Below, piece after piece: positions 1-41,701 of a stretch of 41,701 nucleotides of DNA. The notes below the pieces were generated by a model, which saw only the letters and a list, made by a program, of their open reading frames with translations, did no database searches and was not told the origin of the DNA. Each line of letters opens with the position of its first letter. Position 1 is the first letter of the stretch. Made by a program: the position numbers and the translations under genes. Source of the stretch: Prochlorococcus sp. AG-402-M18 (lineage in GTDB: Bacteria; Cyanobacteriota; Cyanobacteriia; PCC-6307; Cyanobiaceae); NCBI GenBank assembly GCA_003216595.1, contig QCIQ01000013.1, forward strand, positions 1 through 41,701, read 5' to 3'.

Positions 1-1076
1 ATTGCGGCATCGACTATTGGGATACCGGTCAATCCATTCTCCCAAGCATCCAGCCAAGCAGGTCTATTTTGCCATGGAAAATCTAACCATTTTTTTCTAT
101 ATGGACCTTTTTCAAGCTCTGGGAAATTAATGAGAGCGTTTTGATAAAATTCTCTCCATGCAAGTTCTTTTATCCATGTATAAATAGAATTAATTTGATA
201 TTCGTTAGTCGCCATGTTTTTTGATTTTTGAGCCCCGTTCCATACTGCCCTGCAACTTATTGTCCCTAAACTTAAAGCAGCACTTAGATTAGAAGTTGAT
301 TCTAAAGATGGAATATCTCTTGCTTGATTATATGAATTTATCACTCCTGAATTTATGAAAAAGTTTAATTGCTTTAGTGATTCAGATTCTCCTGGTTTGC
401 AAGGACAAAGATTAGTATCCTTAAATCTATTTGAAGAAAGTAAATCACTAATATATTTACTTTCTTTTGTAATGCAATAGTTCAACTCTGAGTTTTGAAT
501 TGATAATAATGATTTTTTATTTAGACCTCGGAAATTTTCAGCTGTCCTTGAGATTTTTATTGAATTATTATTTCCTATGTTGCTCTTATTGATTATATCA
601 ATCCATTTACGATAAAAAGGTCCATATACTTTATAAGGTTCATAATTGTTTGTTTTGATATTAACTGGATTGACAAGTAATTGATCTAAAAATGTATATA
701 CTTTTCTTTTTTCTTTTAAAAGTAGTTCTGTAATTAGCTTGTCTCTATTGATTTCATAGGGCTCAATATTTTCGTTCCAGTAAATACAATCAGCTTTAAT
801 TAAGTCCGCTAATTTATAAATTAATTTAATAGGGTCTCCATTTAATATTAATAAACGACTGCCTCTTTTTTTCCAATTTTTTTGGAGTTCTAAAAGGCTT
901 TCGCCCAAAAACCAATTTTTCGCCTCAGATGTAGTTCTATTGATATCTAAAAGATTGGGATCTAGAATATAAACTCCTATAAGGTCTTTTGAATTTTTAG
1001 ATGCTTGAAATAGACCTATATTGTCTTCAATTCTTAGATCTCTTCTATGCCAAAATATTGATCGAAACTTTGTCAT
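1..1076 (-). CDS. phrB: Deoxyribodipyrimidine photolyase (partial, C-terminus beyond window)
   Basis: Light-driven repair of cyclobutane pyrimidine dimers using FADH- and an antenna cofactor. Reading leftward from the ATG at 1076-1074, the frame stays open for 358 codons to the window edge, so the C-terminal end is missing. The N-terminus has the photolyase signature WHRRDLRIEDN (residues 9-19) and the alpha/beta antenna-domain pattern (GVYILDP, LLILNGDP, YWNENIEPYE). Further on, the FAD-domain segments LSAALSLGTIS and ELAWREFYQN are visible, ending near GLTGIPIVDAA, the conserved approach to the FAD/DNA pocket. The start codon overlaps the stop of the upstream Nudix gene as ATGA, implying translational coupling. 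Family assignment is firm; CPD photolyase rather than another cryptochrome/photolyase class is inferred from these segments. Confidence 0.93.
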   Translation of the reverse strand, partial: MTKFRSIFWHRRDLRIEDNIGLFQASKNSKDLIGVYILDPNLLDINRTTSEAKNWFLGESLLELQKNWKKRGSRLLILNGDPIKLIYKLADLIKADCIYWNENIEPYEINRDKLITELLLKEKRKVYTFLDQLLVNPVNIKTNNYEPYKVYGPFYRKWIDIINKSNIGNNNSIKISRTAENFRGLNKKSLLSIQNSELNYCITKESKYISDLLSSNRFKDTNLCPCKPGESESLKQLNFFINSGVINSYNQARDIPSLESTSNLSAALSLGTISCRAVWNGAQKSKNMATNEYQINSIYTWIKELAWREFYQNALINFPELEKGPYRKKWLDFPWQNRPAWLDAWENGLTGIPIVDAA

Positions 1077-1651
1077 TTTTTATTCAAGATTTGACATGCT
1101 CTGAACCATGCAGTAATGGTTTTCCCATCAAGTGGTTCTTCTCCACTTGCAATAATTTCATTTAACTTTTCGGGAGTAATTTTTAATACTTCAATATCTT
1201 CATCTTCATCGCCCTCAGGCTTCTGATTAAGTTTAGTTAAATCTCTTGCAAGAAAAAGATGAATTTTTTCGTCTGAATATCCTGGACAAGGAAGCATTTC
1301 TCCAAGATTGTCCCATTTTTTTGCTGAGTAACCACTTTCTTCTTGAACTTCTCTTTTTATTGATTCTAGTGGGCTTTCTCCTGTTTCTAAGGTTCCTGCT
1401 GGAAACTCAAGAATTCTTCTCGAGCAAGCAAATCTGTATTGACGAAGAATAACGACTTCTCCGGAATCTGTTATTGGTACTGCTAAGGCAGCTCCTGGAT
1501 GTCGAATGACCCCAAATTCACCCTCCATTGAATTGGGTAAAAGAAATTTATTAATTTCAAAACGAATTTTTTTTGCATCTAGACATGCTTTTGTCTCAAT
1601 AATTTCTGAGGGTTCGGGTCCGGGAATAGACATACATTTTTTTCTATTCAT
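1073..1651 (-). CDS. Nudix hydrolase, ADP-ribose pyrophosphatase-like
   Basis: Hydrolyses a nucleoside diphosphate linked to another group; ADP-ribose is the usual substrate for this subgroup. A complete Nudix box lies at residues 86-108 (G-x5-E-x7-R-E-x2-E-E-x-G: G86, E92, R100, E101, E104, E105, G107), which binds Mg2+ and holds the catalytic glutamates. The preceding LRQYRF and EFPAG segments are typical of ADP-ribose pyrophosphatases. At 192 residues its length is normal. The start gives MNRKK; an internal ATG at residue 7 is an alternative. It lies between folK and photolyase on the same strand and its stop overlaps the photolyase start by 4 bases. A role in clearing damaged or signalling nucleotides beside a repair enzyme is suggestive only. 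Confidence 0.88.
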   Translation of the reverse strand: MNRKKCMSIPGPEPSEIIETKACLDAKKIRFEINKFLLPNSMEGEFGVIRHPGAALAVPITDSGEVVILRQYRFACSRRILEFPAGTLETGESPLESIKREVQEESGYSAKKWDNLGEMLPCPGYSDEKIHLFLARDLTKLNQKPEGDEDEDIEVLKITPEKLNEIIASGEEPLDGKTITAWFRACQILNKK

Positions 1652-1701
1652 ATAGGATGACTGATTCTTTTAGAAAAGGCAGGTGATTTTTGTTACGAGT
1701 T

Positions 1702-2283
1702 TTATTCAGGCCAAATGTTTTGAGAATTGATACGTTTGGGTTCCCCTTGAGACTTTGATAAAACCTTTGCAAGGGGAATTAAAACAAAGTTTCTTTCACT
1801 TAATCTTGGATGAGGCAAAATAAGAGTTTCTGTATTTATGTGCAGTCCTCCCCAAGAAATGAAGTCAATATCTAAAGATCTTGGGCCCCAAACAATTTCT
1901 GCCTTTTCTCTTTTCCTCCCCGCAATTCTTTCTAATTCTAAAAATTTTTTCATTAAACAGATAGCTGCTTTTTTATTTGGGGTTACTGAGGCAAAATCCT
2001 CTCCCTCAACAACAAGTACGGTGTTAATAAAGTTTGGTTGATCAACTGCCCCCCCTAAAGGAGCAGTCTCAAATAGAGGTGCCCATTGAAAAGATAAAGA
2101 CTTATCAATATTTTGAGAGTCGATTTTTGGGCAATTTAAAGCAATATTCCAATCAATTATGCTTTTTTCTATTTCCGGCCTCATGGCAGCTATTGTTCTT
2201 ATGGGATCTCCATGAATGCCAGGGATATTTGCGCCTATTGAGATGACGAGTTTCAATTCTGTTTTTTGTTTTGCATAAGTCAT
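1702..2283 (-). CDS. folK: 2-amino-4-hydroxy-6-hydroxymethyldihydropteridine pyrophosphokinase (HPPK)
   Basis: Transfers pyrophosphate from ATP to 6-hydroxymethyl-7,8-dihydropterin in folate synthesis. The 193-residue protein shows the N-terminal ISIGANI strand (usually SLGSN), the pterin-contact stretch with FETAPLGG and QPNFINTV, and the HPPK signature WGPRSLDIDF at 132-141 whose two Asp residues (138, 140) bind Mg2+, followed by the PHPR motif at 157-160. The start is the ATG at 2283, divergent from chlD with only about 47 bases between the two starts, so their promoters must overlap. The Nudix gene follows 50 bases downstream on the same strand. Length is slightly above the E. coli enzyme because of an insertion around residues 45-62. 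Confidence 0.93.
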   Translation of the reverse strand: MTYAKQKTELKLVISIGANIPGIHGDPIRTIAAMRPEIEKSIIDWNIALNCPKIDSQNIDKSLSFQWAPLFETAPLGGAVDQPNFINTVLVVEGEDFASVTPNKKAAICLMKKFLELERIAGRKREKAEIVWGPRSLDIDFISWGGLHINTETLILPHPRLSERNFVLIPLAKVLSKSQGEPKRINSQNIWPE

Positions 2284-2330
2284 GCGAATATTAAAAGACT
2301 TTTAAAAATTTGCTTGATTTATCCAACCCT

Positions 2331-4484
2331 ATGGTTTCCAGTGGATTGAATAACAACAAGATGTCTTCGGCTTCAAAAGACACTGTTGTCATGGATAGAG
2401 CTAATCGTTCTTTTCCTTTGGCTGCAATTACAGGCCATGGAACTTTAAAGCTTGCTTTGATGCTCGCCGCAGTTGATCCAGCTTTGGGAGGAGTGATAAT
2501 TGCTGGTGGTCGTGGTACTGGTAAATCTGTTTTAGCTAGAGGGTTACATGCGCTTCTCCCTCCTATTGAAATAATTGATTTAGAAAAATTAGCTAATAAT
2601 GATCGTGATGATGATTCATTTATTTATCCAGCAGGTAGAAATTTAGATCCTTCTTTTTCAGGGGAGTGGGATGATTTGACTAAAAAGCTATTTACAAAAA
2701 ATATAGGAAGCCTGGAAAATACTAATGACTTAGAAAATATCCCTAAAAAGGTTGTTCCGGCTCCTTTTATTCAGGTTCCCTTAGGAGTAACCGAGGATAG
2801 GCTTGTTGGAGCGGTGGATGTTGCCGCTTCATTATCAAGTGGAACTCCAGTATTTCAGCCAGGGTTATTGGCTGAAGCTCACAGAGGAGTTTTGTACATA
2901 GACGAATTGAATTTGTTAGATGATGGCATTGTTAATTTACTTTTAGCTTCAGTTGGGGCAGGTGAAAATAGAGTCGAACGAGAAGGATTGAGCCTAAGTC
3001 ACCCTTGTCGACCTCTTTTGATTGCCACTTACAACCCTGAAGAGGGGGCATTGAGGGACCATCTTTTGGATAGATTTGCAATAGTGCTGTCTGCAGATCA
3101 ATTAATTACAAATGAACAAAGAGTTGAAATAACTCAGTCTGCCATTGCACATGGTCAATCTAGTGAAGCTTTTTCTAAGAAATGGTCTGAAGATACAGAA
3201 TCTCTATCAACGCAATTACTGTTGGCAAGGCAATGGCTCCCAGATGTTCAAATCAGTGAGGTTCAAATTGAATACTTAGTTACAGAAGCTATTCGTGGAG
3301 GGGTAGAGGGACACAGGTCAGAGCTCTATGCAGTAAGAGTTGCAAAGGCTCATGCTGCTTTATGCGGTAGAGATTTAGTCGACGCAGAAGATTTAAAGGC
3401 TGCAGTAAGACTTGTAATTGCTCCAAGAGCTATGCAAATGCCCTCAGAAGAGGAAATGGAGCCTCCAGCACCAGAAGATCAGCAGCCACCCCCTCCGCCT
3501 CCTGAAGAATCTGATGACAATAATGAACAAGAAGAAGATCAGGAAGAAGAACAGGAAGAGGACCAAGACCAAGAGTCATCACCTCCAATCCCTGAGGAGT
3601 TCATGCTTGATCCAGAAGCATGTGCTGTTGATCCTGATTTGTTATTGTTTTCATCCACCAAATCAAAAAGTGGAAATAGTGGAAGTCGTTCAGCTGTGTT
3701 AAGTGATAACAGAGGTAGATATGTAAAACCAATTCTGCCAAGAGGTCCTGTTAGAAGAATTGCAGTTGATGCAACCTTAAGAGCTGCAGCGCCTTATCAG
3801 AAAGCCAGAAGGGAAAGAGAACCAAATAGGAAAGTTATTGTTGAAGAAGGGGATTTGCGCGCAAAATTACTTCAGCGTAAAGCAGGTGCTCTAGTGATTT
3901 TCCTAGTTGATGCAAGTGGTTCAATGGCTCTCAATAGAATGCAAAGTGCCAAGGGAGCTGTCATTCGTTTGCTAACTGAAGCATATGAAAACAGAGATGA
4001 AGTCTCTTTAATACCTTTCAGAGGAGATCAAGCAGAAGTTCTTCTTCCGCCAACGAGATCAATTACTGCTGCGAAAAGGCGACTTGAGGCTATGCCATGT
4101 GGTGGTGGATCTCCACTTGCTCATGGATTAACTCAAGCTGCAAGAGTAGGAGCAAATGCTTTGGCGACAGGAGATCTTGGCCAGGTAGTCGTAGTGGCAA
4201 TTACAGATGGTAGAGGAAACGTTCCCTTAAGTACCTCATTAGGTCAACCAGTCCTTGAGGGAGAGACACCTCCTGATTTGAAGCAAGAAGTTCTTGATGT
4301 CGCTTCGCGCTATCGAGCGCTTGGTATCAAATTGCTTGTAATTGATACAGAAAGAAAGTTTATTGCAAGTGGAATGGGTAAAGACTTGGCTGAGGCGTCT
4401 GGAGGTAAATATGTTCAATTACCTAAGGCAAGTGATAAAGCTATTGCCTCAATCGCAATGGATGCAATTAATAGTGTGACCTGA
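2331..4484 (+). CDS. chlD: Magnesium chelatase subunit D
   Basis: With ChlI and ChlH it inserts Mg2+ into protoporphyrin IX, the first committed step of chlorophyll synthesis. The protein has the three-part ChlD layout: an N-terminal AAA+ module (GGRGTGKS near residue 60, then [11 protein letters not shown] and ATYNPEEG), an acidic/proline-rich linker (long runs of E, D, Q and P near residues 365-410), and a C-terminal von Willebrand A domain with MIDAS motif DASGSM near residue 527. Unlike many ChlD proteins, it keeps a recognisable P-loop. The frame also allows a TTG start at 2310 and a later ATG at 2361; none has a good Shine-Dalgarno, so 2331 is a compromise. It is divergent from folK and converges on the MCE gene 14 bases away. 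Confidence 0.95.
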
Positions 4485-4498
4485 AACTGTTTCTTTTT

Positions 4499-5344
4499 TT
4501 AAGGATATATGTCATCAAATAATTTACTCAAACCTATTGTCACCTTTTTTAAAGCGTCTAAAAGTTCTTTGTCTTCCATTATATTCCCCATGTCTGAGCT
4601 CATTTGATCAATTTTCTTTGTCAGTGAACTAGAGGTTGAGGCAAGTTCCTTAATATCTTTCAGAGTCTTAGGATTATCGAGGCTTTCAAGAATATTATTT
4701 AAATGAATAGAAGCTTTCGTTAGTTCAGAAATTATAGGTTTTGCCCTTATAAGTTCTGATTTAGATAATAAAACAAGTTCATCCAGATTTGCTTGAGTTC
4801 TATCAAATTGTTGAATAGATTCAGATACTTTATTTACTATTGCCTGTCTATCTGCTTCATCAATAATTCCGTTTATACCCTCTGTTAGGCTAGATATACT
4901 AACCATTTCTAAACCTTTAATTTTATCTCCACTACATAAAATTCTTTTATTGGGACAATCTTTTTTGATTGTAATTAGTTCATTTCTATTTAATGAATTA
5001 CCTAATGAGACTAGCGATAATTGAGCATCTCCTCCAAGCATTGAGCTTGTAACTATTTTAGCAATTACAGGTTTTGGTAAAATTAGATTATCATTATTTA
5101 ATTTTATTTTAGTTTCAACAGTGTTTGGGGTGAAATTTATCTTTTGAACAGAGCCAACAATGATGCCTCTATAAGTAACTGGCGACATCTTGGCAAGACC
5201 ACTTGCATCTTTAAAGCTTGCAGATATCTCCCAGGTTTTAGATCCTAAACGAAAATCTCTTAACCAAAGCATTGCTCCTGAAAAGATAATTAATCCACCT
5301 AATAGTGAAAATCCAACAAACGCATCTCGTATACTTCTACGCAT
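4499..5344 (-). CDS. MCE/MlaD-family lipid-transport substrate-binding protein
   Basis: Probable periplasmic lipid-binding component of an MCE (Mla/TGD-like) ABC transporter, anchored in the inner membrane. An N-terminal transmembrane helix (about residues 9-27) is followed by an MCE domain (about 35-115) with the typical segments ASFKDASGLAKMSPVTYRG and IVGSVQKI, then a helical tail rich in Ser, Leu and Lys that could form the coiled-coil barrel of MlaD-type hexamers. In plants the homologue TGD2 imports lipids into chloroplasts. The gene starts 4 bases after the stop of the ATPase gene, so the two are co-transcribed and probably coupled. The permease (MlaE-like) is not in this window. Confidence 0.87.
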   Translation of the reverse strand: MRRSIRDAFVGFSLLGGLIIFSGAMLWLRDFRLGSKTWEISASFKDASGLAKMSPVTYRGIIVGSVQKINFTPNTVETKIKLNNDNLILPKPVIAKIVTSSMLGGDAQLSLVSLGNSLNRNELITIKKDCPNKRILCSGDKIKGLEMVSISSLTEGINGIIDEADRQAIVNKVSESIQQFDRTQANLDELVLLSKSELIRAKPIISELTKASIHLNNILESLDNPKTLKDIKELASTSSSLTKKIDQMSSDMGNIMEDKELLDALKKVTIGLSKLFDDIYP

Positions 5345-5348
5345 AAAT

Positions 5349-6134
5349 TTATAAGTCCTCAGGTTGCATGGGTCCTTGAAGATTGCCTGTGCGAAATTGT
5401 TTTACATAGGAATTTTCACTTTGTTTAAATTGATCTATAGATCCATCCCATTTAAACTTTCCATCGTAAAGCAAAATAACTCTATTAGCTGTTCTTTCAA
5501 TTGTACTTGAAACGTGACTTACTACAATTGAACAGCCTTCCGCAGCATCAGTTGTTTTAATAATTAGATCTTCAATTCGAGTGCAAGCTATTGGATCTAA
5601 ACCAGCAGTTGGTTCGTCATATAGAAGAAGAGGAATAGAGTCTTTCACTTTTTTGGAGTCACTAATTAAAGCACGAGCAAAACTTACTCTTTTTTGCATC
5701 CCTCCACTAAGTTGATTTGGAAATTTTTCTGCGACATCATATAAGCCTACTTTCTGTAAACAATTTATGACTTTTTTATTGATAATTTCTTCGGAAAAAA
5801 CTTTCTGTTTTTCAAGCAAAAAACCTACATTTTCCCTAACGGTTAATGATGCTAATAAGGCTGGGTTTTGAAAAACTAATCTCACATCGGGAGGATCGTT
5901 TTGATCAAGCCTTAAATAATTTTGCTCAATACCTGATATTTGAAGACTTCCTTTAGAAGGTAATATTAATCCAGCTAGTAAGCGAAGTATTGTTGACTTA
6001 CCTGCGCCAGATGGACCAACAATTGCCAGCCTCTCTCCCGCACGCATAGCAAGATTGACTTCATTGAGAACTTTATTTGATCCCAGTTCCACACTGAGAT
6101 CTTTCATCAACATTACTTGAGTGTTTTTTGGCAC
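5349..6134 (-). CDS. ABC transporter ATP-binding protein, MlaF-like
   Basis: ATPase that would power the MCE lipid transporter encoded immediately downstream. In order: Walker A GPSGAGKST at 40-48, Q-loop Gln89, ABC signature LSGGMQKR at 142-149, Walker B LLLYDEPTAGLD at 169-180 and switch His207. The variant signature with MQKR and the DEPTAGLDP stretch are typical of MlaF/TGD3 ATPases. At 261 residues it is a single complete nucleotide-binding domain. It is the first gene of a two-gene minus-strand operon, and its upstream region contains a perfect inverted repeat shared with the divergent YvcK-like gene. Family is sure; the lipid substrate is inferred from the partner. Confidence 0.92.
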   Translation of the reverse strand: MPKNTQVMLMKDLSVELGSNKVLNEVNLAMRAGERLAIVGPSGAGKSTILRLLAGLILPSKGSLQISGIEQNYLRLDQNDPPDVRLVFQNPALLASLTVRENVGFLLEKQKVFSEEIINKKVINCLQKVGLYDVAEKFPNQLSGGMQKRVSFARALISDSKKVKDSIPLLLYDEPTAGLDPIACTRIEDLIIKTTDAAEGCSIVVSHVSSTIERTANRVILLYDGKFKWDGSIDQFKQSENSYVKQFRTGNLQGPMQPEDL

Positions 6135-6155
6135 ACTCTCTCCTAAGGTCTGTTT

Positions 6156-6182
6156 ACCTATCTCATTTTGTATGAGATAGGT
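6156..6182. promoter_or_regulatory. Operator-like perfect palindrome in a divergent promoter region
   Basis: Two perfect 11-base arms, ACCTATCTCAT and ATGAGATAGGT, are separated by TTTGT. The element lies 22 bases upstream of the MlaF-like start and about 70 bases upstream of the YvcK-like start, in the only gap between these divergent genes. No T-run follows it on either strand, which favours a dimeric-regulator site over a terminator. The regulator is unknown. Confidence 0.5.
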
Positions 6183-6252
6183 GAATTTGGAAGTTTAATT
6201 AGAGTGTATATGAATTAATTATTTAGGTCTCTTTGTTGAAATCTTCTCTAAC

Positions 6253-7659
6253 TTGAATCCATTGAACAAAAGAAGGAAAAGAAAATTAAGAAGATCTACT
6301 TTGCGTAAAAGCTTTTTCGCTAGTTTGTCTTTTCATTTTTACTCTCGCTTTAAAAGAGCTATTAGATGGCTTTTGCCAGGGTTAGTAGTCAAAAGGTGGT
6401 TGATGACATCAGGATTGGGCTTATTAATTGCCTTGATTGGAGCCTCGATTTGGGCTGATCTACGACCAATTTATTGGGTTGTTGAAATACTTTTTTGGTT
6501 TTTAGGATCCATAACTACTTTTATACCTAGAAATATTTCTGGACCAATAGTCTTTTTGATAGGGATATCTCTTTTGGTTTGGGGTCAAGGAAGAAGTTTT
6601 GAGTCTATTAGGCAGGCCTTAGGTTCAAAAAAAGATACTTTTTTAGTTGATGCATTAAGAGCTAAACAAAAATTAAATAGAGGTCCAAATATTGTTGCTA
6701 TTGGAGGTGGTACAGGATTATCGTCATTATTAAAAGGCTTAAAAAGATATAGCAGTCGCATAACTGCAATAGTTACTGTTGCAGACGATGGAGGAAGTAG
6801 TGGAGTGCTGAGAAGAGAACTGGGAGTACAGCCTCCAGGAGACATCAGAAATTGTTTAGCAGCTTTAGCAACAGAAGAGCCACTAATAAAAGGCCTTTTT
6901 CAGTATCGCTTCCCTTCAGGAAGTGGACTTGAGGGACATAGCTTTGGGAACCTTTTTCTATCCGCTTTAACAGCTATAACTGGAAGCTTAGAGACAGCAA
7001 TCACAGCTTCTAGCAGGGTTCTAGCGGTTCAGGGACAAGTTGTACCAGCAACTAATGTAGATGTCCAGCTATGGGCCGAACTTGAAAATGGTGATCGAAT
7101 AGATGGAGAATCAGCTATTGGAAAGGCTCGCCTCCCCATAATCAGAATAGGTTGTTACCCTCCTCGACCTCCAGCTTTGCCAAGAGCGCTTGAAGCAATT
7201 AGAAATGCTGAAATTATTTTGATAGGGCCAGGAAGCCTATACACTTCAATTCTTCCAAATCTACTTGTTCCTGAAATAGTCGAAGCTATTGAGAGGAGCA
7301 AAGCTCCAAAGCTATATATATGTAATTTGATGACTCAACCAGGAGAAACTGATGGACTTGATGTTACTGGTCATGTCAGGGCTATCGAAGCGCAATTGGC
7401 ATCAAGAGGAATTACTAGGAAAATATTTAGTTCAATACTTGCTCAAGATGTATTGGAACCCTCTCCATTGGTTGATTACTACAAATCAAGAGGTGCGGAA
7501 CCAGTCAAATGTAATAAGATTGATCTTTTATCTAGAGGCTATAAGGTTTATTTAGCTTCTCTTCAGGGTTCAAAGGCTACTCCAACTTTGAGGCATGATC
7601 CTAGGAGTCTCGCTTTAGCAATAATGAGATTTTATAGAAAATACAAAAAAGGTAAATAA
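6253..7659 (+). CDS. YvcK/CofD-like (gluconeogenesis factor family) protein with N-terminal membrane anchor
   Basis: Member of the YvcK family, related to the CofD fold; in Bacillus YvcK binds UDP-sugars and links carbon flux to cell-wall synthesis. The enzymatic activity is unknown. The first 45 residues are very basic, followed by three hydrophobic segments (about 51-69, 73-92 and 97-110), an arrangement seen in cyanobacterial members but absent from the shorter Bacillus protein. The core then begins with NIVAIGGGTGLSSLLKGL (GGGTG at 151-155), ADDGGSSG at 177-184 and PPGDIRN at 194-200, all family landmarks. The start used is TTG at 6253; no better start precedes the basic region. It ends one base before the converging ndhJ stop. 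Confidence 0.85.
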   Translation: MNPLNKRRKRKLRRSTLRKSFFASLSFHFYSRFKRAIRWLLPGLVVKRWLMTSGLGLLIALIGASIWADLRPIYWVVEILFWFLGSITTFIPRNISGPIVFLIGISLLVWGQGRSFESIRQALGSKKDTFLVDALRAKQKLNRGPNIVAIGGGTGLSSLLKGLKRYSSRITAIVTVADDGGSSGVLRRELGVQPPGDIRNCLAALATEEPLIKGLFQYRFPSGSGLEGHSFGNLFLSALTAITGSLETAITASSRVLAVQGQVVPATNVDVQLWAELENGDRIDGESAIGKARLPIIRIGCYPPRPPALPRALEAIRNAEIILIGPGSLYTSILPNLLVPEIVEAIERSKAPKLYICNLMTQPGETDGLDVTGHVRAIEAQLASRGITRKIFSSILAQDVLEPSPLVDYYKSRGAEPVKCNKIDLLSRGYKVYLASLQGSKATPTLRHDPRSLALAIMRFYRKYKKGK

Positions 7660-7660
7660 A

Positions 7661-8182
7661 TCAGTATGCATCTTGCATTTCATAAAAATCTGGCTGAACA
7701 TAGTCCTTCCTAAGTGGCCAACCTTTCCAATCTTCAGGCATTAAAAGTCTTTTAGGATGAGGGTGCCCTGTGAAGTTAACGCCATACATATCAAATGTTT
7801 CTCTTTCTTGCCAATCTGCTCCTCTGAAAAGACTGTATAAGCTAGGAACAGTTAAGTCCCCATCGCGAGCTAGGAATACTTTTAATCTTACTTCGCGAGG
7901 AGAAAAATCTTTTTTGAATTCACTCATTTCTATTAAATTATAAAAACAAACAATATTTAAACCGGGACCTTCATCGTATCCACCTTGGCATTGAAGATAA
8001 TTGAATCCATCATTTTTTAACGCCTCAACTATTAGTAAAAGATTACTTGGCTTAATTTTTATTGTTTCAATTCCTAAGTGGTCATCTTGGAGAGGAATGT
8101 TTTCAAATCCATTTTTAGAAAGCCATTCGCTTATTGGACCTGAGGTTTTTTCTTCAACTACAATTTCTGATTCATTTGTCAT
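7661..8182 (-). CDS. ndhJ: NAD(P)H-quinone oxidoreductase subunit J
   Basis: Peripheral-arm subunit of the thylakoid NDH-1 complex, homologous to the 30 kDa subunit NuoC, used in cyclic electron flow, respiration and CO2 uptake. The C-terminal half contains the 30 kDa signature around [20 protein letters not shown] followed by [15 protein letters not shown]. At 173 residues it has the normal cyanobacterial length, with a variable N-terminus. Third gene of the minus-strand ndhC-ndhK-ndhJ operon, 18 bases after ndhK. Confidence 0.96.
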
Positions 8183-8200
8183 TTTTTTAATAAGAGATAC

Positions 8201-8950
8201 TTAATTACTTGAGAGTTCTTCAGATATTTTTTGAACCTCTTTTAAAGATTGATCGAATTCTTCGGATAGGGAAGGATTTAATGCAATTAATTGAGATTTT
8301 GCATTTAAATATTGTCCAGTAACTTTTGAATCGACTCGTTTCATTTTATGAGGGATAGTTAAATACCGATGAGTTTGAGTAATTTTTGATCTCTCAGAGA
8401 TTGATTCGTTTGCAACTTTTTTTCTTAATTTGATTACAGCATCAAATATTGCTTCTGGCCGTGGAGGGCACCCCGGAAGATAGAGGTCAACTGGTATTAA
8501 TTTGTCAACACCTCGAACGGCTGTGGTCGAATCTGCGCTGAACATGCCACCAGTAATAGTGCAAGCTCCCATGGCTATTACGTATTTTGGATCAGGCATT
8601 TGCTCATAGAGCCTTACAAGAGCAGGTGCCATTTTCATTGTGACAGTACCTGCGACTATAAGTAGATCAGCTTGCCTAGGAGAACTTCTGGGTACTAATC
8701 CAAATCTATCAAAATCAAATCGAGATCCAATTAAAGCTGCAAATTCAATAAAACAACAAGCAGTTCCATAAAGAAGAGGCCATAGACTGCTTAATCTTGC
8801 CCAGTTGTGAAGATCTTCAAGGCTAGTGAGGATTATGTTTTCGCTTAAATCGTTTGTTATTGATGGCGTGCCCACTGGGCCACAGGAAGCTTCTCTAAGG
8901 TCTCTTACGGCTTCAGAAGAGGGAGATTTTTTCAAGGGATTTAACTCCAT
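8201..8950 (-). CDS. ndhK: NAD(P)H-quinone oxidoreductase subunit K
   Basis: NuoB/PSST homologue that carries the N2-type [4Fe-4S] cluster, the last iron-sulfur centre before plastoquinone in NDH-1. The four cluster ligands are present: tandem Cys65-Cys66 (in GTACCFIEF), Cys130 (in MGACTITGG) and Cys161 (in [10 protein letters not shown]). The protein is 249 residues; the tail beyond about residue 180 is lysine- and serine-rich and variable in the family. The ATG start overlaps the end of ndhC by 10 bases, as commonly seen in cyanobacteria and chloroplasts, so translation is likely coupled. Confidence 0.97.
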
Positions 8951-9303
8951 TCAAGGGCACCTTTTCTCCATGCATATGCTAATGCCACAACCAATATTGT
9001 GATAAAAACAAGTGCTTCTATAAATGCTAATAACCCAAGTTTGTGAAATGCAACTGCCCATGGGTAAAGGAACACTGTCTCGACATCAAATATAACGAAA
9101 ACGAGCGCAAACATGTAGTAACGAATATTAAATTGGATCCATGCTCCGCCAATGGGCTCCATACCAGATTCATATGTAAGCTGCCTTTCTCCTGCTTTGC
9201 TTTTAGGAGAAACTAGCTTATTTGTTGTGAGAGCAAGTATGGGAACTGCTCCAGAAATAAGAAGAAATCCTAAAAAATACTCATAACCCTGAAGGGAAAA
9301 CAT
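8941..9303 (-). CDS. ndhC: NAD(P)H-quinone oxidoreductase subunit 3
   Basis: NuoA/ND3 homologue, a membrane-arm subunit of NDH-1. The 120-residue protein has three predicted transmembrane helices (about 6-26, 64-84 and 89-109) and the family landmarks [20 protein letters not shown] and [15 protein letters not shown]. It is the first gene of ndhC-ndhK-ndhJ. The 84-base gap to rubA on the opposite strand must hold both promoters. Confidence 0.97.
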
Positions 9304-9387
9304 GAATCAAATACTGATTTCAATATCAGTCTGACAGTCATTTTCTAGATTAGTGCCATAGAGTTGTTATATGTGAAAGTGAAAACT

Positions 9388-9813
9388 GTGAGCGAAGACA
9401 CTAAAACAAAAACAAATCCTTTTGGAAATTCGGCTTCTGATGAAAAACAAAATCAAGTTATTTCATTGGAAACAAACAACTCAACCGAGGAATTTGATCC
9501 AAAAGGCAATCGCTTCGAGTGTATGAGTTGTGGTTTTATTTATGATCCTGATGAGGGTATCAAAAAGCTAAATATTGAACCAGGAACGGCATTCTTAGAC
9601 ATAGATAGAGAGAAGTTTAGATGTCCAGTCTGTCGAGTAGGATTTGGTGGATATAAGGATATTGGACCTAAATCAAAGCCCAGTGGATTTGAAGAAAACC
9701 TTACTTATGGCTTTGGATTTAATAAACTTCCTTCAGGCCAGAAAAATGTTCTTATTTTTGGAAGCCTTGCTTTAGCTGCTGCCTGTTTTCTCTCTCTTTA
9801 TTCTTTGAAATGA
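9388..9813 (+). CDS. rubA: Membrane-anchored rubredoxin for photosystem assembly
   Basis: Thylakoid-bound rubredoxin required for photosystem assembly. From the GTG at 9388 (start MSEDTKTK) the protein has a disordered N-terminus, a rubredoxin fold with iron ligands C45-x2-C48 (CMSCGF) and C79-x2-C82 (CPVCRVGF), and a C-terminal hydrophobic helix (about residues 118-136) anchoring it in the membrane. The frame stays open to a TTG at 9364; 9388 is preferred because homologues begin close to this residue. Its stop overlaps the ycf48 start as ATGA. The order rubA-ycf48-psbE... is the conserved cyanobacterial PSII assembly operon. Confidence 0.93.
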
Positions 9814-10826
9814 AACGCCTGTTTTCAAACGTCATTAATTTGACTCTTGTCTTAATAGTTGGAGTAGCTCTTAGTGGTTGTACTGTTAGTAATGCTTCCA
9901 TTGGCTCCTCAAGCCCTTGGTCACTAATCGACCTTAATACTGAGGCAAATCCATTAGATGTTGACTTCGTCGATGATAAAAATGGGTTTTTAGTTGGCAC
10001 GAATAGATTGATACTTGAGACAAATGATGGAGGAATAATCTGGAAAGAAAGAAATTTAGATATGCCAATCGAAGGTAACTTTCGTTTGATAAGCGTTGAT
10101 TTTAAAGGCCAAGAAGGTTGGATTGCAGGTCAACCTGGATTGATTCTTCACACAAGTGATGGAGGAAAAAATTGGACTCGTCTTGATTTGGGAAATAAAT
10201 TGCCTGGAGATCCATATTTGATAACTACTCTTGATACTGATTCTGCTGAGCTGGCAACTACTGCTGGAGCAATTTATAAAACAACTGATGCTGGTACAAA
10301 TTGGGAAGCAATAGTTGTTGATACTTCAGGCTCTGGAGGCATAAGAGAATTAAGACGCACAAATAATGGTGGCTATCTAAGTGTTAGTAGCCTTGGTAAT
10401 TTCTTCTCAGTTCTAAGACCAGGAGAGGAGACATGGAGCCCTCATCAAAGAGCAAGTAGCAAAAGAGTACAAAGTGTTGGCGAACAGCCAAATGGCGATT
10501 TATGGATGCTTTCTAGAGGAGCTGAAATCAGATTTAATGCAGATTCTAATGATGTCGACTCCTGGTCAAAGCCAATAATCCCAATCGTCAATGGATATAA
10601 CTATCAAGATCTTGCTTGGGATCAATCTAAGTCGATTTGGGCAGCGGGAGGAAATGGAACATTATTAGTAAGCAATGATGATGGAAAAACTTGGGAAAAA
10701 GACCCCGTTGGTGAATCTGTTCCAACAAACTTCATCAGAATTCTATTTGTGGACGATTCTAATACTGACAGTCCTAAGGGATTTGTATTTGGAGAAAGGG
10801 GGAATTTATTGCGATGGCAGGGTTGA
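9810..10826 (+). CDS. ycf48: Photosystem II assembly factor Ycf48/HCF136
   Basis: Lumenal beta-propeller that binds newly made D1 and helps build the D1-D2-cytochrome b559 intermediate. The N-terminus is a lipoprotein signal peptide with lipobox LSGC, so Cys24 would be lipidated. The mature part contains repeated blades with the pattern hydrophobic-W/F-x-T-x-D-G-G-x-x-W ([52 protein letters not shown]). At 338 residues its length is typical. It overlaps rubA by 4 bases and precedes psbE by about 107 bases, matching its role in assembling the complex that contains PsbE. Confidence 0.96.
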
Positions 10827-10933
10827 AATCAAAAATTTATGATGATTTCCATGACTCTGTGTAACCACCTTGCAACAGAGATCGTTTCTTTTGATTTCGC
10901 TTGATAAGATCACTGAGCTGATTAAGTGAGGCT

Positions 10934-11182
10934 ATGGCTGCCGGCTCTACCGGGGAACGCCCGTTTTTTGAGATCATTACTAGTGTCCGCTATTGGATCA
11001 TCCATGCGGTTGCACTTCCTGCGATCTTCGTGGCAGGATTCCTATTTGTGTCTTCTGGGCTTGCCTACGACGCTTTTGGAACTCCTAGACCAGATACGTA
11101 TTTTCAGGCTGGAGAAAGCAAAGCTCCTGTTGTTGTTCAGCGCTTTGATTCCAAGGCTGAACTTGACACGCGTCTGAAATAA
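10934..11182 (+). CDS. psbE: Cytochrome b559 subunit alpha
   Basis: Alpha chain of the PSII cytochrome b559. The 82-residue sequence begins [15 protein letters not shown] and contains the haem-ligating His24 in [13 protein letters not shown] at the start of its single transmembrane helix; the lumenal tail includes the conserved [10 protein letters not shown] and QRF segments. The haem normally sits between this His and the equivalent His of PsbF, yet the next gene 29 bases downstream is psbL, not psbF. The overlapping frame-shifted ORF on the same strand is a shadow. Confidence 0.98.
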
Positions 11183-11211
11183 CCAAATTTCATCTGATTG
11201 CTTTTTTATCC

Positions 11212-11331
11212 ATGCAAGTCAATCCAAATCCAAATAAAGTTCCGGTTGAATTAAACCGAACAAGTCTTTATCTTGGACTCTTACTTGTTTTTGTAATGGG
11301 AATTCTTTTTTCCAGTTACTTCTTTAACTAA
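11212..11331 (+). CDS. psbL: Photosystem II protein L
   Basis: Single-helix PSII subunit at the monomer interface near the QA site. The 39-residue product has the PsbL core [20 protein letters not shown] and the terminal SSYFFN that are nearly invariant in the family. It lies 29 bases after psbE and 11 bases before psbJ, in the same orientation. Confidence 0.97.
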
Positions 11332-11342
11332 ATCTCTTTATC

Positions 11343-11540
11343 ATGAGCAAATTAAAAGGACCTGATGGACGAGCAGGAGATCGTCTGCCAAATGGTATGC
11401 CTGCAGTCTCCTGGCAAAGACGGTGGACAGAGGGAGCACTTCCTCTATGGTTAGTGGCTACTGCAGGTGGAACAGCTGTTATTTTTGTTCTTGGTATTTT
11501 CTTTTACGGTTCATACACTGGTATTGGTAACGCTGGTTAG
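11343..11540 (+). CDS. psbJ: Photosystem II protein J
   Basis: Single-helix PSII subunit that affects forward electron transfer from QA and PSII assembly. The 65-residue product has the family segments GRLP-like [23 protein letters not shown] and a transmembrane helix ending [13 protein letters not shown]. The C-terminal [10 protein letters not shown]-like tail is characteristic. It is the last gene of the operon, followed by a strong terminator hairpin. Confidence 0.96.
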
Positions 11541-11577
11541 TTTTAACTAGAAAAATACTATTTATTTGAAATAACTT

Positions 11578-11615
11578 AAAAGCCAACTGACATTTAATGT
11601 CAGTTGGCTTTTTTA
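11578..11615. terminator. Bidirectional intrinsic terminator between psbJ and mtnP
   Basis: A perfect inverted repeat of 14-base arms (AGCCAACTGACATT and AATGTCAGTTGGCT, one central base) is flanked by an A-run on the left and a T-run on the right, so it can end transcripts arriving from psbJ (plus) and mtnP (minus). It slightly overlaps the mtnP stop region. Confidence 0.9.
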
Positions 11616-12545
11616 AAGCCAATATTTATTTGTAAATAATTTGATCTTGCCTTTAGTTTTATTTGGTACATGCTCTTTTGAAGTAACTAGCGCATTTTTT
11701 AATGCATTATGAAAAGCACTTGAAGGCCTTAATGATGAAATTCTTTTAGCGGCAGCGGAGATTATTGATTTCGCAAAATTTGCATTTTCCTGAAGATTCT
11801 CAATGACCATCTCGACAGATACATTTTCGCAATTTTGATTCCAGCAATCATAATCAGTAACCATTGATAGGCTTGAATAAGCGATTTCGGCTTCTTTTGC
11901 TAATCGGGCTTCCGTATGGTTTGTCATGCCTATGATTGAACATCCCCAATCTCTGTATAAGTTTGATTCTGCTTTTGTAGAAAATGCTGGCCCTTCCATA
12001 GCAAGATATATTCCTCCAATGTGCATTTTTTTATCTTTGGTTATAAGTTTTTCTATTTCTTGTGACAGTATTTGAGAAAGAACTTCGCAAAAAGGATTTG
12101 CCATGCTTATGTGAGCTACAACTCCATTGTTGAAAAAAGTCAATGGCCTTTGACTAGTTCGATCAATAAATTGATCAGGGATAACAATGTCGCAAGGTTT
12201 GATATTTTCTTTTAATGAACCTACTGCTGATGCCGATATTAACCATCTAACATTTAGAAAGCGCATAGCCCAGATATTTGCTTTATATGGAATTTCGCTT
12301 GGATTTAAAGTATGGTTCTCTCCATGGCGAGCTAGAAAAACAATCTCTATTCCAAATAGATTGCCTATTAGTAACTTATTAGAAGGTTTTCCATAGGGAG
12401 TGTCTAAGCTTAGTTCGACTATGTTTTTAAGATTTTCTATTCTATATAGTCCGCTTCCTCCAATAATTCCTAATCTGGCTTTTTTTAAATCATAGGCATC
12501 TGATTGTGTTCCAGAAATATTCAAAAAATCATGTTCAGTGATCAT
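11613..12545 (-). CDS. mtnP: S-methyl-5'-thioadenosine phosphorylase
   Basis: Phosphorolysis of methylthioadenosine, the by-product of polyamine and homoserine-lactone synthesis, to adenine and methylthioribose-1-phosphate. Landmarks in order: LGIIGGSGLY near the N-terminus (phosphate loop), LARHGENHTLNPSEIPYKAN, SASAVGSL, MEGPAFSTKAES, GMTNHTEARLAKEAEI and VTDYDCW. The start is uncertain: the frame allows ATG at 12575, 12569 or 12545, but homologues begin just before LGIIGG, and all ATG choices overlap the divergent selD start at 12531. The ATG at 12545 is the shortest ATG choice and is used here; a later TTG is possible. Length (310 residues) is normal. Confidence 0.9.
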   Translation of the reverse strand: MITEHDFLNISGTQSDAYDLKKARLGIIGGSGLYRIENLKNIVELSLDTPYGKPSNKLLIGNLFGIEIVFLARHGENHTLNPSEIPYKANIWAMRFLNVRWLISASAVGSLKENIKPCDIVIPDQFIDRTSQRPLTFFNNGVVAHISMANPFCEVLSQILSQEIEKLITKDKKMHIGGIYLAMEGPAFSTKAESNLYRDWGCSIIGMTNHTEARLAKEAEIAYSSLSMVTDYDCWNQNCENVSVEMVIENLQENANFAKSIISAAAKRISSLRPSSAFHNALKNALVTSKEHVPNKTKGKIKLFTNKYWL

Positions 12546-14708
12546 CTCGTTCTTGCTGGTGGTGGTCATACTCATGCCCTTGTGTTGCTTCGATGGGCAA
12601 TGAATCCAAAATTGAAGCCTGCTGGAATGATTACTTTAGTCAATAAATCAAGTACTACTATTTATTCTGGGATGTTTCCAGGTGTCGTAGCAGGTAAATA
12701 CAAGATTGATGAAATACTAATTGATTTGAGAAACCTTGCTTCAAAAGCAGGTGTTTCATTTGTGATGGCAGAAATTGAGGGAATTGATCTTAAGAAAAAA
12801 AAATTACTGCTCGCAGGACGCCCAGAAATTCAATATTCTTTGCTGTCCCTAAATATAGGAACAAAAACTAACTTAAATTCTAAATCTTTAATCGAAGGGG
12901 ATAAAGATTTAGCTATTCCAATTAAACCTTTTTCTGAATCTTATAAATTTATTGTCGATCAAGATATCCACAAGGATAATTCTTTTGCGAAACCATTTGT
13001 AATTATTGGTGGCGGGTTCGCTGGGATAGAAATAGCTTTTTCTTTAAGAAAAAGATGGCCAAGAAGATCTATTATATTAAAAGTCAAATCTCGAAAAAAA
13101 CTTAGTAAAAATATATTAAAAAAATTAAACGATTTACAGATTAAGATCCTACACATAGATTCATCTGCTTTATATCCAACATTAATATGTACTGGTAATA
13201 AGTCATTTGATTGGATAAAAAATAGTGGTTTTCCTATAGATAAAAATGGGAGGATATTAACAAAAAAAACTCTTCAAGTACTTAATTATCCAGAGTTATT
13301 TGCTGTAGGAGATTGTGGAGTTATTAAAGATCATCCCCGTCCTTCTTCTGGTGTATGGGCTGTTCGATCAGCAAAACCACTGGCAAGAAACTTAGAAAGA
13401 ATAAGTAAAGGTTTAAAACTTAAGGAATGGAAACCACAAAGTAAGGCAATACAACTTTTAGATATCAATTATATAAACAAGCAATCCAAAGCTTATATGT
13501 CTTGGAGTGGAGTAATGATTGGCCCTTTTCATTTTCTTTCAAGATTAAAAGAATCAATTGATAAAAAGTTTATCTCTAGATTTGATCTAATTAAAAATAT
13601 AGATTCAGATATGTCTTCTGAAGAAGAGATCATTAAATGTAGAGGATGTGCAGCAAAGGTAGCTTTTACTCCATTAAGTTTAGCATTGAAAAAATTAGAT
13701 TTAATAGAATCTTCAATGGATGATTCTATTGCTATAGGAATACTGAATTCTAGTAAGACTTTGATACAAAGTGTCGATGGATTTCCATCTTTAGTTAGTG
13801 ATCCATGGCTAAATGGGAGGCTTTTAGCTTTTCATTCTTGTTCTGATATTTGGGCGTGCGGAGGATCTGTGATCTCTGCACAATCTGTTGTGAATTTACC
13901 ATCATTGTCTAATGATTTACAGCAAGAATTGTTATTTCAAGTCTTGGAAGGTATTAATTCTGCTTTAGTTATTCAAGGTGCAAAACTTATTGGTGGTCAT
14001 ACATTAGAATCAATTAAAAGATCTGAAGAACCATTCTCACTTTCAATTGAAGGCTCATTAACTGTAAATGGAATTATTGATGATAAAAAAGATTTTTGGT
14101 CTAAGCGAGGAATGAAAAAAGGAGATCAAATTCTAATTAGTCGTTCTTTAGGAACTGGAATTATTTTTTCTGCTTTTATGAATGGTCAAGTAAAACCTTA
14201 TATACTTGATTCTGTTTTAAAAGAAATGAATAAAAGTCAGCATAATGTTGTGAATTATATTAATCAATTAACTAATACAAATCCATACTCAAAAGTTATA
14301 AATGCATGTACTGATATAACTGGCTTCGGTTTGCTAGGCCATTTATCTGAAATGTTGGATTATACAAATAGCGATCGATTGAAGATAAGTTTAGACCCTC
14401 TGAAAATCATTCTTGAGCTAGATAATATACCAGTTTATGATGGTGTTATAGAACTTTTAAATAAAGGCTTTGAGAGTACTTTAGCTCCTTCAAATGAAAT
14501 TTTTTTAAAACATATTGATGGAGATAGAAATTTAAGATTTGAGCTAATATCTAATAATTTTATTTATAATGACTCGTTTTATAATACTATGTTGAAAGTT
14601 TTAATTGACCCACAAACTTGTGGCCCGTTGATCGTTAGTTGTTCACCCATTTATTCAGAAAACCTTATAGCACAAGGACCGTGGATTAAAATAGGATTTA
14701 TTTCTTAA
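12531..14708 (+). CDS. selD: Fusion of an NDH-2-like flavoprotein and selenide, water dikinase
   Basis: The C-terminal half makes selenophosphate from selenide and ATP; the N-terminal half is an FAD/NAD(P)-dependent pyridine nucleotide-disulfide oxidoreductase of the type-2 NADH dehydrogenase class. From the ATG at 12531 the N-terminal part has VLAGGGHTHALVLLRW (first nucleotide-binding fold), FVIIGGGFAGIEIAFSLRK (second) and LFAVGDCGVI (FAD). The SelD part starts with CRGCAAKV (Cys370 and Cys373, the catalytic Cys/Sec region and the following conserved Lys), then DSIAIG, SVDGFPSLVSDPW, HSCSDIWACGG, GGHTLES and CTDITGFGLLGHLSEM. The fusion is known from cyanobacteria. An upstream TTG-type extension to 12504 is open but overlaps mtnP more. 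The stop shares four bases with the converging CCA-enzyme stop. Confidence 0.93.
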   Translation: MFSDHLVLAGGGHTHALVLLRWAMNPKLKPAGMITLVNKSSTTIYSGMFPGVVAGKYKIDEILIDLRNLASKAGVSFVMAEIEGIDLKKKKLLLAGRPEIQYSLLSLNIGTKTNLNSKSLIEGDKDLAIPIKPFSESYKFIVDQDIHKDNSFAKPFVIIGGGFAGIEIAFSLRKRWPRRSIILKVKSRKKLSKNILKKLNDLQIKILHIDSSALYPTLICTGNKSFDWIKNSGFPIDKNGRILTKKTLQVLNYPELFAVGDCGVIKDHPRPSSGVWAVRSAKPLARNLERISKGLKLKEWKPQSKAIQLLDINYINKQSKAYMSWSGVMIGPFHFLSRLKESIDKKFISRFDLIKNIDSDMSSEEEIIKCRGCAAKVAFTPLSLALKKLDLIESSMDDSIAIGILNSSKTLIQSVDGFPSLVSDPWLNGRLLAFHSCSDIWACGGSVISAQSVVNLPSLSNDLQQELLFQVLEGINSALVIQGAKLIGGHTLESIKRSEEPFSLSIEGSLTVNGIIDDKKDFWSKRGMKKGDQILISRSLGTGIIFSAFMNGQVKPYILDSVLKEMNKSQHNVVNYINQLTNTNPYSKVINACTDITGFGLLGHLSEMLDYTNSDRLKISLDPLKIILELDNIPVYDGVIELLNKGFESTLAPSNEIFLKHIDGDRNLRFELISNNFIYNDSFYNTMLKVLIDPQTCGPLIVSCSPIYSENLIAQGPWIKIGFIS

Positions 14709-15961
14709 TAAATTCTTTTTTTATCAATTAATTTCATTCTTTGTCGTTTTATTTCTTTTCCTATTTCTGGACCAGGTTCCCAACCTTTAGCGATTAAGTC
14801 ATCTCCTTTTATTGGAGACTGAATATTCTTCCAGTTGAATAGCCATGATTTCAAATATTCTTTTAGAGGATTTTCTCTACATATTTCAAGTTTAAAACAA
14901 GATTCATTAACATTTATTTCCTCTAGAATTTCGGTCCATTTTGATGGAGCCCAATTTGGATATAAATGATCAGTTATTATGTTTTCTAGATATTTATTTA
15001 GTTGACAGGCTCCGTATATAATTTCTTTTTGTTGTTGAGTTATGTGTAATCTTTTGGCTAAGTTGATAGGGTTTTTAGATTCATAAATTAATGCTATTAG
15101 AGGGTCAACATTTGACTTCTTTGCTATGAATATTTTTTCGATGAGTCTCTGATCATTCTGTAATTTCGAATCTACTATTTTTAGACCTCCGCAGTTTTGA
15201 AGATTTTTTAATGCATTTTCCCAATATTTACTTTTTAACAGTAATTCGAGTTCCATTTTTAATCTTATTGATAATGCTGAAGGGGCTAATTCAGTATTAT
15301 CTCCAACATGCCATTTCCATGGCCAAAGATTTACTGTCTTTTTTATTTGTCTTATGGCTTGATTTGATAGATCAAAATCTAACTTTGCAGAATAGCGAGA
15401 AGCCCTAATAATTCTAGTTGGATCATCTAGAACACTTGATTCATGTAAAAAGTCCATTTTCATATTGTCAATGGCATCTAATCCTGAAAATAAATCTATT
15501 AGCCTATTATCTTTAAGTTCAATTGCCATAGCATTTATATTAAAGTCTCTTCGAATTAGATCATTTTTGATTGTTGATGATTCGACTATTGGATTTTCCC
15601 CAGGGATAGGATAAGTTTCTTCACGAGCTTCTGCAATATCAACTTTTATACCATTAATTGTTATTTCTGAGGTTTTATAAGTTGTGTTATTGCGTATAAT
15701 TTTCACTTTCTCTGGCCCAAGAATTTTTTGTAACTCTTTTATATAGTTTGTTGTCTCACCTTCAATGATTAAATCTAGATCATTCATGATAATTTCATAA
15801 TCTTTATTTTTAGACTTTGTTATTAAGTCTCTAACAACTCCTCCAACTATCGCTACAGAATTTATATTAGCTGAGACTGCGGCCTCTAGTAGAATAGTTA
15901 GAATTCCTTTGGGTAATTCTCGTATCTCTTTTTCAATTTTAGATTTATCAAATAATTGCAT
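14705..15961 (-). CDS. CCA-adding enzyme / tRNA nucleotidyltransferase family (poly A polymerase family)
   Basis: Class II nucleotidyltransferase that adds or repairs the 3' CCA (or A) of tRNAs. The catalytic head is clear: VGGVVRDL at 39-46, the metal-binding pair in NDLDLIIEG (Asp61, Asp63), RRDFNINAMAIE and LIDLFSGLDAI, followed by the ATP/CTP-selecting RIIRASRYSAKLDF region. At 418 residues it fits this group. A need for CCA addition fits the tRNA-Thr gene in this window, which lacks an encoded CCA, whereas tRNA-Phe encodes it. Some cyanobacteria divide CC- and A-adding between two enzymes, so the exact activity is not settled from sequence. It is 40 bases downstream of the helicase gene on the same strand. 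Confidence 0.9.
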   Translation of the reverse strand: MQLFDKSKIEKEIRELPKGILTILLEAAVSANINSVAIVGGVVRDLITKSKNKDYEIIMNDLDLIIEGETTNYIKELQKILGPEKVKIIRNNTTYKTSEITINGIKVDIAEAREETYPIPGENPIVESSTIKNDLIRRDFNINAMAIELKDNRLIDLFSGLDAIDNMKMDFLHESSVLDDPTRIIRASRYSAKLDFDLSNQAIRQIKKTVNLWPWKWHVGDNTELAPSALSIRLKMELELLLKSKYWENALKNLQNCGGLKIVDSKLQNDQRLIEKIFIAKKSNVDPLIALIYESKNPINLAKRLHITQQQKEIIYGACQLNKYLENIITDHLYPNWAPSKWTEILEEINVNESCFKLEICRENPLKEYLKSWLFNWKNIQSPIKGDDLIAKGWEPGPEIGKEIKRQRMKLIDKKRIY

Positions 15962-16001
15962 GAGATATAAGATTTCTAAGTAACATTTTTTTAATTAAAT
16001 T

Positions 16002-18419
16002 TTACTCATCTATTAATTTTAATGGAGCTAGTCTTGGGTCCAAAATTTTGGGTCCCATCCCTGAGAATTTTATAGCAAGTGATATTTTTTCTCCTGAACC
16101 AAAAACATGTGTTATTTTTCCTTCTCCAAACGAAGAATGCGAAACTCTATCGTTAACTGACCATTTTTTTCCTGGGGAGGGACCAGAATATGTTTTTCTT
16201 ACTCCATTTTCAGCTTCAATAAGAAAAGACTTTTTATTACTTTGGCGATCAATTCTAGTCAGTCTGTCTAAATTCTTTTCTCTTCTAAGTGTAGCCCCAC
16301 CAGATAATGGGATATCGCCTTTAACAAGCTCTTCTGGTATTTCGGAAAGAAATATAGATGCGATTGCAGGTTCTCTCATGCCACCCCACATTCTTCTTTC
16401 AGATGCATGAAAGAGAAACAGTTTTTCTTTCGCTCTAGTAAGTCCTACGTAACAAAGTCGCCTTTCTTCTTCAAGTGAAGATGGATTATCAAGTGATCTA
16501 TAGCTTGGGAATAAGCCTTGCTCCATTCCCACAAGACAAACAACAGGAAATTCCAAACCTTTACTACTGTGAAGAGTCATTAATGTGACTCGATTTGAAG
16601 CAGTGTCTTTATTATCTGCATCGCTTGATAAAGCAGCAGTTGATAAAAAACCTTCTAAATTTGCATCTTCACTTTCTTCCTGATATTGCAAAACGGCATT
16701 AACTAATTCTTGAAGATTGCGCCTTCTTTCTTCTGCCTCATCTGTTCCTGTCGCAATTAATTCACTTAAATAACCACTTTTTTCTAAAACTAATTGAACT
16801 AACTCGGCCGGGCTTGAAGCAAGTAGATGACTTTGTAATTCATTGATAAGCTCACTAAAAATCATAAGACCTTTAGCTGATCTTCCGGCGAGAGATCTTA
16901 CAGCTTCGGGGTCATTTACAACTTCCCAAAGAGGAATTTTTAATTGACTAGCAGCATCACTTAATCTTTGAACTGTTGTTTTACCAATCCCTCTTTTAGG
17001 TACGTTTAAAACTCTTAGAAGACTAATACTGTCAGAGGGATTAATTAAAAGTCTTAAATAAGCTAGAAGATCTTTGATTTCTCTTCGATCATAAAAACGC
17101 AATCCGCCAACCACTATGTATGGAATACTCCAGCGGACCAATGAGTCTTCAATCGCTCTTGATTGAGCATTAGTTCTATAGAGAATAGCCATATCCCCCC
17201 AATTTAATTCTGGATTCGAAGCATCTAAAATTCTTAGCCTATGAATAACTGCCTCTGCCTCTGCTATCTCATCGTCACACCTTGTTAATTTGATAGGTTC
17301 ACCTTCTCCTCTCGTTGCTCGAAGAACTTTATCTATTCTTTCTTTGTTGTTGGATATGAGTGAATTGGCTGCTTCAAGGATGGTAGATGTAGACCGATAA
17401 TTTTCTTCAAGTTTTACGAGAGTTGAATCATTTTTATTTTCTAGGCTTTTCTTTCCAAAGTCCTCTTGAAATCCCATTAGTATCCTAAAGTCCGCAGCTC
17501 TAAAGCTGTAAATACTTTGATCTGCATCGCCAACAACAAAAACTGATCGATTATTCCAATCTTTAAAAGAAGATGGATCTTTGCCATTGGTAACCAATTG
17601 TTTAATTAATTCGTATTGTGTCCAATTAGTATCTTGATATTCATCCACTAAAACATGTTTGAAACGATTGTGCCAATAAGTCCTAATGTTTTCATTTTGC
17701 TGTAGTAATTGAACAGGTATCAGTAGAAGATCATCAAAATCTAATGCATTATTAGCAGCTAAAGCTTTCCTATATAATCTATAGGTTTCAGCAACTAATT
17801 TTCCTCTCTGCCCCTCTTGAATATTTGATAAATCATCAGGAAGTAAGCATTGATTTTTAGCATTACTGATTGCCCAGCGTACTTTTTTGGGCTCAAATCT
17901 TTTTGGGTCTAATTGTAGGTCTTGTGTAACTATTTCTTTGATAAGACTTTGTGCATCTGTCTCATCGTATATTGAAAACTGTCTAGTCCAGGTTAACCCT
18001 TCGGGATCTTTGAACTTGTCAATATCAAATCGTAATAATCTTGCAAATAAAGCGTGAAAAGTACCTATCCACAATTCACGGCTGATTTCACGATATATCC
18101 TATTACGTATTTGTCTCTGCTCTGCTATTTGTAATGCAGCCCAAGGCTTGCCATGGCTAACATTTGCCAATCTTTTTGCTAAAAGTAATTCAAGTCTATC
18201 TTTCATTTCTCTTGCGGCTTTATTAGTAAAAGTGACTGCAAGAATAGAGCTTGGATCAACTTTATATTCAATAATTAAATGGGCAATACGATGAGTAAGT
18301 GCTCTAGTTTTTCCACTTCCTGCCCCTGCTATAACTAATAATGGACCATGAAAATGATCAACTGCTTGAGACTGAGATTGGTTTAATCCATTTAAAAATA
18401 TATTGTTTGAGTTTTTCAT
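16002..18419 (-). CDS. UvrD/PcrA-type superfamily 1 DNA helicase
   Basis: 3'-5' DNA helicase for nucleotide-excision and mismatch repair or replication-fork clearance. All SF1A motifs are visible: Q-motif LNQSQSQAV, Walker A GAGSGKT at 32-38, LAVTFTNKAAREM, DFDDLLL, VDEYQDTNWTQYEL (motif II), VGDADQSIYSFRAAD (III), LEENYRST (IV), TLHSSKGLEFPVV (V) and RRLCYVGLTRAKEKL (VI). The last 60 residues contain a small PcrA-type C-terminal domain (FGEGKITHVFGSG). At 805 residues it is a full-length PcrA/UvrD rather than Rep or AddA. It shares its strand with the CCA enzyme downstream. Confidence 0.95.
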   Translation of the reverse strand: MKNSNNIFLNGLNQSQSQAVDHFHGPLLVIAGAGSGKTRALTHRIAHLIIEYKVDPSSILAVTFTNKAAREMKDRLELLLAKRLANVSHGKPWAALQIAEQRQIRNRIYREISRELWIGTFHALFARLLRFDIDKFKDPEGLTWTRQFSIYDETDAQSLIKEIVTQDLQLDPKRFEPKKVRWAISNAKNQCLLPDDLSNIQEGQRGKLVAETYRLYRKALAANNALDFDDLLLIPVQLLQQNENIRTYWHNRFKHVLVDEYQDTNWTQYELIKQLVTNGKDPSSFKDWNNRSVFVVGDADQSIYSFRAADFRILMGFQEDFGKKSLENKNDSTLVKLEENYRSTSTILEAANSLISNNKERIDKVLRATRGEGEPIKLTRCDDEIAEAEAVIHRLRILDASNPELNWGDMAILYRTNAQSRAIEDSLVRWSIPYIVVGGLRFYDRREIKDLLAYLRLLINPSDSISLLRVLNVPKRGIGKTTVQRLSDAASQLKIPLWEVVNDPEAVRSLAGRSAKGLMIFSELINELQSHLLASSPAELVQLVLEKSGYLSELIATGTDEAEERRRNLQELVNAVLQYQEESEDANLEGFLSTAALSSDADNKDTASNRVTLMTLHSSKGLEFPVVCLVGMEQGLFPSYRSLDNPSSLEEERRLCYVGLTRAKEKLFLFHASERRMWGGMREPAIASIFLSEIPEELVKGDIPLSGGATLRREKNLDRLTRIDRQSNKKSFLIEAENGVRKTYSGPSPGKKWSVNDRVSHSSFGEGKITHVFGSGEKISLAIKFSGMGPKILDPRLAPLKLIDE

Positions 18420-18507
18420 TTTGCAGCCTGAAGATACATTAATTTTAATTTGTTTTTAGTAATATTAATAGAGATCATTTTATATTATTTAAGCAGATAA
18501 AATAATG

Positions 18508-18732
18508 TTATGGCATTAAACTAGAAGTCACATTTTCCTTTTGTTCATTTAGTTTGGAAAGTATTATTTTGATTTGATTAAGCTCTTTATGCGAGTTAAT
18601 AATTGCGTTGATTTTTTTTTGAGGCATTTTTAGCTTATTTGAAATAGTTACTACCTCTTTCTCTAAACGATTTTTGTACTTGGTTAGTTCCTTAATTGAT
18701 TCTTCTAACTCTTCTTCAGTAGGACTTAGCAT
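18508..18732 (-). CDS. Small coiled-coil hypothetical protein
   Basis: A 74-residue acidic/lysine-rich product (MLSPTEEELEESIKELTKYK...) that is almost entirely predictable as two amphipathic helices with heptad-like spacing of Leu/Ile. No catalytic motif, signal or membrane segment is visible. It lies 88 bases upstream of the helicase on the same strand and is divergent from cpeB, so its promoter faces the phycoerythrin leader. It is a plausible real gene because it has a normal ATG start, fills the space between flanking genes and has balanced coding composition; function unknown. Confidence 0.6.
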   Translation of the reverse strand: MLSPTEEELEESIKELTKYKNRLEKEVVTISNKLKMPQKKINAIINSHKELNQIKIILSKLNEQKENVTSSLMP

Positions 18733-18817
18733 TTTTTATCCTAACAATAGCTCAAATTAGTGATATCCCCTTTGCTTATAAGCTTTTTGAGATAACTCTA
18801 TGGATGATTTTAGTAAA

Positions 18818-18933
18818 AATGCTTCTTACAGTTAAGAAGCATTGCGTTCTTAGGTCTCTTTCATTGAAATTTGACTGTAAGTCTTAAGTTAAATAGGTAA
18901 TGATTTACTAATCATTACCTATTTAACTTTTTT
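18818..18933 (+). promoter_or_regulatory. Structured leader with terminator-like hairpin upstream of cpeB
   Basis: Two perfect hairpins precede cpeB. The first has 11-base arms, AATGCTTCTTA and TAAGAAGCATT (18818-18843, loop CAGT). The second has 17-base arms starting TTAAATAGG (18889-18905) and ending with the complement (18910-18926), loop TACT, followed by a T-rich run to 18933, the form of an intrinsic terminator on the plus strand. Between them, ACTGTAAG (18874-18881) can pair with CTTACAGT (18825-18832), competing with hairpin 1. It ends 26 bases before the cpeB ATG. Either an upstream small transcript ends here or the cpe leader is attenuated; the sequence cannot decide. Confidence 0.6.
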
Positions 18934-18956
18934 ATTTATAGAGCCTAGGTAGTTAA

Positions 18957-19508
<552 letters not shown>

Positions 19509-19570
19509 ATATTCAACTGTAACTTTAATTCCTCCTCTAATCACTTCAAACCAACTCTTATTAAGTCACT

Positions 19571-20038
19571 ATGAAATCTGCAGTTACAACCGTTGTTAGC
19601 GCAGCTGATGCAGCCGGAAGATTTCCTAGCATGAGTGATTTTGAGTCTGTTAAAGGTTCTTTTGATAGGGCAAAAGCTCGTCTAGAAGCCGCAGAAAAAC
19701 TTGCTTCTTGTCTTGATAAATTTACCAATCTTGCCGTTGATGCTGTATATCAAAATGGCTCATATGAGCAGGCTAATAAAGATAAGTGCGTGAGAGATAT
19801 TCATCATTACTTGCGTCTTATTAATTATTGTTTAGTAACTGGTGGCACTGGTCCTTTAGATGAATGGGGTATATCAGGTATGAGAGAAATTATTCGTATC
19901 CAGTTACTACCAACAGCCGCATATATAGAAGCATTTATTTTTATTCGAGATGAAATTCAAATAAATGATGTTATGAGTCAACAAGCCGAAACGGAATTCA
20001 AAGGATTATTGGATTATTTAATAAACGCACTTGCATAA
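19571..20038 (+). CDS. cpeA: Phycoerythrin alpha subunit, reduced form
   Basis: Alpha chain partner of CpeB. At 155 residues it is about nine shorter than a standard 164-residue CpeA. The N-terminus (MKSAVTTVVSAADAAGRFPS) and the chromophore site Cys73 in DKCVRDIHHYLRLINY (the alpha-82 position) are well conserved, and the GGTGPLDEWGISG core is intact. The loop after residue 57 is shortened, and the second bilin site is gone: the usual RNRGC-x-PRDMS segment reads RDEIQINDVMS, so the alpha-139 cysteine is missing. One bilin per alpha chain is therefore expected. It is co-oriented with cpeB and cpeZ. Confidence 0.95.
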   Translation: MKSAVTTVVSAADAAGRFPSMSDFESVKGSFDRAKARLEAAEKLASCLDKFTNLAVDAVYQNGSYEQANKDKCVRDIHHYLRLINYCLVTGGTGPLDEWGISGMREIIRIQLLPTAAYIEAFIFIRDEIQINDVMSQQAETEFKGLLDYLINALA

Positions 20039-20087
20039 AAAATAAAATAATTTAATTCATATATTTTCTTAATGATTTTAAATTATA

Positions 20088-20684
20088 ATGAATCACTCTT
20101 TAGATTTAAATAAATATATAGAACTTTATCAAGATTTTTTACATCCAAATCCAAATATTAATTCACAAGCATTTTTGATTTTAAGAAAAGAATTTGAAGT
20201 TAAATTTATGAATAACCTTTTAGCTAATCTTAAGGAAGAAGATTTATTTATAAGAAGAAAATCGATATTAGCTTTGGGAATGTTCGGAGAAAAAACTTTA
20301 AAGTCAATCGTCCCATTGTATATGGGTACTAACAATAGAACTGTTAAAGTTAGCTGCCTTAAAACAATGATAAAAGTTGTTGTTAATTTTAATTTAGAAG
20401 AATTAACTAAGGAGGAGATGTTAGTAGTGGATTTAGCACTTAAAGATGGAGCCCCCGAGATAATATTGACTGTTATCTCTCTTTTGAGACAATTAGGGAA
20501 AACAGGTAGAAATATTTTGATCAAAACTTGTAGAGATAAAGATTTATTAAGAGCCAAAGCTTCTATTAGCGCTCTTTTAGAAATGAAAGACCAGACTATT
20601 GATGATTTATTTGATGAATTATTAAAAGATAAATCTATTGATCTAATGATAAAAGAAGATATTCTAAGACATAAAGTTATTTGA
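20088..20684 (+). CDS. cpeZ: Phycoerythrin bilin lyase subunit CpeZ
   Basis: HEAT/E-F-type lyase family protein; CpeZ acts with CpeY as a chaperone-like lyase partner in attaching phycoerythrobilin to phycoerythrin. The 198-residue product is made of paired helices with the pattern RRKSILALGMFGE and KVSCLKTMIKVV, typical of HEAT repeats in this family, and its length fits CpeZ (about 200). It follows cpeA by 49 bases in the same direction and probably belongs to the cpeBA transcript. Its end converges on the next lyase gene with only 8 bases between. Confidence 0.85.
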   Translation: MNHSLDLNKYIELYQDFLHPNPNINSQAFLILRKEFEVKFMNNLLANLKEEDLFIRRKSILALGMFGEKTLKSIVPLYMGTNNRTVKVSCLKTMIKVVVNFNLEELTKEEMLVVDLALKDGAPEIILTVISLLRQLGKTGRNILIKTCRDKDLLRAKASISALLEMKDQTIDDLFDELLKDKSIDLMIKEDILRHKVI

Positions 20685-20692
20685 TATTTTTA

Positions 20693-21586
20693 TTAATTTT
20701 TAAGTCTTTTAGTTTTCAATTTTTTTATAGCTAGTTTAATGATTGCTCTAACATTTTTATCCTGCTCAACCTTAAGAAGATCTTTGAGTGGATTTAGAGC
20801 ATCGTTGATATTAAGTTGCATCAAAGACAATACGGAAGATTTTCGAATATCTGGATTTTTGTTTTTTAATTTTAATATTAAGCTAGGAATGAAAGATTCT
20901 ATTCTATACAATTTACCAACTAATTTAATAGCTTCTATTTGAACATTTTCAGCAGTATCATTAATAGCACTTTCTACTAATTGAATTGCTTCTTGATCCT
21001 GTGACTGTCTAATGTGTTCTTCAAGTGCTGAAATTGCTGCTGATTTCACATTGGTGTTTTTTGATTTAGCTGCTTTTTTTATTGCATTAGGGGCTTTTGC
21101 TCCAATAAATTCTAAACACCAGGCTGCAAGACCATATTGCATTTCTGTATGTTCTTGATTTTCTAAGACAATAATTAGATGTTTAACAGCAGCCTCTCCA
21201 AAAATCGCAATTGCACCAGCGGCGGAGAATTGCACTACAGAATCTGAATCATTGGTAAGTGCTTTTATTAAATGAGGTAAAGCTGTTGGATCTTCCACTA
21301 ATTTTAAAGTCTTTGCTGCCGCTCTTCTCTGTATTACGTTTTTGCTATTTAAAAGAGCTTTAATTAACTCAGGTAAAGCCGCTGTCCCAACCTTGGCTAA
21401 TGCTTCTGCATGATTTCTTCTTACTAAACCATTTTCATCACTAAGGCCTTTGATTAATAACTTGATTTCGTTGTGATTTGATTTTTTTTTACTCCTTATA
21501 TTGTTTTTATCCCCCTTAGCTTTTTCTCTTTTTTCTTCAGTTTTTAATTCATTCCCCAAGGAATTATCCACTTTGTTGTTATCCAC
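20693..21586 (-). CDS. HEAT-repeat bilin lyase, MpeU/CpcE-like
   Basis: E/F-type phycobilin lyase or lyase-isomerase family. After about 40 lysine- and asparagine-rich residues that look disordered, the protein is a chain of HEAT-like repeats: LIKGLSDENGLVRRNHAEALAKVG, LIKALLNSKNVIQRRAAAKTLKLV and LIKALTNDSDSVVQFSAAGAIA. The AWCLEFIGA segment resembles MpeU/CpcE-type proteins. At 297 residues it matches MpeU of marine Synechococcus, which works on urobilin-containing phycoerythrin. It is on the minus strand between cpeZ and cpeY. Lyase family is confident; the MpeU identity and any isomerase activity are inference. Confidence 0.75.
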   Translation of the reverse strand: MDNNKVDNSLGNELKTEEKREKAKGDKNNIRSKKKSNHNEIKLLIKGLSDENGLVRRNHAEALAKVGTAALPELIKALLNSKNVIQRRAAAKTLKLVEDPTALPHLIKALTNDSDSVVQFSAAGAIAIFGEAAVKHLIIVLENQEHTEMQYGLAAWCLEFIGAKAPNAIKKAAKSKNTNVKSAAISALEEHIRQSQDQEAIQLVESAINDTAENVQIEAIKLVGKLYRIESFIPSLILKLKNKNPDIRKSSVLSLMQLNINDALNPLKDLLKVEQDKNVRAIIKLAIKKLKTKRLKN

Positions 21587-21665
21587 TTGAAAGCTTATTA
21601 TATAATCTAGATTAAATTATTCACTATTATCATATTACATGTATTTTCATAAATAATATCCTTTC

Positions 21666-21694
21666 ATATTCAGCATAAATTTTATGCTGAATAT
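21666..21694. promoter_or_regulatory. Perfect 29-base palindrome between divergent lyase genes
   Basis: Two perfect 14-base arms, ATATTCAGCATAAA and TTTATGCTGAATAT, flank a single T. It lies 44 bases upstream of the cpeY GTG and about 80 bases upstream of the divergent MpeU-like start. Nothing resembling a T-run follows. The position suits an operator shared by both genes. Confidence 0.5.
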
Positions 21695-21738
21695 AAAGCT
21701 CTAAGCTTATCTACTAAATACAGATCTTTATATTCAAA

Positions 21739-23043
21739 GTGCAATCCAATCCATTTAATAATCTACCGGAAATCAATAAAATAGAAGCTATCAATATTCT
21801 TAGTAGACCAATTTCTGAGGTTAAGCCTTTAGCAGATTATTATAAAGCTGTATTTCACTTAGCAAAATTCCCTTGTGAAGAATCAGAAATGGCACTTCTT
21901 GAATTTATTAAATATGACTCTGAAAAACTGGAATATAAGATAGCAAAAAGAAAAGCTATAGAGGTTCTCGCTTTTTTCGATTGCAAGAAAGCAATACCAA
22001 TTATTGCAGATTTTCTAGAAAATGATGATGATTATCTCGTTGAGATTGCTATCTGGTCATTAGGTAAACTTAAATGTAATGATATTAATATTATTAATAT
22101 CATTTGTTCAATCTTATATAAGAAATGCAATAACAAAAGAGTAGCAATACAAACATTAACTAATTTAGGAGTTCGGAAAGAAATTGATAAGATTAGAACA
22201 TTATTAACTGACAATCAATCCTCTAATGGAGTGAAAGGCGCCTCTCTTGCGGCATTAATAAAACTTTGTGGTGAAGAAGATAAGCTTAGTAACTTGAAGG
22301 ATTTCTTGAGACTATCTAATCAGAACGATAGACATTGTGCAGTCCAGGATATTATAAATGCTGGTAATTTATCTGTTTTACCTGATTTAATTAAGGCTCC
22401 AATTTCTCCGTCATTTAAATTAAATGCAATAGACTCTCTTTGGATTAATGAAGTAGTATTTTGGAAAAACATAAATCTCTTTAATTGTATAGATTCAGTC
22501 ATTATTGATGATCCAACCAAGATAGATACTTTAGAAGTTGATAATTATAATAATGACTTGATTTTCTTAATAGAACAACTTTTTCATACAGACTTTAATA
22601 GATGTTATCATTCAGTCAAACAATTGCTCAAATTTCCTTCAGATAAGGTTTTATATTATCTAAATAATAATTGGGATAGAGCTAAATCAGATTATGGAGC
22701 GATATACTTCTTTATTACTGTATATAAATTGCTATTAGATCAGAAACTATATGATGAATTTATCTTAGATAAAGTAGATTTTATATTATCTGACAATTGG
22801 CCTAATTATATGAAATTTAAATCTTCAGCAATAGAAATATTGGGTTATTTAAATGAAACTAAATTCTATAATAATATAAATCAGCTTTCAGATGAGAGGC
22901 ATACACCTTATTGGAAAAATAGATATACAGCTTTGCTAGTATTACAAAAAAAGAAAATTCATATTAAAAAAGATTTTGCTAAATTATTTATGAATGATAG
23001 TCATAGATTTGTAAGATTAAAGGCGAAAGAAATTGTCTCTTAA
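21739..23043 (+). CDS. cpeY: Phycoerythrin bilin lyase CpeY
   Basis: E-type lyase that, with CpeZ, attaches phycoerythrobilin to the alpha-82 cysteine of CpeA. The 434-residue protein is a long series of HEAT-like helix pairs (for instance KRKAIEVLAFFDCKKAIPIIADFL and LVEIAIWSLGKLKCND) and has the normal CpeY length. Its substrate site is present here as Cys73 of CpeA. The start is a GTG at 21739, giving MQSNPFNNLPEINKIEAI. The codons are very AT-rich. It converges on cpeT with 33 bases between. Confidence 0.85.
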   Translation: MQSNPFNNLPEINKIEAINILSRPISEVKPLADYYKAVFHLAKFPCEESEMALLEFIKYDSEKLEYKIAKRKAIEVLAFFDCKKAIPIIADFLENDDDYLVEIAIWSLGKLKCNDINIINIICSILYKKCNNKRVAIQTLTNLGVRKEIDKIRTLLTDNQSSNGVKGASLAALIKLCGEEDKLSNLKDFLRLSNQNDRHCAVQDIINAGNLSVLPDLIKAPISPSFKLNAIDSLWINEVVFWKNINLFNCIDSVIIDDPTKIDTLEVDNYNNDLIFLIEQLFHTDFNRCYHSVKQLLKFPSDKVLYYLNNNWDRAKSDYGAIYFFITVYKLLLDQKLYDEFILDKVDFILSDNWPNYMKFKSSAIEILGYLNETKFYNNINQLSDERHTPYWKNRYTALLVLQKKKIHIKKDFAKLFMNDSHRFVRLKAKEIVS

Positions 23044-23076
23044 TTTTTTTATCTTTGCTAAATATAAATTGAAGCT

Positions 23077-23676
23077 CTATTCCCAATGCTCCTCAATAAA
23101 ATAATCAAAATTATCAATTTTTTTAAATATTAATGGCCCAAAATCAGATCCCCAAAGTTTTTTATGAGTTTTAATTTCATATCCGGAATCTTCAGAAATA
23201 AGATTATTTTTATTAACTCTCACTTCACTTTTTACATAAGTCTTATGTTTCCCATATTGTATATAGCATTTACAACCTGATTCTATAGTACCTGAAAAGT
23301 TTCCAGGTTCAGCTTCTCTAAAATGCATTGAGCACCCAGACTTTTTATATAACTTATATTTAGATATGTTATCTAGAAGAGATATATCTAAAGCACCACC
23401 AGTGAATCTTTCTTTAGCTTGAATCTTATGATTACTTAAAATAAAAATCTCTTTTTCGTGGGATAATTTATTTATAGACTGTCTATATGGATTCCATATA
23501 TCGTGTTGGTATCTCTGCTCTGAGTAAAATGCAAAACATTTATAAGTTTTAAAAAATAACGGACGAATATGTATTTGAATATGGGCAAATTTCTTTGGAT
23601 TATCTAAAGCTTGTTCCTTATTACTAAATATCCCTGAAATTATCTTTGAAAATTCTACTACAGTTTTGGTTCTCAT
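23077..23676 (-). CDS. cpeT: CpcT/CpeT-type bilin lyase
   Basis: T-type lyase family that attaches bilin to the beta-165 cysteine of phycobiliprotein beta chains, here Cys163 of CpeB. The 199-residue protein shows the family landmarks: FYSEQRYQHD near residue 51 followed by PYRQSI, GCSMHFRE near 114, SGCKCYIQYGKHKTYVKSEV near 133, and the terminal KLWGSDFGPLIF. It is the last gene of a minus-strand group transcribed as linker, cpeS, cpeT, with 17 bases to cpeS. Confidence 0.88.
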   Translation of the reverse strand: MRTKTVVEFSKIISGIFSNKEQALDNPKKFAHIQIHIRPLFFKTYKCFAFYSEQRYQHDIWNPYRQSINKLSHEKEIFILSNHKIQAKERFTGGALDISLLDNISKYKLYKKSGCSMHFREAEPGNFSGTIESGCKCYIQYGKHKTYVKSEVRVNKNNLISEDSGYEIKTHKKLWGSDFGPLIFKKIDNFDYFIEEHWE

Positions 23677-23693
23677 CTTTTAGATATAATTTA

Positions 23694-24224
23694 TTATTTT
23701 ATAGAACGAATTTCAGATGCATAAGAGGTTTGCAGGATAGCTAATGAATCTGTTGCTCTTGTAACAGAAGATCTACTCCTTAAATTATTTGAGACAAACC
23801 ATATTCTCTCTTCAGTACAAATCTGACTATAGTCAGAATAAATAATTAGAGTCCCATCATCAAGAATTTTATATAGTGATACGACTTGTACTGCTTCAGT
23901 GTAACCAACGCTCCTAATTATCTTTCCTTCTGTTTTAGAAATCTCGATTGGAACGAGTATGCTTTCACCAGAAGAGTTTTCCTTTTGATTCTCCTCACCC
24001 CATTCACTTTTTGCTTCCCAATTAATTAGGAATGCTTTATTTACTGCATTGGTAGTTATTAAATTGTCTTTTAAAAATTTAATAACTCTAGAATCATTGC
24101 ATTTAGAAGGAACTATTTTTATTTTACTTCTTATTTCTTCAAACTCTTGAAATGCTAGTGAATGTCCACTTCTCATTGAGTTCCATTCCCCAACGCTTTT
24201 TAAGAAAAATTCTTCAATATTCAT
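23694..24224 (-). CDS. cpeS: CpcS/CpeS-type bilin lyase
   Basis: S-type lyase with a lipocalin-like beta-barrel that attaches bilin to the beta-82 cysteine; Cys82 of CpeB is its likely target. The 176-residue sequence starts MNIEEFFLKSVGEWNSMRSGHSL, matching the family FF-x-GxWxSxRxxH opening, and has the late EERIWFVSNNLRSRSSVT segment in which the conserved Trp and Arg residues are kept. It sits between the linker gene and cpeT in the same orientation, 17 bases from cpeT and 51 from the linker gene. Confidence 0.88.
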   Translation of the reverse strand: MNIEEFFLKSVGEWNSMRSGHSLAFQEFEEIRSKIKIVPSKCNDSRVIKFLKDNLITTNAVNKAFLINWEAKSEWGEENQKENSSGESILVPIEISKTEGKIIRSVGYTEAVQVVSLYKILDDGTLIIYSDYSQICTEERIWFVSNNLRSRSSVTRATDSLAILQTSYASEIRSIK

Positions 24225-24275
24225 CTAATTTATTTAGCTTGGATTGATTGATTGATTTCTAGACAATTAAATAAT

Positions 24276-25058
24276 TTAACAAATGTCACTTGTAGCAAAA
24301 GCTTTTGTTATGGATGAAGTTTCTAGAAAACTTTTTGTTTTAAAACCAATTGGAGAATTCCATGATCTTATGAATGGCACTATATCTTCACCAAAAACAT
24401 TATTATATTCATCAGAATCTATTAGAAAATCAACATGGGCTTCAAAACCTAGGTTATTGATAATATTAGAACTTTGAGTTACTTCGATTTGACTTTTTAT
24501 GGGTCTACCAAGAATATGCTTGTATCTTAATCTGATAGATTTATATTGGCTAATACTATCAAAATAGAAATTTCTATATATAGTTGATTTACAAATGTTT
24601 CTTGTAAATTCTCTTATTGTGATATCACCATTCCTTAGTTTCCTTTCAATATCAATTGGGCGCTCCGATTGCATTAAAGATAAGTTGCCAAAGATGTTTT
24701 TATATAATGCATTGATTGCTACAAGTAATGCATCATCATCATTAGGTACAAATTCATTGATTTGAAGCATTTTTATTGAACAAATTTCTTTGTTTAGGCT
24801 TTTGTAGTTATAACCTTCAATCTTATCCCTTCTATAACTGCTCATAACTTTGTTATGAATTAAGTTTTCGAATTGTTTAGGTTTGGTTTTAGATGTAACT
24901 GTGAATTTTTCTTTTTCTCCTGGCATCGATGCTCCTCTTATATGTAATCCATATGTAGTTTTTCTACTTCCAGATATTCTGCTTTTGTTATACTTAACTG
25001 GATTTTTGTTAATAGATTCTGCTCCTAACATGAGCGCTTTAAATGGAATACTTGACAT
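24276..25058 (-). CDS. ppeC: Phycoerythrin-associated linker protein (PBS linker domain)
   Basis: Single phycobilisome-linker-domain protein that probably organises phycoerythrin hexamers or ties them to the membrane. After an N-terminal basic region of about 85 residues, the linker domain runs to about residue 225: ALYKNIFGNLSLMQSERPID, RNGDITIREFTRNICKS, IRLRYKHILGRPIKSQIE, AHVDFLIDSDEYNNVFGEDI and VPFIRSWNS. It has no CpcD-type C-terminal domain. The 260-residue product is the only linker seen. In Prochlorococcus, which lacks phycobilisomes, the homologue is called ppeC; that name is assigned by context. Confidence 0.85.
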   Translation of the reverse strand: MSSIPFKALMLGAESINKNPVKYNKSRISGSRKTTYGLHIRGASMPGEKEKFTVTSKTKPKQFENLIHNKVMSSYRRDKIEGYNYKSLNKEICSIKMLQINEFVPNDDDALLVAINALYKNIFGNLSLMQSERPIDIERKLRNGDITIREFTRNICKSTIYRNFYFDSISQYKSIRLRYKHILGRPIKSQIEVTQSSNIINNLGFEAHVDFLIDSDEYNNVFGEDIVPFIRSWNSPIGFKTKSFLETSSITKAFATSDIC

Positions 25059-25163
25059 ATCAATATTTAGTAATAATTGATTTTAACAATATAAAGAGAA
25101 TAAACATAAAACTTTTCTTTTTAGTTATCTATATCATTTAATTTCTTAATACTTGTATCGAAT

Positions 25164-25823
25164 TCATTGGCTTTTCTCTTGAGTTGCGGAGACTCTATTT
25201 TTGTTAAACCCAGCGATTGTTGCTAGTGCAAACATTCCAAGTAAAGCACCTCCAAGCATTAGTCCAGCGCCCTGACTTACGCCTGCTCCAACAGCAACAA
25301 TAATTGAATCACTTATTAACAGACTGATTATTAGAGCGGGCGTGAAAAGCCTCCAACGTGTTCCCCCTATACCTAGTGCATAGCTTAAAAAATCAAAAAG
25401 TCCTGTCATTAGTAGTCCAGTCATTAGAAAGAAATTTCCTTCTAGTTGATTTTGATTAAAACCCTCAATTCTTTTCATGGCTTTTACTCCAACTAATCTC
25501 CGAACAGGAGCACGCCCATAATTTCTAGCTATAAAAAACGCTAACTGGCAAAAAATCAGGTCAGATATAAAAATAGTTAGATAGCCTGTTTTGAAACCAA
25601 GTAATGATCCAGCTAAAAGTGAATAAACTGAGCTAGGCAAAGCTGGAAGGATTACGCTTATTCCTCGAAGTATAAGAATTCCGACAGGTGCCCAAATGCC
25701 CATTTCTTTAACGGCACTTCTCAATGGTTCAATGCCATACGTCTGAATTAAGAAGACAAGTAAAATGAAGGCACATGTGAATAATGCAATAGTAATGAAT
25801 TTTTTTAATTTTTCTTTTTTCAA
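25164..25823 (-). CDS. TVP38/TMEM64 family (DedA-like) membrane protein
   Basis: Polytopic inner-membrane protein of the SNARE-associated/VTT superfamily; members are implicated in lipid scrambling or transport, with no agreed enzymatic role. The 219-residue protein has an N-terminal helix (about 8-28), further hydrophobic segments around 42-64, 66-95, 130-150 and 155-205, and the family region GSLLGFKTGYLTIFISDLIF followed by ARNYGRAPVRRLVG. It stands alone on the minus strand between the phycoerythrin cluster and two sugar-nucleotide genes, with no evident functional link to either. Confidence 0.85.
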   Translation of the reverse strand: MKKEKLKKFITIALFTCAFILLVFLIQTYGIEPLRSAVKEMGIWAPVGILILRGISVILPALPSSVYSLLAGSLLGFKTGYLTIFISDLIFCQLAFFIARNYGRAPVRRLVGVKAMKRIEGFNQNQLEGNFFLMTGLLMTGLFDFLSYALGIGGTRWRLFTPALIISLLISDSIIVAVGAGVSQGAGLMLGGALLGMFALATIAGFNKNRVSATQEKSQ

Positions 25824-25991
25824 ATTGAACTCCTGGCTATAGAGGAAAAGCTTTTAAAAGATTTCTAATTTAATTATTCTATTTAAAATGTGTTTGATTT
25901 AGTTAATCCATAAAGATTTAAGTGATATACAATTAATCAATTTCATAATTTTTGGGACGATATTAAAATAAAATTTCAAACGTGAAATCTG

Positions 25992-26936
25992 ATGCTCACG
26001 ACTCCTGTAAAAAATTTGGTTACTGGAGGAGCTGGCTTTTTGGGTTCTCATTTAGTTGATCGCTTAATCAAATATGGAGAAGAAGTTATATGTTTGGATA
26101 ATTTTTTTACTGGGAGTGAAGAAAATATTGAACATTGGATTGGACATCCATCTTTTGAGCTTATACATCATGATGTTACTGAGCCAATCCAACTTGATGT
26201 TGATAGGATTTGGCATTTAGCTTGTCCTGCCTCTCCAATTCATTATCAATTTAATCCTATTAAAACAGCTAAAACTAGTTTCCTTGGAACTTACAATATG
26301 CTTGGCTTGGCAAGAAGAGTTGGATCTCGAATATTATTCGCAAGTACTAGTGAAGTTTATGGAAATCCCGAAAAACATCCTCAACCTGAAGACTATAACG
26401 GCAATGTAAATCCTATAGGAATTCGTAGTTGCTATAATGAGGGCAAACGTGTTGCCGAATCATTATGTTATGACTATATGAGAATGCATGGAATAGATAT
26501 AAGAATTGCCAGAATATTTAATACCTATGGTCCTAGAATGTTATTAAATGATGGAAGACTTATTAGTAATTTATTAGTTCAATCAATACATGGAAAGGAC
26601 TTAACTATTTATGGCAATGGTAATCAAACCCGAAGCTTTTGTTTCGTTGATGATTTGATAGATGGTTTAATTTTATTCATGAATTCTCCAAATATAGGAC
26701 CTATGAATCTAGGTAACCCTGAAGAATTATCCATTCTTCAGATAACTAATTTAATTAGAGATACATCAATTAAAAAAGTGAATTTGAAATTTTTAAAAGA
26801 ACTAAAGGATGATCCTTTGAAAAGAAAACCTTCAATTTATCTTGCACAAAAAGAATTAAATTGGGAGCCTAAAATAATGTTTAAAGAAGGATTATCAATT
26901 ACAAGAGATTATTTTACAAAGAAATTAAAATTTTAA
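25992..26936 (+). CDS. UDP-glucuronate decarboxylase (UDP-xylose synthase) family
   Basis: Short-chain dehydrogenase/reductase family enzyme predicted to convert UDP-glucuronate to UDP-xylose. The NAD-binding motif TGGAGFLGS starts at residue 11; the catalytic STS is at 118-120 and the Tyr148-x3-Lys152 pair lies in SCYNEGKR. The stretch HLACPASPIHYQFNPIKT, then RIFNTYGPRM and GNGNQTRSFCFVDDLIDG, distinguish decarboxylases from 4-epimerases. The Asp that usually follows the catalytic Tyr (YDEGK) is Asn here. At 314 residues it lacks the membrane anchor of eukaryotic enzymes. The next gene 101 bases downstream also uses UDP-glucuronate. Confidence 0.88.
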   Translation: MLTTPVKNLVTGGAGFLGSHLVDRLIKYGEEVICLDNFFTGSEENIEHWIGHPSFELIHHDVTEPIQLDVDRIWHLACPASPIHYQFNPIKTAKTSFLGTYNMLGLARRVGSRILFASTSEVYGNPEKHPQPEDYNGNVNPIGIRSCYNEGKRVAESLCYDYMRMHGIDIRIARIFNTYGPRMLLNDGRLISNLLVQSIHGKDLTIYGNGNQTRSFCFVDDLIDGLILFMNSPNIGPMNLGNPEELSILQITNLIRDTSIKKVNLKFLKELKDDPLKRKPSIYLAQKELNWEPKIMFKEGLSITRDYFTKKLKF

Positions 26937-27037
26937 AAAACTAAATAAGTAATGAACTATTTTTAATTTAAAAGTTAATCAATATGATGCTATAATAATA
27001 GTGAATTTATTTATTTTTTGTAAATTATAATAAAATC

Positions 27038-28084
27038 ATGAATTCAAAGGCAAGTAATGAGACAATTATTGTAACAGGTGCTGCAGGTTTTATTGGTGCG
27101 GCTTTAGTAAAAGCTCTTCTTACTTTGGATTTTAAAGTTATAGGAATTGATAACTTAAATGACTATTATTCTACTTCCTTAAAGCGATCTAGGTTGACTG
27201 AAATTGAGAAAGTTTCAACCAAGAATGGAGAATGGTTTTTTTATGAGATTCCGATAGAAGATAATAAAGTATTGCAAGACATAATTAATAGATATAGTCC
27301 ACAAGTTTTTGTTCATCTTGCCGCGCAAGCTGGTGTTCGTTATTCAATAACCAATCCTGCTGCATATATACAAAGTAATTTGGTAGGTTTTGCGAATGTA
27401 CTCGAGGGATGTAGGCAGAATAAGATTCCACATTTGATTTATGCGTCTAGTAGTTCTGTTTATGGTGGCAATAAAAACCTTCCTTTCTATGAAGAACAAG
27501 CAGTAAATCATCCTGTTAGTTTGTATGCGGCGACTAAGAAATCTAATGAATTAATGGCGCATACCTATAGCCACTTATATGACTTGCCAACAACTGGGCT
27601 TCGATTCTTTACCGTTTATGGCCCATGGGGAAGACCTGACATGGCTCCAATGATTTTTGCGAAATCAATTTTAAATAATGAGCCAATCCAAGTATTTAAT
27701 CACGGTAAAATGCAGAGGGACTTCACTTACATCGATGATGTGGTAGAAGGGATAATTCGTTGTTGCTTTAAGAAAGCAAGTATTGATGATGACTTTAATC
27801 CTCTCGCTCCTAACCCTTCAACCTCTCTTGCGCCTTATAGGATTTTTAATATAGGTAATTCACGTCCTACTAAACTCACATATTTTATAGAGTTATTAGA
27901 GAAGAATTTAGGAAAGAAAGCTATAAAGAATTTTCAACCTATGCAGCCAGGAGATGTAGTTTCAACTGCTGCAAGGATGGACTTGCTTAATTCATGGGTA
28001 AAATACAAGCCCTCAACATCAATAGAGAATGGTATTAAATTGTTTTCTGAATGGTACTTAGATTATTTCAAAAATACTTATTGA
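27038..28084 (+). CDS. UDP-glucuronate 4-epimerase family (NAD-dependent epimerase)
   Basis: SDR-family sugar-nucleotide epimerase predicted to interconvert UDP-glucuronate and UDP-galacturonate. TGAAGFIG at 13-20 binds NAD; YASSSSVYGG holds the catalytic Ser near 138; Tyr163-x3-Lys167 lies in SLYAATKKSNE. Group-specific stretches are DNLNDYYSTSLKRSRL, HLAAQAGVRYSITNP, FTVYGPWGRPDMAP, MQRDFTYIDDVVEG and PMQPGDVVSTAAR. The 348-residue length is normal for a soluble bacterial enzyme. With the decarboxylase upstream it forms a pair that draws on the same UDP-glucuronate pool, most plausibly for surface polysaccharide or LPS. Confidence 0.88.
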   Translation: MNSKASNETIIVTGAAGFIGAALVKALLTLDFKVIGIDNLNDYYSTSLKRSRLTEIEKVSTKNGEWFFYEIPIEDNKVLQDIINRYSPQVFVHLAAQAGVRYSITNPAAYIQSNLVGFANVLEGCRQNKIPHLIYASSSSVYGGNKNLPFYEEQAVNHPVSLYAATKKSNELMAHTYSHLYDLPTTGLRFFTVYGPWGRPDMAPMIFAKSILNNEPIQVFNHGKMQRDFTYIDDVVEGIIRCCFKKASIDDDFNPLAPNPSTSLAPYRIFNIGNSRPTKLTYFIELLEKNLGKKAIKNFQPMQPGDVVSTAARMDLLNSWVKYKPSTSIENGIKLFSEWYLDYFKNTY

Positions 28085-28117
28085 AGAATGGTTTTGATTT
28101 TTCTGATTATTTAAAAC

Positions 28118-28348
28118 TTAGGCTAATCCTAATAATTTAATTCTGAAGAGAGCAACATTTTTGGATTGGATTGGATTTGAAATGAGAAAAGGATGATTTT
28201 TAATCTTCTCAAAGGCTATTTCTATCTTTTTATCTATTTTGTGATCTTTATTATTTACTAGATCACAATCCTTCCAGGCGGCATCAAATGCCATTGCAAA
28301 ACTATCAGCATTATTATATAGATTTTCACTAGATCCTTCTAAATTCAT
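28118..28348 (-). CDS. Hypothetical 76-residue protein
   Basis: A small soluble product rich in Asn, Lys and Asp (MNLEGSSENLYNNADSFAMA...) with no recognised motif. One segment, SFAMAFDAAWKDCDL, could be an amphipathic helix. It converges on the epimerase gene with 33 bases between and has no downstream partner on its strand. It has an ATG start and reasonable codon use, so it is probably real, but I do not recognise a family. Confidence 0.45.
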   Translation of the reverse strand: MNLEGSSENLYNNADSFAMAFDAAWKDCDLVNNKDHKIDKKIEIAFEKIKNHPFLISNPIQSKNVALFRIKLLGLA

Positions 28349-28756
28349 CAGAATAGAATCAAATATTTAATTCATTCTAACTCTTTAATGGGATATTAAA
28401 AATGACCAAGTCATTGTAATATAGTTAATCATTATTTATTTTTCTCTATAAAGCCTATCTTAATATGGTTTTTGGTTTATAAGCTAACTAATGCATTTGG
28501 AGATAAATAATATGAAAACCAACATAAGTGACTATTATTGTTTAAAATATAATTGATTATCAGTTATTGATTTTGCCAGATATTAACGATCTTTTAGTTT
28601 TACTTGTTATTGTCTTTATTTTAATAGTGAATTTATTTCGAAGAAATCGAAATTAAGACTATCAAATCTAACCTTACTTAATGGTTTAAGAAAATTAATT
28701 AATTAGTCTTTATAATTATTAACTTTAGATGTTTAACTTTGTAGTGCTTAAGCGAA
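28349..28756. other. Gene-poor AT-rich interval
   Basis: About 400 bases with no convincing gene. The plus strand has a 27-codon frame from a TTG at 28573 to 28656 encoding a hydrophobic helix followed by RRNRN, and a 14-codon ATG frame at 28512 preceded by GGAG; neither is long enough to support on its own. No tRNA, strong hairpin or repeat is evident. Confidence 0.5.
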
Positions 28757-28924
28757 CTAGGAGTCTCTAAGAGTTGTTCCAAGTCTCAAAGCTAAAACCC
28801 CTGCAAAAATAACCATTAAAAATGATATGCCCGCAAGATCAGGTGAATTTATACCTAGACCTGAGGAGAAATCTACTTTGGATAGATCAAACGTACTTTG
28901 AACGCAGAATAAAAGGCTCATCAT
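28757..28924 (-). CDS. Small single-helix membrane protein, hypothetical
   Basis: A 55-residue frame with an ATG-ATG start: a short N-terminal region (MMSLLFCVQS), a polar stretch containing DLSKVDFSSGLGINSPDLAG, then one transmembrane helix (ISFLMVIFAGVLALRL) and a short polar tail ending TTLRDS. The residue use is protein-like and its GC is higher than the surrounding spacer. The helix plus short arginine-containing tail recalls small single-helix photosystem subunits, loosely PsaM-like, but the match is too weak to name. It lies alone between spacer regions. Confidence 0.5.
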   Translation of the reverse strand: MMSLLFCVQSTFDLSKVDFSSGLGINSPDLAGISFLMVIFAGVLALRLGTTLRDS

Positions 28925-29019
28925 CTCTAAACAACTAATTTCATTTATGCTAACTCAAGATTGAAATGATCTTTTATGTTTTGAGCTTCTAGTATCAACT
29001 CCTATACAGTTTTGTAATA

Positions 29020-29165
29020 ATTAGTATGTGTTTACTTTTCAACTTATGGCTTAAATGCCTCTCAGCTCCAAGTTATAGGTGGGTAAACACATAGATAAAG
29101 TAAACCTAACACTGTCCTAGACATTAAAAAGCACCTTGTTGGAGGTCCTTTTTAATGTCTTACAA
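29020..29165 (+). ncRNA. Candidate structured small RNA
   Basis: TATGTGTTTAC (29025-29035) pairs perfectly with GTAAACACATA (29083-29093), closing a domain that holds AACTT/AAGTT (29041-29045 with 29070-29074) and a small GGC/GCC hairpin (29048-29059). About 25 bases on, AGACATTAAAAAG (29119-29131) and CTTTTTAATGTCT (29148-29160) form a stem extended inward by ACCT/AGGT across one C-C mismatch, with a T-run in its right arm. A folded domain followed by a terminator-like stem suggests an RNA of about 140 bases. The strand is inferred from this order; no known family was recognised. Confidence 0.4.
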
Positions 29166-29372
29166 ACTGGGGAAAGTTTGAAGAGCAACATCCCACGACC
29201 TTCGCAGGCATGTATCAGTTCTGGGTTCCAAAAAACCTATTTGGATAAAATGCATATCCAATCGGAATCGCCTCTATTGCCTCTGTTTTTCACGGAAGGT
29301 ATATTCTATTTTTCTCTAGAACGCTCTTTTAGTAGGCGGTTACACTATAGTGAAGTGATAGTGAATATGCAT

Positions 29373-29395
29373 TAAAAAAGCACCTTTCGGTGCTT
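29373..29395 (-). terminator. Terminator of tRNA-Phe
   Basis: On the minus strand, AAGCACC-GAAA-GGTGCTT is followed directly by T's. The hairpin begins a few bases after the CCA end of tRNA-Phe, so it most likely ends that transcript. Confidence 0.8.
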
Positions 29396-29400
29396 ATTAA

Positions 29401-29476
29401 TGGTGCCAGGACCCAGATTTGAACTGGGGACACGGCGATTTTCAGTCGCCTGCTCTACCAACTGAGCTATCCCGGC
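29401..29476 (-). tRNA. tRNA-Phe (GAA)
   Basis: Read on the minus strand, the acceptor arm GCCGGGA pairs with TCCTGGC (one G-U), the D-arm contains AGCTCAGTTGGTAGAGC, the anticodon loop is CTGAAAA with anticodon GAA, and the T-arm contains GTTCAAATC. The discriminator A and the CCA end are encoded (29401-29403), in contrast to the tRNA-Thr of this window. Confidence 0.97.
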
Positions 29477-29620
29477 TTTAATACGTAATAATCTACCAAT
29501 TCGTAAGTACCTTATCGAAAAATAAATTGAAATCACCTTAATTTTCTTATGTCTAATTGCAAAAGCAATTGGAAAAAAATGAGAACGCTGGCTTCCTCAT
29601 TAATTTGTCGGAAGCAAATT

Positions 29621-29890
29621 TTATAACGCAGGAATGGCTTTAATCATCTTAACCAATGTTTTATGAGCATCCGAACAGTCTTGAAGAGTATGATCAAATT
29701 TTATTTCTAATTTCTGGTCATCAATTTGAAGCTGAATAGATTCTGGAGATAGGCTTATCATTTTCGCTGAATTAAAAGTTTTAATTTTCCCATAATATTT
29801 TGCGTATGCATTGACTGCATCTCCATGATCTTTGTTCATATGATTGCATATCCTTGTACTTGAATCTTGGGTGATTGGCTCAGAATTCAT
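29621..29890 (-). CDS. DUF2470 domain protein
   Basis: A stand-alone 89-residue DUF2470 domain, the small domain found at the C-terminus of HugZ-type haem-degrading proteins and of chloroplast tetrapyrrole-related proteins. The signature is the N-terminal ICNHMNKDHGDAVNAYAKYY, with His17 and His22, and the second half has the expected beta-strand pattern IQLQIDDQKLEIKFDH. The function of isolated copies is not established; a link to haem or tetrapyrrole handling is inference. It sits about 145 bases from tRNA-Phe and 96 bases upstream of the FGGY kinase end is not in a tight operon. Confidence 0.8.
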   Translation of the reverse strand: MNSEPITQDSSTRICNHMNKDHGDAVNAYAKYYGKIKTFNSAKMISLSPESIQLQIDDQKLEIKFDHTLQDCSDAHKTLVKMIKAIPAL

Positions 29891-29986
29891 AATTTTTTTA
29901 GGTAGTAAATTTAGAAAATAATTAATAAGTTAATTAGAGTTTAATAAACTGAGATTAAAATTATGATAGAGAATTTAATGCTTAAG

Positions 29987-31222
29987 TCATAATAATCCCT
30001 GCAAAGCAATACTTGCTACTCCTGCTGCCGGTGGTCTGTTGCAAACTTTTATTGGTATCCCAATTTCTCTCTCTCTTATCTTTTTCCAAGTAATATTTTT
30101 TGCACCTCCTCCAATAGTAATGATTTGCCTAGGTAAATCAGCTCCTATTTCATTAAGTTTTTGCCAGCCTTTTGCTTCTATCTTTGCCAACCCTTCAAAT
30201 AATGCATGAAGATAAAGAGAATCACTAACTGGTCTTGGCTCTAATTTAGGTTGTAAATTGGGATCATCGATTGGAAATCTTTCTCCTTGATTTGATAGTG
30301 GAAGAAGATTTAGTTCTGTTGATTTCTTAGGATTTATTTGTTTGCTTAATTCTTCAATATATTCAACATTAAAAAAATCAAGCAGTATTGAAGCCCCTGC
30401 ATTAGATGCACCACCAGATAGCCAATTTCCTAATAGTTTATGATTTGAGATGCCTTTCCCAGAAAGGGGCTTGTTTACAAACTTTTTAATCACTATTGTG
30501 CTGCCCAGGATTGTTACTCCATCATTTTTATTAGGAAAAGTTGCTAAAACTCCAGCATTAGAATCTGTAGTTCCTGCTATTACTTGGAGATTTTTTGGTA
30601 AATCTAATTCATTTGCTTTGTTACTACATATTTTTCCCATTATTTGACCTGAAGGAATTATTTTTGGAAGACATTTTAACCATTTTAAATTATGGAAATT
30701 TTCTGGCCATGATCTATTGGATATTTCCCAACCCATCCTAATATTGTTCCCTTCTTCACCATAATCCCAATTATTGATAAGCCATCCACTAATCCAATCG
30801 GCTTGGTGCCTTAAGATTATTTCATTACCGTATAAGGCTAATAGTCTTAGTGCTCTCCCAACACTTCCACTTATGCTTGAGCCTGCACATTCTTTTGTAA
30901 ATAGCTTCTCAATCTCGTATCTATATTCTGAATAAGATAAGAAATAAGGTAGAGCTTGTCCGATAGGCTGACCATTTTTTTCGCATGCTAAAAGTGTTCC
31001 AGATGTACCAGCTACTGAACAAGCAACCAATTTTTCTTTTAGATTCTTAGGAATTTCTTGTATTAGAGCTTTGAGGCTATTTATCCAGTCTTCAGATATT
31101 TCAAGACCTTTAGAGTATGTTTTTGATGATGTTAATAGTATTTTCTTTTTAGTATTAATGATTGCAATTCTTACCCCTGATGTACCAAGATCTATACCAA
31201 GCACAAGAGAATTATTTAACAT
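29987..31222 (-). CDS. FGGY-family sugar kinase, D-ribulokinase-like
   Basis: ATP-dependent kinase of the FGGY family. The N-terminal phosphate-1 motif is GIDLGTSGVRIAIINTKK; AGTTDSNAGVLA marks the second domain and ITIGGGAKNITWKKIR the adenosine-binding region. At 411 residues it is about 80 shorter than classical xylulokinases, matching the short cyanobacterial/plant XK1 group, which phosphorylates D-ribulose. The exact sugar is inferred from that group. It starts 19 bases after the metK stop on the same strand. Confidence 0.85.
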   Translation of the reverse strand: MLNNSLVLGIDLGTSGVRIAIINTKKKILLTSSKTYSKGLEISEDWINSLKALIQEIPKNLKEKLVACSVAGTSGTLLACEKNGQPIGQALPYFLSYSEYRYEIEKLFTKECAGSSISGSVGRALRLLALYGNEIILRHQADWISGWLINNWDYGEEGNNIRMGWEISNRSWPENFHNLKWLKCLPKIIPSGQIMGKICSNKANELDLPKNLQVIAGTTDSNAGVLATFPNKNDGVTILGSTIVIKKFVNKPLSGKGISNHKLLGNWLSGGASNAGASILLDFFNVEYIEELSKQINPKKSTELNLLPLSNQGERFPIDDPNLQPKLEPRPVSDSLYLHALFEGLAKIEAKGWQKLNEIGADLPRQIITIGGGAKNITWKKIREREIGIPIKVCNRPPAAGVASIALQGLL

Positions 31223-31241
31223 TTTTTTGATTAAATTCTTT

Positions 31242-32471
31242 TTATCTGAGCGAACTTAATTCTTTTGCTTTTTGATTTACATCCTCCCATGGGAGAAGAA
31301 TATCCGTTCTACCAAAATGACCATAGGCAGCAGTATCTCTATAAAAACGTCCACCTCTAAAACTTGGTAGGTTTTGAAGATCGAATGCTTTAATAATTGC
31401 GCTTGGTCTTAGATCAAATTGATCTTGTACAAGTTGGGTTAATTTTGCGTCTGAGATCTTTCCTGTCCCAAATGAATCCACAAGTATCGATATAGGTTTT
31501 GCAACTCCTATTGCGTAGCTTAATTGAACTTCAACTTTTTTTGCAAGACTTGCTGCAACTAATGCCTTCGCAACAAATCTTGCTGCATATGCTGCAGATC
31601 TATCAACTTTAGTAGGGTCTTTCCCTGAGAAAGCACCTCCTCCATGTCGAGCATATCCACCATAGGTGTCAACAATTATTTTTCTTCCAGTTAGACCTGC
31701 GTCGCCTTGAGGACCTCCAATAACAAATTTTCCAGTAGGATTTACAAGGAATCGAGTTGATTCTTTAGCGGGTTTTAGAGGAAGGTCTTCAGTGGCAGGT
31801 TCAACAACAAATTTCCATAGGTCTTTAGCAATTCTTTTCTGGATTTCCTCTTCAAGGGTTATTCCAGCAACTTCTGATTTGTGCTGAGTAGAAATTAGTA
31901 TTGTGTCTATGGAGCATGGTACTCCGTTCTCGTAGGAGACACTTACTTGGGTTTTGCCATCAGGTAAAAGATAATCGAGTAATTGTTGATGCCTAACTAA
32001 TGCAAGCCTTCTCGCTAATCTATGAGCGAGACTAATTGGCAATGGCATAAGTTCAGGAGTCTCGTCACAAGCAAATCCAAACATAATCCCCTGATCACCA
32101 GCCCCAACTTGATCAAGCGGATCTGTTGAATGGTCTTCAGCTTCATTTACACCTTGAGCTATATCTGAAGACTGTTGGTCAAGTGCGACTAGAACTGCGC
32201 AACTATTAGCATCAAATCCCCCATCACTAGCACTTCTATAGCCAATGCTTTTGATGACTTCTCTAACAAGCTTGTTGAAATCCACCTCTGCTTTGGAAGT
32301 TATTTCTCCAGTTATTAAACATAAGCCAGTATTAACAACTGCTTCACATGCGACTCTGCTGGTTGGATCTGCACTTAAGCATGCATCTAAAACTGCGTCA
32401 CTCACTTGATCACAGATTTTGTCTGGATGACCTTCAGTGACAGATTCAGATGTGAAAACGTATCTACTCAT
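31242..32471 (-). CDS. metK: S-adenosylmethionine synthetase
   Basis: Makes S-adenosylmethionine from methionine and ATP. The 409-residue enzyme has GHPDKICDQ at 14-22 (ATP and metal binding), [40 protein letters not shown] and [19 protein letters not shown], all diagnostic. The product feeds methylation, including chlorophyll and quinone synthesis, and polyamine synthesis whose by-product MtnP recycles. It begins 23 bases after the HAD phosphatase stop, with no room for a SAM riboswitch in that gap. Confidence 0.98.
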
Positions 32472-32494
32472 ATGAAATCTTAATATTCAATATT

Positions 32495-33283
32495 TTAGTG
32501 GCTTGAATGAATTTTTAATTCATTTAATTTTTCTATAAGAAATCTTTTTTCAGTCAGGCTTGGGGGGTTTTTCCAGCCACCATTAAAGCCTATTATTATT
32601 GGTATTCCAGCTTCTTTGGACATTCTTAAATCAGTATCTGCATCTGAAATAAGAGCACAATCTGAAGGATTAAAGTTCATTTTTTTGCAAAGTTCTATAA
32701 CTGCTTTTGGGTTAGGTTTTGAAGGTTTATTCTCACCACTCCAAATATAATCAAATATCCCTTCTAATTTATTACTGCTAATAAATTCTTCAATCCCTGC
32801 TTGTGTATCATTTGTCATTAATGCAATAGATACTCCTTCTTTTTGTAGAGAAGCCAATAGATCTAAAGCTCCTGAAATTAGAGTTCTTTGCTTTTGCTTT
32901 GTACCTTTTTGATTGGCAAGGTAGATATCTACTTCATTGAAGATTTCTTTCCCTATTGAAAGTGATTGAAACCAATTGAAACCAAATAACGTGAATATTG
33001 TCGCAGTAGATATAATATTTTGCTCTCTAGAAGCTATTGCTAGGCTTGCATTAGCTGAAAGACAATTTTTTTTTAATCCATAAATAGAAATAAGTAACTT
33101 TTTCAGTAACCAAATTTTAATATTGTTTAGTTTTAATTTTTTAAATTTTTCTTCAAAAAAATCTATCCTTGTTTTAGCCAGTTCTAATAAGCATTCTTCG
33201 CTATTCGATAGGGTTCCATCCTTATCAAATATTATTGCCTTAATAAAACCAACAGAGCTATTTCTTATTAATAGTTCTGCCAT
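32495..33283 (-). CDS. HAD-superfamily phosphatase
   Basis: Haloacid dehalogenase-like hydrolase, probably a phosphoglycolate-phosphatase-type enzyme. Motif I is IIFDKDGTLSNSE with nucleophile Asp20 and Asp22; motif II is ALMTNDT; motif III has Lys in ENKPSKPNPKAV; motif IV is ISDADTDLRMSKEAG. The all-helical cap between motifs I and II is of the C1 type. The substrate cannot be told from sequence. It is 18 bases after rpsA and 23 before metK on the same strand, so the three may be one transcript. Confidence 0.85.
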   Translation of the reverse strand: MAELLIRNSSVGFIKAIIFDKDGTLSNSEECLLELAKTRIDFFEEKFKKLKLNNIKIWLLKKLLISIYGLKKNCLSANASLAIASREQNIISTATIFTLFGFNWFQSLSIGKEIFNEVDIYLANQKGTKQKQRTLISGALDLLASLQKEGVSIALMTNDTQAGIEEFISSNKLEGIFDYIWSGENKPSKPNPKAVIELCKKMNFNPSDCALISDADTDLRMSKEAGIPIIIGFNGGWKNPPSLTEKRFLIEKLNELKIHSSH

Positions 33284-33301
33284 TTCAAAGAATGTAAATA
33301 A

Positions 33302-34411
33302 TCAAATAGTCATTACTGCAATAGGATCTTCTCCCTCTTCTGCTTGCTCAAGAAGCATTTGTTTGTATCTTGCTGCCATCTCTTCAGCCTTATCAAAAAC
33401 TTTTTGCGGATCTGTAAGCATGTCTCCAGGTTCTGGCTCAAGTGCTTTTGTGGAAAGGGAAATTCGGCCTCTTTCAGCGTCTAGATCTATTATCATTACT
33501 TTCATTTGGTCGTTAACGTTTAAGACAGAGTGAGGAGTTTCAATATGCTCGTGACTTATTTCAGAGATATGAAGAAGTCCACTTACGCCTCCAATATCTA
33601 TAAATGCACCATAGGGTTTAATTCCTCTTACTGCTCCAACAACAACTTCTCCAACTTCAAGGCGATTCATTTTCCTTTCAACCAAAGCTCTGCGATGACT
33701 TAACACAAGCCTATTTCTTTCTTCATCAACCTCTAAGAATTTCAATGGTAGAAAATCAGCAACTAGCTCTTCTTTTGCCTTCCTAGTGCTTATATGTGAT
33801 CCAGGAATAAAGCCTCTAAGGCCTTCAACTCGAACAAGTGCACCGCCTCTGTTTGTAGCAAAAACCTCTGAGTAAATAGTGGCATCTTCTTTTTGTAATT
33901 GTCTAACTCTTTCCCAAGCTCGTTGATATTCAATTCTTCTAATTGATAAAGATAATTGACCATCTTCATTTTCCTCAGTCATTATAAAAAACTCTCTAAT
34001 TTCTGAAGGCTGCAAAACATCGCTAAGGCCCTCGACTCTATTTATTGATACTTCTTGCATAGGCATAAAAGCCGCAGTTTTGGCACCAATGTCAATCATT
34101 GCTCCTTTTGACTCAAGAGCAAACACAGTTCCATTGACTATGTCGCCAGGCTTAAAGTTGTAGTCATATTTGCTGAGTAAAGATGCAAATTCATCAAGGG
34201 TGAAACCTGCACTTTCGAGATCACTCTTATTGATTCTGCTTGAAGAGTCATCAGCAGTAGGAATGTCTTGAGGAATATCGTCTTGTTTTAAATTATTAAT
34301 GGAAGTTTCTTCAGATTCTGCGCTTACGGAATTTGAGGTGTTTTCTTCAGATATTGATGTTTCTTCTTCAGGATTTTTTTCTTGAACTTTACCTGCTGGA
34401 TTTTCAGACAT
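33302..34411 (-). CDS. rpsA: 30S ribosomal protein S1
   Basis: mRNA-binding ribosomal protein. The first 65 or so residues are Ser/Glu/Asp-rich and probably disordered. Three S1 OB-fold repeats follow, beginning near DIVNGTVFALESKGAMIDIG, then near ATIYSEVFATNRGGALVRVE, then near GEVVVGAVRGIKPYGAFIDIGG; the last also has GLLHISEISHEHI. Three repeats and 369 residues are the cyanobacterial S1 form, shorter than the six-repeat E. coli protein. It is 103 bases downstream of nrdR, same strand. Confidence 0.96.
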   Translation of the reverse strand: MSENPAGKVQEKNPEEETSISEENTSNSVSAESEETSINNLKQDDIPQDIPTADDSSSRINKSDLESAGFTLDEFASLLSKYDYNFKPGDIVNGTVFALESKGAMIDIGAKTAAFMPMQEVSINRVEGLSDVLQPSEIREFFIMTEENEDGQLSLSIRRIEYQRAWERVRQLQKEDATIYSEVFATNRGGALVRVEGLRGFIPGSHISTRKAKEELVADFLPLKFLEVDEERNRLVLSHRRALVERKMNRLEVGEVVVGAVRGIKPYGAFIDIGGVSGLLHISEISHEHIETPHSVLNVNDQMKVMIIDLDAERGRISLSTKALEPEPGDMLTDPQKVFDKAEEMAARYKQMLLEQAEEGEDPIAVMTI

Positions 34412-34514
34412 GCTTGAATGGCGGTCTGCCTTTTTAGGACAGTGCGATAGAAATACAAAATGGCCCGCCGACCAAATTGAAATTAAATTCTACTTTATTG
34501 ATAGGTCTTTCTCG

Positions 34515-34994
34515 TTAAAGAACTGATACTAATTCTTCTTTTTTTATTGGTTTTAGTGATTCAAGGGTTTTCATGAAATCATTTATTCCATCAAATTGTC
34601 TATAAACTGAGGCAAATCTGATATAGGCAACTTCATTAATATCTTTTAAATGTGTAAGAACCATTTCTCCAATCTCAATTGTTTTAACCTCTTTGCGAAG
34701 TCCTTGATGCAGTTCTAGTTCTATTTCGTCAACAATAAATTCAATTTTAGATGCAGGTATAAGTGTTTTTTCGCATGCTCTGTTTAAACCATTGATTATT
34801 TTACCTCGATTAAATAATTCTTTTGTCCCGCTTTTCTTTAAAACATAGATTGGTACTGTTTCTACTCTTTCATAAGTAGTAAATCGGAAGTCGCAATTTA
34901 AGCACTCCCTTCTTCTTCTTACACTTCTTCCAGAGTCAGCCGAACGAGATTCAAGAACTCGACTGTCAGTATTTTGGCAAGATGGGCACTGCAT
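34515..34994 (-). CDS. nrdR: Transcriptional repressor NrdR
   Basis: Nucleotide-sensing repressor of ribonucleotide reductase genes. The zinc ribbon is formed by Cys3, Cys6, Cys31 and Cys34 ([10 protein letters not shown] and [15 protein letters not shown]), followed by an ATP-cone domain of about residues 49-139 ([20 protein letters not shown]...). The 159-residue length is normal. Its regulated nrd genes are not in this window. It lies between psbT and rpsA on the minus strand, separated from psbT by a strong terminator. Confidence 0.96.
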
Positions 34995-35135
34995 GCAGCC
35001 CTTTTAAATAATTTTACTAACTTTAAACATTTATTTGGCTTCTGAGAAGGGGCAGATCAAATAAAAATACTTTTTATTTGAAAAAAATGTATATTTTAAA
35101 GATTAAATCAATAAAATTTTTCATTTGTAATTTAG

Positions 35136-35180
35136 ACAATAAAAAAAGCCCTGACATTATGTCAGGGCTTTTTTTATTGT
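35136..35180 (-). terminator. Intrinsic terminator of psbB-psbT
   Basis: A perfect inverted repeat with 22-base arms around a single base; the GC core is GCCCTGACAT / ATGTCAGGGC, flanked by a run of A's on one side and T's on the other. It begins 4 bases after the psbT stop on the minus strand. Its core resembles the psbJ terminator. Confidence 0.92.
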
Positions 35181-35183
35181 GTT

Positions 35184-35279
35184 TTACTTGTCGTACTTTG
35201 GAGGATCGCGGAATGCGACAGCAAAGAACAAGGTTACAAGTGCCAAAGTGAGTATTAGCACGTAAGAGAAAGCTTCCAT
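35184..35279 (-). CDS. psbT: Photosystem II protein T
   Basis: A 31-residue single-helix PSII subunit near the D1/D2 interface, important for recovery from photodamage. Sequence: [20 protein letters not shown] followed by [11 protein letters not shown], the usual family ending (FRDPPKIxK). Too short for routine ORF calling. It lies 37 bases downstream of psbB in the same orientation, the conserved psbB-psbT order, and is followed by the terminator. Confidence 0.97.
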
Positions 35280-35316
35280 CTAAGTTCTCGGTATAAGGGG
35301 GGTAAAGAATCCTGAC

Positions 35317-36840
35317 TTAGGCCCGACCAGGTACTCGGCGAGTTGATTCGTCTCCAAGTTTTTTGAAGAGACCAAACTCAACTTGATCGCCTAGCTCTGG
35401 ATCGATACCTGAGAATCTGTCGCCGAAGAGAGTTCTTGCAGCGTGCCACCAGTGCCCAAATAGGAATAACAAGCCAAAGCACAAGTGTGCATAGGTGAAC
35501 CATGCTCTAGGCGAGCTTCTGAATACACCGTCTGACTTGTAACGATCTCTGTCAAACTTGAAGGCTTCTCCAAGTTGAGCCTTTCTGGCTAGACGCTTAA
35601 CTATTACTGGATCAGTAAATGTTTGTCCATTTAACTCACCACCATAAACAGTAGCTTTAACTCCTGTTTGCTCAATTGAATACTTAGCTTCAGCCCTACG
35701 GAAAGGAATGTCAGCTTTAACATTTCCATCCTTGTCTTCAAGAATGACAGGGAAGTTTTCAAAGAAATTTGGAATTCTTCTTACTTCTAAATCATTACCT
35801 TCGCTATCGGTAAATGAGATGTGCCCTTGCCATCCACTTGGAACTCCATCGCCATTAACCATTGCTCCAACTCTAAATAGACCGCCTTTGGCAGGGCTAT
35901 TTCCGACATAGTCATAGAAAGCAAGTTGCTCAGGAATAGACTCGTAAGCTTCAGCTTTTGAAGCACCATCATTCATAGAATCTTGAACTCTACGGTTGAT
36001 TTCTGTTTTGAAATAACCAGAGTCCCATTGATATCTAGTAGGACCAAATAATTCAACAGGAGTTGTAGCTGATCCATACCACATGGTTCCAGCAACTACG
36101 AAAGATACAAAAAGGACAGCTGCAAGAGCACTTGCAAGAACTCCTTCTAGACTTCCAAGCTTTAAAGCTCTATAAAGCCTTTCTCCAGGTCTGTTGGTGA
36201 TATGGAATATTCCACCAATTATTCCTAAAAGTCCTGCCCCAATGTGATTAGCGACAATTCCTCCGGCATTGAATGGATTAAATCCTTCAGCGCCCCAAAC
36301 AGGAGCAACTTTTTCTACATGCCCGGTTAATCCATATGGATCCGAAACCCATATGCCGACGGTTGAGCAATGAAATGCACCAAAACCAAAGCATGTTAAG
36401 CCAGCTAAGAAAAGATGAATTCCAAAAATTCTTGGAAGATCTAAAGCGGGTTCACCAGTGCGGGAATCTTCCCATAATTCAAGGTCCCAGTATGTCCAGT
36501 GCCATACGGCAGCAAGCATCAAAAGGCCACTGAAAACTATATGAGCTGCAGCAACCCCTTCGAAGCTCCAAAAGCCGGGGTCTACTCCGGTTGCACCGGT
36601 TATATCCCATCCATTCCAGCTGCCTGTAATTCCTAAGCGGGCCATAAAGGGCATGACATACATGCCTTGGCGCCACATTGGATTAAGTACTGGATCAGAA
36701 GGATCAAAAATGGCCAATTCATATAAGGCCATTGAGCCGGCCCAGCCGGCTAACAAAGCAGTATGCATGAGGTGCACGGCCAAGAGGCGGCCAGGGTCGT
36801 TAATAACGACTGTGTGCACCCGATACCAGGGCAATCCCAT
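35317..36840 (-). CDS. psbB: Photosystem II CP47 chlorophyll protein
   Basis: Core chlorophyll-a/b-binding antenna of PSII. The 507-residue protein has the six-helix antenna architecture with many ligand histidines ([67 protein letters not shown]) and the large lumenal loop between helices V and VI. The start [20 protein letters not shown] is the usual CP47 N-terminus. psbT follows it. The codon use is richer in G+C than that of neighbouring genes, as expected for a highly expressed photosystem gene. Confidence 0.99.
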
Positions 36841-37321
36841 GGGTCAGGTTCGTATAACGAAGCTGCTTAATGCAGCAAGACTCGCATGATCGTAAATGGT
36901 ATTGCTTGAGTTAATGCACAGGATGTAGAGACCTGAAATGACTTTTGACACTCTTGAATAAAATCTTGCTTGTTTTGAGTGACTCGAATTTGTAAATATC
37001 CAGTGAGAGACTAGAAAAAAATAAAAAAAAAAGAAAAAGAAGAAATTTTGAAATTTAAATTGATTTTGTAATTTTAAGCTGTTTTTGTATCAACCCAATT
37101 TAAAAAAACTGAAATTTATGGATCAAAAACGCATGAAAATAAATTTTTAGAAATTTTTTTCATGCGTTTTTAACCCAAATTCACTTATATGGAAGTTTTT
37201 GAAAACAAAATTTTTCGGCAAATTACAAAATCTCAGTCTCTTTGATTCAAATCTAGGATTTTTTGCTGAAGGGATATATAGTTTGTTTCAGTAAAAATTG
37301 TTCTGAGTAAAAACCTCGGTT
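36841..37321. other. Long intergenic region between divergent psbB and psbM
   Basis: No protein gene is visible in about 480 bases. The part next to psbB should hold the psbB promoter and leader. It contains an A-rich purine tract at about 37012-37052 and a long inverted repeat at 37125-37171. The psbM-proximal 150 bases have no clear structure. Confidence 0.6.
37125..37171. terminator. Terminator-like inverted repeat between psbB and psbM
   Basis: Perfect 15-base arms, AAAAACGCATGAAAA and TTTTCATGCGTTTTT, flank a 17-base AT-rich loop. T-runs at both ends would serve either strand. Because both neighbours are transcribed away from it, it would have to end an unannotated transcript or insulate the two promoters. 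Confidence 0.5.
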
Positions 37322-37480
37322 ATGGAAACCACTAGTTTTGGATTTGCCGCAAGTCTTTTATTTGTTGGCGTACCAACGATCTTTCTCATTGGTTTATTTG
37401 TTTCTACCAACGATGGTGAGAAATCAAGCTTTTATTCAGATAGCAGTAAAGGTAGATTGAGCCCTCAACCTAAAAAGTAA
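37322..37480 (+). CDS. psbM: Photosystem II protein M
   Basis: Single-helix subunit at the PSII dimer interface. The 52-residue protein starts METTSFGFAASLLFVGVPTI and continues FLIGLFVSTN, matching the compact PsbM helix; the following polar tail DGEKSSFYSDSSKGRLSPQP is about 17-20 residues longer than the 32-36 residue PsbM of other cyanobacteria, a feature I believe is shared among Prochlorococcus. Too short for routine ORF calling. Confidence 0.93.
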   Translation: METTSFGFAASLLFVGVPTIFLIGLFVSTNDGEKSSFYSDSSKGRLSPQPKK

Positions 37481-37505
37481 TTTAGGAATTTATTTGATTA
37501 CCAAT

Positions 37506-37529
37506 GATCTCAGGTACTTACTTGAGATC
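37506..37529. terminator. Possible hairpin after psbM
   Basis: GATCTCAGGTA and TACTTGAGATC pair with one G-U across a two-base loop, 26 bases after the psbM stop. There is no T-run, so it may be an mRNA 3' stabiliser rather than an intrinsic terminator. Confidence 0.35.
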
Positions 37530-37615
37530 TAAATAACTGCTGAGCTTGACTTTTAAGGTATTGCGACAGTAGTTTTTTAACTAAAATTATATGCTTAATA
37601 TAATAAGGTTTCCTA

Positions 37616-38056
37616 TTGAATGATTTCACTAATAAAAAAGAGTGGAATTTAACTAAAATAGTTCTACCTCAGCACACTGATCATGCAGGAGTAATGTGGC
37701 ATGGCTCTTATCTTAATTTCTTAGAAGAGGGGAGAATTGATGCTTTAAATAAAGTTGGAATAACTTATTCAAAATTATCTAACAAAGGCTATGAAATACC
37801 TGTAATTTCAGCTCAAATTAAATATAAAATATCTTTTAAACATGGTGAAAAAATATTATTAAAAAGTAAATTTAAACTTGTAAATAAAATAAGACTTAAT
37901 TGTAAAACTTTATTTTTAAAAGTAAATGGCGAAATTGGAGCAGAAGCCTTAATAGAATTAGTTTTGGTAAGAAAAAAAAATGATTCTATACAATTAGTAA
38001 GAGAAGTTTCTCCTGAAATTAAGAAGATTTTTTTACTTCTAGAAGAGGGGCCTTAA
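37616..38056 (+). CDS. Hotdog-fold acyl-CoA thioesterase, possible DHNA-CoA hydrolase
   Basis: 4-hydroxybenzoyl-CoA thioesterase-type hotdog enzyme. The active-site motif lies at the N-terminus, QHTDHAGVMWHGSYLNFLEEGR, with the Asp that defines the 4HBT group. In cyanobacteria the related enzyme cleaves 1,4-dihydroxy-2-naphthoyl-CoA for phylloquinone synthesis; that substrate is inferred. At 146 residues it is of normal length. The start is a TTG at 37616, because the only later ATG would cut through the active-site motif. It precedes prmC by six bases. Confidence 0.8.
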   Translation: MNDFTNKKEWNLTKIVLPQHTDHAGVMWHGSYLNFLEEGRIDALNKVGITYSKLSNKGYEIPVISAQIKYKISFKHGEKILLKSKFKLVNKIRLNCKTLFLKVNGEIGAEALIELVLVRKKNDSIQLVREVSPEIKKIFLLLEEGP

Positions 38057-38062
38057 AATTAA

Positions 38063-38935
38063 ATGGCGGATAATTGCATTTCTGGTAAAACTTTTCTTCA
38101 TTGGAGAAAAGAAATGATGCTAAAAGGAGGTAGAAAAGTCGATTTTGATTGGCTTTTAGATATCGCTGCAGGAGTTTCTTGGAGTCAATTACAAAAAACA
38201 ATTTTGAATCCTGAGAATTTTATTTCTTTAGAAATCTCAATTGAAGAATTAGAAGTTATTTGGAAATCTCATTTACGAGATCAAACCCCACTTCAATATT
38301 TGATTTCAAAGTGTCCCTGGAGAGATTTTGAGTTAGAGGTTTCAGAAGATGCCCTGATCCCGAGGCAAGAAACAGAATTTTTGATTGACTTTGCTTTAAA
38401 AAAAGTGACTGATGTTAATTGTGGAAGGTGGGCTGATCTAGGGACCGGTTCTGGACCTCTTGCGGTATCTTTAGCTAAGTCTTTTCCTAATTGGAATGGA
38501 CATGCAGTTGATATAAGTAAAGATGCCCTAGATCTAGCAGAAAGAAATTTAAAATCTATAGTACCTACCGCGAATGTGAGATTTTCCTTGGGAGATTGGT
38601 GGGAACCTTTAAAAAATTGGTGGGGAAGCTTTGATTTGGTTTTAAGTAATCCTCCTTACATACCCTCTGACGTAATTAAAGAGTTAGAACCAGTTGTAAA
38701 AAATCATGAGCCACTTATAGCTTTGGATGGTGGAGTGGATGGCATGAATGCGTCTAAAAAAATTATTCTTGGAGCATCAAATGGTCTTGCTAAAGGAGGT
38801 TGGTTGATTATTGAACATCATTATGATCAAAGTGAAAAGATAATTGATTTTATGAAGAATATTGGAATGGAAGAAGTTTCTTTTGAAAAAGATTTTAGTG
38901 GTATCAAGCGATATGCCATTTGTCGTAAAAAATAA
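38063..38935 (+). CDS. prmC: Release-factor glutamine methyltransferase
   Basis: S-adenosylmethionine-dependent N5-methylation of the GGQ glutamine in release factors. The Rossmann-like methyltransferase core has ADLGTGSGPLAVSLAKS near residue 127 and the catalytic NPPY at about 195-198 in VLSNPPYIPSD. LIPRQETE near residue 103 is the usual family landmark. At 290 residues the length is normal. The product uses SAM made by MetK. It lies between the thioesterase (6 bases upstream) and the TsaC gene, whose chosen start is 2 bases after the prmC stop. Confidence 0.94.
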   Translation: MADNCISGKTFLHWRKEMMLKGGRKVDFDWLLDIAAGVSWSQLQKTILNPENFISLEISIEELEVIWKSHLRDQTPLQYLISKCPWRDFELEVSEDALIPRQETEFLIDFALKKVTDVNCGRWADLGTGSGPLAVSLAKSFPNWNGHAVDISKDALDLAERNLKSIVPTANVRFSLGDWWEPLKNWWGSFDLVLSNPPYIPSDVIKELEPVVKNHEPLIALDGGVDGMNASKKIILGASNGLAKGGWLIIEHHYDQSEKIIDFMKNIGMEEVSFEKDFSGIKRYAICRKK

Positions 38936-38936
38936 A

Positions 38937-39518
38937 ATGAGCATCGATCAATTTGAAATTTCTGACTTGGCTTCGAAGTTGAAAAAGGGATCTTTAGCTT
39001 TATTTCCTACTGATACTTTGCCAGCAATTTGCGCGTACCCTGAATTCTCAAAGAAAATATGGACTATCAAGAAAAGGCCTTCAAATAAACCACTTATATT
39101 AATGGGAGGATGTTTGGAAGATTTGTTTGAGTTTGTTCAACCTTGCGCTATCGAAGACGGGTTGCAGTTGGCAAATAGTTATTGGCCTGGAGCATTAACA
39201 ATTGTTCTGCCAACAATTGGAAATGTCTCTAAGTATTTGAATTCTAATTCTAATTCTCTAGGTTTCAGAGTTCCAGCTCTAAGACTTGCAAGAGATTTGC
39301 TGATGCAAACTGGCCCTCTAGCAACTACAAGCGCAAATATTTCTGGAAAAGCTCCAGTTAAAGATGCATTGGAAGCTTCAATTCGATTCCCAGGTATTCC
39401 AATACTTGCTCCTGTCCCTTGGCCAAATTCTTCTGGAATAGCAAGTACAGTTGTTGAATGGAAAGAAGGGAAATGGAATTTGTTGAGGCCTGGTTCAGTT
39501 GTTTTGAAAGAACAGTAA
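38937..39518 (+). CDS. tsaC: Threonylcarbamoyl-AMP synthase family (YrdC/Sua5 domain)
   Basis: Makes threonylcarbamoyl-adenylate for the t6A37 tRNA modification. The YrdC domain fills the 193-residue product: KKGSLALFPTDTLPAIC, KKRPSNKPLILM, WPGALTIVLP, LGFRVPALRLARDLL and GPLATTSANISGKAP. The frame is open back to 38862, but the ATG at 38937 is preferred because it follows the prmC stop by 2 bases and matches the domain length; the longer version would overlap prmC. The gene is in a plus-strand run with the thioesterase, prmC and the small ORF that follows. Confidence 0.9.
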   Translation: MSIDQFEISDLASKLKKGSLALFPTDTLPAICAYPEFSKKIWTIKKRPSNKPLILMGGCLEDLFEFVQPCAIEDGLQLANSYWPGALTIVLPTIGNVSKYLNSNSNSLGFRVPALRLARDLLMQTGPLATTSANISGKAPVKDALEASIRFPGIPILAPVPWPNSSGIASTVVEWKEGKWNLLRPGSVVLKEQ

Positions 39519-39521
39519 AGC

Positions 39522-39680
39522 ATGCTTTATTTGTTGGTAACAATTTTATTTTTGCAGTCTTTTTTTTGGTGGTTTTTAAGGCTTCCAATAATGAGTTTAG
39601 ATTGGATTATTGAATTAAAATTTTTCAACCTTTTTCTTGCCTCACTCTTTATTTGGATTGTCTCAGGTCAATCCAAATAG
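39522..39680 (+). CDS. Small two-helix membrane protein, hypothetical
   Basis: A 52-residue frame beginning 3 bases after the tsaC stop: MLYLLVTILFLQSFFWWFLR, then LPIMSLDWIIELKFFN, then LFLASLFIWIVSGQSK. Two hydrophobic helices are separated by a short charged stretch. Because it is closely packed after tsaC and fills the space before tRNA-Thr, it is likely translated from the same mRNA. I recognise no family and it is too short for routine ORF calls. Confidence 0.55.
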   Translation: MLYLLVTILFLQSFFWWFLRLPIMSLDWIIELKFFNLFLASLFIWIVSGQSK

Positions 39681-39704
39681 ATCTCTTTCGCTAGAAGTTT
39701 AAAA

Positions 39705-39776
39705 TGCCGGCTAACAGATTTGAACTGATGACCTTCGCTTTACAAAAGCGCTGCTCTACCGCTGAGCTAAGCCGGC
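39705..39776 (-). tRNA. tRNA-Thr (TGT)
   Basis: Read on the minus strand: acceptor GCCGGCT pairs with AGCCGGC, the D-arm has AGCTCAGCGGTAGAGC, the anticodon loop TTTGTAA gives anticodon TGT, and the T-arm contains GTTCAAATC. The discriminator is A and no CCA is encoded, so CCA must be added by the nucleotidyltransferase. Confidence 0.95.
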
Positions 39777-39897
39777 AATTTTTTTATCTTACCTAAGAAA
39801 GTAATCTAAAAGTCAATCCTTATAGGAAATTTGTTGAAAAAACTTTTTTAAATATTTTTTGATCTAATCAAACAAATGTATGCCATCTTTTAATTGA

Positions 39898-40245
39898 TTA
39901 ATAATTTTGATCTTTCCCTTCAGTTTCTTGAGAATTTTCTTCTGACTGATCCTTGTGCTCTTTAAGTTTGATTTGACCAGTCATAGTTCTTTTTATTGGA
40001 AGGTTTGCTACTAATGCAGTCATGCGATCTTCTGTCTCAAGACTTACTGCGCCTTCATCCACATCTATCTCTACATACTTGGCTACCACCTCTAGTATTT
40101 CTCTTCTCATTTGATCTAAAAGTTCTGTACTCAGATCTGATCGATCATGAGCTAAAACAAGTTGCAACCTTTCTCTCGCAGTGCTAGCGCTAGCAGGCTG
40201 TCTGCGTAGTAATTTGTTGATAATGTCTCTAAGTGTCATTGCCAT
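39898..40245 (-). CDS. minE: Cell division topological specificity factor MinE
   Basis: Restricts FtsZ-ring placement by driving MinD off the membrane. The N-terminal anti-MinCD region ([32 protein letters not shown]) is well conserved, followed by the dimerising topological domain. The 115-residue length exceeds the 88-residue E. coli protein because of a charged C-terminal tail rich in Lys, Glu and Gln. It follows minD by 4 bases on the same strand; a start at the third residue (another ATG) is equally possible. Confidence 0.95.
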
Positions 40246-40249
40246 TGAT

Positions 40250-41065
40250 TTAGAAAATTTTTGTTTGCATTAGTCTTCTAAATTTTGCCCCAAGTCCAGA
40301 ACTCTCCTCTGCTGGATCAATCAGTGGAATATTTTCTCCTTGCAATCTTTTGGCAATATTTAGATAGCATTTAGCTGCTGGGGAATTAACGCTATTTAAA
40401 GTTAGAGGCTCACCTCGGTTTGTACTGACAATTACCTGTTCATCCTCTAGCACAAGGCCAAGTAAAGGTAAGGCTAAAATATCAGTCACATCATCGATAG
40501 AAAGCATTTCTTGGTTGGCCATCATCTTTGGCCTAACTCTATTAAGAACTAACTGGACAGGTTTAATAGCATTTGTATTAAGCAAACCAATTACTCTGTC
40601 TGCATCTCTTACTGCGGATACCTCAGGATTGGTAACTACAATTGCTTCTTGAGAGGCTGACATAGCATTTTTAAATCCATCTTCAACTCCTGCAGGGCAG
40701 TCAATTAAAACGTAATTGAAATGTTCTTTTAGCATATCCACTATGCGCTTCATATCATCGGGTTTTAACCAATCAAGCATTCTTGGATTTCCTGCAGGAA
40801 GTAAAGATAGATTTGATTCTTGCTTGTGCTTCACTAAGGCTTGATCAAGTCTGCACTCCTCTTCTAGGACTTCTTGTGCCGTATACACGATACGATTTTC
40901 AAGACCTAATAGTAAATCCAAATTTCTCAGACCAAAGTCTGCGTCTAAAACAGCAGTAGTAAGACCCTGCCTTGCTAGTGAAATGCCAAGATTTGCTGTA
41001 AGGGTTGTCTTGCCGACCCCACCCTTTCCTGAACAAATAAGAATGACACGCGTATCTGTCGCCAC
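40250..41065 (-). CDS. minD: Septum site-determining ATPase MinD
   Basis: Membrane-binding ATPase that recruits MinC and is displaced by MinE. GKGGVGKT (deviant Walker A, residues 13-20), [15 protein letters not shown] near 36, and [10 protein letters not shown] are diagnostic; the last 15 residues ([15 protein letters not shown]) form the amphipathic membrane-targeting helix. The frame is open to a TTG at 41086, but the GTG at 41065 is preferred: it gives [16 protein letters not shown], matching homologues, and the resulting 271 residues is the usual length, and it has a strong Shine-Dalgarno just upstream. Confidence 0.95.
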
Positions 41066-41067
41066 GG

Positions 41068-41075
41068 ACCTCCTT
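41068..41075 (-). promoter_or_regulatory. Strong ribosome binding site deciding the minD start
   Basis: On the minus strand AAGGAGGT stands two bases before the GTG at 41065. The spacing is short but this is the clearest Shine-Dalgarno I found in a window where most genes lack one. It lies inside the longer frame that would start at the TTG at 41086. Confidence 0.6.
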
Positions 41076-41231
41076 GGATTCGACAAACTTTAGTTCGATT
41101 TTGATGAAGAAAAAAGCTTTATTGACAGATCAGTTGCATTGGGTTTGCTTTTGAAGACATCTCTCAAGTCTTGAGTAGTATTTTCTTCTTGATTTTTATT
41201 TGAAAAACCTAGCTTAGGTTGACTGCTCGAA

Positions 41232-41701
41232 TCATATTGTCTCCAGTGGGGAAATTATAATTTCTTCGGAATATATTCTTGCTTGCTCTGCAATACCAAG
41301 TTGAGTTTTTCCCTTAGGCCCTCTAGCAACTTTTTGAGAGATCCTTAGTTGGACAGGTCTAAGTTGAAGTGCGGATATTGTTGCTTTAGAGTTTCCTTTG
41401 CTGCCTGCGTGCGCAATACCAAGAAGTCTTCCCCAAATAATAATATTCCCCTCTGCACTAACTTTTGCACCTGGATTAACATCTCCAAGGATTAATAAAT
41501 CCCCAGGGCTATCAAGATATTCTCCTGACCTGACAGTTCCTTGATGAAAGTGAGTTTTTGAAAAAGTTAGATTTTTATCATATATATTTAAGTTATTTTT
41601 TGGAGAATCTTCAATACTAAAGTGAGATTTATAACCTAGTGATTGAGAGCTTACTATAGTCTTTGAAGATGTTGAAAAAAAACCGATAATTTTACAATCA
41701 T
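41232..41701 (-). CDS. minC: Septum site-determining protein MinC (partial, N-terminus beyond window)
   Basis: FtsZ-polymerisation inhibitor. The frame is open from the right edge to the TGA at 41232-41234, 156 codons, with no in-window start. The C-terminal MinC beta-helix domain is clear: GTVRSGEYLDSPGDLLILGD, VNPGAKVSAEGNIIIWGRLLG, AHAGSKGNSKATISALQL, QLRISQKVARGP and the final AEQARIYSEEIIISPLETI. The gene is first in minC-minD-minE on the minus strand, with 166 bases to the chosen minD start. Confidence 0.9.
   Translation of the reverse strand, partial: DCKIIGFFSTSSKTIVSSQSLGYKSHFSIEDSPKNNLNIYDKNLTFSKTHFHQGTVRSGEYLDSPGDLLILGDVNPGAKVSAEGNIIIWGRLLGIAHAGSKGNSKATISALQLRPVQLRISQKVARGPKGKTQLGIAEQARIYSEEIIISPLETI

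Follow-up and report, generated by a model that had tools for sequence, protein, structure and literature searches.

A psbE–psbL junction without psbF in a Prochlorococcus genus and a PsbY–PsbF long form with Asn at the heme-ligand site as its candidate replacement

The psbE–psbL junction of the window

The window, that is, the whole stretch of 41,701 nucleotides analyzed here, belongs to a draft genome of Prochlorococcus sp. AG-402-M18 (G000; 57 contigs totaling 1.62 Mb, with a completeness of about 90%). Around the junction of interest, the following features were assigned.

9364..9813, + strand: rubredoxin gene upstream, presumably rubA, start codon uncertain (ORF 149 aa; Pfam Rubredoxin 49.3 bits)
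9810..10826, + strand: ycf48, PSII assembly factor upstream (ORF 338 aa; Pfam PSII_BNR (YCF48) 437 bits)
10934..11182, + strand: psbE, cytochrome b559 alpha subunit (ORF 82 aa; PF00283 and PF00284 over cut-off; alignment)
11183..11211, + strand: psbE–psbL spacer of 29 bp at the usual psbF site (sequence and translation)
11212..11331, + strand: psbL (ORF 39 aa; Pfam PsbL 82 bits)
11343..11540, + strand: psbJ (ORF 65 aa; Pfam PsbJ 57.5 bits)

An earlier note on this DNA had claimed that psbF is missing between psbE and psbL, and the coordinates bear this out: instead of the canonical psbEFLJ order with psbF in second place, only 29 bp were found there. No coding content was detected in 11183–11211, where the in-frame translation from 11180 reads (stop)PNFI(stop)LLFYP. 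The alignment of the 82-aa PsbE likewise agreed with the note's statement that the heme ligand His24 is retained, and Arg19 and Tyr20 are kept as well. The genome-wide search with PsbF that it had proposed returned psbE alone, which was the single match of the PF00283 profile at E≤10 and the only match of a canonical PsbF query (E 0.11).

The junction across the genus and beyond

For comparison with sister strains, as the earlier note had also suggested, the 41 genomes of the genus, which we take to be LLI Prochlorococcus, were searched. A strong psbE match was obtained in 34 of them, only the long form described below in 5, and neither in 2; the 7 genomes without a psbE match include G017 (97% complete) and G022 (96% complete). 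All 30 genus loci that were fetched and measured, among them those of the single-contig genomes G002 (presumably NATL2A) and G003, showed a psbE–psbL gap of 27–30 bp without psbF (29 bp in 26, 27 bp in three, and 30 bp in one). In a second set of 80 loci, which shares several genomes with the first, 19 were of the genus type, and all had the psbF-less junction. PsbE His24 was kept in 30/30 genus loci read and the adjoining Arg/Tyr in those aligned, while a second match of psbE strength was found in no genus genome.

Outside the genus, psbF was present in 19 of 21 loci of the first set and 59 of 61 of the second, two sets that overlap in some genomes, and the measured psbE–psbL gaps were 139–188 bp long. 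The exceptions were MIT1223 (G049, LLVIII), AG-409-J19 (G053; both sets), and AG-435-K18. The last has a 33-bp gap, and the long form was not found in its incomplete 1.1-Mb assembly. In AG-409-J19 (L117/L066, 84% complete), psbE and psbL lie 2 bp apart, and neither PsbF nor the long form nor a PsbY over the cut-off was found; it is possibly a further case of psbF loss.

Hence, the gap without psbF is confirmed to be real and not an artefact. That psbF was removed from the window by an assembly error or by editing, a suspicion raised by the origin of the window in a 57-contig draft, is refuted for practical purposes by the same junction in independent genomes, both single-contig and single-cell ones. 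The idea that the gene is simply absent from this assembly fails as well, since the canonical psbF is gone from the genus, six single-contig genomes without psbF included.

A long form of PsbF with Asn at the heme-ligand site

When G002–G007 and G049 were searched with canonical PsbF at E≤10, only PsbE and one further protein, the long form, were obtained. Its gene is distant from the psbE operon in LLI and encodes about 97 aa, with a PsbY-like transmembrane helix in the N-terminal third, a linker of roughly 25–45 residues, and a C-terminal PsbF helix. The PsbF part is 79–82% identical to PsbF over 34 residues. However, compared with the canonical motif RWLAVHALAIP, the LLI fusion carries Thr for Trp and Asn for the heme-ligand His, besides its extra N-terminal helix and its position outside psbEFLJ. 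LLI fusion proteins read over their full length are free of His from the likely start Met onwards. At the heme-ligand site, Asn was read in all long forms (96 loci and L249) and His in all short forms (90); these locus counts are redundant, and no exception was met. The long form therefore lacks the axial His that marks PsbF in every copy read. L037 holds a normal LLI fusion (FTIRTLAVN), and L249 (FTLRTLAVN) also has Asn. In G054, a fusion with RWLAIN was observed, and psbE was not found.

The long-form gene itself is not new, as its family is already named in NCBIfam. The LLI protein reached 173.4 bits against NF002717, 'cytochrome b559 subunit beta, long form' (cut-off 153), and the HL protein reached 207.6 bits against NF002720 (cut-off 127). 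The fusion is thus a member of known families, but their name is silent on the missing His, on the status as sole PsbF of a genus, and on the PsbY-like N-part. The LLI-type long form of a relative also exceeded the cut-offs of the PsbF families TIGR01333 (64 bits, cut-off 61.15) and PF00283 (36.8 bits, cut-off 30), whereas the HL long form stayed under that of TIGR01333 (54.4).

A simple relocation of psbF, another option of the earlier note, was rejected: the distant gene is a longer paralogue, PsbY-like plus PsbF with His replaced by Asn, which sister lineages carry in addition to a normal psbF. It is also very unlikely that a canonical psbF survives elsewhere, too diverged or too short for detection. 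PsbF has only about 45 aa, and first-look filters can miss genes this small; however, the same query gave E-values of 1.1e-27 for the canonical PsbF of G317 and of about 1e-12 for the diverged long form, and in six single-contig genus genomes it returned at E≤10 nothing beyond PsbE and the long form. In addition, PF00283 at E≤0.1 gave two matches each in G002 and G004. Carriage by phages was considered separately and rejected, the phage collection holding neither a near DNA match to the operon nor a protein match to the long form.

Distribution and gene neighborhood of the long form

The long form was found in 31 of the 41 genus genomes, in one of them truncated by a contig end, and 46 of 400 family genomes passed the NF002717 cut-off. 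Copies from HL (our assignment for group g28) and from g37 (marine Synechococcus type) scored about 106–130 bits and are plainly the same gene. Within a phylum sample, the 18 genomes with a long form (of 386) all came from this family. The long form stands beside a canonical psbF in G317 and G314, which we take to be of SS120 and MIT9211 type, in many HL genomes, and in some g37 genomes. It is the sole PsbF in the single-contig genomes G002–G007 and MIT1223; lineages with single-contig genomes that have lost psbF all carry it. All seven g37 loci read (L239–L245) hold a long form with Asn.

In the window's own genome, the long-form locus was not found. Its comparison with an 11-kb long-form region gave only two matches, paralogue-like with 65–71% identity. 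The ten genus genomes that yielded no long form are G000, its sister G008, and eight drafts of 51–76% completeness. In G008, a contig ends at the flavodoxin side of the locus, and in G014, another ends inside the fusion. As these sister drafts break at contig ends there, the long form is probably missing from G000 through an assembly gap. A loss in the sub-clade of the window would suit its absence from both G000 and G008 but is less likely, given these contig ends and the lack of nearly the whole 11-kb region in G000.

With regards to the neighborhood, the fusion is found two genes away from a flavodoxin gene in 5/5 LLI/LLVIII loci checked, and one flavodoxin copy scored 84 bits with Pfam Flavodoxin_1; a motif scan of 11 other loci detected none. 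In gene order, this conserved cluster (L031:9756-12213, L033, L035, L051, and L262) comprises a membrane protein with NPFG at its end, then the fusion, then a divergent WHTYMFP membrane protein, and finally the flavodoxin. One copy each of the two membrane proteins was compared with Pfam and NCBIfam, and no family was matched.

The PsbY-like part

Stand-alone PsbY over the Pfam cut-off was found in 20 of 34 genomes tested, but in none of G000–G007 or G049. Since no genus genome tested has such a PsbY, the fusion is, as judged from sequence, the one candidate that the genus has for PsbF as well as for PsbY. The link between PsbY absence and fusion presence is not strict, given that G056, with a canonical psbF and no long form, likewise yielded no PsbY.

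Although the N-part can be aligned with PsbY, the LLI copies of the fusion gave no match to Pfam PsbY (PF06298) at E≤1, and the fusion of G054 reached 17.5 bits against a cut-off of 24. In a profile comparison with hhalign, the N-parts matched PsbY with a probability of 98.6, the PsbY set including intermediate proteins. Such intermediates come from G042, G044, and G050, three of the Gln-type genomes treated below, whose stand-alone PsbY shares a motif with the N-part; in G042 and G050, this fusion-type PsbY exceeded the PF06298 cut-off (24.4 and 25.0 bits for the two proteins). The link of the LLI fusion to PsbY thus runs through its relatives.

Among PDB entries, the fusion was matched best by chain F of 7YMI, deposited as PsbY, from the PSII–Pcb complex of Acaryochloris marina (PMC12661325, PMC12138183). 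In this chain, too, a single PSII protein combines PsbF with a PsbY-like stretch, but PsbF comes first, its His is kept, and the stretch resembles the N-part of our fusion only weakly (9.4 and 10.9 bits). The two fusions probably arose independently. In known structures, PsbY adjoins PsbE/PsbF (PMC4823308).

The order of the parts bears on topology. PsbF runs from stroma to lumen. In a chain built as PsbF, short linker, PsbY, the PsbY would consequently start in the lumen, which would make a stromal linker from PsbY to PsbF natural in Prochlorococcus.

Selection and history

The mean dN/dS of 20 LLI fusions was 0.064 over the whole gene, 0.114 over the PsbY part, and 0.087 over the linker, falling to 0.017 over the 36 codons of the PsbF part (186/190 pairs) and 0.006 over its 32-codon core (185/190 pairs). 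The LLI psbE gave 0.028, long forms of other lineages 0.011–0.013, and canonical psbF 0.009–0.041; all these values are rough, with a mean dS of 0.8–1.6 in several sets and saturated pairs dropped. The pairs kept were 185/190 (LLI), 41/66 (LLII/III), 15/15 (HL), and 21/21 (g37) for long forms and 71/78 (HL) and 62/66 (LLII/III) for canonical psbF. LLVIII with its two members gave no value, and L255 and L249 lay outside the set. The PsbF part of the fusion is thus under strong purifying selection.

A tree of Ycf48, PsbL, PsbJ, and MtnP placed LLI, MIT1223, and AG-435-K18 together (99/99); it was midpoint-rooted, with 12 of 37 inner branches open, three rows left out, and two rows without Ycf48. 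Because of this grouping, a single psbF deletion may account for all three.

Parallel change in PsbE

In a second group, the other subunit is altered. In G041, G042, G044 (MIT1307, LLVII), and G050, PsbE has Gln for His24, Lys or Asp for Arg19, the heme-propionate partner, and Phe for Tyr20, and the PsbF His is kept in an altered RFFAVH context. The Gln PsbE loci are:

G044: L069:2457-2702
G041: L071
G042: L072
G050: L067

The Gln-PsbE pattern was found in 14 of 400 family genomes, spread over 10 of 59 genera, and in 3 of the 251 more complete genomes. The reversed control pattern occurred in none of the matches listed. In three drafts from the genus of MIT1307 (G043, G445, and G446), the Gln-PsbE pattern had no match. 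Ten pattern-matched loci were read (L199–L208), and each combined a Gln PsbE with a His PsbF. In terms of sequence, then, one of the paired heme histidines is missing from each of two Prochlorococcus groups, which reached this state by different routes.

Proposed explanation and alternatives

Of the explanations offered in the earlier note, an unusual assembly of cytochrome b559 was the one that fitted best, as far as sequences can tell. What they contain is a deletion, no other PsbF, no stand-alone PsbY over the cut-off, the Asn, and purifying selection. We consider it probable that the psbF deleted from the operon was replaced by the PsbY–PsbF(Asn) long form in LLI and MIT1223, and that their b559 has a single His or is heme-free.

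According to this proposal, the role of the deleted psbF would have been taken over by its paralogue at the second locus. PsbE would pair with the PsbF half of the fusion in PSII, the PsbY half would fill the adjoining PsbY site, and the ratio of PsbY to PsbF would be fixed at 1:1. The halves would be joined by a stromal linker if PsbF runs from stroma to lumen and PsbY in the opposite direction. With Asn facing PsbE His24, the cytochrome would have at most this one axial His, and its heme would therefore be five-coordinate or absent. PsbE and PsbF may then serve PSII assembly mainly as a scaffold. A possible benefit would be lower iron use, although the flavodoxin gene close to the fusion is no more than a hint of such an economy. 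However, the LLI PsbE is strongly conserved and keeps His24, Arg19, and Tyr20, which suggests that the heme pocket still matters in LLI and counts against a heme-free state.

Precedents for such a cytochrome are divided. Most Synechocystis mutants of the heme-ligand His show no photoautotrophic growth, whereas PsbE H23A and H23M of T. elongatus make apo-cytochrome b559 and the cells grow (PMC9214863). The Thermosynechococcus case resembles ours in that one axial His is missing and PSII is still made, but those are laboratory mutants, while the change here is natural and affects PsbF in LLI/LLVIII and PsbE (Gln) in the MIT1307 group. The high-potential form of b559 in Arabidopsis depends on PsbY (same source), which makes the fusion of PsbY to a His-less PsbF notable.

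Two alternatives retain some weight. In other lineages, the Asn long form occurs together with canonical psbF and is equally conserved, so it may have a role of its own and would not have to occupy the PsbF site. It could thus be a regulator or an assembly or repair factor, with LLI PSII using PsbE alone or an unrelated helix in the beta site. We regard this as unlikely, as the single-contig psbF-less lineages all have the long form and PSII in the mutants studied needs both the alpha and the beta subunit (PMC9214863). Slightly less likely still, two PsbE His24 residues might share the heme in a bis-His homodimer, and the long form would merely fill a membrane site. The conservation of His24 throughout the genus loci read and of its Arg/Tyr neighbors in those aligned, as well as the constraint on psbE, would suit such a homodimer. 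On the other side, the very strong constraint on the PsbF helix of the fusion suggests a place for it in the beta site, no second match of psbE strength occurs in the genus, and the single b559 site of PSII is made up of two unlike helices.

Taking deletion with replacement by the long form together with the Gln-type PsbE, a wider claim can be formulated: cultured Prochlorococcus would run PSII with a natural heme-free or single-His b559 that arose at least twice, by psbF loss with fusion and by the Gln in PsbE, so that the bis-His heme would be dispensable and possibly traded for iron. We see this as an even bet.

Since natural lineages lacking one His exist with cultures, the purpose of the b559 heme is directly testable on both the beta and the alpha side. 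Such lineages would also reveal which helix contacts are still needed in the absence of bis-His ligation, and how a streamlined genome can fuse the subunits of a nearly invariant machine and move their genes elsewhere. Cultures are available for MIT1223 (axenic), MIT1307 (xenic), and NATL2A (PMC11559063); in the main text of that article, psbE, psbF, and b559 have zero occurrences. The open-access literature, in the portions available to us, yielded no report of psbF loss in LLI, of a sole Asn long form, or of the PsbE Gln. A 'PsbF-like protein' is named in MIT9312 (PMT9312_RS06075; PMC6517427), and the proteins measured in SS120 include canonical PsbE and PsbF (PMC5451487).

Additional observations

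In L255, a locus of the HL genome G172, the long form runs out of frame near its end, being either a decayed copy or a sequencing error. A long form was also found in G175, an HL genome that consists of two contigs and has a listed completeness of 100%; PF00283 found neither psbE nor psbF there, which may reflect an assembly gap at a contig end. An ORF of about 61 aa lies directly beside the long form in all four HL loci listed (L059–L062, e.g., L060:4704-4892); its likeness is confined to the PsbY-like N-part of the long form, and the one copy tested scored 30 bits against NF002717. Further downstream in the window, at 12504-14708 on the + strand, lies an ORF of 734 aa in which Pfam placed a Pyr_redox_2 domain at the N-terminal end and AIRS/AIRS_C domains at the C-terminal end, a domain order that we take to resemble selenophosphate-synthase-like fusions.
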